A DNA stretch of 49,290 bases from contig NZ_DATIND010000054.1 of the NCBI RefSeq assembly GCF_035474595.1, forward strand, positions 1-49,290, in the 5' to 3' direction. The stretch comes from Longimicrobium sp. (lineage in GTDB: Bacteria > Gemmatimonadota > Gemmatimonadetes > Longimicrobiales > Longimicrobiaceae). Positions 1 to 49,290 of the stretch are shown here, one piece after another; positions within the stretch are counted from its first letter, which is position 1; each line of letters starts with the position of its first letter. Position numbers and translations under genes: made by a program. The notes under the pieces are model-generated. The model ran no database searches and was not told the origin of the DNA. It saw nothing but the letters and a program-made list of their open reading frames with translations.

Positions 1-108
1 GACCATCTCCTGCGGCTGCGTCACTCGAAGCGCCTCAACCCCGACGACTTCGAGCGCGTCTGGAGCAACGCGCGGAAAGCCAGCTTCCAACTGGTGCCTC
101 TTTCCTGA
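1..108 (+). CDS. 3' end of a gene cut by the left window edge, unknown function
   Basis: An open frame enters from the left edge in frame 1 and ends at TGA 106-108. The visible 35 residues are basic and start DHLLRLRHSKRLNPDDF. They contain no family motif I recognise. The codons are G/C-rich at third positions like the neighbouring genes, which is why I treat it as the C-terminus of a real protein and not a chance frame. The next ~90 bp (109-201) before the convergent peptidase gene hold nothing recognisable. Confidence 0.4.
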   Translation, partial: DHLLRLRHSKRLNPDDFERVWSNARKASFQLVPLS

Positions 109-201
109 TGTCAACGAAAAAGATTGCTATCAAGGATCTATTGCCGGTCCCGCACGTCAGACACGGAGACAGCCGATGCGAGCCTTCGCCCCGCATCTCC
201 A

Positions 202-1359
202 TCACCCCGCCGCGCAGTAGGATGCGGCGGTGCGGGCGAGGATGGTGGCGAGCTGCACGTGCGATTCGATGTCGACCCACTCCTCGGTCTCGTGCGCGCC
301 CGCGCCGGAGCCGCCGATCACCACCGTCTCCACGCCGGCGGCGGCGAGGAAGGCGGCGTCCATCCAGAACGGAAATCCGCGCGTCACCGGCGTGCGGCCG
401 AGCACCTCCGCAGCGGCGGCGAGCACCCTGCGCACGATCGCCGCGTCCGCGGGCACCTCGAACGAGTCGCGGGTGAGCGTGGCGCGGACCTCGGCGCGGA
501 AGGTCGAGTCCTCCTCCGCCAGCGCGTCGGCGATGGCCCGGAGCTGGCCGACGACGAGCTCCTCCGTCTCCCCGGGAACCATCCGCCGCTCGACGGTCAG
601 CCTGCAGTGCGCGGCGTAGGTGCTGGCGCCGGTGCCGCCGTTCAGCACCGCGGCGTGCAGCGACGGCGGGCCGACCAGCGGGTGCGGCTCGGAGTTGCGC
701 AGCTCCTGCTCCAGCGCGTCCAGCCGCGCCAGGAACCGCCCCATCCGCAGGTTCGCGTCGATCCCCACCCCGAACTGGCTCCCGTGCGCTGCGCGTCCGA
801 ACGTCTCCACCTCGATCCAGCTGAACCCCTTGTGTGCCAGGCCGACTTCCAACTCCGTCGGCTCGGTCACGATCGCCGCGTCGGCGGTCACGTGGCGCAG
901 CACCTCCTGCATCCCGATGCTCGCCACCTCCTCGTCCGCCACCGCGGCGATCAGCACGTCGCCGGCGAGGCTCGCGCCGGCGTCGCGCAGTGCCTTCACC
1001 GCCGCGAGCGCCGCGGCCAGGCCGGCCTTCATGTCGTAGGCGCCGCGGCCGTACATCTTCCCGTCGCGCACCTCGGCCGCGAACGGCTCAGGCATCCCCT
1101 CGATCCCCACGGTGTCGAGGTGCGCGTACAGCATCAGCGAGCGCCCGCCGCCGGAGCCGGGAAGCACGCCGACCACGCTCGCCCGCCCCGGCTCCGCCTC
1201 GAAGCGCCGCACGCTCATCCCCAGCCGCTCCATCTCCTTCGCCGTCCACCCGGCGGCCTCGCTTTCGTTCGTCGACCCGTCGCTGAACGCCGGGTTGATC
1301 GAGTTGATGCGGACGAGCGCGCCCAGCGTGTCGACGAAGTATTCACGGTCGGCTTCCAT
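202..1359 (-). CDS. M20-family metallopeptidase (ArgE/DapE/CPG2-like), 385 aa
   Basis: A di-zinc amidohydrolase that would cleave an amide next to a carboxylate (N-acyl amino acid, succinyl-diaminopimelate or dipeptide type); the substrate cannot be told from sequence. Visible family landmarks are HLDTV at 80-84 (first metal His and catalytic Asp), GRGAYDMKAG around 104-113 with the bridging Asp109, ADEE at 141-144 (general base Glu and metal Glu), and a late GAGAHETEE motif with the last metal His. The start at 1359 is chosen because GGGAG lies directly upstream; the frame runs open to 1584 but that part lacks family similarity and overlaps the neighbouring acetyltransferase. Length matches the family. 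It follows the acetyltransferase stop by 37 bp on the same strand, so the two may be cotranscribed. Confidence 0.9.
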   Translation of the reverse strand: MEADREYFVDTLGALVRINSINPAFSDGSTNESEAAGWTAKEMERLGMSVRRFEAEPGRASVVGVLPGSGGGRSLMLYAHLDTVGIEGMPEPFAAEVRDGKMYGRGAYDMKAGLAAALAAVKALRDAGASLAGDVLIAAVADEEVASIGMQEVLRHVTADAAIVTEPTELEVGLAHKGFSWIEVETFGRAAHGSQFGVGIDANLRMGRFLARLDALEQELRNSEPHPLVGPPSLHAAVLNGGTGASTYAAHCRLTVERRMVPGETEELVVGQLRAIADALAEEDSTFRAEVRATLTRDSFEVPADAAIVRRVLAAAAEVLGRTPVTRGFPFWMDAAFLAAAGVETVVIGGSGAGAHETEEWVDIESHVQLATILARTAASYCAAG

Positions 1360-1396
1360 CTCCCATCTCCCGAGATTCGTTAGGCAGGCGCAGTCC

Positions 1397-1954
1397 TCAG
1401 CCTCGGATGTGCTTGCGAAGATCGAACCGCATGCTGACCGCGATGGTGTCGGGATCGCGGCGGTGCTCGATGGCGTCCCGGATCCGTTGAGCCTGCCGAA
1501 GCACGTTACGCTCGAAGCCCATCGATTCGTACCATCCGACGAGGTCCGGCTGCGCATCCAGCGTGAGGTATCTGCACCCCACACGCAATGCTTCGTCGCG
1601 CGCGAGCTCGACGATGTCGCCGACCACGACTCTCCCGAGTCCCATTCCCTGAAAAGGTCGGTGCACCCCGAGCTGCGCCAGCTTCATTGCGCTGACATCC
1701 CGGTACCGCATGGCAGGATCGCGCTCGCTCCGGGCGAGCGGAAGCGCGTCCATGCCGACCGTGGCGTAGGCGGCCAGGATTCCGCCGAAGTAGTACAGGT
1801 AGGTGACGGAGAGCTGCGCCTGGTGATCTTCCCAGGCGCGCTCGTAAAGGAAATCCGTCTGGTCCGCGCGGCCGCAGTCGAATCCGCTGTCGGGAGATCC
1901 ATCCATGGCCCGGACCACCAGCTCGTCCAGAGGGAATTCCGGGGAGGCAGGCAT
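1397..1954 (-). CDS. GNAT acetyltransferase resembling TacT-type toxins
   Basis: An acetyl-CoA dependent N-acetyltransferase. Signature parts are SGFDCGRADQTDFL near the N-terminus, the acetyl-CoA loop FQGMGLGRVVV, the strand CRYLTLDAQ, and WYESMGF with the probable general-acid Tyr. This order matches the TacT/AtaT toxin subfamily, which acetylates aminoacyl-tRNA, but ordinary GNATs of the same layout exist. The start is uncertain: ATG 1954 has no clear ribosome site, while a TTG at 2020 would lengthen the protein by 22 residues that overlap a terminator-like hairpin at 1985-2009. I prefer 1954. A 61-residue ORF lies just upstream on the same strand, in the position where an antitoxin would be expected. 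Confidence 0.75.
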   Translation of the reverse strand: MPASPEFPLDELVVRAMDGSPDSGFDCGRADQTDFLYERAWEDHQAQLSVTYLYYFGGILAAYATVGMDALPLARSERDPAMRYRDVSAMKLAQLGVHRPFQGMGLGRVVVGDIVELARDEALRVGCRYLTLDAQPDLVGWYESMGFERNVLRQAQRIRDAIEHRRDPDTIAVSMRFDLRKHIRG

Positions 1955-1984
1955 CCACGCGACGAGGTTGATGGGCAAAGAAAG

Positions 1985-2009
1985 AGGCGGGCCGCCAGTC
2001 GACCCGCCT
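1985..2009 (-). terminator. Hairpin with T-rich tail behind the 61-aa ORF
   Basis: Arms AGGCGGG (1985-1991) and CCCGCCT (2003-2009) with an 11-nt loop. Read on the minus strand the hairpin is followed by CTTTCTTT, as in an intrinsic terminator. It would end, or attenuate, the transcript of the small upstream ORF before the acetyltransferase. Confidence 0.55.
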
Positions 2010-2037
2010 TGTTTGCACAACAGCGTCGTTCACTCGA

Positions 2038-2223
2038 TCACTTCAACAATTTCTCCAGCGCCTCAGTGGAAACGTTGGACCGCTTTCTCACTTCGGCCAT
2101 CAAGCGTCCCCGCTCGAAGGTCGCGCGGCGCTCGGGCGTGTCCTTGGGAGGATTCGCCATCTCCTCCAGAATCTCCCGCGTTCCTTCCGGCGAGAGTTCC
2201 GGTGTGCGTCGGTAGGGATCCAT
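2038..2223 (-). CDS. Small acidic/basic protein, 61 aa, candidate antitoxin partner
   Basis: I do not recognise the family. The protein begins MDPYRRTPELSPEG and is predicted largely helical, rich in Glu, Lys and Arg, ending VSTEALEKLLK. The ATG at 2223 is chosen for GGAG six bases upstream; the frame extends further 5' but the added residues look like non-coding sequence. It lies directly before a TacT-like acetyltransferase on the same strand. TacA-type antitoxins are longer (about 90 aa) with an N-terminal ribbon-helix-helix, which I do not see here, so an antitoxin role is only a contextual guess. Confidence 0.5.
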   Translation of the reverse strand: MDPYRRTPELSPEGTREILEEMANPPKDTPERRATFERGRLMAEVRKRSNVSTEALEKLLK

Positions 2224-2369
2224 GTTCGTCTCCAAGTTGCGCGTTGCTCTGTTCAAGTTAGCCACGCCTGTCCCGAACGTCAAGTCCGCATCCATGCGGC
2301 GAATCGAGGATTCGATCCCGATCCGGAAAAGGGTTGGTAGCCCTCCTCCGGGATACCGAAACTCGTGCC

Positions 2370-3743
2370 CTACCGCGGCTCCGCGATCATCCGGAGGCCC
2401 GTGGGGCGCAGGGTGATGAGGGGCTCGCGGCCCACCTCGGCGCCGGGGGCGGGGCGGAGGCGCCAGCGCTGGGCCAGCGTGGCCAGCACGAGGATGCCTT
2501 CCGTCCACGCGAAGCCCTCGCCGATGCACTTGCGCGGGCCGCCGCCGAAGGGAAAGTAGGCGAAGCGCGGGAGCGCCGCCTCCATCTCCGGCGTCCATCG
2601 GGCGGGGTCGAAGCGCTCGGGCTCGGGCCACCAGCGCGGGTCGTGGTGCGTGATCCACGGGCTCAGCATCACCACCGACCGCGCGCGGATGCGGAATCCC
2701 CCCGCCTCGAAGTCCTCCTTCGGCTCGCGGCCGATGACCCACGCGGGCGGGCGCATGCGCATCGACTCTGCCAGGACGGCGCGGGTGTACGGGAGGCGCG
2801 GCAGGTCGTTCACCGCGGGGGCGCGGCCGGCGAGCGCGGCGTCCAGCTCGGCGTGGAGCGCGGCCTCGGCCTCCGGGTTCCGCGCCAGCAGATGCCAGGT
2901 CCACGCCAGCGCGTTGGCCGTGGTCTCGTGCCCGGCCAGGAAGAGCGTGAGCGCCTCGTCGCGCAGCTGCAGGTCCGTCATCCCCCCGCCGTCGCCTTCC
3001 TCGTCGCGCGCGGCCAGGAGCATGGACAGCAGGTCGCCGCGGTCCTCGCCGCTCCGGCGCCGCTCGTCGATCATGCGGTAGATGGTGGCGTCCAGCCGCT
3101 CCGCCGCGCGGCGCACGCGGATCGTCTGCGGCAGCGGAAGGCGGTCCAGGATGGGGCCGAGCGGATTCGTCAGCCGCTTGAACGCCAGCAGCGCCGTGCT
3201 CAGCGCGCCGCCGATCTCGTCCGCCTCGGCCTCGACGTCGGCGCCGAAGAGCGTCTTCCCGGCGATGGCCAGCGTCAGGCGGTTCATCTCCCGCGTGACC
3301 TCCATCTCCCGCCCGCCCTGCCACTCGCCCGCCGTCCGCGCGGCGTACCGCACCATGGTGCGGCCCAGCGCGGCGATGCGCTCGCGGTGGAAGGCGGGCT
3401 GCGCCAGCCGCCGCTGGCGGAGGTGGTGCTCGCCCTCGCTGGTCAGCAGCCCCTCGCCCAGGATGACGCGGGCGCGCTGCAGCGCGCGGCTCTTGATGAA
3501 GTTGCGGTGCCGGGTGACCAGCACGTCGCGGATCTGGTCGGGGTGCGCGAGGAGGTACACGCTGCGCGGGCCGAAGCGAAAGCGCGCCACGTCGCCCCAG
3601 CGGCGGTGGACGCGCTCTAGGAAGGCCAGCGGGTCGCGGCGGAAGTCCGCCAGCTGCCTGAAGGGGAGGCCGCGCCCCGGGCCGGGCGGCTCGGGGAGGG
3701 CGGCGGGGCCGGCCCCCGCGCGGGAAGCGGCCCCGGTGCTCAC
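2370..3743 (-). CDS. Cytochrome P450, 457 aa
   Basis: A haem-thiolate monooxygenase. All core motifs are present: the I-helix oxygen-binding AGHETT at 270-275, the K-helix ESMR at 326-329, the PERF region (around 375-379) and the haem loop FPFGGGPRKCIGEG with axial Cys406. The type resembles bacterial CYP102/CYP4-like class II enzymes by its ExxR and haem-loop wording, but no reductase domain is fused, so separate redox partners are needed; none is visible in the window. The substrate is unknown. Translation starts at GTG 3743, only 4 nt after the signal peptidase stop, which implies cotranscription although the functions are unrelated. Confidence 0.95.
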   Translation of the reverse strand: MSTGAASRAGAGPAALPEPPGPGRGLPFRQLADFRRDPLAFLERVHRRWGDVARFRFGPRSVYLLAHPDQIRDVLVTRHRNFIKSRALQRARVILGEGLLTSEGEHHLRQRRLAQPAFHRERIAALGRTMVRYAARTAGEWQGGREMEVTREMNRLTLAIAGKTLFGADVEAEADEIGGALSTALLAFKRLTNPLGPILDRLPLPQTIRVRRAAERLDATIYRMIDERRRSGEDRGDLLSMLLAARDEEGDGGGMTDLQLRDEALTLFLAGHETTANALAWTWHLLARNPEAEAALHAELDAALAGRAPAVNDLPRLPYTRAVLAESMRMRPPAWVIGREPKEDFEAGGFRIRARSVVMLSPWITHHDPRWWPEPERFDPARWTPEMEAALPRFAYFPFGGGPRKCIGEGFAWTEGILVLATLAQRWRLRPAPGAEVGREPLITLRPTGLRMIAEPR

Positions 3744-3747
3744 GCGG

Positions 3748-4578
3748 CTACTTCTCGCAGCAGGAGTGGATGCCGGTGCCGATGCGGCCCCAGCGCGCGG
3801 CGGTCAGGAAGTGCGGGAAGGGCGAATCCTTCTCCTGGTCCACGCTGAAGTAGATGAACAGCGGCTTGCCGCGGATCACGTCGCGGGGGATGAAGCCCAT
3901 GAAGCGCGAGTCCAGCGACTCGTCGCGGTTGTCGCCCATCACCCAGTAGCTGCCTTTGGGGACGACGAGCGGGCCCCAGTTGTCGCGCGTGGGCTGGTAG
4001 GTGGCCCGGTTGACGGCCGGCAGCAGCGCGGGGATGTGGTTGTGGTAGCCGTAGCGCGCCGGGTCCGTCTCCGGCGGCGGGCCGCCCTGCGAGCCGTCGA
4101 AGCCGATGGGGCCGTCGGCCTGCCGCCCGCTGTGCTGCACGTACGGCTCGTCCAGCTTCTTCCCGTTGCGGTACACGGCCCCGTCGCGCCCCTGCAGCGT
4201 GTCGCCGGGAAGCCCGATCACCCGCTTCACCACGTCTTCCTCGGGGCGGTTATAGGTGGGGCGGAAGACGACGATCTCGCCGTGGCGCGGGTCGCGGAAT
4301 CCGGGCACGCGCCACCCGGTGAACGGGATGTGCGCGCCGAACACCGCGTTGTTGGCCATCAGGTAGTCGCCCACCAGCAGCGTCTGCTCCATGCTGTTGG
4401 AGGGGATGTTGTACGCCTGGACCAGGAAGGTGCGGATGATGAGGAAAAGCACGACGGCCGCCCCGATGGACTTGATCCATTCGAGCGTCTCGTTCTTCTT
4501 CTTCGCGTCCGGCTTGTCCTTGGCGGCGGCCCTGGAGCGAGCCCCCGCCCGGGTCTGAGAGGTCGGCACTGTGCTCAC
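3748..4578 (-). CDS. lepB: Signal peptidase I
   Basis: Membrane serine protease of the Ser/Lys dyad type that removes Sec and Tat signal peptides on the outer face of the inner membrane. From GTG 4578 (276 aa) there is a charged N-terminus, one membrane segment about 34-53, then the catalytic Ser62 in PSNSMEQTL, the general-base Lys118 in VVKRVIGLPGD, and box E GDNRDESLDSR at 215-225. The frame continues upstream to 4689, but those residues are Arg/Pro-rich and unlike the family. The GTG at 4578 and a second GTG at 4569 both lack a strong ribosome site, so the start is approximate. A two-Cys tail (HSCCEK) ends the protein. It leads the P450 gene. Confidence 0.93.
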   Translation of the reverse strand: MSTVPTSQTRAGARSRAAAKDKPDAKKKNETLEWIKSIGAAVVLFLIIRTFLVQAYNIPSNSMEQTLLVGDYLMANNAVFGAHIPFTGWRVPGFRDPRHGEIVVFRPTYNRPEEDVVKRVIGLPGDTLQGRDGAVYRNGKKLDEPYVQHSGRQADGPIGFDGSQGGPPPETDPARYGYHNHIPALLPAVNRATYQPTRDNWGPLVVPKGSYWVMGDNRDESLDSRFMGFIPRDVIRGKPLFIYFSVDQEKDSPFPHFLTAARWGRIGTGIHSCCEK

Positions 4579-4768
4579 GCGTGCGGTGGATGCGGCCCGG
4601 CCATCGAGCAGGCGTCCGGGCCTGCCGTGCGGCACTCTGGAGGGGTGGGTGCGGGCCGTACGAATATCCGCCGCGCGGCGTGCTTCCACAAGCCGCCCGG
4701 CCCCGCCACAGTACGCCGGCGGGGAGCGAAAGTTTCCCGGCCCTCTCCCCGGCTCGCTCCGCTCGCCA

Positions 4769-4861
4769 CCCCTCTCCCAAAACCGGCTGGGAGAGGGGGA
4801 ACTGCGACTTCGCGTGCGCTGAACTGCTGTTGCCGTCCACCTCTCCTGCTGTCGGGAGAGG
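4769..4861. repeat. Two CTCTCCC...GGGAGAG palindromes (dispersed hairpin family)
   Basis: 4769-4779 and 4788-4798 form an 11-bp perfect hairpin (CCCCTCTCCCA with TGGGAGAGGGG). 4840-4846 and 4855-4861 form a second, 7-bp hairpin of the same motif. The same motif recurs at 46475-46497 and near 46570. The surrounding 4579-5003 stretch, between signal peptidase and the methyltransferase, shows no gene. Confidence 0.7.
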
Positions 4862-4862
4862 G

Positions 4863-4913
4863 CGAAAAGATGAAGGGCGAGACGGCAGTTCTGTCTCGCC
4901 CTTCATCTTTTCG
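4863..4913. repeat. Perfect 21-bp inverted repeat
   Basis: The arm 4863-4883 (containing GATGAAGGGCGAGAC) is exactly complementary to 4893-4913 around a 9-nt loop. It lies downstream of the methyltransferase (minus strand) and upstream of signal peptidase. A transcript from either strand would fold into a very stable stem. No T-tract follows, so it may be a mobile-repeat remnant or a processing/terminator stem. Confidence 0.8.
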
Positions 4914-4967
4914 GGTGAGGGTCCACGCCGGGACGCCGCCCCGATTTCGTTGCTCGCGCTGAACCAG

Positions 4968-5003
4968 CGCACTCCCGCACTTCCGCACTCCCGCACTTCC
5001 GCA
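4968..5003 (-). repeat. 8-bp tandem repeat array (AGTGCGGR) abutting a stop codon
   Basis: On the minus strand the methyltransferase TAA is followed at once by alternating AGTGCGGA and AGTGCGGG units, about four copies. Equivalent arrays follow the stop codons of the GNAT gene at 9652 and of the regulator ending at 46312, always in the same orientation relative to the gene. Confidence 0.75.
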
Positions 5004-5729
5004 TTATCGCGGTTCCGCACTCCGCTTCGGCCGCCGCTCGGGGATGGTGACGTGCAGGAGGAGCGAGACGGGGCGGCCGGTCTCGGGATCCAGCGGCTCG
5101 TACGTTTCCACGAGCAGGAGGCCGGCGCGGCGCAGCTCCAGCACCCAGGTGGTGAAGGTGCGGAAGTACCAGGGGATGGGGCGGATGAGCTTCACCCCGG
5201 GCGCGGCCTCCTCCATCATCCGCCAGCCGTCGCGGTAGCCGGAGGCGTCGCCGATCATGGCGGCCGGGTGCGCGGCCTGGATGAGGATGCGGCCGTAGGG
5301 GAAGAGCACCGCCCCCGCCGCGGCCAGGACGGGGGTGATGCGCGCGTCCAGCAGCGAGAAGTTGAAGATGATGGTGCCGTAGGCGCCCCGCAGCTTGCGC
5401 GGGTTCTCGCCCGCCTCGGCGAAGGGGGTATGCCCGTACTCGATCTTGCCGCCCGCGGCCTCGGCCAGCGCGATCATCCGCGCGGAGCCGTCCAGCGCGG
5501 TGACCTCGTGCCGCCGCGACGCCAGCTCGCGCGCCAGCCACCCCTCGCCGCAGCCCAGGTCCAGCACCGGGCCGGTGGGCACCTGGCGCACCAGGTCGAG
5601 GATGGCGCGGTCGGTCAGCGCGCGGCGCGGGTCGGTGCCGCCGCGGACGGCGGCGGCCCACGCATCCGCGGCATCGTCCCACGCCTCCAGCGGCGCGTGC
5701 TCCTCGGCAACGGGGTCGGGCGAGCTCAT
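5004..5729 (-). CDS. Class I SAM-dependent methyltransferase, 241 aa
   Basis: Rossmann-fold methyltransferase. Motif I reads VLDLGCGEGWLARELA (about 54-69), motif II acidic residue is in VTALDGSARM, and the post-motif segment has YGTIIFNFSLLD. The fold and the C-terminal part (PWYFRTFTTWVLELRRAGLLL) resemble UbiE/small-molecule methyltransferases; the substrate cannot be assigned. The ATG at 5729 has a strong AAGGAGG ribosome site. The start codon overlaps the TGA of a short upstream ORF with its own ribosome site (see 5726-5776), suggesting translational coupling. Confidence 0.85.
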   Translation of the reverse strand: MSSPDPVAEEHAPLEAWDDAADAWAAAVRGGTDPRRALTDRAILDLVRQVPTGPVLDLGCGEGWLARELASRRHEVTALDGSARMIALAEAAGGKIEYGHTPFAEAGENPRKLRGAYGTIIFNFSLLDARITPVLAAAGAVLFPYGRILIQAAHPAAMIGDASGYRDGWRMMEEAAPGVKLIRPIPWYFRTFTTWVLELRRAGLLLVETYEPLDPETGRPVSLLLHVTIPERRPKRSAEPR

Positions 5730-5776
5730 GCGGCGGGATCCTCCTTCATCTTCATCTTCATCTTCATCTTCCCCAT
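5726..5776 (-). CDS. Putative 16-aa leader peptide with Met-Lys repeat
   Basis: ATG 5776 is preceded by GGAGG about nine bases upstream and opens a 16-codon frame, MGKMKMKMKMKEDPAA. Its TGA overlaps the methyltransferase ATG (ATGA at 5729-5726). The repeated Met-Lys codons are produced by a hexanucleotide repeat, and the methyltransferase ribosome site lies inside the leader. The arrangement looks like a coupled or attenuating upstream ORF. It could also be chance, since a microsatellite creates the frame. Confidence 0.4.
   Translation of the reverse strand: MGKMKMKMKMKEDPAA
5744..5771 (-). repeat. Hexanucleotide microsatellite (ATGAAG)4
   Basis: Four and a half copies of CTTCAT on the plus strand, just upstream of the methyltransferase ribosome site. 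Changes in copy number would alter the leader peptide by two residues per unit without changing frame. Confidence 0.85.
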
Positions 5777-5807
5777 CGGTCTACCCTCCAATCCCTCGCT
5801 CCGGCCC

Positions 5808-5922
5808 CGAATGAATTCGGGGGCAACAACTGCACAAAGTCCCTGCGGGACTGCGGCCGCGGGCATCGCCGAGGTGCCGAAGCATCGGCAGGGGCCCTGG
5901 CAGGGTTCGCGTGACCTGCCAG
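5808..5922. repeat. Dispersed repeat with AGTCCCTGCGGGACT hairpin, plus a second palindrome
   Basis: 5808-5854 runs from CGAATGAATTCGG through CAACAACTGCAC to a small hairpin AGTCCC-TGC-GGGACT. A near copy lies at 33641-33686. Further on, CTGGCAGG (5897-5904) pairs with CCTGCCAG (5915-5922). Together with the promoter region of the KTSC gene this fills the 5777-6030 gap; no gene is seen. Confidence 0.7.
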
Positions 5923-6030
5923 ATCCGCCGTCTTGCCGTCTCGTCATTAACTACGTTTACTATGGCACGATTAGTGTACACCGTTTACGGGCGCAAAAGC
6001 AAGGGATGATCTGAATGGAGGAGGTGATTC

Positions 6031-6252
6031 GTGGACAGGCAGCGTGTCGATTCCAGCAGCGTCCGCAGCGTGGGCTATGAAGAAAGCAGCCACACGCTCG
6101 AGGTGGAGTTCATCAACGGCGGGGTGTACGACTACCTGGACGTTCCCGCCACCGAGGCCGAGCGCCTGCGCCGGTCCGAATCGCTCGGCCGGTACCTGAA
6201 CAAGCGCATCAAGCCGCGCTACCGCGTGAAGAAGGTGCGTCCGCCGGAGTAG
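6031..6252 (+). CDS. KTSC-domain protein, 73 aa
   Basis: Small protein matching the KTSC domain, named after a C-terminal-type motif found fused to lysyl-tRNA synthetases and as free proteins; the function is not established. Visible family pattern: SSSVRSVGYEESSHTLEVEF, then GGVYDYLDVPATEAERL, SLGRYLNKRI and a basic end YRVKKVRPPE. The GTG start at 6031 follows a strong GGAGGTGATTC ribosome site. It stands alone on the plus strand and ends before a bidirectional hairpin shared with the convergent lipoprotein gene. Confidence 0.85.
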   Translation: MDRQRVDSSSVRSVGYEESSHTLEVEFINGGVYDYLDVPATEAERLRRSESLGRYLNKRIKPRYRVKKVRPPE

Positions 6253-6270
6253 GCGCGGACCGGCTGACAC

Positions 6271-6305
6271 GAACGCCCCGGACGCAGTTCGCGTCCGGGG
6301 CGTTC
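6271..6305. terminator. 15-bp perfect hairpin between convergent genes
   Basis: GAACGCCCCGGACGC (6271-6285) pairs perfectly with 6291-6305 around a 5-nt loop. It sits between the KTSC gene and the convergent lipoprotein gene and could stop transcripts from both sides; no T-tract is present. Confidence 0.65.
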
Positions 6306-6323
6306 GGCCGTGCCGCGGAGAGG

Positions 6324-6965
6324 TCAAAACGGGCAGAGCGCGGCGCTGGAGCTCACCGTCACGTTCTTGGCGGCCGTCGCGGTGACGTTGTTGGCGTCGT
6401 GGACGGTCACGTACAGCGTGTAGCTGGTGGAGCTCCGCGCGTAGTAGCCGTCGAAGCCGTCGCTGTAGCCAGTCCCCCACGTCTGGCTCCACGTGTACGT
6501 GTACGGGGCCGTTCCGCCGGACGGGGTCGCCCAGAAGTAGCACTCCGCGTTCGTGCGCACCGTGCTGCGGCCGCCGATGCTCACGGAGAGCGGTGGCACG
6601 ATCTGGATGGTCGTCGACCCCGGGATGCCGTCGATCACGGCGGTGATGGTCACCGTTCCGCCGGTGGAGCCCGCCGTCACCGTGCCGCCGGAGGTGATGG
6701 TCGCGAGCGAGGTGTTCGAGGACGACCACGACGTGACGCCGCTGTTGGTGAACACGTTGTTCGAGTCGTAGCCGTACGCGGCGCACGTAGCCGACGCGCC
6801 GAAGTCCATCTTCACCGGGCAGCTCACCGCCACGTGCGTGGTCGCGCCGGAGAGCCGCGGCGCGGTGGGACTGAGCCCGCCGTTCCGCGTGCCCGCGCCT
6901 TCGCCGCACGCACCGGCCATGGCGGCCAGCACGATCGCGCCCATCCACCGTCTTCCGTGCCTCAT
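6324..6965 (-). CDS. Secreted lipoprotein with Big2-like Ig domain, 213 aa
   Basis: The N-terminus MRHGRRWMGAIVLAAMAGAC is a signal peptide with a lipobox-like AGAC, so the mature protein would be lipid-anchored at Cys20. Residues ~45-125 have the BIG2-type pattern (WSSSNTSLATITSGGTVTA, GTVTITAVIDG, TTIQIVPPLSVSIGG). The C-terminal part (TAPYTYTWSQTWG ... TSYTLYVTVHD) reads like a second PKD/Ig-type beta-sandwich. Such proteins are cell-surface structural or adhesive modules. ATG 6965 has a good GGAGGACTTC ribosome site; longer upstream starts lack signal-peptide character. Divergent from the permease, with a 238-bp intergenic space. Confidence 0.8.
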   Translation of the reverse strand: MRHGRRWMGAIVLAAMAGACGEGAGTRNGGLSPTAPRLSGATTHVAVSCPVKMDFGASATCAAYGYDSNNVFTNSGVTSWSSSNTSLATITSGGTVTAGSTGGTVTITAVIDGIPGSTTIQIVPPLSVSIGGRSTVRTNAECYFWATPSGGTAPYTYTWSQTWGTGYSDGFDGYYARSSTSYTLYVTVHDANNVTATAAKNVTVSSSAALCPF

Positions 6966-7203
6966 GAAGTCCTCCGGAGTCCAGCGTGTCCGCGCGCCCG
7001 AACACCACGGCGCATGTGGGACTATGAAGATGATGAGCGTTTGATTTGATCGCAAGCACAGTCGTGAAAGGTAAGACTTTCCGCATGGCCGAACCGCATC
7101 GCACGCCGCGGGCGCACGCCGCGCTTGCGGAGTCGATGCGCGGGGACGATCCTTCGCGCGCTCCCGGTCATCCCTCCGCCGCCCCTCGATCTCCCGCCCC
7201 ACG

Positions 7204-8508
7204 ATGATTCCTGAAGAAGCGCCCGCCGCGGACAGCCGCCTGGTTCGCGTGGTGGGGATCTGGGGCCTGGCCGCGAGCATCGTCAACATCACGGTGGGCG
7301 GCGGCATCTTCCGGCTCCCCGCGTTCGTGGCGGGGCAGCTCGGCTCGGCCGCGCCGATCGCCTACCTCGTGTGCGCGGTGGCGATGGGACTGATCGTCCT
7401 CTGCTTCGCCGAGGCGGGAAGCCGCGTGGCCCTCACCGGCGGGCCGTACGCGTACGTGGAAGTCGCGTTCGGATCGCTGGCGGGCTTCCTCTCCGGCGTG
7501 CTGCTGTGGGCCGTCGGCACGCTCGCCCTCGCCGCGGTGGCGACGCTCTTCGCGGACGCGGTCGGCGCGCTGGTGCCGGCGCTGGGCGGACCGGCGGCGC
7601 GCGCGGCGGTGCTCGTGGCCACCTTCGCGCTGCTGTCGGCGGTGAACGTGCGCGGTGTGCGGCAGGGGACGGCGGTGAACGTCGTCTTCACCATCGCCAA
7701 GCTCCTGCCTCTGCTCCTGTTGCTGGTCGCCGGCGCGTTCGCGGTGAAGGCGGGGAACCTGGCGTGGCACGGCGCTCCGTCGGGCGGCCAGGTGGCGCGG
7801 ACGTCGGTGCTGCTGATCTTCGCGTTCGCGGGGATCGAGACGGCACTGGTGCCGAGCGGCGAGGTGCGCGACGTGGCCCGGACCATCCCCCGCGCCATCG
7901 CGCTGGCGATGATCGGGATCACGCTGCTGTACATCGGCCTGCACCTGGTGTCGCAGGGGCTGCTGGGCGACGCGCTGGCCACGTCCAGCACGCCGCTGGC
8001 GGACGCGGCGGCCGTCGCGCTCGGCCCCGCCGGCCGCGCGATGATGCTGGCCGGCGCCGCCGTGTCGATGTTCGGCTACGTGGGTGGGATGACGCTGGCG
8101 GTGCCGCGCGCGCTCTTCGCGCTGGGCCGCGACGGCTTTCTGCCGAGGCAGCTGGCGGCGGTGCACCCGCGCTGGCACACGCCGTGGGTGGCCATCGTGG
8201 TGCAGGGGGTGATCGTGTGCATCCTCGCCGTCACCAGCGGCTTCGAGAAGCTGGCGATCCTGGCGAACCTGTCCACGCTGCTGCTGTACGCGGGGTGCTG
8301 CCTGGCCGCGTGGGAGCTCCGCCGCCGCGACGTGCGCGCGGGCGGCATCCCCTTCCGCGTCCCCGCGGCGGGCGTGGTGCCGTTCCTCGCCCTCGCCGCC
8401 ATCGCCTACATGGTCACGTCCGTGAAGCCGCTCGAGTGGGCCGTCGTGGCCGGCGTCCTCGCCGCCGCCGCGCTCATCTACTTCGCCGCCCGCGCCGCCC
8501 GCCGTTGA
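7204..8508 (+). CDS. APC-superfamily amino acid permease, 434 aa
   Basis: Inner-membrane amino acid/polyamine/organocation transporter with about 12 hydrophobic helices. The first helix shows the family pattern GLAASIVNITVGGGIFRLPAFVAG, and helix 2-3 has FAEAGSRVALTGGPYAYVEVAFG. A GIETALVPSGEV stretch around 220-230 matches the conserved helix 6 region. The substrate is unknown. The start ATG 7204 directly follows a pyrimidine-rich leader without a clear ribosome site. It is monocistronic, divergent from the lipoprotein and convergent with the next gene. Confidence 0.9.
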   Translation: MIPEEAPAADSRLVRVVGIWGLAASIVNITVGGGIFRLPAFVAGQLGSAAPIAYLVCAVAMGLIVLCFAEAGSRVALTGGPYAYVEVAFGSLAGFLSGVLLWAVGTLALAAVATLFADAVGALVPALGGPAARAAVLVATFALLSAVNVRGVRQGTAVNVVFTIAKLLPLLLLLVAGAFAVKAGNLAWHGAPSGGQVARTSVLLIFAFAGIETALVPSGEVRDVARTIPRAIALAMIGITLLYIGLHLVSQGLLGDALATSSTPLADAAAVALGPAGRAMMLAGAAVSMFGYVGGMTLAVPRALFALGRDGFLPRQLAAVHPRWHTPWVAIVVQGVIVCILAVTSGFEKLAILANLSTLLLYAGCCLAAWELRRRDVRAGGIPFRVPAAGVVPFLALAAIAYMVTSVKPLEWAVVAGVLAAAALIYFAARAARR

Positions 8509-8547
8509 TCATCGACGGGACACCACGTCCGTCCCCAGAGAAAGACG

Positions 8548-8688
8548 TCATCCTGAGGCCGACCACGCGGTAAGCTTTGCCTGCGCAGACGGTTGCAGGC
8601 CGAAGGATCCATAACCGGTCCAGCACGTCAGCCGCGGATTCACTCCGAACGAAGCAGAACGCCCCCTCCGATCGCGATCGGAAGGGGC
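8548..8688. repeat. CATCCTGAGGCC...GGCCGAAGGATC palindrome and a terminator-like hairpin
   Basis: CATCCTGAGGCCGA near 8550 faces GGCCGAAGGATCC near 8605 as imperfect inverted ends. Behind it 8661-8674 pairs with 8675-8688 (GCCCCCTCCGATCG against CGATCGGAAGGGGC, one G-T pair). The second hairpin lies between convergent genes and may serve as their terminator. The 8509-8712 gap contains no gene. Confidence 0.6.
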
Positions 8689-8712
8689 GCCGTGTTGGGG
8701 CGATGCGAATCG

Positions 8713-9240
8713 TCAGCCGGCGGCGGCGGCGCCGATGGGGAAGGCCCGCGCGTGCCAGGCATCGCGGAGGCGCGTCTCCCAGCGCCCGGCGCGGATGGCG
8801 CCGACATCGGTGACGGTGTTGTCGAAGACGACGGTGTCGTCGGCGACCTCGCCGGCCTGGGCCAGGCGCCGGAATTCCCCGCGCTCGGCCGACTTCACCT
8901 CGCCCGACGCGTCGCGCCAGTAGACGAGCGACGCGCCGCGGCGGAGGTCGGTGCCCAGCACGCCCTCGGCGTCGGCCAGCGCGTGCTGCAGCGAGTCGAT
9001 GCTGCACCCGGAGACGCCGGTCGCCCGCTCGTCCGCGGCCACCAGGAGGAAGCGTCCGTCGCGGAAGTCGCGCGCGCCCAGCACCGGCGCACCGTGCGCG
9101 GCCCAGCGCTCCAGGAAGCCGTCCACGCGCTGCAGCAGCGCGGCCGCCTCGCCGTCGTTCAGCGGGCGCGGCGCGGCGAACACAAACAGCCGGGCGTCGT
9201 CGGGCATACGGTCGAAGGTCGTCGCGGGCATCGTCGTCAT
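8713..9240 (-). CDS. Conserved hypothetical protein, about 175 aa
   Basis: Resembles a family common in Bacteroidota that databases often label 'ABC transporter ATPase', although no Walker motif is present. Family wording visible: FLERWAAHGAPVLGARDFRDGRFLLVAADE, then SGCSIDSLQHALADAE with an invariant-looking Cys, GEFRRLAQAGEVADDTVVFDN, and a final WHARAF. The function is unknown. The start is uncertain: ATG 9240, ATG 9231 or GTG 9270 are possible and none has a strong ribosome site; the frame is open to 9372 but that part looks non-coding. Confidence 0.75.
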   Translation of the reverse strand: MTTMPATTFDRMPDDARLFVFAAPRPLNDGEAAALLQRVDGFLERWAAHGAPVLGARDFRDGRFLLVAADERATGVSGCSIDSLQHALADAEGVLGTDLRRGASLVYWRDASGEVKSAERGEFRRLAQAGEVADDTVVFDNTVTDVGAIRAGRWETRLRDAWHARAFPIGAAAAG

Positions 9241-9426
9241 CGCTGGTGGTTCGTCATCCCCATCGCTCACCCGCTGATTACCCCCGCACCTCCCGCCGGT
9301 TCGCGGACGCCCGATTCGGGACACCGGCGCGACCGATCTGTGAGTGATGCGGAGATGGGCGGTGCGCGACAAGGGAATGGTGTTGCGGGCGGCGGAGATG
9401 GGTGCGCGAAAAATGCGAGTGAGCTC

Positions 9427-9571
9427 GCGGCTACAACATCACGCAGCCCGCCTTCGCGACGCCTTCGCGGACTTCATCGGCGCGCGTTCCGGCGCACGTG
9501 CGGTTCCTCGCCACGAACTCCGCGCAGGCGGAGTGTGCGCCGTTGTAGCCGCGGCTTCAGCCGCATTTTCG
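9427..9571. repeat. Composite dispersed repeat (CGGCTACAAC ... GTTGTAGCCG)
   Basis: CGCGGCTACAAC (9428-9439) and GTTGTAGCCGCG (9542-9553) face each other. Between them lies a segment, CGCCTTCGCGGACTTCAT, whose reverse complement recurs at 11283-11330. CGGCTTCAGCCGC closes the element. It occupies most of the 9241-9651 gap, in which I see no gene. Confidence 0.7.
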
Positions 9572-9611
9572 CCGCCACCACCACCATCGCCATCGGCCAT
9601 CGTACACACCT

Positions 9612-9651
9612 TTCCGCACTTCCGCACTTCCGCACTCACGCACTTCCGCAC
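9612..9651 (-). repeat. 8-bp tandem repeat array (GTGCGGAA) abutting a stop codon
   Basis: Read on the minus strand, the TAG of the GNAT gene is followed at once by GTGCGGAA, GTGCGTGA and three further GTGCGGAA units. Same family and same orientation as 4968-5003. Confidence 0.75.
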
Positions 9652-10140
9652 CTATCCCTCTGCGACCTCCCGAAGCTGCTCCGCCGTCAGCCGATACGTG
9701 TACCACTCCGTCATCCGCCGGGCGCCCAGCTTGTCGTAGAAGTCGATCGCGAGCTGGTTCCAGTCGAGCACCACCCACTCCATCCGCCCGCACCCGCGCC
9801 GCACCGCCTCGCCGGCGAGGTAGCGGAACATCGTGCGGCCGATGCCGTGCCGCCGCGCGTCGGGGAGCACGAAAATGTCCTCCAGGTACAGCGTTGGCAG
9901 CGCCAGGAACGACGAGTACGTCTCGCAGGTGATGGCGTACGCCACGGCGCGCCCGTCCACCTCGGCGATGTACACCTGGATGCGGTGCGGATCGGGGCCG
10001 AACGCGTCGTTCAGCAGGCGCCCGCGCGCGTCGGGCGTGGGGCGGTCCAGCTTCTCGTAGTCGGCCAGCGCGTCGACCAGCGCCAGCCAGGTGTCGCCGT
10101 CCGCGGGCGTGGCGGGGCGGACGGTCACGGCGTCGGGCAT
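9652..10140 (-). CDS. GNAT acetyltransferase, diamine/spermidine acetyltransferase-like, 162 aa
   Basis: Acetyl-CoA dependent N-acetyltransferase. The layout fits the SAT-like group: VTVRPATPADGDTWLALV at the N-terminus, YSSFLALPTLYLEDIFVLPDARRHGIG with the acetyl-CoA pyrophosphate loop RRHGIG, then MEWVVLDWNQLAIDFYDKLGA with the catalytic-type Tyr. Diamine acetyltransferases share the LYLEDLFV and VLDWN wording, but substrates of bacterial members vary. The start ATG 10140 is chosen for family length; upstream frame to 10281 looks non-coding. It is divergent from the oxidoreductase gene at 10353 across 212 bp. Confidence 0.88.
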   Translation of the reverse strand: MPDAVTVRPATPADGDTWLALVDALADYEKLDRPTPDARGRLLNDAFGPDPHRIQVYIAEVDGRAVAYAITCETYSSFLALPTLYLEDIFVLPDARRHGIGRTMFRYLAGEAVRRGCGRMEWVVLDWNQLAIDFYDKLGARRMTEWYTYRLTAEQLREVAEG

Positions 10141-10352
10141 GGGATTCCGTCGTTCGGTGGATGAAGATCGGTCGCGCAAGGTAGGCGGGCGATGCGCGGC
10201 CCGCGAGTCCCGCGCGTCCGGCATCTCCCCACGAACGGGTCGGGAGAAGGGGCGATGGAGATGCGGGGATCTTCTGATCATCCACGCTCGTCATCGACTT
10301 GAGATTCGCGCCGGGATCGAGATCACCCAACCGACGACGACGGGAGACGGAG

Positions 10353-11201
10353 ATGGAGACGGTGCTGGTGGCGGGAGCGTCAGGGCATCTCGGGCGATGC
10401 GTGGTGACGGAGCTGAGGGCGCGCGGCTACCGCGTCCGCGCGCTGGTGCGCGACCCCGCGCGCTCCGTTGGCGCCGCGGACGAGACGGTCCGTAGCGACC
10501 TGCTCGACCCGCCGTCGCTCGCCGCCGCGTGCGCGGGCGCGGACGTCGTGTTCTCCTGCGCGGGCGCATCCATGAGCCTGAGCAGCCTGCGCGACCGCCG
10601 CGGCCCGCTGGAGGTGGACTGGGGCGGCAACCGCAACCTGCTGGCGGCGGCGCGCGGCGCCGGCGCGCGCAAGTTCGTGTACGTCTCCGTCTTCGGCGCG
10701 CGGGGGATGCGCGGGCTGGAGTACGCCGACGCCCACGAGCGCATCGCGGACGAGCTGAAAACGTCGGGGATGGACCACGCCATCATCCGCCCGACCGGCT
10801 TCTTCTCCTTCTTCGGCGAGATCGCGAAGATGGCGAAGCAGGGCCGCGGCATCGTGATCGGCACCGGCGAGGCGTACACGAACCCCATCCACGAGGCCGA
10901 CCTGGCCGAGGTCTGCGCCGCCGCTGTCGCCGGTGACGCGCGCGAGATCTCCGTCGGCGGCCCGGACGTGATGACGCGCGCGCAGATCGTCGAGCTCGCC
11001 TTCCGCGCCTTCGGCCGCGAGCCGCGGCTGACGCGCGTTCCGCCAGCCATCTTCCGCGCCTCCGCCACGGTGATGCGCCCGTTCAACCGCCGCATGGCCG
11101 CGCTCCTCGCCTTCGGCGCCGCAGTCAGCCAGGTCGACTGCGTCGCACCATCCTACGGCCGCCGTCGCCTCGATGACTTCTTCCGCACCTTCGCGGATTG
11201 A
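10353..11201 (+). CDS. NmrA-like / atypical SDR NAD(P)-binding protein, 282 aa
   Basis: Rossmann-fold protein with the dinucleotide loop GASGHLG at residues 7-13 directly after the start, LRARGYRVRALVRDP in the NADP-selecting position, and the atypical-SDR region KFVYVSVFGARG. The classical YxxxK pair is replaced by YADAHERIADELK with a different spacing. Members act as NAD(P)H-dependent reductases or as redox sensors; the substrate is unknown. ATG 10353 lies right behind GGGAGACGGAG. The C-terminal third carries a hydrophobic stretch (MAALLAFGAAVSQ). It stands alone. Confidence 0.82.
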   Translation: METVLVAGASGHLGRCVVTELRARGYRVRALVRDPARSVGAADETVRSDLLDPPSLAAACAGADVVFSCAGASMSLSSLRDRRGPLEVDWGGNRNLLAAARGAGARKFVYVSVFGARGMRGLEYADAHERIADELKTSGMDHAIIRPTGFFSFFGEIAKMAKQGRGIVIGTGEAYTNPIHEADLAEVCAAAVAGDAREISVGGPDVMTRAQIVELAFRAFGREPRLTRVPPAIFRASATVMRPFNRRMAALLAFGAAVSQVDCVAPSYGRRRLDDFFRTFAD

Positions 11202-11273
11202 TCAGGCCGGGAAGTCTCGCGCAGATGCCCGGCGGCACTCGAGATGACAGGCGTGGGGTGGCGCACCGGAGCT

Positions 11274-11353
11274 CTCCCGCGCCGATATGAAGTCCGCGAA
11301 GGCGCCGCGAAGGCGGACTGCGTGCCGTTGTAGCCCCCACTTCAGTGGCATCT
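11274..11353. repeat. Dispersed repeat, second copy of the 9427-9571 element core
   Basis: ATGAAGTCCGCGAAGGCGCC followed by GCGAAGGCGGACTGCGTG and GTTGTAGCC matches the inverted core at 9429-9486 with few changes. The rest of 11202-11544 holds only a pyrimidine-rich stretch and the acs leader. Confidence 0.7.
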
Positions 11354-11544
11354 TCCCCACCATCTGCATCCCCCATCCTCCATCCCCATCTCAATCCTCA
11401 TCCCGCTCCGCCGCTATCTCCTGATCCTTGTCCCGGCCCGGGCCGGGGACTTGCGGCGTGGCTCGCGCGGGACGCATCATCCGTCCCCCTGAATCCCGAA
11501 CGAACGCCCATTCGCCACGCGCCCGGCCGCAGGAGAATCCACGG

Positions 11545-13563
11545 ATGGCATCGACCGAACCCACGCTCGACTCCCTGCTCCAGGAAGACCGCACCTTTGC
11601 GCCGCCGGCCGGGTTCGCCGCGCAGGCCAACGCGCGCGACCCCGGCATCTACGCGCAGGCGGACCGGGACCCCGAGGCGTACTGGGCCGGGTGGGCCGAG
11701 CAGCTCCACTGGTTCCGCAAGTGGGACCGGGTTCTCGAGTGGGAGCCGCCGTACAGCAGGTGGTTCACCGGCGGAAAGCTGAACGCCGCGTACAACTGCC
11801 TGGACCGCCACGTCGAGGCCGGCCGCGGCGGCAAGACCGCGATGCTGTGGGAGGGCGAGCCCGGGGACAAGCGCGCCTTCACCTACGCCGAGCTTCAATC
11901 CGAGGTCGGCCGCGCCGCCAACGCGCTGAAGAAGCTGGGGGTGAAGAAGGGCGACCGCGTCGCGATCTATCTGCCGATGATCCCCGAGGCGGCCGTCGCC
12001 ATGCTCGCCTGCGCCCGCATCGGCGCCGCGCACAGCGTGGTGTTCGGGGGATTCAGCGCCGAGAGCCTGCGCGACCGCATCCGCGACGCCGAGGCCCGCG
12101 TGCTGATCACCGCCGACGCGGGATACCGGCGTGGCGGCACCGTGGCGCTCAAGCGCGCGGCCGACGAGGCCATTGAGGAGGAAGGCGGCTGCCCCACCAT
12201 CGCCCACGTGGTCGTCGTCCGCCGCCACGGCGCGGACGGCGAGACGCTGGGCGATGCGAGGATGGCGGAGGGCCGCGACGTCTGGTGGCACGACCTGGTG
12301 GACGGCGAGCCCGGCGAGTGCCCCGCGGAGGAGATGGAGAGCGAGGATCTGCTCTACATCCTCTACACCTCGGGGACCACGGGGAAGCCGAAGGGGATCA
12401 TGCACACCACCGGCGGCTACCTCACGCAGTGCTACGCGACCACGAAGCTGGTGTTCGACCTGAAGGACGACGACGTCTACTGGTGCACCGCCGACGTCGG
12501 CTGGGTGACGGGGCACTCGTACATCGTCTACGGCCCGCTGGCCAACGGCGCCACCGTGCTGATGTACGAGGGCGCCCCGGACTGGCCGGACCGCGCGCGC
12601 TTCTGGAAGCTGATCGAGGACTACCGCGTCACCATCTTCTACACCGCGCCCACCGCGATCCGCGCGTTCATGAAGTGGGGAACGGAGTTCCCCGCGCAGC
12701 ACGACCTTTCTTCGCTCCGCCTCCTGGGCACGGTGGGCGAGCCCATCAACCCCGAGGCGTGGGTCTGGTATCACAAGACCATCGGCCACGAGCACTGCCC
12801 CATCGTGGACACGTGGTGGCAGACGGAGACGGGGGCGATCATGATCACCCCGCTCCCCGGCATCACCGAGACGGTGCCGGGCTCCGCCACCACGCCGTTC
12901 CCCGGCATCCGCGCCGAGATCCTGACGCTGGACGGCCAGGTGGTGCCGCGGGGCGGGGGATTCCTGGCCATCCGCCGCCCCTGGCCGTCGATGCTGCGCG
13001 GCATCTGGGGCGACCCCGAGCGCTACCGCAACACCTACTGGACCAAGTGGGAGGGGAAGACGGTCAGTTCGGGCGACGACGAGCAGCCCGGCGAGAGCGT
13101 CTACTTCCCCGGCGACGGGGCCAAGCGCGACGAGCGCGGCTACTACTGGGTGATCGGGCGCATCGACGACGTGCTGAACGTGGCAGGCCACCGCATCGGC
13201 ACCATGGAGGTCGAGTCGGCCCTCGTCGACCACCCCGCCGTGGCCGAGGCCGCGGTGGTGGGCAAGGCGCACGAGCTGAAGGGCCAGGCCGTCGCCGCGT
13301 TCGTCACGCTGAAGGAGGGCCAGGAGCCCACGGAGGAGCTGAAGCGCGAGCTGAGCGACCACGTGGTGAAGAAGATCGGCGCCATCGCCCGCCCCGACGC
13401 CATCCTCTTCGCCGGCGACCTGCCGAAGACGAGAAGCGGCAAGATCATGCGGCGGTTGCTGAAGGACATCGCGGAGGGCCGGGCACTGGGGGATACGACG
13501 ACGCTCGCGGACCCGAGCGTGGTGGCGCGGCTGAAGGGGGAGTACGAGGCGCGGGAGGGCTGA
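11545..13563 (+). CDS. acs: Acetyl-CoA synthetase (AMP-forming), 672 aa
   Basis: Activates acetate with ATP and CoA to acetyl-CoA through acetyl-AMP. Key motifs: [21 protein letters not shown] (P-loop-like A3), the acetate-pocket region [57 protein letters not shown] (hinge and A8) and the C-terminal [11 protein letters not shown] whose Lys is the acetylation-controlled catalytic residue. Length matches the family. ATG 11545 is preceded by AGGAG at nine bases. A terminator follows at 13591. The acetate symporter actP lies 2.5 kb downstream on the other strand, so both acetate functions are clustered. Confidence 0.97.
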
Positions 13564-13590
13564 CGTTGACACGCGGTCCACTACGGAAGG

Positions 13591-13616
13591 GCGCTCCTGC
13601 ACAGGGGCGCTCTTTT
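13591..13616 (+). terminator. Intrinsic terminator of acs
   Basis: Stem GCGCTCC (13591-13597) with GGGGCGC (13604-13610), one G-T pair, hexanucleotide loop, then TCTTTT. Confidence 0.7.
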
Positions 13617-13738
13617 AGCTGTCGCTTGCGACGTGTAAAACGGCATCACTCGTCCAACTCATATCCTGACACCTTCACACTCGAATTAGAGCGTGGCTCA
13701 ACCTTTCGATCACCCACCCCAAGTTACAGGAGGCCGCC

Positions 13739-14413
13739 ATGGACATCGCGCAGCAGGAAAAAAATACGAGAACGATCGGAATGGTCGCGCTGCTGGCTGC
13801 AGGGCTCTGGACGCTTTATGCGCTTCTGTTCTGGAAAACCACCGAACTGCCCGGACCGATCGTCTTCCAGCCCGACCTCACTCCGGCCACGATCGGGACC
13901 AAGCTGGCCCCATTCCTCGTGATTGCCGTCCTGATCGAGCGGACAATCCAGGTGTTCTTTGGTCTCTGGATCGAACCCGAAGAGCATGCCCTCGACATGC
14001 AGGCGGAACGGGCGCGGGTGGCATTGGCCACGCTCGACGCGGAAGACACCGTCGCGAGCCGGAACGCGGCCGCCGCGCTTCTGAAGCACGAGGCGGGTGA
14101 ACCGGCTGCGCTTCGCCACGCGGCGAAGACCCAGCTTCAGGAAGCGAGCGACAAGGCCGCGGACATCAAGGAGATGAAGACGCGAGTCGCGTTTCTGCTC
14201 GGCGGAAGCCTGGGGCTGCTCGTTGCGCTCGCCGGTGCCCGGATGCTGGGGATCATCGTGAAGTTCGGCTCGCCGATTCCGCGCCACTGGATTGCGCTCG
14301 ACGTCCTGCTCACCGCGGGCTTGCTGGGCGGCGGAGCGGACGGCTTCAATCACCTCACGAGCACGCTGGCGGCGTATCTGGAGACGCTCAAGAAGAAAGC
14401 GGAAAGCCGGTAG
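13739..14413 (+). CDS. Membrane protein of unknown function, 224 aa
   Basis: I do not recognise a named family. Hydrophobic segments lie near residues 13-32, 56-74, 151-170 and 185-203. The middle (about 80-145) is Ala/Glu/Lys-rich and looks like a helical coiled coil between the membrane pairs. The last helix ends GLLGGGADGFNHL, a glycine-acid pattern seen near the C-terminus of several small phage- or stress-related membrane proteins. ATG 13739 has a strong AGGAGG ribosome site. Base use is slightly less GC-biased than in acs. It lies between acs and a decayed acs fragment, which suggests that this stretch was rearranged. Confidence 0.75.
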   Translation: MDIAQQEKNTRTIGMVALLAAGLWTLYALLFWKTTELPGPIVFQPDLTPATIGTKLAPFLVIAVLIERTIQVFFGLWIEPEEHALDMQAERARVALATLDAEDTVASRNAAAALLKHEAGEPAALRHAAKTQLQEASDKAADIKEMKTRVAFLLGGSLGLLVALAGARMLGIIVKFGSPIPRHWIALDVLLTAGLLGGGADGFNHLTSTLAAYLETLKKKAESR

Positions 14414-14418
14414 CCCGG

Positions 14419-14490
14419 GCCAAGGAGCCGATGGAGGACCGCTAGAGCTGAGCGACTACGTGGTCTGAAAGATCGGCGCCATGGCGCGTA
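14419..14490 (+). pseudogene. Decayed fragment of an acs 3' region
   Basis: Over about 70 bp this stretch aligns with acs 13320-13390: both contain AGGAGCC, a GGAGGA run, then GAGCTGAGCGAC, ACGTGGT and AAGATCGGCGCCAT in the same order. The copy has small indels and in-frame stops, so it is not coding. It looks like the relic of a former acs copy or of a duplication that accompanied insertion of the membrane protein gene. Confidence 0.65.
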
Positions 14491-14530
14491 AGGGGTAAGT
14501 CCCACCGCCAAGGAAAAATGCAACCTGAGT

Positions 14531-14563
14531 GGAGGCGTCCCGCGGATCAGCGGGAGCGTCTCC
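14531..14563 (+). terminator. Hairpin between the membrane-protein and secreted-protein genes
   Basis: GGAGGCGTCCCGC (14531-14543) faces GCGGGAGCGTCTCC (14550-14563) with one bulge and one mismatch; ATTCGTTT follows. Confidence 0.5.
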
Positions 14564-14671
14564 ATTCGTTTTATGGATGTAAATCCTCCGGTTTAGTCCA
14601 TCCAATAGTGGGAATGCTTCTTTGTGCCGCCATCTCCATGATCGTTTTCCACGTGCTCTGGAGTTCCTGCC

Positions 14672-15994
14672 ATGATGCGCCGCCTCCCCCTGGTATTGCT
14701 GCTGTGCGTGACGAGCTTCGCCAATTCCTCCAAGGGAGGAGCTCAGCAGCGGAACCGACAGCAGCAGCAACAGCAGCAGAACGGCTCCGGGAGTTCGTCG
14801 TCGGGCGATTGCGCCCCACGGACGGATGCGGACGTGGTTCAGTTATGTCACTGGGACTTGCGGCGTCGCCACACGACCGCGTTGTATCCCAAGGAAACGC
14901 TGCGCGTGACGGTGCTGGACGCGAATCCGCTCATCTACAGCTATGACCTGACTGGCGAGCAATTTGTCGAGGACCAGAGTGCGCGAGACGCCTTTCGCAC
15001 CTTGTTCGCGCTTCGGTCAGCTGCCCCCGCTCAGGTGCAGCATCCCACTCTCGCGGCTGCCCGGGAAGCGAGAGAGACGTGCGAGGCGCGCAGGGGAGAT
15101 CCCACTGCGGATTTCACCTGCTTCGCTGGCGGAATCGAAAGCGCCGCCGAGCTTCTGCTGGCCCTCATTCGCGAAACCGACCTCTTCAACGGTACGACTG
15201 CGGAAGAGGGACGTGAGGTCACCAACAGCATTCGCGAAACCCTGAGGGGCGTCGAAAACCCCATTCGTCCGTTCCTGGCATCGGATGCGGCGCTTATCGC
15301 AGAGCTGGACGCCCGATTCCAGGCGATCACGTCGCCAACGCCGGACCAGCAGGCGCGCTACAAGGCCGTCCGCGACGCAGCCGGCGGCGTCGTGCGTTTC
15401 TGGCACGAGTTGGAGCGACTGTACCTCGGTCCGATTACCCGGGTCTACAATTACAACAGCGGAACTGATGAGCTGATCCGCCTGCGCATACAAAACCGGC
15501 TCGGCGACGCTTACACGCCTCTCCGGCCCACATCGACGGAAGGCATCGCGCTCGCCGTGATCAAGCCCGTTGCGCACGGATTCGAGTTCTCCACTGGCCT
15601 TGCCTTCGTGTTCGGAGATCGCGCGAACTTCAGCGTCTCGAAGCTGACCGGTGATACGCTGCGAGTGCAGGCCGACACCGTGCACGACCTGTCGGTGCCA
15701 CCGTCCCTCTTTCTGAGCTATCTGTGGCACCCGGGAGGGACGGTCACGCTGGGCCCCACCTTCGGAGTCGGCGTGAAGGACCTCAGCCAGATCGAGAACT
15801 CGACCGACCTCCTGGGGGGAATCACCATCGGCCTGGAATGGTTCCGGCTAACATTCGGAGGTGCGTACGCATCGGAGATCAGCGCAATCCCCGGCCTCGA
15901 CTCACAGAACCGCACGACCGATCCGAACGTCCTGAGCCGCGCCACTCGACAGCGCGTCTTGCACCCGTTCTTCGCGGTTCACGGCCACTTCTAG
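14672..15994 (+). CDS. Secreted, probably outer-membrane protein of unknown function, 440 aa
   Basis: The N-terminus MMRRLPLVLLLCVTSFANSS is a Sec signal peptide. It is followed by a low-complexity Gln/Ser linker (residues ~25-46), then a helical domain to about 260. The last ~170 residues alternate polar and apolar residues (SLFLSYLWHPGGTVTLGPTFG, GGITIGLEWFRLTFGGAYASE) like beta-barrel strands, and the protein ends in Phe (FFAVHGHF), as outer-membrane proteins do. No known family is recognised. GGAG lies eight bases before ATG 14672. It is convergent with actP. Confidence 0.75.
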   Translation: MMRRLPLVLLLCVTSFANSSKGGAQQRNRQQQQQQQNGSGSSSSGDCAPRTDADVVQLCHWDLRRRHTTALYPKETLRVTVLDANPLIYSYDLTGEQFVEDQSARDAFRTLFALRSAAPAQVQHPTLAAAREARETCEARRGDPTADFTCFAGGIESAAELLLALIRETDLFNGTTAEEGREVTNSIRETLRGVENPIRPFLASDAALIAELDARFQAITSPTPDQQARYKAVRDAAGGVVRFWHELERLYLGPITRVYNYNSGTDELIRLRIQNRLGDAYTPLRPTSTEGIALAVIKPVAHGFEFSTGLAFVFGDRANFSVSKLTGDTLRVQADTVHDLSVPPSLFLSYLWHPGGTVTLGPTFGVGVKDLSQIENSTDLLGGITIGLEWFRLTFGGAYASEISAIPGLDSQNRTTDPNVLSRATRQRVLHPFFAVHGHF

Positions 15995-16021
15995 CCCACT
16001 TGGAACCCGTCGGCCGACACT

Positions 16022-17656
16022 TCACACCGCCCCCAGCCCCGTGTTCGCGCGGACGTTGAGCTCGCTGTACAGCTGCTCGCCGTCGGCGCGGGCGCGGGTG
16101 AGGAGCGAGCCGAGGATCGCGGCGAGGAAGCCGAGCGGCACCGAGACGATCGCCGGGTTGTCGAGCGGGAAGATGGGGGCGGCCTGGATCAGGTGCTTCG
16201 TCGCCGCGGTCGGTGCGTCGATCCCCATCACGGCGGGGCTCAGGATGATCAGGATCACCGACGCGAGCAGGCCGACCACCATCCCCGCGACCATGCCGTT
16301 GGTGTTGAAGCGGCGCCAGTACAGCGTCAGCAGGATCGCGGGGACGTTGGCGCTCGCCGCGACCGCGAAGGCGAGGCCCACGAGGAAGGCCACGTTCAGC
16401 GTCCTGAGCGAGATCGCCAGCACGATCGACAGCGCGCCGATCCCCGCGGCGGCGATGCGGGCCACCAGCACCTGCTCGCGGTCCACCACGGCGCGGCCGC
16501 GCTTCACCACGTTGAACCAGATGTCGTGCGCGAACGCCGACGAGCTGGCGATGGTCAGTCCCGCGACGACGGCCAGGATCGTGGCGAACGCGATCGCCGC
16601 GACGAAGGAGAGGAACACCTCTCCGCCCAGCTTCTCGGCCAGCAGCGGCGCGGCCAGGTTCTGGTTGGGCACCAGCGCGCCGTCCTTCATCACCCCGATG
16701 TTCCCCTTGCCCACCAGCGTAGCGGCGCCGAAGCCGAGGAACGTGGTCATGATGTAGAACGCGCCGATCAGGATCATCGCCCAGACCACCGACTTGCGCG
16801 CGGCCTTGCTGTCGGGCACGGTGTAGAAGCGCACCAGGATGTGCGGCAGCCCCGCGGTGCCGAAGATCAGCGCCACCCCCAGCGACATCAGCGAGAGCGC
16901 GCCCCACTTCCCGTGGTAGTACAGCCCCGGCTGCGTGAAGTCGCGCGCCACCGGCGCCGCGCCGCCCGGGCAGGCGCCGTCCTTCAGCGTTCCCACCTCG
17001 CAGTACTTCCCCGTCACCTTCGCCACCGCGGCGAAGAACTCCGTCAGCGAGAAGCCGAACTTCGCCAGCACCAGGATCGACAGCAGGATGGTGCCGCCCA
17101 TCAGCAGCGCCGCCTTGATGATCTGCACCCACGTGGTCGCCAGCATCCCCCCGAAGATCACGTACACCAGCATCAGCACGCCCACGATGACGATGGCGGT
17201 GCTGAAGCCGATCTGCGGGATCAGCAGCGAGACGATCGATCCCGCGCCCACCATCTGCGCGATCATGTAGACCAGCGAGACGACGAGCGTGCTGATGGCG
17301 GCGACGGTGCGCACCGCGGGCTGGCGGAAGCGGAAGGCCAGCACGTCGGCCATCGTGTACCGCCCCGTGTTGCGGAGCGGCTCGGCCACCAGGAGCAGGA
17401 CCGTGAGATAGGCGACCAGCCAGCCGACCGAGTACATGAACCCGTCGTAGCCGTAGAACGCGATCAGCCCCGCGATCCCCAGGAACGACGCGGCCGACAT
17501 GTAGTCGCCCGCCACCGCCCACCCGTTCTGGAAGCCGGTGATGCTGCGCCCGGCGCTGTAGAACTCGGCCGTCGTCTTCGTCCGGCGCGACGCCCAGTAG
17601 GTGATGACCAGCGTGACGGCGATGAAGCCGATGAACATCACGAGCGCGGTGTTCAC
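16022..17656 (-). CDS. actP: Cation/acetate symporter (SSS family), 544 aa
   Basis: Inner-membrane sodium:solute symporter family protein of the ActP type, taking up acetate and similar short monocarboxylates with a cation. About 13-14 helices are seen; family wording includes FYSAGRSITGFQNGWAVAGDYMSAASFLG near the N-terminus, YTMADVLAFRFRQPAVR, and FGTAGLPHILVRFYTVPDSKAARKS. A 30-residue insertion with two Cys (KYCEVGTLKDGACPGG) is typical of the group's periplasmic loop. GTG 17656 overlaps the stop of the upstream DUF485 gene (GTGA), so the two are translationally coupled, as in E. coli yjcH-actP. Together with acs it forms the acetate module. Confidence 0.95.
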   Translation of the reverse strand: MNTALVMFIGFIAVTLVITYWASRRTKTTAEFYSAGRSITGFQNGWAVAGDYMSAASFLGIAGLIAFYGYDGFMYSVGWLVAYLTVLLLVAEPLRNTGRYTMADVLAFRFRQPAVRTVAAISTLVVSLVYMIAQMVGAGSIVSLLIPQIGFSTAIVIVGVLMLVYVIFGGMLATTWVQIIKAALLMGGTILLSILVLAKFGFSLTEFFAAVAKVTGKYCEVGTLKDGACPGGAAPVARDFTQPGLYYHGKWGALSLMSLGVALIFGTAGLPHILVRFYTVPDSKAARKSVVWAMILIGAFYIMTTFLGFGAATLVGKGNIGVMKDGALVPNQNLAAPLLAEKLGGEVFLSFVAAIAFATILAVVAGLTIASSSAFAHDIWFNVVKRGRAVVDREQVLVARIAAAGIGALSIVLAISLRTLNVAFLVGLAFAVAASANVPAILLTLYWRRFNTNGMVAGMVVGLLASVILIILSPAVMGIDAPTAATKHLIQAAPIFPLDNPAIVSVPLGFLAAILGSLLTRARADGEQLYSELNVRANTGLGAV

Positions 17657-17994
17657 GACGGCCTCCCGGTGTGGCGCGACACGATCTCGTGCTCGCGTGC
17701 GTCGAAGTCGCGCGCGCGGCGGACGTACATCGCCATCAGCACCCACGCCATCACGAACTGCGACAGCGCGAAGAGATACGCCAGGTTGATCTTGCCGATC
17801 ACGTCCCGCTCCATCACCCGCGGGAAGTAGCCCACCAGGATGGGAAGGGCGAAGTAGTAGACGACGAAGAACACCGTGGCGGGGATCATGAACCGGCGCT
17901 TGGCCGCCACCAGGTCGCGGAACGCGGGCTCCGCCTCGATCGCGGGCCAGTCCAGCGCGGGCTGCGGACGACGGTCGGGCATGGGGTCGGGCAT
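17653..17994 (-). CDS. DUF485 membrane protein (YjcH-like), 113 aa
   Basis: Small two-helix membrane protein that regularly precedes actP. Helices lie near 37-55 (PATVFFVVYYFALPILVGYF) and 70-90 (AYLFALSQFVMAWVLMAMYV), with the family pattern FxxLxxxKRRF before the first and a short basic tail. Its function is unproven; an accessory role for the symporter is inferred from constant linkage. ATG 17994 has GGAG five bases upstream. Its TGA overlaps the actP GTG. Confidence 0.92.
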   Translation of the reverse strand: MPDPMPDRRPQPALDWPAIEAEPAFRDLVAAKRRFMIPATVFFVVYYFALPILVGYFPRVMERDVIGKINLAYLFALSQFVMAWVLMAMYVRRARDFDAREHEIVSRHTGRPS

Positions 17995-18096
17995 CGCGCG
18001 CTCCGGCGAGGGGATCGGCGGCGGTCGGTGCTTCGGGAGGATGGAGATCGGGAACGCATGGTACGCGCCGCGCCCGCGTTTTACAAGCTCACCAGG

Positions 18097-18178
18097 GATC
18101 TCACGCGGAGACGCGGAGACGCAGAGAACTCATCGCCCGGAGGGAGCTCTCCGCGCCTTCGCGTCTCCGCGTGAGATC
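18097..18178. repeat. Long palindrome with GCGGAGACGC units
   Basis: The 19-bp arm GATCTCACGCGGAGACGCG (18097-18115) is exactly repeated in inverted form at 18160-18178. A second copy of the family lies at 20425-20492. Both sit directly behind stop codons of minus-strand genes (here dacB, 24 bp away). Confidence 0.8.
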
Positions 18179-18202
18179 GACGGACGTATAGGAATCGCCC
18201 GG

Positions 18203-19723
18203 TCAGCGCGTGCGCGGCAGGTTGTACAGGCGCAGCAGCGCGGCTTCGGCCAGGCGGTCGGCGTCGCGCGAGGTGACGGTGTGGTGGTTCACGATCATGC
18301 TGAACACCATCGGCTCGCCCGCGGCCGTGGTCATGTAGCCGCTGAGCGAGCGCACGTTGCTGACCGTGCCCGTCTTCGCGTGGACGTTGCCCTGCAGCGG
18401 CGTCCCCTTCATCCGCCCCGCCAGCGTTCCGTCCACTCCGGCTACGGGGAGGGCGTCGTAGAAGGTCTGGAAGTTGGGGCTGCGGCGCATGTGCTCCAGG
18501 ATGCCGATCAGGAACCACGGCGCCACCAGGTTGTAGCGCGAGAGCCCCGACCCGTCCGCCTGCGCCAGGCGCCGCGGCGGGAGACCCCACGCCCGCGTGG
18601 CGCTGTCCACCGCGGCGATCCCCGCGCTCGCCGTGCCCTGCCCGCGCAGCACGCGGCCCTCCGTCTTCAGCAGCAGCTCGCCGATCTGGTTCTGGCTGGG
18701 CTTCAGAAATCCGTGCAGGATCTCGCTGAGCGGCGGCGACGTCTGCGTGAACAGCGTCTGGCGCGAAGACGGCCGCATCGCCGGCGCCAGCTCGTCCTGG
18801 TCCACCGCCGCGCCGCCGACCGCGATGCCGGAGGCGATCAGCGTCTCCCGCAGCACGGTGGAGAAGTACGCAGTGTTGTTGCGGATGGCGACGAGCGTTC
18901 GCACTGCCGGCGTGTCCGCGGGGATCTCGCCGGAGATGACGATGCCGGGGCCGGTGTCCTGCCGCGTCACCTCGATCTGCTCCATCGCGCCGGGGGCGGC
19001 GGTGCGCGCGGCCACCGTCGCGGGGATGTACGCCGTCGCCGGGTCGAGCGTGACGACGGGTGCCGTGCCCGGTGCCGCGCCGCGGGCGACCGTGACGCCG
19101 GCGACGCCGAGGTTGAACTCCAGCCCGCCGATCTCGGCCGAGTAGTCGTCATTCATGTCGTCCCACGCCCAGCCGCGGCCGTACGGCACGTCGTCGAACA
19201 CGTCGTCGTCGCCGATCACGCGGCCGGTGATGCGGCGGACGCCGTGCGCGCGCAGCGAGTCCGCCCACGCGCGGAACACGGCGCGCGCGTCGCCGCCGTG
19301 GAAGTCGGCGGCGATGGTCGGATCCCCGCTGCCGACCACCACCAGGTCGCCGCGCAGCTCGCCGTTCGCGACCGGGCCCGTGGCGGCGACCACGGTGCGG
19401 TAGCGGAAGTCGGGCCCCAGCGTCTCCAGCGCCGTGCTCCCCGTCACCAGCTTCATGTTGCTTGCGGGGACGAACATCTTCCCGCCGTTGCGCTCGTACA
19501 GCGTGGCGCCCGTCTCCAGCGACTTCACCACCACGCCCCAGTTGGCGCCCGCGAAGGTGGTGTCGCCGAAGATGGAGTCCAGCGCCGCCGCGAATCCCGT
19601 CCGCGCGGGGACGGGCGCCGGCGCCGGGGCGGGCGGAGGCGTGCTCGCCGCCGCGGCCGCGCACGACGCGAGCGCGGGGGCGAACAGCAGGGTGGAGATG
19701 CGCTTCGGGAGATGCATCGTCAT
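18203..19723 (-). CDS. dacB: D-alanyl-D-alanine carboxypeptidase/endopeptidase (PBP4 type), lipoprotein
   Basis: S13-family penicillin-binding protein that trims or cleaves peptidoglycan cross-links in the periplasm. The active-site set is complete: SNMK (Ser88-Lys91, in FVPASNMKLVTG), the SxN-type SQNQIGELLLK, and HAKTGTV. A signal peptide with lipobox LASC predicts lipidation at Cys21, followed by a Pro/Ala-rich linker, which is unusual for E. coli PBP4 but seen elsewhere. ATG 19723 overlaps the TGA of the upstream acetyltransferase (ATGA). A large palindromic repeat follows the stop. Confidence 0.93.
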   Translation of the reverse strand: MTMHLPKRISTLLFAPALASCAAAAASTPPPAPAPAPVPARTGFAAALDSIFGDTTFAGANWGVVVKSLETGATLYERNGGKMFVPASNMKLVTGSTALETLGPDFRYRTVVAATGPVANGELRGDLVVVGSGDPTIAADFHGGDARAVFRAWADSLRAHGVRRITGRVIGDDDVFDDVPYGRGWAWDDMNDDYSAEIGGLEFNLGVAGVTVARGAAPGTAPVVTLDPATAYIPATVAARTAAPGAMEQIEVTRQDTGPGIVISGEIPADTPAVRTLVAIRNNTAYFSTVLRETLIASGIAVGGAAVDQDELAPAMRPSSRQTLFTQTSPPLSEILHGFLKPSQNQIGELLLKTEGRVLRGQGTASAGIAAVDSATRAWGLPPRRLAQADGSGLSRYNLVAPWFLIGILEHMRRSPNFQTFYDALPVAGVDGTLAGRMKGTPLQGNVHAKTGTVSNVRSLSGYMTTAAGEPMVFSMIVNHHTVTSRDADRLAEAALLRLYNLPRTR

Positions 19724-20325
19724 GGGGCGGCCGGGGTCCAGGGGCGCGCGAGCCGGGCCTCGAGGCGCTGCTTCACCCCGGGCCATTCGTCGTCGAGAAT
19801 GCTGTAGTACACGGTATCGCGGAAGCGGCCGTCGTCCGTGGCCATGTGGCGGCGCAGGATGCCCTCCTGCACTCCGCCAATGCGGGCGATGGCGTTGCGG
19901 CTGCGCTCGTTCAGCGCGTCGGTGCGCAGCTCCACGCGCACGCAGCCCAGCGATTCGAAGGCGTGGCGGAGCATGAGATACTTCGCCTCGGTGTTCGCCG
20001 GCGTTCGCTGCCAGGGCCGCGCCAGCCAGGTGTAGCCGATCTCCACACGCCGGTGCCGCGGCTCCACGTTGTGGTAGCGCGTGCTCCCGATCACCCGCCC
20101 CGACGCCGCGTCCAGCGTGGCGAACGGAAGCGCGGCGCCCTCCTCCTCCGCGTCCAGCGCCGCCTGCACGTAGCGGCGCATGTCCTCCTCGGAGCGTGGA
20201 TGGCTGAGCGTCCACCGCCAGATGTCGTCGTCGTCCGCCACCGCCCAGAGCGCGGGAACGTGCTCGATCGTGAGCGGCACCAGGCGCACGTGGCGGCCCT
20301 CGAGCGTGATGGGCGAGATCAGCAT
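19720..20325 (-). CDS. RimJ/RimL-type GNAT acetyltransferase, 201 aa
   Basis: N-acetyltransferase of the ribosomal-protein-alanine group: LEGRHVRLVPLTIEHVPALW at the N-terminus, GRVIGSTRYHNVEPRHRRVEIGYTWLAR in the middle and RVELRTDALNERSRNAIARIG near the end, the classic RimJ/L wording. Many members act on amino acids, aminoglycosides or other small molecules, so the substrate is open. ATG 20325 is the only in-frame start giving a full domain; no ribosome site is apparent. Its stop overlaps the dacB start by 4 nt, so the pair forms an operon. Confidence 0.9.
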   Translation of the reverse strand: MLISPITLEGRHVRLVPLTIEHVPALWAVADDDDIWRWTLSHPRSEEDMRRYVQAALDAEEEGAALPFATLDAASGRVIGSTRYHNVEPRHRRVEIGYTWLARPWQRTPANTEAKYLMLRHAFESLGCVRVELRTDALNERSRNAIARIGGVQEGILRRHMATDDGRFRDTVYYSILDDEWPGVKQRLEARLARPWTPAAP

Positions 20326-20424
20326 CCGGTGCGAATCTGGGTGAGTGCGAGGCGCGAGCGTGACATCCTACGCACCATTGCAGTGGCGCACTAGCATCCG
20401 CGCCGGATCGGGCCGTCCTGATGG

Positions 20425-20492
20425 CTCACGCGGAGACGCGGAGACGCAGAGAACTCACCGCTCGAACGGAGTTCTCTGCGTCTCCGCGTGAG
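20425..20492. repeat. Second copy of the GCGGAGACGC palindrome family
   Basis: CTCACGCGGAGACGC (20425 onward), with an extra 8-9 bp unit, pairs with GAGTTCTCTGCG...GTGAG at 20469-20492. It ends three bases before the stop of the VOC gene and may act as its transcription terminator. Confidence 0.8.
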
Positions 20493-20494
20493 AT

Positions 20495-20881
20495 TCAGCT
20501 GTCGCGGACCTCGCTCATCAGCGCGGCCATGTTCCCCTCGCTGTCGCGGAAGAAGGCCATCCACAGCTCGTGGTCCGGCATCCGCGCGAGCAGGTGCGGC
20601 TCGCCCTCCACCTGCGCGCCGGCGGTGCGGATCGACTCGAACGCGGCGCGGATGTCCGGCACCTTGTAGTAGAGGATGGAGGAAGGGTGGTCGTGCTCCG
20701 GCTTCTCCGGTTTCGCCAGATACAGACGCACGGAGCCGGCCTGGAAGAACGCCGCGTTGGGGATCTCGAACAGCAGCGGCAGCCCCAGTACGTCGCGGTA
20801 GAATCCGATCGCCCGCTGCACGTCGTGGACGTTGACGGCGATCTGCCCCACGTCCGTGATCCCGATCCCCATGCCGCTCAT
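20495..20881 (-). CDS. VOC-superfamily (glyoxalase/bleomycin-resistance fold) protein, 128 aa
   Basis: Single-chain vicinal-oxygen-chelate protein with both beta-alpha-beta-beta-beta units: VGQIAVNVHDVQRAIGFYRDVLGLPLLFE and ILYYKVPDIRAAFESIRTAGAQVEGEP ... MAFFRDSEGNMAALMSE. The first metal-ligand position reads Gln instead of His, a common variation. The substrate is unknown. ATG 20881 has CGGAGG at six bases. The gene is divergent from a MarR regulator 75 bp away. A minus-strand promoter with TTGACA and TAAATA 16 bp apart overlaps the MarR operator, so control by that regulator is likely. Confidence 0.87.
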   Translation of the reverse strand: MSGMGIGITDVGQIAVNVHDVQRAIGFYRDVLGLPLLFEIPNAAFFQAGSVRLYLAKPEKPEHDHPSSILYYKVPDIRAAFESIRTAGAQVEGEPHLLARMPDHELWMAFFRDSEGNMAALMSEVRDS

Positions 20882-20921
20882 CTCCACCTCCGCGTGAGAA
20901 GCCCCATCTCCATCATCTTCC

Positions 20922-20956
20922 TTGATTATTTAGTTTGACTAACTAAATTGTCAAGC
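20922..20956. promoter_or_regulatory. Divergent promoters with a MarR-type palindromic operator
   Basis: TTTAGTT (20929-20935) and AACTAAA (20941-20947) are inverted arms; TTGAC (20935-20939) and GTCAA (20950-20954) form a second nested pair. For the minus strand, TTGACA (20954-20949) and TAAATA (16 bp away) form a good sigma-70 promoter. For the plus strand TTGATT (20922-20927) and TAAATT (20944-20949) would start transcription at or next to the MarR ATG at 20957, i.e. a leaderless mRNA. The stretch is strikingly AT-rich for this genome. Confidence 0.7.
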
Positions 20957-21397
20957 ATGATGATTGGAGACTCGGATCGGGAGCGGGTCGAGCGCGTGGC
21001 GGACCGGCTGCACTCCGCCAGCATCCACCTGCTGCGCCGCGTCCGCCGCCAGGACGACGAGAGCGGGGTGACGGCGCCGCATCTCTCCGCGCTGTCCGTG
21101 CTCGTGTTCGGCGGCGCGCGGACGCTGGGCGAGCTGGCCGCGGCGGAGCAGGTGACGCCGCCGTCGATGACGCGCATCGTCCGCAACCTGGAGGCGGACG
21201 GCCTGGTCGAGCGCGAGACCGACGCTGCCGACCGCCGCATCGCCCGCGTCCGCGCCACGGACAAGGGCCGCCGCATCCTCGCCGACGCCCGCACCCGCCG
21301 CATCACCGACCTCGCCGCCCGCCTCGCCGCGCTCCCCGATACGGATCTCCAGACCTTGGAGCGTGCGGCGGAGATCATTGAAGCGGCGCTGAGATAG
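20957..21397 (+). CDS. MarR-family transcriptional regulator, 146 aa
   Basis: Winged-helix regulator. The recognition region reads TLGELAAAEQVTPPSMTRIVRNLEADGLVERETDAADRR, followed by the wing RIARVRATDKGRRI; flanking helices (residues 5-45 and 105-146) form the dimer interface. MarR proteins bind palindromes and release DNA on binding phenolic or oxidative ligands. It is divergent from the VOC gene and sits on a matching operator, which implies autoregulation and control of the neighbour. ATG 20957 (or 20960) is chosen; an upstream in-frame TTG lies inside the operator. Confidence 0.92.
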   Translation: MMIGDSDRERVERVADRLHSASIHLLRRVRRQDDESGVTAPHLSALSVLVFGGARTLGELAAAEQVTPPSMTRIVRNLEADGLVERETDAADRRIARVRATDKGRRILADARTRRITDLAARLAALPDTDLQTLERAAEIIEAALR

Positions 21398-21463
21398 GAC
21401 CGCTCGGACTGGCATCGGTGCGAGACGGGGTTCCGGTTTGCGCCCACGGCTGTTGCAGGTGAA

Positions 21464-21523
21464 CCCTCGCGCAGTTTGCGAGGCTTTCCGTTGTTGTTGC
21501 TGCGGCGCTGCGGCTTCAGCCGC
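21464..21523. repeat. Dispersed repeat (CTCGCGCAGTTTGCGAGG hairpin ... GCGGCTTCAGCCGCC)
   Basis: Hairpin CCTCGC-GCAGTTT-GCGAGG, then GTTGTTG and a GGCTTCAGCC palindrome. Matching elements lie at 35278-35331 (inverted) and 47922-47978. The remainder of 21398-21737 shows no gene. Confidence 0.75.
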
Positions 21524-21737
21524 CCTTGGCCCCTTCGCCACCCCGCCGAATCTCCATCTCCTCCACCGTTCGCCGCACCGCCGCCGCATCCCGCCGCAAA
21601 ATCCCCGCAGGTCGCTGCCGGTCCGCAACATCCGCCGGAGCATCGTCGTTCCATCTGCGACCAGCGCGGGAGATGCCCGCGGCGCCGGAGACGGCGCAGG
21701 TTCCCGATCCACCCAAGATGGAGCGAGCGAGGCGACG

Positions 21738-22688
21738 ATGAAGAAGAATGCCGTGATGGCGATGATCCTGGTGGCGGCCGCCGGTTGCGCCGACGCGTCG
21801 CAGTCCCCCGTGGCCGTGGCCGCGCAGCCCAGCGCCAGCGCGTGGCGCGTGAACCTGAAGCAGGCGCGGCAGGAGCTGCTGGCCGCCGACGCCGCCCGCG
21901 AGCAGGCCACCGCCGCCGACGTGGTGAACGGGTACACCAGCTGGATGACCGAGGACGGCGAGTTCCTTCCCTCGCGCGTGGACGTGCTGGTCGGCATCCC
22001 CGCCGCGCGCGACTACCTGCAGACCGCGGTGCTCATCGGCTCCATGCGGTGGACCACCATCCGCGCCGACGTGTCGGCCGACGGCAGCGCGGGCTACACC
22101 ATCGGCTACGGCACCACCACGCGGCGCGACAACGGCGCCACCGTCTACCTGCGCCTCATCTCGTACTGGGTGAAGCAGGCGGACGGGTCGTGGAAGGTGA
22201 AGGCCAGCACCCCGGCGCTCTACACCGTCCCCGCGGCGGGCGAGGTCCCCGCCGGCTTCGGCACCCCCACCGACAACGGCGTGCAGGGCGCCGCCGCGTC
22301 GGCGGCCACGGTGGACGACGTGCTGCAGGCCGACCGCGACTTCGCGGCGATGTCGGTGGCGCAGAACGCGAAGACCGCGTTCGTGACCTTCGCCGCGCCC
22401 ACGGCCATCGCCGTGGCGACGCCGGACTACGGCCCCGAGGCCATCGGCGCGGGCTTCGGCGACGGCGGCGGCTTCGTGCTGAGCTGGGGCCCGGTGGCGG
22501 GCGGCATCGCCGGCAGCGGCGACCTGGGCTACACCATCGGCTACGCGAAGACGCAGCTGCTGAACCCCGACGGCTCGCCCGCCGGCGCCAGCTTCAGCAA
22601 GTACATCACCATCTGGCAGCGCCAGCCGAACGGCGCCTGGAAGTACGTGGCCGACGGCGGCACCTCGCGCGCTCCCGGCACGCACTGA
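21738..22688 (+). CDS. Lipoprotein with two NTF2/SnoaL-like domains, 316 aa
   Basis: Signal peptide with lipobox LVAAAGC (Cys17). The mature part appears to be a tandem duplication of a DUF4440/SnoaL-like cone fold: first copy about 40-160 (ARQELLAADAAREQ ... GYTIGYGTT ... YWVKQADGSWKVKAS) and second about 185-310 (VDDVLQADRDFAAMS ... LGYTIGYAKT ... IWQRQPNGAWKYVADG). Both copies keep the GYTIGY strand and the W-G-W/A-W-K-near-end pattern. Such domains can be enzymes, ligand binders or scaffolds; no catalytic set can be named. ATG 21738 is the only start giving a signal peptide. A terminator hairpin follows. Confidence 0.8.
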   Translation: MKKNAVMAMILVAAAGCADASQSPVAVAAQPSASAWRVNLKQARQELLAADAAREQATAADVVNGYTSWMTEDGEFLPSRVDVLVGIPAARDYLQTAVLIGSMRWTTIRADVSADGSAGYTIGYGTTTRRDNGATVYLRLISYWVKQADGSWKVKASTPALYTVPAAGEVPAGFGTPTDNGVQGAAASAATVDDVLQADRDFAAMSVAQNAKTAFVTFAAPTAIAVATPDYGPEAIGAGFGDGGGFVLSWGPVAGGIAGSGDLGYTIGYAKTQLLNPDGSPAGASFSKYITIWQRQPNGAWKYVADGGTSRAPGTH

Positions 22689-22722
22689 CCCGCGGGCTCG
22701 CACCCCGGCGGAAGGTGCTCGG

Positions 22723-22755
22723 GCGCCCGGCCCCCAAAGGCCGGGCGTCCGTCTT
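22723..22755 (+). terminator. Terminator behind the NTF2-like lipoprotein
   Basis: GCGCCCGGCC (22723-22732) pairs with GGCCGGGCGT (22739-22748) around CCCAAA, followed by CCGTCTTT. Confidence 0.65.
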
Positions 22756-22895
22756 TCCATCCCGCGCCCGAAACCGGACCCCCCGTCCGCCCGTACCACT
22801 CTCCCGCGCGGCGCTGATGCTTGCGCAAACGATGCGGCGGCGCGTATTTGAGAGCGACCCTCCGCCCCGAACCCCTCCGGAACGAGAGACGCCCC

Positions 22896-24002
22896 ATGGG
22901 CCTCTGGGACTTCGTCAAGACCGAGCTGATCGACATCATCCAGTGGCTGGACGACACCGGCGACACCATGGTGCACCGGTTCGACGGCCACGACAACGAG
23001 ATCAAGAACGGCGCGCAGCTCATCGTCCGCCCCGGCCAGGCCGCGGTGTTCGTGAACCAGGGGCAGGTGGCCGACGTCTTCGGCCCCGGCCGCCACGAGC
23101 TGCGCACCGAGAACCTGCCGATCCTGTCGACGATCCTCGGGTGGAAGTACGGGTTCAACTCGCCCTTCAAGGCCGAGGTCTTCTTCGTCGCCACCAAGCA
23201 GTTCACCGACCAGAAGTGGGGCACCAAGGCGCCCATCATGCTGCGCGACCCCGAGTTCGGGCCGGTGCGGCTGCGCGCCTTCGGCACCTACGTGGTGCGC
23301 GTGGTCGAGCCCGCCAAGTTCATCGCGCAGATCGTGGGCACCAACGGCGTCTTCACCACCGGCGACATCGGCGAGCAGCTGCGCTCGCTGGTCACCTCGC
23401 GCTTCATCGACGCGCTGGGCGAGGCGAAGATCCCCATGCTGGACCTGGCCAGCCGCTACGACGAGATCGGCGGGCTGATCCGCGAGAAGATGGTGCCGGA
23501 CTTCGCGGCCTGGGGATTGGAGCTCACGCAGTTCCTGATCGAGAGCATCGCCCTTCCGGAAGAGGTGGAGAAGGCGCTCGACCGCCGCAGCAGCATGGGG
23601 GTGATCGGCGACCTGGGCGCGTACACGCAGTTCCAGACCGCCGAGTCCATCCCGCTGGCCGCGCAGAACCCGGGTGGCACCGCCGGCGCGGGGATGGGCA
23701 TGGGGATGGGCTTCGCGATGGCGCAGCAGATGGCCAACGCCATGGGCCAGGGCGGCGCGCAGCCACAGGCCGCCGGCGGGCCGCCGCCGCTCCCGCAGCA
23801 GGGCGCGTACTTCGTCGCGGTGAACGGCCAGCAGAGCGGACCGCACGGCCTCGACGCGCTCCGCCAGCAGGCCGGCTCCGGCGCCCTGACCCGCGAGACG
23901 CTGGTGTGGAAGCAGGGGATGGCCGCGTGGTCCCCCGCCGGCCAGGTGGACGAGCTGTCGCAGCTCTTCGGCGCCGTCCCCCCGCCGCTGCCGCCGCAGT
24001 AA
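22896..24002 (+). CDS. SPFH-domain protein with C-terminal GYF_2 domain, 368 aa
   Basis: The N-terminal ~230 residues form a YdjI-like/virion-core-type SPFH (band-7) domain: QLIVRPGQAAVFVNQGQVADVFGPGRHEL and LRAFGTYVVRVVEPAKFIAQIVG. A Gly/Met/Ala-rich linker (about 280-320) leads to a GYF_2 module, YFVAVNGQQSGPHGLDALRQ ... LVWKQGMAAWSPAGQV (about 325-365), a small domain for binding proline-rich partners. The middle lacks the long coiled coil of flotillins. No membrane segment is visible, so it is probably cytoplasmic or peripheral. The role is unknown; SPFH-GYF proteins are proposed scaffolds. ATG 22896 has only a weak ribosome site. Confidence 0.88.
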   Translation: MGLWDFVKTELIDIIQWLDDTGDTMVHRFDGHDNEIKNGAQLIVRPGQAAVFVNQGQVADVFGPGRHELRTENLPILSTILGWKYGFNSPFKAEVFFVATKQFTDQKWGTKAPIMLRDPEFGPVRLRAFGTYVVRVVEPAKFIAQIVGTNGVFTTGDIGEQLRSLVTSRFIDALGEAKIPMLDLASRYDEIGGLIREKMVPDFAAWGLELTQFLIESIALPEEVEKALDRRSSMGVIGDLGAYTQFQTAESIPLAAQNPGGTAGAGMGMGMGFAMAQQMANAMGQGGAQPQAAGGPPPLPQQGAYFVAVNGQQSGPHGLDALRQQAGSGALTRETLVWKQGMAAWSPAGQVDELSQLFGAVPPPLPPQ

Positions 24003-24138
24003 AGCAATTTCCTCGCAGGACCATGCACGCGTGGCCTCGCTCCCATCCCGGAGCGGGGCCGCGTTCAGTTGGGAAATGCCCGGGTCGGGTCCGTCCCACG
24101 GTGGATCGTGATGGAACCTTTCACCCGAGGAGGATCGG

Positions 24139-24366
24139 ATGGCGCGAACCGTCTATGAGGTCTACCCCAGCGGTGACCGATGGGGCGTCAAGAAGCGAGG
24201 CGCGGAGCGGGCAGACAGCCTGTGGGACAGGAAGTCCGATGCGATCGATCGCGGAGTGGAGCTGGCAAAGGCGAACCAGCCGAGCCAGCTCATCATCAGG
24301 CGCCGCGACGGCACCATCGAGGACGAGCGCACCTACGGACAGGATCCGTACCCTCCCCCGGGCTGA
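24139..24366 (+). CDS. DUF2188 protein, 75 aa
   Basis: Small basic protein that matches DUF2188 over its whole length: YEVYPSGDRWGVKKRGAERA, DAIDRGVELAKANQPSQLIIRRRDG and the terminal TYGQDPYPPPG, close to the family's YGxDPxPP ending. The function is unknown; the fold is a short alpha/beta unit. ATG 24139 has a strong GAGGAGG ribosome site, and an excellent intrinsic terminator follows, so this is a complete single-gene unit. Confidence 0.88.
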   Translation: MARTVYEVYPSGDRWGVKKRGAERADSLWDRKSDAIDRGVELAKANQPSQLIIRRRDGTIEDERTYGQDPYPPPG

Positions 24367-24374
24367 CGAACGAG

Positions 24375-24411
24375 GCGGCCCCGTCCAATCGCTGGACGGG
24401 GCCGCTTCTTT
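24375..24411 (+). terminator. Intrinsic terminator of the DUF2188 gene
   Basis: 13-bp perfect stem GCGGCCCCGTCCA (24375-24387) with 24393-24405, loop ATCGC, then TTCTTT. Confidence 0.85.
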
Positions 24412-24456
24412 CACGCGAGCGAATTCATTCAGTCACTGCGCGCGGCACCCTTCGCG

Positions 24457-25332
24457 TCACACGCCTGCGAGCTCGCCCGTTCCCGCGAACACCTGCGCGT
24501 GGTCGCGCGCGAACTGGTCGAAGGTGATGGGCTCCTTCTTCGCCACGGTCCGGACGGTGTCCACCACCTCCTCCGTCCACCCGGCGTTGATGATGCCGAA
24601 CAGGGCGATCAGGTCGTCGGCGTACCAGTCCGGGATCCCCGCCTCGATCATCCCGCTCCGCGCCGCCTCCGCCGGCACCTCCACGTAGCCGACCGAATTC
24701 CCGATCACCGCCGAGATCCGCTCCGCCGCCTGGCCGTAGGTGATCGCCTCCGGCCCGGTGACGACGTACGTCTTCCCCTCGTGCCCCTCCTCCGTCAGCG
24801 CCGCCACCGCCACCGACGCGATGTCGCGCGCATCCACGAACGACGTGCGCCCCCGCACCGGCGCGTAGATCGCCCCCTGCGCCTGGATGGTCCCCGCCGA
24901 CCCCAGGAAGTTCTGCATGAAGAAGGTCGGCTGCAGCAGCGTGAAGGGAATCCCCGAGCCCGCCAGCACCTTCTCGACCTCGCGGTGCCAGCGCGCCAGG
25001 ATCACCGGCGACTCCTCGTCCGCGCCCAGGACGGAGAGCTTCACCACGCGCTTCACCCCCGCGCGCTTCGCCGCCTCGATCGCGTTCACCTCCATCGCCA
25101 CCTGCTCGCGGTCCGTCGGCGCCAGCAGGAAGAGCCGGTCCGCGCCCGCGAGCGCCGCGTCCAGCGACGCCGCGTCGGTCAGGTCGCCGCGCGCGATCTC
25201 CACCCCGGCGGGGAACAGCGCCCGCGCCTTCTCCGGCGAGCGCGCCAGCACCCGCACCGCCTCGCCCTTCGCGGCCAGCTGCCTCGCCACCTCGCTCCCC
25301 ACCTTCCCCGTGGCCCCCGTCACCAGGATCAT
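24457..25332 (-). CDS. NAD(P)H-binding quinone oxidoreductase-like protein (QorB/NmrA type), 291 aa
   Basis: Atypical SDR with the dinucleotide loop GATGKVG next to the N-terminus (MILVTGATGKVGSEVARQL) and the NADP-selecting VRVLARSPEKA. Further family wording: RLFLLAPTDREQVAMEVNAIEAAKRAGVKRVVKLSV, FTLLQPTFFMQN and FVDARDIASVAVAAL. This is the E. coli QorB/Qor2 and NmrA pattern; it is expected to reduce quinones or sense NADP(H). ATG 25332 with GGAGGGGCGG directly upstream is preferred to the ATG at 25344. It is divergent from an HxlR regulator, the arrangement of qor2/qorR in other bacteria. Confidence 0.86.
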   Translation of the reverse strand: MILVTGATGKVGSEVARQLAAKGEAVRVLARSPEKARALFPAGVEIARGDLTDAASLDAALAGADRLFLLAPTDREQVAMEVNAIEAAKRAGVKRVVKLSVLGADEESPVILARWHREVEKVLAGSGIPFTLLQPTFFMQNFLGSAGTIQAQGAIYAPVRGRTSFVDARDIASVAVAALTEEGHEGKTYVVTGPEAITYGQAAERISAVIGNSVGYVEVPAEAARSGMIEAGIPDWYADDLIALFGIINAGWTEEVVDTVRTVAKKEPITFDQFARDHAQVFAGTGELAGV

Positions 25333-25394
25333 CCGCCCCTCCATTCGTCGCCGTGGATGCTGCGCCCGGCGCGAACCCTTCCGCCGGCGCGTGG

Positions 25395-25460
25395 CGAATG
25401 GTTATACTGCAAGGTGCGGGTGAGCAAGTAAGCACCCGATCGTTCTATACCCACCATCTG
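25395..25460. promoter_or_regulatory. Operator/promoter region between qor-like gene and hxlR-type gene
   Basis: GGTTATAC near 25400 and TATACCC near 25445 are facing half-sites. GGGTG and CACCC around 25418-25436 form an inner inverted pair separated by 10 bp. The position between a divergent enzyme and its likely repressor fits an HxlR operator. Confidence 0.45.
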
Positions 25461-25466
25461 GTAACC

Positions 25467-25844
25467 ATGGGATCGACCGACGCACGCGGGAACGTGTGCA
25501 GCGAGATGTGCGGCTCGCGCCAGGTGCTGGACCTGATCGCCGACAAGTGGGCGGTGATCGTGATCTATGTGCTGTCCGGCGGTACCCGCCGCTTCGGAGA
25601 GCTGCAGCGCGGCGTGGAGGGCGTGTCGCAGAAGATGCTGACGCAGACGCTGCGCGGGCTGGAGCGCGACGGGCTGGTGGAGCGGAAGGTCTTCGCCGTC
25701 ATCCCCCCGCGCGTGGAGTATTCGCTAAGCCCGCTGGGCGAGACGCTGGTGGAGCCGCTCTCGGCCCTCTGCCGCTGGGCCGAGGAGCACTACTGGGAGG
25801 TGGAGCGCGCCCGCGCGGGCCGGACGGAAGCCGCCACCGCATGA
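25467..25844 (+). CDS. HxlR-family winged-helix regulator, 125 aa
   Basis: DUF24/HxlR regulator: CGSRQVLDLIADKWAVIVIYVLSGGTRRFGELQRGVEGVSQKMLTQTLR is cited here only in pieces: DLIADKWAVIVIYVL (helix 1-2), RRFGELQRGVEGVSQKML (recognition helix) and VEYSLSPLGETL (wing). Two Cys (11 and 15, CSEMC) lie where YodB/QorR-type members carry redox-sensing Cys, consistent with sensing quinone or aldehyde stress. ATG 25467 is taken because it gives the family length. It is divergent from the quinone-reductase-like gene, and its TGA overlaps the clpS ATG (ATGA), so it is cotranscribed with clpS-clpA. Confidence 0.9.
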   Translation: MGSTDARGNVCSEMCGSRQVLDLIADKWAVIVIYVLSGGTRRFGELQRGVEGVSQKMLTQTLRGLERDGLVERKVFAVIPPRVEYSLSPLGETLVEPLSALCRWAEEHYWEVERARAGRTEAATA

Positions 25845-26242
25845 GCCACGTTCATCCGATGCCGGTGTATCATCCCTCCGGAGCCGCGCGGCGGGAGGGC
25901 GATCCGCCCCCGCCGCCGCGCCGGGAAGACGGCGGCCGGGAGACGGAGCGCGAGGAAGGCGTCGCGCTGGCCGAGCGGCCGAAGACGAAGAAGCCGTCGC
26001 TGTACCGCGTGCTTCTGCACAACGACGACTACACGACCATGGAGTTCGTGGTCGAGATGCTGACGCGCTTCTTCGACCTGACGGCGACCGACGCCACCCG
26101 CGTGATGCTGCAGGTGCACCACCTGGGCGTGGGCGTGGCCGGCACCTTCACGCGCGACGAGGCCGAGACCCGCATCGAGCGCGTGACCGCCGAGGCCGAG
26201 GCCGCCGGGTTTCCGCTCCTGCTTACGATGGAGCCGGAATAA
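25841..26242 (+). CDS. clpS: ClpS adaptor, 133 aa
   Basis: N-end-rule adaptor that hands proteins with bulky hydrophobic N-termini to ClpAP. The core YRVLLHNDDYTTMEFVVEMLTRFF carries the NDD-TTMEFV substrate pocket, and VMLQVHHLGVGVAGTFTRDEAETR forms the ClpA-binding half. Before the core lies a ~45-residue Pro/Arg/Glu-rich extension, longer than the E. coli N-terminal extension that enters the ClpA pore. The ATG at 25841 overlaps the regulator stop; a later in-frame ATG (25859) would shorten the extension slightly. clpA follows 51 bp downstream. Confidence 0.95.
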   Translation: MSHVHPMPVYHPSGAARREGDPPPPPRREDGGRETEREEGVALAERPKTKKPSLYRVLLHNDDYTTMEFVVEMLTRFFDLTATDATRVMLQVHHLGVGVAGTFTRDEAETRIERVTAEAEAAGFPLLLTMEPE

Positions 26243-26293
26243 TTCCTACAGACCGGCTCGTTTCCGGACCGTATTGTACCTGACCTGCAAACG

Positions 26294-28603
<2,310 letters not shown>

Positions 28604-28744
28604 ACTGGTCTCGGTCGCGGTGAGGCCGCAGAGGATCGCTGCCGGATCGATACCAGAATAGTGCAGGAGTGCTCGATTGTTCGGAGGTGTGGCGGAAACG
28701 GCACCGTTCCTGCTACTCCTGGCCGGAGCAGACGCACGAAAATG

Positions 28745-28774
28745 TTGGCGTTTTGCCCACCGGTCGCATATAGT
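28745..28774 (+). promoter_or_regulatory. Sigma-70-like promoter before the TPR gene
   Basis: TTGGCG (28745-28750) and TATAGT (28769-28774) with an 18-bp spacer, about 60 bp before the TPR gene start. Confidence 0.6.
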
Positions 28775-28834
28775 ATACAGAAAGTGCACAGAACCGGTCC
28801 GCATTTGGCATCGACTGACCCGAGGAGACGATAG

Positions 28835-30127
28835 ATGAAGGCCACCCGTACCCGCAGCGCGCAACCCCGCGCGCCCCGCCGCTGGCGCACCCCGCCCCCG
28901 CTCATCCGCGGTTCCGCCGAGACCCTCGAGGGGATGGAGATCCTCCGCGAAGTTCCGGGCGAAACCGGCGTGCTGCTCTGGCAGGCGTACCGGAACGTGA
29001 TGTTCTGGGCCACCGCCGAGCCGCAGGAGCGCGGCAAGCTCTTCGCGGCGGACGCGGGCCAGCGCCGGCTGGAGGACCTCCTCTCGGCCGACGTTCCCAG
29101 CGGGATCGTGGACGCCCTGGTCGCGGTGGGCCGCCTCCTCGGTGCCCCCGAGGCCACGAACGGCGACACGCTCGCCGAAGCGTGCCGCACCATCGCCGAA
29201 TGGGCCGAGCAGCAGGGCTACGACGCCACCTCGCTCGCCTTCACCCAGACCGCTGCCCTCGGCGCCCCGCGCAGCGCGACGCTCGCGCTGGCCGTGGGGC
29301 AGCAGGCCCGCCAGCGCGGCGAGATGCCCCGTGCCGAGACCTGGTTCCGCCACGCCATCATGATCGCCCGGCAGATCGGCGACTGGGACTCGTATGGGCG
29401 CGCGTACCTGGCGCTCGGCAACATGGCGCGCGACCGCGGCAACTTCCCCATGGCTCAGCGGATGCACATCAAGGCGCTGCGCTCTGGGAAGCGAAAGGGT
29501 ATCGCGCAGATCGTCGGCCGAGCTTCGCACGATCTGTTCGTGATCGCCACAGAAACCGGTCGTACCGAGCAGGCCGAGCACTTTGCACGGCAGGCGTTCC
29601 GGGCTTACGGTCCTGACCACCAACGGCTTCCGGCGCTGGCGCACGACATTGCGTACTCGTGGATGAACCAGGGCTACTTCGCGCGCGCGCTGCAGGTGTT
29701 CGAGGCGCTGCTTCCGCTCTTCTCGGACATGCAGCACCAACTGATGGTCCGCGCGAACATCATCCGCTCCGCAGGTGGGTCCGGGGACCGCGAGAGGTTC
29801 CGCAAGACGTGGAATGAAGCGATGAAGCTCACCCGTGAGGCCGCGGCGATTCCCGTTCTGGCTGACTCGCTGCTCGAGATGGCGCGCGGCGCGGCGAGCA
29901 TGGGTGAGTGGGATCGCGCCGAGCAGGTCGCGGAGCGTGCACTCGACGTGGCGACGGAGCGTAATGAGCCGACCGTGCTCGTGCGCGGTGAAGGGATCCT
30001 GGAGTCGATCCGGAACGGGCGCTCGGTCGAGAAGGCGGTTGCCGCGCGTGCCGGCCGGGGAGCGGACCAGGCTGACTCGCTGGCGCACGAGATGGTGCGT
30101 TCGCTCGAGTCATACGCCGGTGTCTGA
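28835..30127 (+). CDS. TPR-repeat protein of unknown function, 430 aa
   Basis: After a basic Pro/Arg-rich N-terminus (1-25), residues ~30-130 form a helical domain with LLWQAYRNVMFWATAEP. From about 145 onward helix pairs with TPR spacing follow: ALAVGQQARQRGEMPRAETWF, GRAYLALGNMARDRGNFPMAQ, ETGRTEQAEHFARQAFR, YSWMNQGYFARALQVFEAL and MARGAASMGEWDRAEQVAERAL. TPRs bind peptides or protein partners; no DNA-binding or catalytic domain is visible. GAGGAG lies shortly before ATG 28835 and a sigma-70-type promoter 60 bp further up. A 15-bp terminator separates it from a convergent small lipoprotein gene. Confidence 0.85.
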   Translation: MKATRTRSAQPRAPRRWRTPPPLIRGSAETLEGMEILREVPGETGVLLWQAYRNVMFWATAEPQERGKLFAADAGQRRLEDLLSADVPSGIVDALVAVGRLLGAPEATNGDTLAEACRTIAEWAEQQGYDATSLAFTQTAALGAPRSATLALAVGQQARQRGEMPRAETWFRHAIMIARQIGDWDSYGRAYLALGNMARDRGNFPMAQRMHIKALRSGKRKGIAQIVGRASHDLFVIATETGRTEQAEHFARQAFRAYGPDHQRLPALAHDIAYSWMNQGYFARALQVFEALLPLFSDMQHQLMVRANIIRSAGGSGDRERFRKTWNEAMKLTREAAAIPVLADSLLEMARGAASMGEWDRAEQVAERALDVATERNEPTVLVRGEGILESIRNGRSVEKAVAARAGRGADQADSLAHEMVRSLESYAGV

Positions 30128-30142
30128 GTTGAGTTGAATACG

Positions 30143-30180
30143 AATGGCCGGCCGGGGTTGGACACCCCGGCCGGCCATTT
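30143..30180. terminator. Bidirectional terminator between TPR gene and small lipoprotein gene
   Basis: 15-bp perfect stem AATGGCCGGCCGGGG (30143-30157) with 30165-30179, 7-nt loop; TTTG follows on the plus strand and the A residues serve the other direction. Confidence 0.85.
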
Positions 30181-30200
30181 GCTTGCTATCGACAGAGCGG

Positions 30201-30413
30201 TTACGATCCGCTACCCATCATGCCGCTGTTGTTGGTGCTGGCGCAGACTTCGGTGGTGGTGCCGTCCGGGTTGAGAACGGTAACCTTCACGCAGGCGGCT
30301 TCGTCGGCGTGAGGGCGGGCGGGGGGCTCGACCGGAGCGGTGATCGTCTGGCTGCCGCAGGCGGCGAGCACGGAAACGGCAGCGCAGGCCAGGAGGAACC
30401 GGGCGGTCTTCAT
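30201..30413 (-). CDS. Small lipoprotein, 70 aa
   Basis: MKTARFLLACAAVSVLAAC is a complete lipoprotein signal peptide with lipobox LAAC, so only about 50 residues remain after processing. The mature part has a Thr/Pro-rich start and a C-terminal piece CVKVTVLNPDGTTTEVCASTNN with two Cys that could form a disulfide around a beta-hairpin; it ends in a Gly/Ser/Met tail. No family is recognised. ATG 30413 has a modest TGGAAC ribosome site. It is convergent with the TPR gene and divergent from the first cluster regulator. Confidence 0.7.
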   Translation of the reverse strand: MKTARFLLACAAVSVLAACGSQTITAPVEPPARPHADEAACVKVTVLNPDGTTTEVCASTNNSGMMGSGS

Positions 30414-30530
30414 GGGTGTTCCAGTTTGTGGGGGGAGAACCTCGAGTTGACGGACGTAGACAGCGTCCACGCGCGGTGAATGATGGCGACATCGCCGCCC
30501 GCGCGCCCATCCTCCTTTCCCCTCACACCG

Positions 30531-30536
30531 TATAAT
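30531..30536 (+). promoter_or_regulatory. TATAAT -10 box before the first flanking regulator
   Basis: A perfect TATAAT lies 12 bp before ATG 30548; the predicted start would leave a leader of only about five bases. No clear -35 is visible, which suggests activator dependence or an alternative sigma factor. Confidence 0.5.
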
Positions 30537-30547
30537 TCACGCCACCC

Positions 30548-31432
30548 ATGGTCACCAGCCCGCGGCCGCTCATCGTGATGCACTCGAATGGTGCGTTCCG
30601 GGAGCACGTCCGGCGGTACACGAGCGCGACATTCGACTGCAGTTTTCTTGCCGACTGGGAGTCGCTGCGCGCCGCGCTGCCGGACGCGCCGCCCGCGGCG
30701 CTGCTGCTGGTGGACCCGTACTCGTCGGGGAGCAAGGACGGGCTGCAGCTCGCGCAGGAGCTGCGGGCGCTGCTGTGGGAGTTCCCCTCGGCCACGGTGG
30801 TGGCGGCCATGGAGCTGCGGCCGGGGCGCTCGCACGACGTGCGTACGCTGGGCGAGTGGGGCGTCACCGACATCATCTCCATCGGCGAGGAGGACACGCA
30901 GGAGGCGATCACGCGGCGGCTGCGGTCGGCGCAGGGGCGGCCGCTGCAGAACCTGCTGCAGCGCTGCCTGCCGCAGGCGATGTCCGGCCGGGCGCGGACG
31001 CTGTTGATGACGGCGGCCGAGGTGGTGTCGATGGGGGGGCGGGGGCGGGACCTGGCCAAGGCGATGCACCTCTCCGAACGCACCGTGCTGCGCTGGTCCG
31101 AGCGCGCCGCGCTGCCGCCGCCGCGGCGGCTGATGGCGTGGATGCGCATCCTGCTGGCCGCGTCGCTGCTGGACGACCCCGGACGCACGGTGCTGAGCGT
31201 GGCCTACGCGTGCGGCTACTCGTCGGACAGCAGCCTGCGGCGCGCGATGCAGGACTTCCTGGGCACGGTGCCCACCGTGCTGCGCCGCGAGGGCGCGTTC
31301 TCGGCCGCCGCGCGGCGGTTCCTGGACGAGCTGGCGGAGGTGAAGAACTGGGGGAAGGAAACCTGGAAGCAGAAGGCGTTCGACGAGGGCCGGCGAACCC
31401 GGCGGAAGGCCAGGCGGAAGCCGCGGGGCTGA
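30548..31432 (+). CDS. Receiver-like/AraC-type regulator A, 294 aa
   Basis: Residues 8-130 look like a receiver fold (PLIVMHSNGAF, ALLLVDPYSS, ATVVAAMEL, EWGVTDIISIG) but the N-terminal acidic pair is absent (HS instead of DD) and the late Lys is not evident, so phosphorylation is doubtful. Residues ~170-265 form an AraC-type double HTH: GRDLAKAMHLSERTVLRWS as first helix-turn-helix and SVAYACGYSSDSSLRRAMQDFLG as second, the latter with the typical GYSS-SSLRRA pattern. A Lys/Arg-rich tail ends the protein. A paralogue, roughly 60% identical by eye, lies at 45434; the two bracket the NRPS cluster on the plus strand. Confidence 0.85.
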   Translation: MVTSPRPLIVMHSNGAFREHVRRYTSATFDCSFLADWESLRAALPDAPPAALLLVDPYSSGSKDGLQLAQELRALLWEFPSATVVAAMELRPGRSHDVRTLGEWGVTDIISIGEEDTQEAITRRLRSAQGRPLQNLLQRCLPQAMSGRARTLLMTAAEVVSMGGRGRDLAKAMHLSERTVLRWSERAALPPPRRLMAWMRILLAASLLDDPGRTVLSVAYACGYSSDSSLRRAMQDFLGTVPTVLRREGAFSAAARRFLDELAEVKNWGKETWKQKAFDEGRRTRRKARRKPRG

Positions 31433-31616
31433 GCGAGGGCGCTCGGCCCCGCGTCCGTTTCAGCCGGTCCGTCCACCGCCAGAATCTCCAAGAAAGTCGC
31501 AAAAGAGTCGCATACCGAACGGGAGCGCCGGGCTGTCCACGGAGGCCGCGAGTGGAAAATGGTGTCGGGGGATGTGTCGTGCGCGCGCGACAGGTGTGGT
31601 GCGCGCGGGCGCGGAT

Positions 31617-31659
31617 GCGTGAGGGATGCGCGCCCGAAGGGCCGGGAACCCGACGCGCG
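31617..31659. repeat. Left copy of an inverted repeat around the thioesterase/PPTase genes
   Basis: Runs from GCGTGAGGGATGCGCGCCCG through AGGGCCGGGA to CGCGCG. The reverse complement recurs at 33556-33597 with only a few differences. The pair encloses the PPTase and thioesterase genes. Confidence 0.75.
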
Positions 31660-31710
31660 TGCGGGGACGGTCGGGGGGATCGGGAAGATGCCCGGCGCGG
31701 CGGGGGCCTG

Positions 31711-31747
31711 GCGCGGTTGGCAACGGTCGTATCGTTGCCTACCGCGC
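31711..31747. terminator. 15-bp hairpin between regulator A and the PPTase gene
   Basis: GCGCGGTTGGCAACG (31711-31725) pairs with CGTTGCCTACCGCGC (31733-31747), one mismatch, 7-nt loop. It lies between convergent genes. The rest of 31433-31811 holds only the inverted repeat copy. Confidence 0.6.
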
Positions 31748-31811
31748 GCGCAGCCGGCCCGGAGCGCAGCGGAGGGACACGCCCACACCCGCGTTCCGTC
31801 GTTCCGCCGTT

Positions 31812-32585
31812 CTACCGCCGTTCGGAGACGACGAGCGGGCGGGCGGGGTCCCAGTCGAAGAGGCGGAGCGACCAGCCGCCGCCCTCGACGGCAAGGGCGC
31901 CGAGCCAGCCGGGGCCGGGGTCCAGCTCGCGCAGCGTCCAGCGCGCGGCCTCGTCCGGGGTGCCGCGGGTGCAGAGCAGGTGCGCGGGCTCGCCGGGGCG
32001 CAGGGTGACGTCGAAGCGGTCGAGCGGCATGGTGAGCCCCTCGCCGATGGCCTTGATGTACGCTTCCTTGCGCGTCCAGCAGGTGAAGAAGGCCAGGTCG
32101 CGCGCCTCGTCGGGGATGGAGTCGTAGACCTGGTTCTCGGGGACGGAGAAGAAGCGGCGGGCCACGGCGTCGCGGTCGCCGACGGGGAGGACGGCCTCCA
32201 GGTCCACGCCCAGCTCGCGGCCGAGGGCAAGGGCGATCAGCAGCCCGTCGCCGGAGTTGGAGACGTTGAAGCGCAGGCCGCCCGCCGCCTCGGGGCCGTC
32301 GAGCGCGGGCTTGCCGTGCTCGGCCAGGCGGTAGCGGAGCGCGGCCGGGTCGGCGCCCAGATAGCGCGCCAGCACCTGCCGCTGGATGCCGCGCCCGGCG
32401 ATGAAGCGGTCGCGGTGCACCTCGAAGCGGAAGCGCGCGGCGCGCTCGCGCTCGTCGGCGGAGAGTACGGCGTGGTACCGCGCCAGCTCGTCCGGCGTCG
32501 CGGCGAGGGAGGCGCGCCAGACGTGCACCTCGTCGGCGGCGAGCGCGGGGCGCGGCGGCGCCGGCTCCCAGGCCGGCTCAGGCAT
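31812..32585 (-). CDS. Sfp-type 4'-phosphopantetheinyl transferase, 257 aa
   Basis: Converts apo carrier domains to holo form by transferring the phosphopantetheine arm of CoA to the carrier Ser. The three family motifs are present: FNVSNSGD (106-113), GVDLE (126-130, Mg ligands) and WTRKEAYIKAIGEG (170-183). Length and motif spacing are of the Sfp/Gsp class that serves peptide and polyketide synthases. The natural clients here are the two NRPS T domains and the free ACP. ATG 32585 lies inside the thioesterase 3' end (8-nt overlap), so it is the last gene of the cluster operon. Confidence 0.95.
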   Translation of the reverse strand: MPEPAWEPAPPRPALAADEVHVWRASLAATPDELARYHAVLSADERERAARFRFEVHRDRFIAGRGIQRQVLARYLGADPAALRYRLAEHGKPALDGPEAAGGLRFNVSNSGDGLLIALALGRELGVDLEAVLPVGDRDAVARRFFSVPENQVYDSIPDEARDLAFFTCWTRKEAYIKAIGEGLTMPLDRFDVTLRPGEPAHLLCTRGTPDEAARWTLRELDPGPGWLGALAVEGGGWSLRLFDWDPARPLVVSERR

Positions 32586-33375
32586 GCACCACCAGCCGGG
32601 CCAGCACCCCGCGCAGCTCCAGGTTCAGCTCGCGGAGGAACTTCTCCCGCTCGCCCACGATGAAGAAGTGGTCGCCGCCGATCATGCGGAGCTGGAAGGC
32701 GGCGCTGGTCTGCTCGCGCCAGGGCTCCACCTGGTGCGGCGGCACCTCCAGGTCCCGCACGCCGCCGTACGCGGAGAGCGGGACGGCCAGCGGCGCCTCG
32801 GGGGTGTAGCGGTAGGTCTCGCCGAGCGAGAAGTCGGCGCGGAGCATGGGGACGATCAGCTCCATGATCTCCGGGTTCTGCAGCACCTCTTCGGGCGTGC
32901 CGTTGAAGCGCCGCAGCGCGTCCAGGAACTGGTCGTGCGGGAGCGCGTGCAGCGGCGGGTCGGTGAGCGGCAGCTGCGGCGCCGGGCGCGCGGAAACGAA
33001 CAGGTGCACCAGCCCGCGCCGTCCCTCGCGGCGGAGCAGGCGCGCCAGCTCGAACGCCATCAGCCCGCCGTTGCTGTGCCCGAACAGCGCAAACGGCCGG
33101 TCCATGAACGGCGCCAGCTCGGCGCCCAGCCGCGGCGTCAGCGCGTCGATGTCGCTGAACGCGGGCTCGGAGAGGCGGCTCTCGCGGCCGGGGAGCTGCA
33201 CGGCCACCAGCTCCACCTCGGGCGGAAGGAGCCGCGCCCACGGCGCGAAGATCGAGGCGCCGCCGCCGGCGAACGGAAAGCAGAACAGCCGCAGCCGCGC
33301 GCCGGGGTTGGGGCGCGGGAACACGACCCACGGGCTGGGGCGGTCGGGTCGGGGCGGCGGGGACGAATGGGTCAC
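32578..33375 (-). CDS. Type II thioesterase, 265 aa
   Basis: External editing thioesterase that hydrolyses wrong or stalled acyl groups from carrier domains. Alpha/beta-hydrolase wording: LFCFPFAGGGASIFAPWARLL, the nucleophile elbow GHSNGG (Ser101), and the late GGDHFFI with the catalytic His. GHSNGG differs from the usual GHSMGA but keeps the Ser. GTG 33375 is taken because the residues upstream look non-coding; no ribosome site is obvious, so the start could vary. It overlaps the PPTase gene and follows the acyl-CoA dehydrogenase after a 374-bp gap full of repeats. Confidence 0.92.
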   Translation of the reverse strand: MTHSSPPPRPDRPSPWVVFPRPNPGARLRLFCFPFAGGGASIFAPWARLLPPEVELVAVQLPGRESRLSEPAFSDIDALTPRLGAELAPFMDRPFALFGHSNGGLMAFELARLLRREGRRGLVHLFVSARPAPQLPLTDPPLHALPHDQFLDALRRFNGTPEEVLQNPEIMELIVPMLRADFSLGETYRYTPEAPLAVPLSAYGGVRDLEVPPHQVEPWREQTSAAFQLRMIGGDHFFIVGEREKFLRELNLELRGVLARLVVHA

Positions 33376-33749
33376 GGGGCTGGCCGGGCTCGGTGTGGTG
33401 CTGGTTCGGTCGAACGGACGAACGGCGGTTTTGGGCGTGTTGGGCGCCGAGACGCCCAAACGGGCTGCGCGCGCCGTAGGGCAGCAAACTACGCTGCCCA
33501 ACGGCGCCGGGCCCCGCCGCGCCAGGCGGCGGTGCGGATTCGCGGCATCATGGCGCGCGCGGCGGGTCCCGGCCCTCCGGGCGCGCATCCCTCACGCAGC
33601 GCCTGCGAAGGACGGTCGCGAGGACCCGCATCTGGCCGGGCGAATGAATTCGCGGCAACAACGGCACGAAGTCCCTGCGGGACTGCTTTCATGCATCCCG
33701 GCGCGCGACCGGCATCCGCGCCGCCGCCGGGTGAGCGTCGTGCCGGAGG
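33376..33749. repeat. Repeat-filled gap: inverted repeat copy 2 and AGTCCCTGCGGGACT element
   Basis: 33556-33597 is the inverted partner of 31617-31659. 33641-33686 is a copy of the 5808-5854 element with the AGTCCC-TGC-GGGACT hairpin. GGGCAG and CTGCCC near 33480-33500 form another stem. No gene is visible. Confidence 0.75.
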
Positions 33750-34937
33750 CTACCGTGCGCGGCGGTGCATCTCCAGCTCGCCGCGCGCGATGGCGACCTG
33801 CTGGATCTGCGTGCTTCCCTCGATGATCTCCATCACCCGCGAATCGCGCAGGTAGCGCTCGACGGGGTACGCGTCCGTCAGGCCGTTGGCGCCGTGGATC
33901 TGCACCGCGTCCAGCGCGGCGCGGGTGGCCGCCGTGCTGGCGAAGTACTTGGCGATGAAGGTCTCGTGCGCGGCCGCGGGGTCGACCTGGTCGCGGAGCC
34001 AGCCGGCGCGCATGCACAGCGAGTGCGCGGCGCGCTGATCGGCGGTCATGTTCGCCAGCATCCGCTGCACCAGCTGGTGCTCGCCGATCGCCGCGCCGAA
34101 CTGCTGGCGCGTGGCCGCGTACGCCAGCGACGCATCCAGGCAGGCGCGCACGATCCCCGCCGAGCCGCAGGCCACGCTGTAGCGCCCCACCTCCAGCGTG
34201 GCCACGGCGATCGCCAGTCCGAAGCCGGCGCCGCCGAGGCGCGCCTCCCTGGGCACGCGGCAGCCGTCCAGGCGCAGCTCGGCCAGCATCGACGCGCGCG
34301 TCCCGGCGATCTCCAGCGGCACCGTCTGGAACCCCGGCGTGCCGCGCTCCAGCAGGAAGGCGACGGGCTTCCCCTCCAGCTTGGCGAAGAGGAGGAAGAC
34401 GTCGGCGATCTGCCCGTACGTGGTCCACTTCTTCGTGCCGCGCAGCACGTACCCATCGCCATCCGCCGTCGCGACCGTCTCCACCGCGGAGGCGTCGCTG
34501 CCCACGTTGGGCTCGCTGAGCGCGAAGGCGCCGATCGCCTCGCCGCGCGCGAGGGGGCCGAGCCAGCGCTCCTTCTGCGCGCGCGAGCCCCAGCGCAGCA
34601 CGGCGTACGAGGCCATGCTGTGCACGGTCAGCAGCGAGCGCAGCGACGAGCAGGCGCGGCCCAGCTCCTCGTTCAGCAGCCCGAACGTCACCCAGCCCAT
34701 CCCCGCGCCGCCCTGCTCGCACGGGACGACGGCGCCCAGCCAGCCGGATTCCGCGAGGCGGCGGATGGCGTCGGGCGGGGTGATGCCCGCGCGGTCCCAC
34801 GCGCCGGCGTGCGGCGCCACGTGCGCGTCGGCGAACGCGGCGAACTCCGCGCGCGCCGCCTCCTGCGCGGGTCCAAGGTCCATGCGGAGCGCGGGCTCGG
34901 GGACGGCGTCCACGGGCGGCGCGGACAGGGCGGTCAC
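33750..34937 (-). CDS. Acyl-CoA dehydrogenase of the FkbI/extender-unit type, 395 aa
   Basis: FAD-dependent dehydrogenase acting on an acyl-ACP. The wording LNEELGRACSSLRSLLTVHSM and AFALSEPNVGSDAS ... KKWTTYGQIADVFLLFA matches the FkbI/AsmN/ZmaE group that oxidises glyceryl- or seryl-derived ACP thioesters during methoxymalonyl-, hydroxymalonyl- or aminomalonyl-ACP synthesis. The C-terminal MEIIEGSTQIQQVAIAR holds the catalytic-base Glu. GTG 34937 overlaps the stop of the ACP gene (GTGA), so the two proteins are made together and the ACP is the likely substrate carrier. Confidence 0.9.
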   Translation of the reverse strand: MTALSAPPVDAVPEPALRMDLGPAQEAARAEFAAFADAHVAPHAGAWDRAGITPPDAIRRLAESGWLGAVVPCEQGGAGMGWVTFGLLNEELGRACSSLRSLLTVHSMASYAVLRWGSRAQKERWLGPLARGEAIGAFALSEPNVGSDASAVETVATADGDGYVLRGTKKWTTYGQIADVFLLFAKLEGKPVAFLLERGTPGFQTVPLEIAGTRASMLAELRLDGCRVPREARLGGAGFGLAIAVATLEVGRYSVACGSAGIVRACLDASLAYAATRQQFGAAIGEHQLVQRMLANMTADQRAAHSLCMRAGWLRDQVDPAAAHETFIAKYFASTAATRAALDAVQIHGANGLTDAYPVERYLRDSRVMEIIEGSTQIQQVAIARGELEMHRRAR

Positions 34938-35188
34938 GCCGCGGGCGCGCCCAGCTTGCGCTCCACGAACGCCGAGAGCGCGTCGATCGAGCGGAAGTTG
35001 TCGATGTCCAGATCGTCGGAATCGACCGTGACGCCGAAGTCGCTCTCCACGAACTGCACCAGCTGCATGGCGAACATGGAGTTCACGAAGCCGCTGGCGA
35101 AGAAGTCTTCCCCGTCCTGAAGGTCATGCCCGCGAAAGAAGCGGCCCACGAACGCGCGCAGCTTCGTACGGATCTCTTCGTCGTTCAT
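34934..35188 (-). CDS. Free acyl carrier protein, extender-unit type, 84 aa
   Basis: Stand-alone carrier with the attachment site GFVNSMFAMQLV (Ser37) and the downstream VESDFGVTVDSDDLDIDNFRSIDAL. The VNSMFAMQLV wording and the DLDxDNFRS stretch are those of the dedicated ACPs in methoxymalonyl/hydroxymalonyl-ACP pathways. The start ATG 35188 has CGAGGA upstream. It is coupled to the acyl-CoA dehydrogenase by a GTGA overlap and follows the hydroxyacyl-CoA dehydrogenase after 223 bp. Expected to be activated by the cluster's own phosphopantetheinyl transferase. Confidence 0.93.
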   Translation of the reverse strand: MNDEEIRTKLRAFVGRFFRGHDLQDGEDFFASGFVNSMFAMQLVQFVESDFGVTVDSDDLDIDNFRSIDALSAFVERKLGAPAA

Positions 35189-35277
35189 CCTGCATTCCTC
35201 GAAGTGTTGTGGTGTTGCCCCCGCCACCCGGACGATCGGCGGGACGAGCAGATTCGATCGCGGCCGGACCCCTCACC

Positions 35278-35331
35278 GGCGGCTGAAGCCGCAGCAACAA
35301 CTACGGGAAGCCTCGCAAACTGCGCGAGGCT
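35278..35331. repeat. Dispersed repeat inside the cluster
   Basis: GGCGGCTGAAGCCGC, CAACAAC and the hairpin GCCTCGC-AAACT-GCGCGAGGC; inverted copy of the 21464 and 47922 elements. It interrupts the ACP to dehydrogenase spacing. Confidence 0.75.
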
Positions 35332-35367
35332 GGTCCGCTCGGTATGCGGCATCGGCGCTCACGGCCG

Positions 35368-35397
35368 ATCCCGGCGCGTCGACAGTCGCGCCGGGAT
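35368..35397 (-). terminator. 11-bp hairpin behind the hydroxyacyl-CoA dehydrogenase
   Basis: ATCCCGGCGCG (35368-35378) pairs with CGCGCCGGGAT (35387-35397). It follows the dehydrogenase stop by 14 bp and could attenuate expression of the ACP and downstream genes. Confidence 0.5.
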
Positions 35398-35411
35398 TTG
35401 GGGACCGCGGC

Positions 35412-36287
<876 letters not shown>

Positions 36288-36381
36288 TCCTCTTCCGTTC
36301 TGCGTTCGATTTGGAGTCCGTCGGGCGGGCGGGGCGCGCGGGCGTCCGGCTCGTGGCCGGAACGCCCGTCGCACACGGAGC

Positions 36382-36600
36382 TTACTCCAGCCCCGCCGCC
36401 TGCATCTTGTCGCGGAGCGACTTGGGACGCATGTCGGTCCACACTTCCTCGATCCAGGCCAGCACCTCGGGCTTCAGCCCGTGCTTCCCGGTGTCCTTCC
36501 ACCCCAGCGGCAGCTCGCGGTCGGCCGGCCAGATGGAGTACTGCTCCTCGTCGTTCACCACCGCCATGTAGATGGTGGTATCCTCGCGTTCGTCGCTCAT
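36382..36600 (-). CDS. MbtH-like protein, 72 aa
   Basis: Small chaperone that binds and activates or solubilises NRPS adenylation domains. The invariant pattern is complete: NDEEQYSIWPADRELPLGW, then LKPEVLAWIEEVWTDMRPKSL with the three conserved Trp. ATG 36600 follows AGGAGCGCGAG. Its presence in the operon supports dependence of one or both adenylation domains on MbtH. Confidence 0.96.
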   Translation of the reverse strand: MSDEREDTTIYMAVVNDEEQYSIWPADRELPLGWKDTGKHGLKPEVLAWIEEVWTDMRPKSLRDKMQAAGLE

Positions 36601-36657
36601 CTCGCGCTCCTGCTGGTTTCGGATGGATCGGGGTGAGAACTGCATCAGCGGCCGCCG

Positions 36658-38067
36658 TCAGTCGGCGGCGGCCAGCTCGGGAACCGGCGGCGCCTCGGGC
36701 ACCGGCTCGCCGTCGGGGTGCGGGTGCGGCGCGTCGGGGACGTCGCGCTCCACGTGGCGGATGGAGGGCACCAGCCATCCCCCGGCGGCGGTGAGCACCA
36801 CCAGCACGCCCAGGAGGATGAACATCAGCGCCACGCCGCGCCCCTTCCCCACGCCGATCAGCGCGCCGGCGCTCGCGGCCAGGGCGGCGCCCGGCATCAT
36901 CAGCGGCTCGAACACGCGCTCGGCCAGCGGCCCGGCCACCAGCACCGCCACGGGGATCATGGACATCAGCACCATCCGCCGCACGGCCGCCACGCGCCCC
37001 ATCAGCTCCTGCGGCGTCTTGGTCATCCAGATCGACATGCCGCTGGTCAGCATCAGCGGCGACACCGCGGCCCACACGAAAAGGAGCCCGGCGATGACGG
37101 GGATGGAGCGGATCCCCAGCCCCGCCATGGTCACGCCGATGACCACGATGGCGGCCAGCACGCCGGCGATGCGGTTGCGCGGGCCGCCCCACGCGCCCAT
37201 GGCGATGCCGCCCAGCACCGCGCCCACGCCCACCGACGCCTGCACCGCGGCGAACTGCACCGGCGTGGTGAAGCTCAGCACCATGGGCGCCAGCAGCGGG
37301 TTCACGAACGAGACCCAGAAGTTCACCAGGGCGATGCACACCAGCAACCCCAGCAGCCCCGGTCGCTCGCGCACGAAGCGCCACCCCACCGCCGCCTCGG
37401 CCACGAAGCGCCGCAGCGCCGCGCGCGCTCCGGCGGCCGCGTCCTCCGTGGACGGCGCCTGCCGGGGCGAGGGAATGGCAACCCAGACCAGCCCGCCGAC
37501 GGCGGCCAGGTAGGTGGCGCCGTCGATGGCCATGATCCCGCCCAGCCCGATGGTGGCGATCAGCACGCCGGCGATGACGGGCGCCACGATCATGCTCACC
37601 GGCTGCATCACCTGCAGCAGGCCGATGGCGCGGCCGTACTGGCTGCGCGGCACGATGGCCGCCACGGCGGCGGTGAGCGCCGGGTCCTGGAACGAGGCGA
37701 TGGCCGAGGCCAGCGCCGAGGTCACGAACAGGTACCAGACCTCGAAGTGCCCGTTCAGCACCAGCGCGGCGGTGGCCAGCGTGAGCAGCCCCGAGCCGGT
37801 GTCGGCCACGATCAGCAGGCGGCGCCGGTCCCAGCGGTCCACCAGCGCTCCCGCCACCGGGGAAAGGACCAGCGCCGGGAAGATCCAGGCGAACATCAGC
37901 AGCCCGAACGCCTCGGCCGAGCCGGTGCGCTGGTACACCACCACCGCCACGGCGAACGCGGTGAGCCCCGAACCCAGCGCGCTCACCAGCTGCCCCGCCC
38001 ACACGATCAGGAAGGGGCGCAGCTCGCCGAGGCTCTGGCGCAGGGGTGGGGTGCCGTCTGGCTTCAT
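36658..38067 (-). CDS. MFS exporter (EntS/MFS_3 type), 469 aa
   Basis: Twelve-helix major facilitator of the EntS-like group that exports siderophores, antibiotics and other small molecules. Visible are FLIVWAGQLVSALGSGLTAFAVAVVVYQRTGS in pieces around helix 1-2, the loop-2 motif GALVDRWDRRRLLIVADTG and a matching VGRVAA in the second half. The C-terminus is a Pro/Asp/His-rich cytoplasmic tail. As the only transporter in the cluster it is the probable product exporter. ATG 38067 is preferred over an upstream start for family fit. 282 bp separate it from the NRPS stop. Confidence 0.92.
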   Translation of the reverse strand: MKPDGTPPLRQSLGELRPFLIVWAGQLVSALGSGLTAFAVAVVVYQRTGSAEAFGLLMFAWIFPALVLSPVAGALVDRWDRRRLLIVADTGSGLLTLATAALVLNGHFEVWYLFVTSALASAIASFQDPALTAAVAAIVPRSQYGRAIGLLQVMQPVSMIVAPVIAGVLIATIGLGGIMAIDGATYLAAVGGLVWVAIPSPRQAPSTEDAAAGARAALRRFVAEAAVGWRFVRERPGLLGLLVCIALVNFWVSFVNPLLAPMVLSFTTPVQFAAVQASVGVGAVLGGIAMGAWGGPRNRIAGVLAAIVVIGVTMAGLGIRSIPVIAGLLFVWAAVSPLMLTSGMSIWMTKTPQELMGRVAAVRRMVLMSMIPVAVLVAGPLAERVFEPLMMPGAALAASAGALIGVGKGRGVALMFILLGVLVVLTAAGGWLVPSIRHVERDVPDAPHPHPDGEPVPEAPPVPELAAAD

Positions 38068-38349
38068 CGGGGTCCAGGGGTCGCGAAGCCCGTCCGGCGG
38101 GCGCACGCCCGGACGGGCCGGGAGATCGGCGGCGGTTCCTCCCTCCCGCCATCCGTTTCCACGACGGGGCGGCGGGAGGCGACCAATCTAACACGTTTAG
38201 CGAGCTTTTTGAAACCTCCCCGCCCGCCCACGGAATTGGTTACGAAGTGCACGCATGCGAAGCCGCCTTGCGTCGCCCGGGGAGCGGGGAGGACGGACAC
38301 GGAGAGGACGCCGGTACAAGCGCCCGCTCCGTATCCGCCATCGACCGAA

Positions 38350-43383
<5,034 letters not shown>

Positions 43384-43539
43384 CGGGCCATCCGTCGGCA
43401 GGGGGCGTTTCGGGGGTGCCCGCGCCGCGCCCGCCGTTGTGGATGGCGGCCGTCGGGGGGCTGAAAGGCCTGCTCGGGCATCGGCCGCGCGCCGGTGGGC
43501 GGCGCCGCGGGTGGGGACCTGCTGAGGGGGAGACTGCGT

Positions 43540-43567
43540 GCGCCGGGAGATGCGGATCTCCCGGCGC
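43540..43567 (-). terminator. 12-bp perfect hairpin between aminotransferase and NRPS genes
   Basis: GCGCCGGGAGAT (43540-43551) pairs with 43556-43567 around GCGG, 10 bp behind the aminotransferase stop. Could attenuate transcription into the NRPS gene or protect the upstream mRNA. Confidence 0.6.
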
Positions 43568-43576
43568 GGGGAGAGC

Positions 43577-44839
43577 TCAGGCCGCCGCGCGCGGGCGGTG
43601 GTCGCGGATCACGCGGCCCAGCCGCGCGATCCCGTCCTCGATCTGCGCGACCGGGGGAAAGCTGAAGTTCAGCCGCATCCCCCGCGTGCCGCCGCGCCCG
43701 TCGAACGAAAAGGCGGTGCCGGGAACGAAGGCCACGTCCTCGCCCTCCAGCGCGGGCATCAGCAGCGCGCCGGTGTCGAAGCCTTCGGGGAGCTCGGCCC
43801 AGACCAGCGCGCCGTGGCGGGGCACGCTCCACCGCGTGCCCGCGGGGAAGTGGCGGGCCAGCGCGGCCAGCATGGCGTCGCGCCGCTCGCGGTAGGCGCC
43901 GCGGACGCGCTCCAGGTGCGCGTCGAAGCCGCCGGCGCGCAGGTACTCGGAAACCAGGCGGTGCGCGAAGGTGGAGGTGTCGATGTCGGCGCCGTCCTTG
44001 GCGCACCCCAGCATCGGCACCAGCTCCTCGGGGACCACGGCCCAGCCGCAGCGGAAGCCGGGCGCCATCACCTTGCTGAACGAGCCCACGTGGAAGACCC
44101 AGCGGTCCTCCATCGCCCGCAGCGGCGGAAGCGGATCGCCGTAGTGCAGCAGCCCGTACGCGTCGTCCTCGATCACCGGCACGCGGTACGTGCGCGCCAG
44201 CTCGGCCAGGCGGATGCGCTTCTCCAGGCTGACGCTGACCCCCAGCGGGTTGTGGCCGTCGGTGATGCAGTAGATGAACGCCGGCCGCGCGCCGTCGCGC
44301 AGGTGCTTCTCCACGCGGTCCACGTCCAGCCCCGTCTCCAGGTCGCTGGCAACGGGGAGGACGCGCGGCTGGTACGGCTCGATCACCTGCTGGAAGCCCA
44401 TGTAGACCAGCCGCTCGCAGATCACCTGCCCGCGGGGCTCCAGGAAGAGCCGGGCGAGGAGCGCCAGCGCCTGCTGCGCGCCGGTGGTCAGGAACACCTG
44501 CTCCGCGCGGCAGCGCACGCCGCGGCGCGCCATCAGCTCCACCACCTGCTCCTTCAGCGGGAGATGCTGCGCGCGGTACTGCAGCGCGCCGGTGTCGGAG
44601 CGGAGGACGCGCTCCGCCGCGGCCACGTAGTCGTCGACCGGAAAGAGCTCCGGCGCGGGAAGGCCCAGGGCGAAGGAGATGACGCCGGGCCGCGCCATGT
44701 GCCCCATCATGGCGGCGATGGTGGAGGGGCGCAGGTCGCGCGTCCAGGCGGCCAGCGGCAGCGCGGCGAGCGCCGGATCGGCGGCCGCGGGTGGCGCGGG
44801 GGTGGAACGCGAGGCGAACGGAGACGGATCGGGAGCCAT
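43577..44839 (-). CDS. PLP-dependent aminotransferase (class I/II, LysN/MocR-type fold), 420 aa
   Basis: Fold-type I transaminase. Landmarks: [14 protein letters not shown] near the N-terminus, [16 protein letters not shown] (cofactor phosphate region), [10 protein letters not shown] (Asn197), the pyridine-nitrogen Asp in [12 protein letters not shown] and the Schiff-base Lys256 in [15 protein letters not shown]; a terminal MRLNFSF supplies the carboxylate-binding Arg. It resembles 2-aminoadipate/aromatic transaminases. As first gene of the cluster it may make a non-standard amino acid for the NRPS or aminate the product. ATG 44839 has AGAGG upstream; the open frame runs on to 45400 but that part is the promoter region. 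Confidence 0.93.
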
Positions 44840-45037
44840 CGATGGACCTCTGCTATCCCCGCCACTGACGGCGGAGGCAGGCGGCGGGTGGAAGTGCCGC
44901 GTGAAAGAATTCGCGTTCTGGGAACCCGGCCGCGGGGCGGGGTGGGCATGGACGGCGGGCGTCCGTGCGGCCGGTGTACCTGCGATGGCGCGATGGAAAC
45001 GGGGCTGGGAACCACCCTCCCTCCGCCGCGGTCGGCA

Positions 45038-45066
45038 AGAATAACAAGCGGATTGGCACAGTGCAA
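45038..45066 (-). promoter_or_regulatory. Sigma-70-type promoter of the biosynthetic operon
   Basis: On the minus strand TTGCAC (45066-45061) and TATTCT (45043-45038) are separated by 17 bp. It lies in the 594-bp gap between the divergent aminotransferase gene and regulator B and predicts a ~190-nt leader. No other gene is visible in 44840-45433. Confidence 0.65.
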
Positions 45067-45433
45067 GGGACGCGCGGGAAACTGATACACAGAATACACC
45101 GCGGGACGAAACGTCGTGGCCACAACGAGATAGGCGCGAATGGATGGTCCTCTGAGGCGCGCACGCTCCGCCGAAAAACATCTGCTTTTCCGGCTGACGC
45201 GCGTGCTCGCCCGGGCATCGGAACGCGGCTCCAAGCCTGTCGACCGGGACGGCGCTCCCGGTCCGCACATGGAGGTGCGGAGACGCGGCGGACCTCGCCG
45301 AGCGATCTCCGTCCCCCGCGCTCTCCGTGAGAAAGCTCTGGACTGCGGGGGACGGATCGGTTAGCTTGATGTACGTCTCGCGTATGACGCGACCCGACAC
45401 CGGTACGTTGACCGGAACCAGGAACGACAGGAT

Positions 45434-46312
45434 ATGCAGCCCGTTCTACGCCCCCTCATCGTCCTCCACTCCGACGCGGTGTTCAAGGAACGCCTGCGCC
45501 GGATCGGGAGCCAGCGCTTCAAGAGCCAGTTCGTGAACGACTGGGACGGACTGCGCACGGCGCTAAAGGAGGCCCCGCCCGCCGCGCTGGTGGTGGTGGA
45601 CCCGTACACCCACAGCTACGGCGCCGAGGCCGAGCTCGCGCCCGACCTGCGCTCGCTGCTGTGGGAGTACCCCACGGCCACCGTGATCGCCGCGCTGGAG
45701 GTGAAGCGCCAGCGCGTGCGCGACCTGCGCACGCTGGGCGAGTGGGGGGTGAAGGAGGTGATCGCGCTGGATGAGGAAGACACCCTCGAGGCGATCAGCC
45801 GCCGCCTTCGCTCGGCGCAGGGGCGGCCGCTGCAGAGCCTGCTGGAGCGCTCGCTGCCGCCCACGCTGAGCGGGCGCGCGCGGACGCTGCTGATGGCCGC
45901 CGCCGAGGTGGTGGCCGAGGGCGGCCACGGGCGCGACCTGGCCGCCAGCCTGCGCCTTTCCGAGCGCACGCTGCTGCGCTGGGCCGAGCAGGCGGACCTG
46001 CCGCCGCCACGCCGCGTGCTGGCCTGGATGCGCGTGCTCCTTGCCTGCGAGCTGCTGGACGACCCCGGCCAGACGGTGCTCTCCGTGGCCTACACCTGCG
46101 GCTACGCCAGCGACAGCTCGCTGCGCCGCGCGGTGCAGGAGTTCACGGGCGTGCTGCTGACCGAGCTGCGCCAGGAGGGTGCCTTCGCCACGGCGAGCGA
46201 GAAGTTCCTGGCCGAGCTGGAGGACACGCGCGAGAGCGGCCGTGCGCGCCGCAAGGCCGAGCGCGCGGAAGCGCGGGCGGCCAAGACCGCGGGTGCCGGC
46301 GCGGCGAACTGA
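45434..46312 (+). CDS. Receiver-like/AraC-type regulator B, 292 aa
   Basis: Paralogue of the regulator at 30548 with the same architecture: a pseudo-receiver (PLIVLHSDAVF, ALVVVDPYTH, ATVIAALEV, EWGVKEVIALD) without the acidic pair at its start, and an AraC-type DNA-binding half (GRDLAASLRLSERTLLRWA; SVAYTCGYASDSSLRRAVQEF). The central LRSAQGRPLQ and SGRARTLLM stretches are identical in both proteins. The tail is Lys/Arg/Ala-rich. It is divergent from the aminotransferase that heads the cluster, so it is the more likely direct regulator of that operon. ATG 45434 has CAGGA upstream. An 8-bp repeat array follows the stop. Confidence 0.87.
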   Translation: MQPVLRPLIVLHSDAVFKERLRRIGSQRFKSQFVNDWDGLRTALKEAPPAALVVVDPYTHSYGAEAELAPDLRSLLWEYPTATVIAALEVKRQRVRDLRTLGEWGVKEVIALDEEDTLEAISRRLRSAQGRPLQSLLERSLPPTLSGRARTLLMAAAEVVAEGGHGRDLAASLRLSERTLLRWAEQADLPPPRRVLAWMRVLLACELLDDPGQTVLSVAYTCGYASDSSLRRAVQEFTGVLLTELRQEGAFATASEKFLAELEDTRESGRARRKAERAEARAAKTAGAGAAN

Positions 46313-46321
46313 TCGACCGCA

Positions 46322-46362
46322 GTGCGGGAGTATGAAAGTACGAGAGTACGGAACTGCTCCCG
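46322..46362 (+). repeat. Degenerate 8-bp repeat array behind regulator B
   Basis: GTGCGGGA, GTATGAAA, GTACGAGA, GTACGGAA: the array family of 4968 and 9612, again right behind a stop and in gene orientation, here partly decayed. Confidence 0.6.
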
Positions 46363-46474
46363 CTCTGCGGGGTCATGCGATGCCGAGGTTGGGGCGATGC
46401 GGAGCCCGGGTGCGAGCCCGGGCTTCTTCGCGTCTCCGCGGCATCGCGCCCTCTCCGGCCGGCTTAGGCCGTCC

Positions 46475-46698
46475 ACCTCTCCCGTACCGGGAGAGGTAGC
46501 TATCAGGCATCACCGGCATGGGGAAACTTTGGCGTGAGCAGGGGCTGCAGGGTGCGCCCGTGCCGGACAGCCCCCCTCGCCCGGTACGGGAGAGGGCGAG
46601 CGCTCTCGGGCGCGGGGAGAGGGCGGCGCGGATGCCGGGGGAGCCGCACTTTCGCACCCCCAAAGGGGAAGGCCCGGAGCCGGGTGGCTCCGGGCCTT
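46475..46698. repeat. CTCTCCC palindromes and a strong hairpin
   Basis: ACCTCTCCCG (46475-46484) pairs with CGGGAGAGGT (46488-46497). A partner in opposite orientation lies near 46570-46592. AAGGCCCGGAGCC (46669-46681) pairs perfectly with 46686-46698 and may be a terminator. I see no gene in 46313-47115. Confidence 0.7.
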
Positions 46699-46931
46699 CA
46701 AGCGGGGGTCGGGCAGCGCCGAGGGCGTCGGGGGCGGGGAAGTGCTGCGGTAAGACTGGGCGGGCTGGTACTGCGGGTTCTCGAGTTTTTGATACTGCCA
46801 GGGTCCTGCGGACGCTGTCCCCCCGTTCTTCGCCTACGGGAGAAAGCAACTGCGGGGCCATCCGTTCCCCTGATGGCATCTCGTTGTGCAGCAATGACTT
46901 GGCTTTTTGTGGGGCTTGGCACGGGTGGGGC

Positions 46932-47000
46932 GATGGGACCTGGGGAGGACACCTCATGGGACATGGGCGTCCCATCTCCCGTTGCAGGTCGTGGGAGATG
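46932..47000 (+). promoter_or_regulatory. Possible structured leader of queE with competing stems
   Basis: GATGGGAC (46932-46939) can pair with GTCCCATC (46969-46976), and CATCTCCC (46973-46980) with GGGAGATG (46993-47000). The two stems share 46973-46976 and exclude each other. They end 115 bp before the queE start. No known riboswitch consensus is recognised. Confidence 0.35.
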
Positions 47001-47115
47001 GCTCCAAGTGGTGCGAAATCCGCCCGGGAGCGCTATGGAGTGGGCGTTCGGGCGGGTGTATCTTCAGGAACCGGCTTGTTCCGGAGTGGAATTCGGGTCT
47101 CGGTGGCGGAAACGA

Positions 47116-47760
47116 ATGGCTAAGCGGTACGGGATCAGGGAAGTGTTCGCCACCCTGCAGGGCGAGGGCGCGCAGGCCGGGACGCCCTCGGTTTTCCTGC
47201 GCTTCGCGGGGTGCAACCTGGGCTACGACGTGTGCCCGTGGTGCGACACCGACTGGGTGAAGGCGGTCTACACCGAGGACGTGGAGGGCACGCTGGCGCT
47301 GGTCCGGCAGGCCGCGGACGAGGGGTTCGGCGGCGAGCGGCCCGGGCTGTTGCTCGTGGCAACGGGCGGCGAGCCGAGCCTGCAGCTGGACCGGCCGCTC
47401 TCCGACGCGCTGCGGGCGCGCGGCTACCGCATCTCCATGGAATCCAACGGCTCGCGGCCGGTGGACCGGTCGCTCGTCGACTGGCTCACCATCAGCCCCA
47501 AGCAGGCCGGGTTCGCGCAGAAGGAGGGAGACGAGCTGAAGCTGCTCTTCTCCGGCACCAGCGCACCCGGCATCACCCCCAACGTGGAGGCGGTGCGCCG
47601 CATCGCCGAGGGGACACGCTTCGGGCACTACTTCCTGCAGCCGATCGACATCCCCGGCAACGGTGGGCCCAACTACGCCGAGACGGTGCGCGCGGTGATG
47701 GAGCTAGGTCCGCCGTGGCGCCTGTCCGTGCAGACGCACAAGGTGATGGGGATTCCCTGA
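47116..47760 (+). CDS. queE: 7-carboxy-7-deazaguanine synthase (QueE), 214 aa
   Basis: Radical SAM enzyme that ring-contracts 6-carboxytetrahydropterin to 7-carboxy-7-deazaguanine in queuosine/7-deazaguanine synthesis. Seen: FATLQGEGAQAGTPSVFLRFAGCNL at the start (in pieces), the cluster-binding Cys set CNLGYDVCPWCDT, the GGEP motif (ATGGEPSLQLD), the SNGSRP strand and the ending SVQTHKVMGIP typical of QueE. The Cys spacing is C-x6-C-x2-C rather than the usual C-x3-C-x2-C. ATG 47116 with GGCGGAAACGA upstream gives family length; the frame is open further 5' but without similarity. Other queuosine genes are not in the window. Confidence 0.93.
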   Translation: MAKRYGIREVFATLQGEGAQAGTPSVFLRFAGCNLGYDVCPWCDTDWVKAVYTEDVEGTLALVRQAADEGFGGERPGLLLVATGGEPSLQLDRPLSDALRARGYRISMESNGSRPVDRSLVDWLTISPKQAGFAQKEGDELKLLFSGTSAPGITPNVEAVRRIAEGTRFGHYFLQPIDIPGNGGPNYAETVRAVMELGPPWRLSVQTHKVMGIP

Positions 47761-47829
47761 TCCCCGAAGTTTCCGAGATCGAGTTCTCCTCGAGGCCCGG
47801 AGATCTCGACAGCCCACGAGATCCCAAGG

Positions 47830-47978
47830 GCGGTTGGAGCCACGGCAACAACCACGGGAAGCCTGCTGCGCAGGCTGGCATCCGCGTGAGCACGAGCTTC
47901 TGCGCCCGTCCGATATGCTGTTGAAGCCTCGCGCAGTTTGCGAGGCTTTCCGTAGTTGTTGATGCGGCTTCAGCCGCC
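47830..47978. repeat. Pair of facing dispersed repeats
   Basis: 47830-47876 (GGCAACAACCACGGGAAGCC plus a GCCTGC-TGC-GCAGGC hairpin) faces 47922-47978 (GCCTCGCGCAGTTTGCGAGGC, GTTGTTG, GCGGCTTCAGCCGC), split here for length. The two are head to head like a BIME. They fill the 47761-48136 gap between convergent genes; no gene is seen. Confidence 0.75.
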
Positions 47979-48136
47979 TTCCACCGCGCTTCCGTCCCTC
48001 TCCCTGTCCCGCCAGATCTCCACTGGAACGAGCCGGGCGCGCCCACCGCGTCCGGCTCGCTCATGTATGCCATCAGCCCGAATGTGATCGCGATCAGAGC
48101 CGGCGCGCGGGCGTTCTGCCGCGCCGGCGCGCGTGG

Positions 48137-49290
48137 TCAGGCCGCCATGGCGGGGCGGCCCCAGGTGAGCACCGACTCCAGCGGCAAGCGTGGCGCGCGG
48201 GCGCTGGGCGCTCCGGCCACCGCCACGCGGAAGAGCATCAGCCGCGTGTTTCCCTCCGCCGCCCGGAAGAGCGCGTCGAAGCGCGCCCGCAGGCCGCGCA
48301 GCTCCTCGCGCTCGCGCGCGGAGAAGACGGTGGCGGCGCTGCCGTCCAGCATCTCGAACATGTAGACCAGCGACGTGACGGGCTGGAAGGCGAGCCCCAG
48401 CCCCGCCGCCGTGAGCCACACCCGCTCCACCGCGCGCCCGCCGCGCAGCGCCGACGCCGGCGCGATGCCGCCCACCGTCACCAGCCCCACGGCCGAGGAG
48501 CGCAGCACCGACCGCTCCGTGCGCTCCTGGAACACGCGCCCGCCGCCCAGCTCGCGCAGCGCCGCCGCAACCTCCGGCCGCGCCGCCACCCTCAGCGCCG
48601 CCCGCTCGCGCGCCGTCATCTCCAGCGCGTCGACCGGAATGCCGTCGCCCGCGCGGAGCGCCTCGTCGCGGCTCCAGCGCAGCTCGTCCACCATCTCGCG
48701 GTGCAGCTCGCGGGTGAGGTGGCGGATCCGCTCGCCCGCGCCCACGACGCGGGCCAGCTCGGCCAGCTCCTCGTCGCCCGTCAGCAGGTCCAGCCGCGCG
48801 CCGCGCACCCGGGCGGCGTCGGCCAGCTGCGTCATGGCGCCCGCACTCAGCGGGACGCGGCGCGCCACGCGGCGGTTGGTGAGGCGCTCCGCGAGCAGCG
48901 GGAAGAGCGCGGCGTCGTCGTCCACCCCCTCGTCCGCCGCCTCGAAGGTGATGGCGGCGGCCACCGACGGGTCGCGCGGGCGCGGGAAGGTCTCGGTGCG
49001 CGCGCGGATGCCGCGGTGCGCGGCGGCCACGGCCACGTTCTCGACCGCCGCCCCGAGCGCCAGGTGCGCCGCGCGGTGGTTGGGGTCGAGCAGCGAGGCC
49101 GAGCGGCCGCGGTCGTGCAGCACCCACAGCCGCTCGCCGTCCCACGAGAAGCGCCACGGCTGGCGATTGCCGGCGGAGGGTGCCAGCGTCCCCTGCTCCA
49201 CGCAGAAGCGCACCAGGTCGGGGATGCGGCCGTCCACGCCACCCAGCGCGCGTCCCGGCTGCCAGCCGGGCGCCGCCGAGATCGGCGTCA
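48137..49290 (-). CDS. Nitroreductase-fold (Acg/Rv2032-like) protein, 5' end outside the window
   Basis: FMN-fold protein of the Acg-type nitroreductase group. The visible start of the domain is LVRFCVEQGTLAPSAGNRQPW with the APSxGNxQPW phosphate-binding pattern, followed by LGAAVENVAVAAAHRG and NRRVARRVPLS; the second half has GLAFQPVTSLVYMFEML. A GTG at 49237 could start it, but the frame stays open to the window edge and continues as TPISAAPGWQPGRALGG, which reads like a linker from an upstream domain. Proteins of the Rv1355c type carry an N-terminal ThiF domain before such a nitroreductase half; whether this one does cannot be seen. Confidence 0.8.
   Translation of the reverse strand, partial: TPISAAPGWQPGRALGGVDGRIPDLVRFCVEQGTLAPSAGNRQPWRFSWDGERLWVLHDRGRSASLLDPNHRAAHLALGAAVENVAVAAAHRGIRARTETFPRPRDPSVAAAITFEAADEGVDDDAALFPLLAERLTNRRVARRVPLSAGAMTQLADAARVRGARLDLLTGDEELAELARVVGAGERIRHLTRELHREMVDELRWSRDEALRAGDGIPVDALEMTARERAALRVAARPEVAAALRELGGGRVFQERTERSVLRSSAVGLVTVGGIAPASALRGGRAVERVWLTAAGLGLAFQPVTSLVYMFEMLDGSAATVFSAREREELRGLRARFDALFRAAEGNTRLMLFRVAVAGAPSARAPRLPLESVLTWGRPAMAA

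Follow-up and report, generated by a model that had tools for sequence, protein, structure and literature searches.

Three short tandem arrays in a stretch of Longimicrobium sp. DNA (contig NZ_DATIND010000054.1, 49,290 nt, here called the window) lie at or just behind the stop codons of genes, all in the same orientation relative to the gene, which raises the question of whether such repeats are placed at gene ends and, if so, by an insertion process or by a function in the 3′ UTR. The features concerned are the following.

4863..4913 (−), long hairpin formed by GAAAAGATGAAGGGCGAGAC and its complement, some 55 nt past the end of the methyltransferase array, found by eye
4967..5005 (−), some 4.5 AGTGCGGR units in tandem, extending into the TAA stop (5004-5006) of the methyltransferase gene
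5004..5729 (−), methyltransferase gene (Pfam Methyltransf_25), its stop adjoining the array
9306..9651 (−), about 346 bp, array and further repeat DNA, separating the GNAT stop from a conserved block, as compared with relative G008
9612..9652 (−), five AGTGCGGR-type units in tandem, extending into the TAG stop (9652-9654) of the GNAT gene
9652..10281 (−), GNAT acetyltransferase gene (Pfam Acetyltransf_1), its stop adjoining the array
45434..46312 (+), HTH_18 (AraC-type) regulator gene (Pfam HTH_18), upstream of the third array
46321..46352 (+), mixed array AGTGCGGG AGTATGAA AGTACGAG AGTACGGA, 8 nt past the regulator stop

All three arrays had been described in an earlier note and were present. 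Those of the methyltransferase and GNAT genes both overlap the stop codon and lie on the gene strand, and the one behind the regulator (regulator B), taken for a decayed array in that note, is composed of mixed units. The hairpin at 4863..4913 (−) is, from its sequence, likely the terminator of the methyltransferase transcript.

The position and orientation specificity claimed for these arrays holds beyond the window. In the full sample, 1.09 Mb of the window's genome (G000) with 928 stop codons and 131 array blocks, 56 of the 131 blocks started within −5 to +10 nt of a stop on their own strand and two did so in the opposite orientation, while 1000 random placements in the non-coding DNA gave 2.98 such starts on average and never more than nine. 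Genes were called with our own codon-usage caller and not with a published tool. In a first sample, 21 of 33 arrays had started −2 to +10 nt from a stop on their own strand. Over the 6.57-Mb genome, the three-unit pattern occurred 404 times (212 forward, 192 reverse) and its reversed control not once, and the hexamer AGTGCG was found 127 times in sense and three times in antisense within 30 nt past 576 stops. The reversed-control, hexamer and random-placement counts rule out chance placement. Stop-side arrays lay at a median of 6 nt from the stop, and four of 106 G000 blocks were within called genes. The repeat period was 7 or 8 bp, with a mode of four copies (two copies, 24; three, 23; four, 30; five, 7). 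The scan of distance and strand relative to the nearest stop was also non-random in three relatives of the same genus, where 12/33 (G008), 4/8 (G001), and 6/24 (G007) blocks, 22/65 together, started in the −5 to +10 nt interval (null means 0.99, 0.18, and 0.58, respectively) and none did so in the opposite orientation in any of them.

Arrays upstream of start codons are mirrored relative to the stop-side ones, so that on either side of a gene the array turns its fixed end to the coding sequence; the AGT end was the nearer one to a coding sequence in 162 of the 192 arrays flanked by coding sequence on both sides. Start-side arrays lay farther out (medians of 47 and 108 nt, depending on the gap type), and certain of them stop 0–3 nt short of the start. 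Facing arrays at both edges of a gap were found in 16 of 612 gaps in G000 (4.1 expected) and in 4 of 348 in G008 (0.6 expected), whereas arrays on both flanks of one gene numbered 3, with 2.9 expected; pairing therefore acts per gap and not per gene. Integron-like gene cassettes, with an attC behind each gene, were rejected because flanking pairs did not exceed expectation and orthologues occur without the array, which neither belongs to the gene nor travels with it.

The units are diverse, including AGTGCGGR, AGTGCTG, AGTGCCC, AGTCCTA, and ACAGGGG, and units of opposite base composition follow one position rule. Because they vary so widely, the rule does not stem from composition or from G-quadruplexes, and a Rho-site or RNA-motif role is, for the same reason, not general. 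It is thus very improbable that the arrays are elements in which four G-tracts form a quadruplex acting at gene ends: the copy-number peak at four units would suit such elements, and AGTGCGGG units supply a GGG every 8 nt, but AGTGCGGG is the only GGG-supplying unit among the common AGT units, and AGTGCGAA, AGTGCGTG, AGTGCTG, AGTGCCC, and AGTCCTA keep the rule without any GGG in the rule-following orientation.

At orthologous sites the arrays are patchy. In 178 orthologous pairs, 155 had no array, 20 had one in a single species, and three had one in both. Among 65 G000–G008 pairs, five had arrays in both genomes, and eight and three had one in a single genome (Fisher p = 0.006). The ACGCGGAG family accounted for one of the five shared sites, and sites with arrays in both species can carry different units. 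One clean empty site was found, the GNAT gap, which in G008 has no array and about 340 bp fewer directly past the stop: 6 nt separate the stop from the aligning block, compared with 346 nt in G000. The conserved block beyond the array gave an alignment score of 64 (best of 100 shuffles, 27). At two further pairs (L031/L289 and L052/L231), the protein ends and stop codons are identical and just one species has the array. In L261/L291, insertion of the array between the stop and a pre-existing terminator is supported; the mean hairpin profile does not support this as a general rule. The array sites were not seen to be breaks in gene order, the next gene being kept in 6 of 23 array pairs and in 68 of all 258 pairs.

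Most arrays are single. Two-armed elements, in which a short core separates an array from its inverted counterpart, are also present, some with palindromic cores; the predicted fold of one has −62 kcal/mol (z = −7.6), and inspection of 13 such elements by eye revealed no target-site duplication. Of 46 cases, 13 had YYGG at the inner edge of the array (2.2 expected), while an inverted-arm remnant was found at 19 of 46 single arrays, against 20 with the reversed control motif. Arm loss from a formerly two-armed element is not shown to be the origin of most arrays. The profile search for candidate transposases covered PF01797, the RAYT/Y1 family, which is present in 9 of 10 genomes of the genus in numbers that do not track those of the arrays. 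In the three neighborhoods examined, out of six G000 matches, the RAYT genes were flanked by other repeats and not by the array palindrome, and RAYT-mobilised REPs are unsupported.

Observed here are the position, the polarity, the gap-level pairing, one empty site in a relative, and different units at one orthologous site. The explanation that we tentatively prefer, short of calling it probable, is a repeat DNA whose outer end is fixed and whose insertion is biased toward gene edges, with slippage and exchange of units afterwards. In these dispersed elements, the fixed outer end would be a 7- or 8-bp unit repeated 2–19 times. Insertion would take place in intergenic gaps where these border a coding sequence, in most cases immediately past the stop codon, the outer (AGT...) end being turned toward the coding sequence. 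Some would be two-armed, of foldback shape, and most would retain, or would only ever have had, the gene-adjacent arm. Slippage would then add or remove copies, and the unit may be swapped over time for units currently common in that genome. The edge bias would be set by the insertion process itself and not by later selection, with some enzyme responsible. The targeted insertion raised in the earlier note is in this way partly borne out, by the empty GNAT gap, by the identical gene ends with and without an array, and by other repeats avoiding the spot. Against it, no transposase or other enzyme could be linked to the arrays, no target-site duplication was seen by eye, single arrays had no excess of remnants, and the clean empty site is one only.

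The main rival to insertion is a transcription-boundary role in the 3′ UTR, with the arrays as functional 3′-end devices that terminate or pause the transcript, protect it, or shield a gene from transcription arriving from its neighbor, and are selected at gene edges, which we regard as possible but rather doubtful. In tandem gaps, a stable hairpin within 80 nt followed 6 of 35 array genes (counted from the array end) versus 163 of 340 others (Fisher p = 0.0005), and array genes show no peak at +20 nt in the mean hairpin profile; this shortage of terminator-like hairpins leans toward such a role and counts against the insertion reading, since a purely neutral element predicts none. Arrays are also shared at orthologous sites above expectation despite their differing units, and transcript ends and starts at G4-forming repeats exceed controls in the part of the report by Rehm et al. 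used here (PMC4692102). On the other hand, the rule is mirrored at starts, down to arrays adjoining the start codon, units of opposite composition obey it, the sites are patchy among orthologues, convergent gaps retain the usual hairpin after the array (9/17 versus 63/129), and the two AGTGCGGR arrays of the window, folded alone, showed no more structure than their shuffles. The 3′ UTR role proposed earlier is, given the mirrored arrays, the mixed units, and the unstructured window arrays, unsupported as stated.

A selective sieve, with insertion anywhere and survival only in the short free stretch past the stop, before the next control region, appears improbable. It would fit the GNAT gap, nearly all of which is alignable with the relative except about 6 nt past the stop, and the greater distance of the start-side arrays, but in 315 gaps other dispersed repeats are scarcest exactly past the stop (0.048 of positions at 0–10 nt) and peak near 100 nt (0.25), whereas arrays are densest at 0–30 nt (0.115–0.135); moreover, ACGCGGAG arrays, also of 8 bp, lie mostly 19 to >100 nt from stops, and the orientation bias of 56 versus 2 demands an extra assumption. 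There is a slim chance that some dedicated machinery detects where coding sequences end, for example via the terminating ribosome or the mRNA, and writes repeats there from a lineage-specific template, the units at one orthologous stop then being successive templates. Slimmer still is that of a birth coupled to transcription and translation, in which nascent RNA behind the terminating ribosome would form R-loops and slippage would yield G-rich repeats. The abrupt onset at the stop codon and the sense orientation agree with it, but start-side arrays are opposite in polarity to transcription, AGTGCCC and AGTCCTA arrays, read in the rule-following orientation, are not G-rich, and the two-armed elements and the 346-bp composite insertion are unlike slippage.

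Cyanobacterial STRRs are degenerate heptamer tandem repeats in intergenic DNA, as here, a likeness by description only. REP/BIME elements, with their RAYT transposase, are palindromic, two-armed intergenic repeats close to gene ends, whereas the arms here are tandem and the examined RAYT genes have other repeats beside them. Foldback transposons have terminal inverted repeats composed of short tandem repeats, and MIRUs are located at stop codons and gene-oriented; compared with these and with MITEs, no transposase or target duplication was found here and the units are of 7–8 bp only. The 13 two-armed cases and the gap pairing recall the terminal inverted repeats of MITEs and foldback elements, although most arrays are single.

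In the sections drawn on here, Rehm et al. (2015; PMC4692102) describe G-rich heptamers, GGGAATC in Xanthomonas and GGGGA(C/T)T in Nostoc, which favor positions up to 50 bp past the stop in sense or before the start in antisense, some overlapping the stop. The Xanthomonas repeats occur in convergent pairs (70 in Xcc, 75 in Xac), 83% of those in Xcc are also found in Xac, and quadruplex action was proposed for both of these unrelated genera. Since the layout was thus described there, ours is of a known kind with new units. Judged by those sections, the arrays share the short tandem units, the mode of four copies, the dispersal in gaps, the convergent pairs, and the sense and antisense placement, and differ in having several 7- and 8-bp families per genome, many unable to form G3 quadruplexes, in lying tight to the stop, and in being patchy between species, whose distance may exceed that between Xcc and Xac. 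The TAACTGA heptamer arrays of Beggiatoaceae are likewise oriented but, in the portion of that report used here (PMC4679880), are A+T-rich, have one main unit, lie mainly at starts, the largest class ending 1 nt from the start codon, and were interpreted as a translational signal. The layout is now seen in a further bacterial group, whose units the quadruplex proposal made for the other two cannot explain; a factor beyond base composition makes short repeats start at the last base of a gene, pointing away. If insertion is true, a mechanism locating gene ends without harming genes would be without known precedent, and if selection is true, a common gene-end signal has gone unnoticed. The genus holds array-rich species (G000, G001, G002, G007, and G008) and species in which the AGTRCGRR pattern reveals no arrays (G003 and G006), which makes the two testable.

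As for the stop codons themselves, their creation by the array was rejected as a general cause, because AGTGCGGR has no stop in any frame, stops before arrays are unchanged, and all three stop codons are found at array-bearing genes. The stop trinucleotide as a plain DNA target is also unsupported, given that arrays far from gene ends had no surplus of stop trinucleotides nearby, relative to an expectation estimated by hand. With no such difference in the three relatives, TGA was rarer among the array genes of G000 (32/56 versus 641/872, p = 0.013).

The three 8-bp arrays that the earlier note had placed directly behind stop codons are present in the window at those positions (4968-5003, 9612-9651, and 46322-46362), following genes for a methyltransferase, a GNAT acetyltransferase, and an HTH_18 regulator, respectively. 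The window is one entire contig of the 6.57-Mb draft genome G000. Across that genome, a three-unit pattern gave 404 matches, 212 forward and 192 reverse, while the reversed control gave none. The sample of this genome, window included, comprised 1,088,498 bases with 928 complete stops, and genes were predicted with a simple purpose-written codon-usage program. Many of the sampled stretches were picked for arrays already listed there, which inflates array density; the position of an array relative to its gene is not decided by this choice.

Behind stop codons, the arrays showed a marked polarity, with the AGT end facing the coding sequence. Within 30 nt behind 576 stops, the hexamer AGTGCG was found 127 times in sense and three times in antisense. 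For 56 of the 131 array blocks in G000, the start fell between −5 and +10 nt of a stop on the same strand; two blocks lay there in the opposite orientation. Random placement (1000 trials, non-coding DNA, random strand) averaged 2.98 and never exceeded 9. Chance is thereby rejected as the cause, and the specificity of position and orientation proposed earlier is upheld in this sample. The same stop-side location was observed in related genomes of the genus (12 of 33 blocks in G008, 4 of 8 in G001, 6 of 24 in G007, 1 of 4 in G006, and 0 of 3 in G002), while the G009 sample contained no array block. The rule is real and common to several species of the genus.

The repeated units are of 7 bp (AGTGCTG, AGTGCCC, AGTGCCT, AGTCCTA, AGTGCGA, ACAGGGG, and AATGGGG) or 8 bp (AGTGCGGR, AGTGCGAA, AGTGCGTG, AGTACGRR, and AACGGGTG). 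Composition was also discarded as the cause, since these differing units, including AGTGCCC with more C than G, face one way; for units without AGT, orientation was defined by G over C, so that their polarity is not an independent result. Relaxed three-unit counts in ten genomes of the genus ranged from 867 (G000) to 0 (G003 and G006), and the strict pattern occurred in 9 of 41 genomes, none of them outside the family. An unrelated 8-bp family, ACGCGGAG, lies mostly farther from gene edges, although one copy is kept at an orthologous stop in G008 (stretches L265/L222). Its three-copy arrays in the window are:

18103-18127, ACGCGGAG array
20428-20452, ACGCGGAG array

Within 20 nt of start codons in G000, 12 arrays were antisense and one had the opposite orientation. 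Compared with random placement, the excess at starts was modest (11 in the first G000 sample, against a random mean of 4.7 and maximum of 11 in 500 placements). After leaving out 11 of 203 blocks that lacked one flanking coding sequence, the AGT end was nearer a coding sequence in 162 of 192 arrays. By uncounted impression, start-adjacent G000 arrays seem mostly AGTGCGTG, AGTGCGAG, or AGTACGRR, and stop-side ones mostly AGTGCGGR. Two arrays (L047 14161-14271 and L050 597-641) end 0 nt ahead of a predicted start codon, so that a ribosome-binding site would have no space there.

Some arrays have two arms around a palindromic core of ~20 bp, as at L041 1605-1684 and L054 18188-18267; the former folded at −62 kcal/mol, compared with −33 for shuffles. 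Most single arrays showed no trace of a second arm. Arrays faced each other on both gap edges in 16 of 612 gaps in G000 (4.1 expected) and 4 of 348 in G008 (0.6 expected), whereas both flanks of one gene were marked three times, without excess over the 2.9 expected. Because gap edges are paired above expectation and gene flanks are not, the unit is the gap and not the gene. In one syntenic gap (L265 of G000, L222 of G008), an element consisting of arm, interior, and inverted arm, with AGTCCTA units, keeps its place while its interior differs.

Among 258 reciprocal pairs, the 178 with at least 45% identity had an array in neither member (155), one (20), or both (3). Under a looser array test, 65 G000-G008 pairs gave 5 with arrays in both (one of the ACGCGGAG family), 8 and 3 in one only, and 49 in neither (p 0.006). 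Shared sites carried different units: AGTGCGGR versus AGTGCGAA and AGTGCTG (L049/L289, at either side of a convergent gap), ACAGGGG versus AGTGCCC (L041/L227), and AGTACGRR versus AGTGCGAG (L261/L291). At L031/L289 and L052/L231, the final residues and stop codon are identical and only one species has the array. The gap behind the GNAT stop, 411 nt in G000 and 83 nt in G008, is the clearest empty site: from its 7th base, the G008 gap aligns with the last 65 nt of the G000 gap (score 64, against at most 27 in 100 shuffles), leaving 346 nt in G000 versus 6 in G008:

9306-9651, array and other repeat DNA, 346 nt, G000-specific relative to G008

Genes for RAYT (Y1_Tnp) transposases in L277, L278, and L279 are flanked by other REP-type repeats, and repeat DNA related to those flanks (GCGGCTACAAC...) also lies behind the GNAT array at ~9400-9580.

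As the explanation, we tentatively favor repeat DNA that has an insertion bias and a fixed outer end. A generic safe site behind stops was rejected, as the share of positions covered by other dispersed repeats (14-mers seen at least 6 times, a crude mask that also marks 5.5% of coding sequence) was 0.048 at 0-10 nt past the stop and 0.25 at 100 nt, while arrays covered 0.115-0.135 of positions 0-30 nt in the same 315 gaps. A role at transcription boundaries ranks second and seems rather unlikely. In the 575 genes without arrays, hairpin strength peaked at +20 nt, averaging −15.5 kcal/mol per 40 nt; this peak was missing in the 63 array genes whether measured from the stop or the array end. In tandem gaps, hairpins of −20 kcal/mol or stronger lay no more than 80 nt from the array end in 6 of 35 array genes, compared with 163 of 340 other genes; the corresponding figures for convergent gaps were 9 of 17 and 63 of 129. 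Arrays in tandem gaps would either replace a terminator or enter operon-internal junctions that never had one, and both the GNAT gap and the gap-free pair L233/L243 agree with the latter.

We found no report of 8-bp arrays obeying this rule in the open PubMed Central literature. GGGAATC and GGGGA(C/T)T repeats have the same layout, most often comprise four units, and also occur as convergent pairs; the authors who described them reported being unable to assign them a function in gene regulation (Rehm et al. 2015, PMC4692102). The Beggiatoaceae TAACTGA repeats (PMC4679880) and the Borg tandem repeats (PMC9879509) are looser parallels.

One further gene of the window deserves mention:

26294-28603, ClpA-like protein

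Its 80 best records, among which those near the genome of the window may be missing, are nearly all proteobacterial (54-59% identity), so that horizontal transfer is possible.
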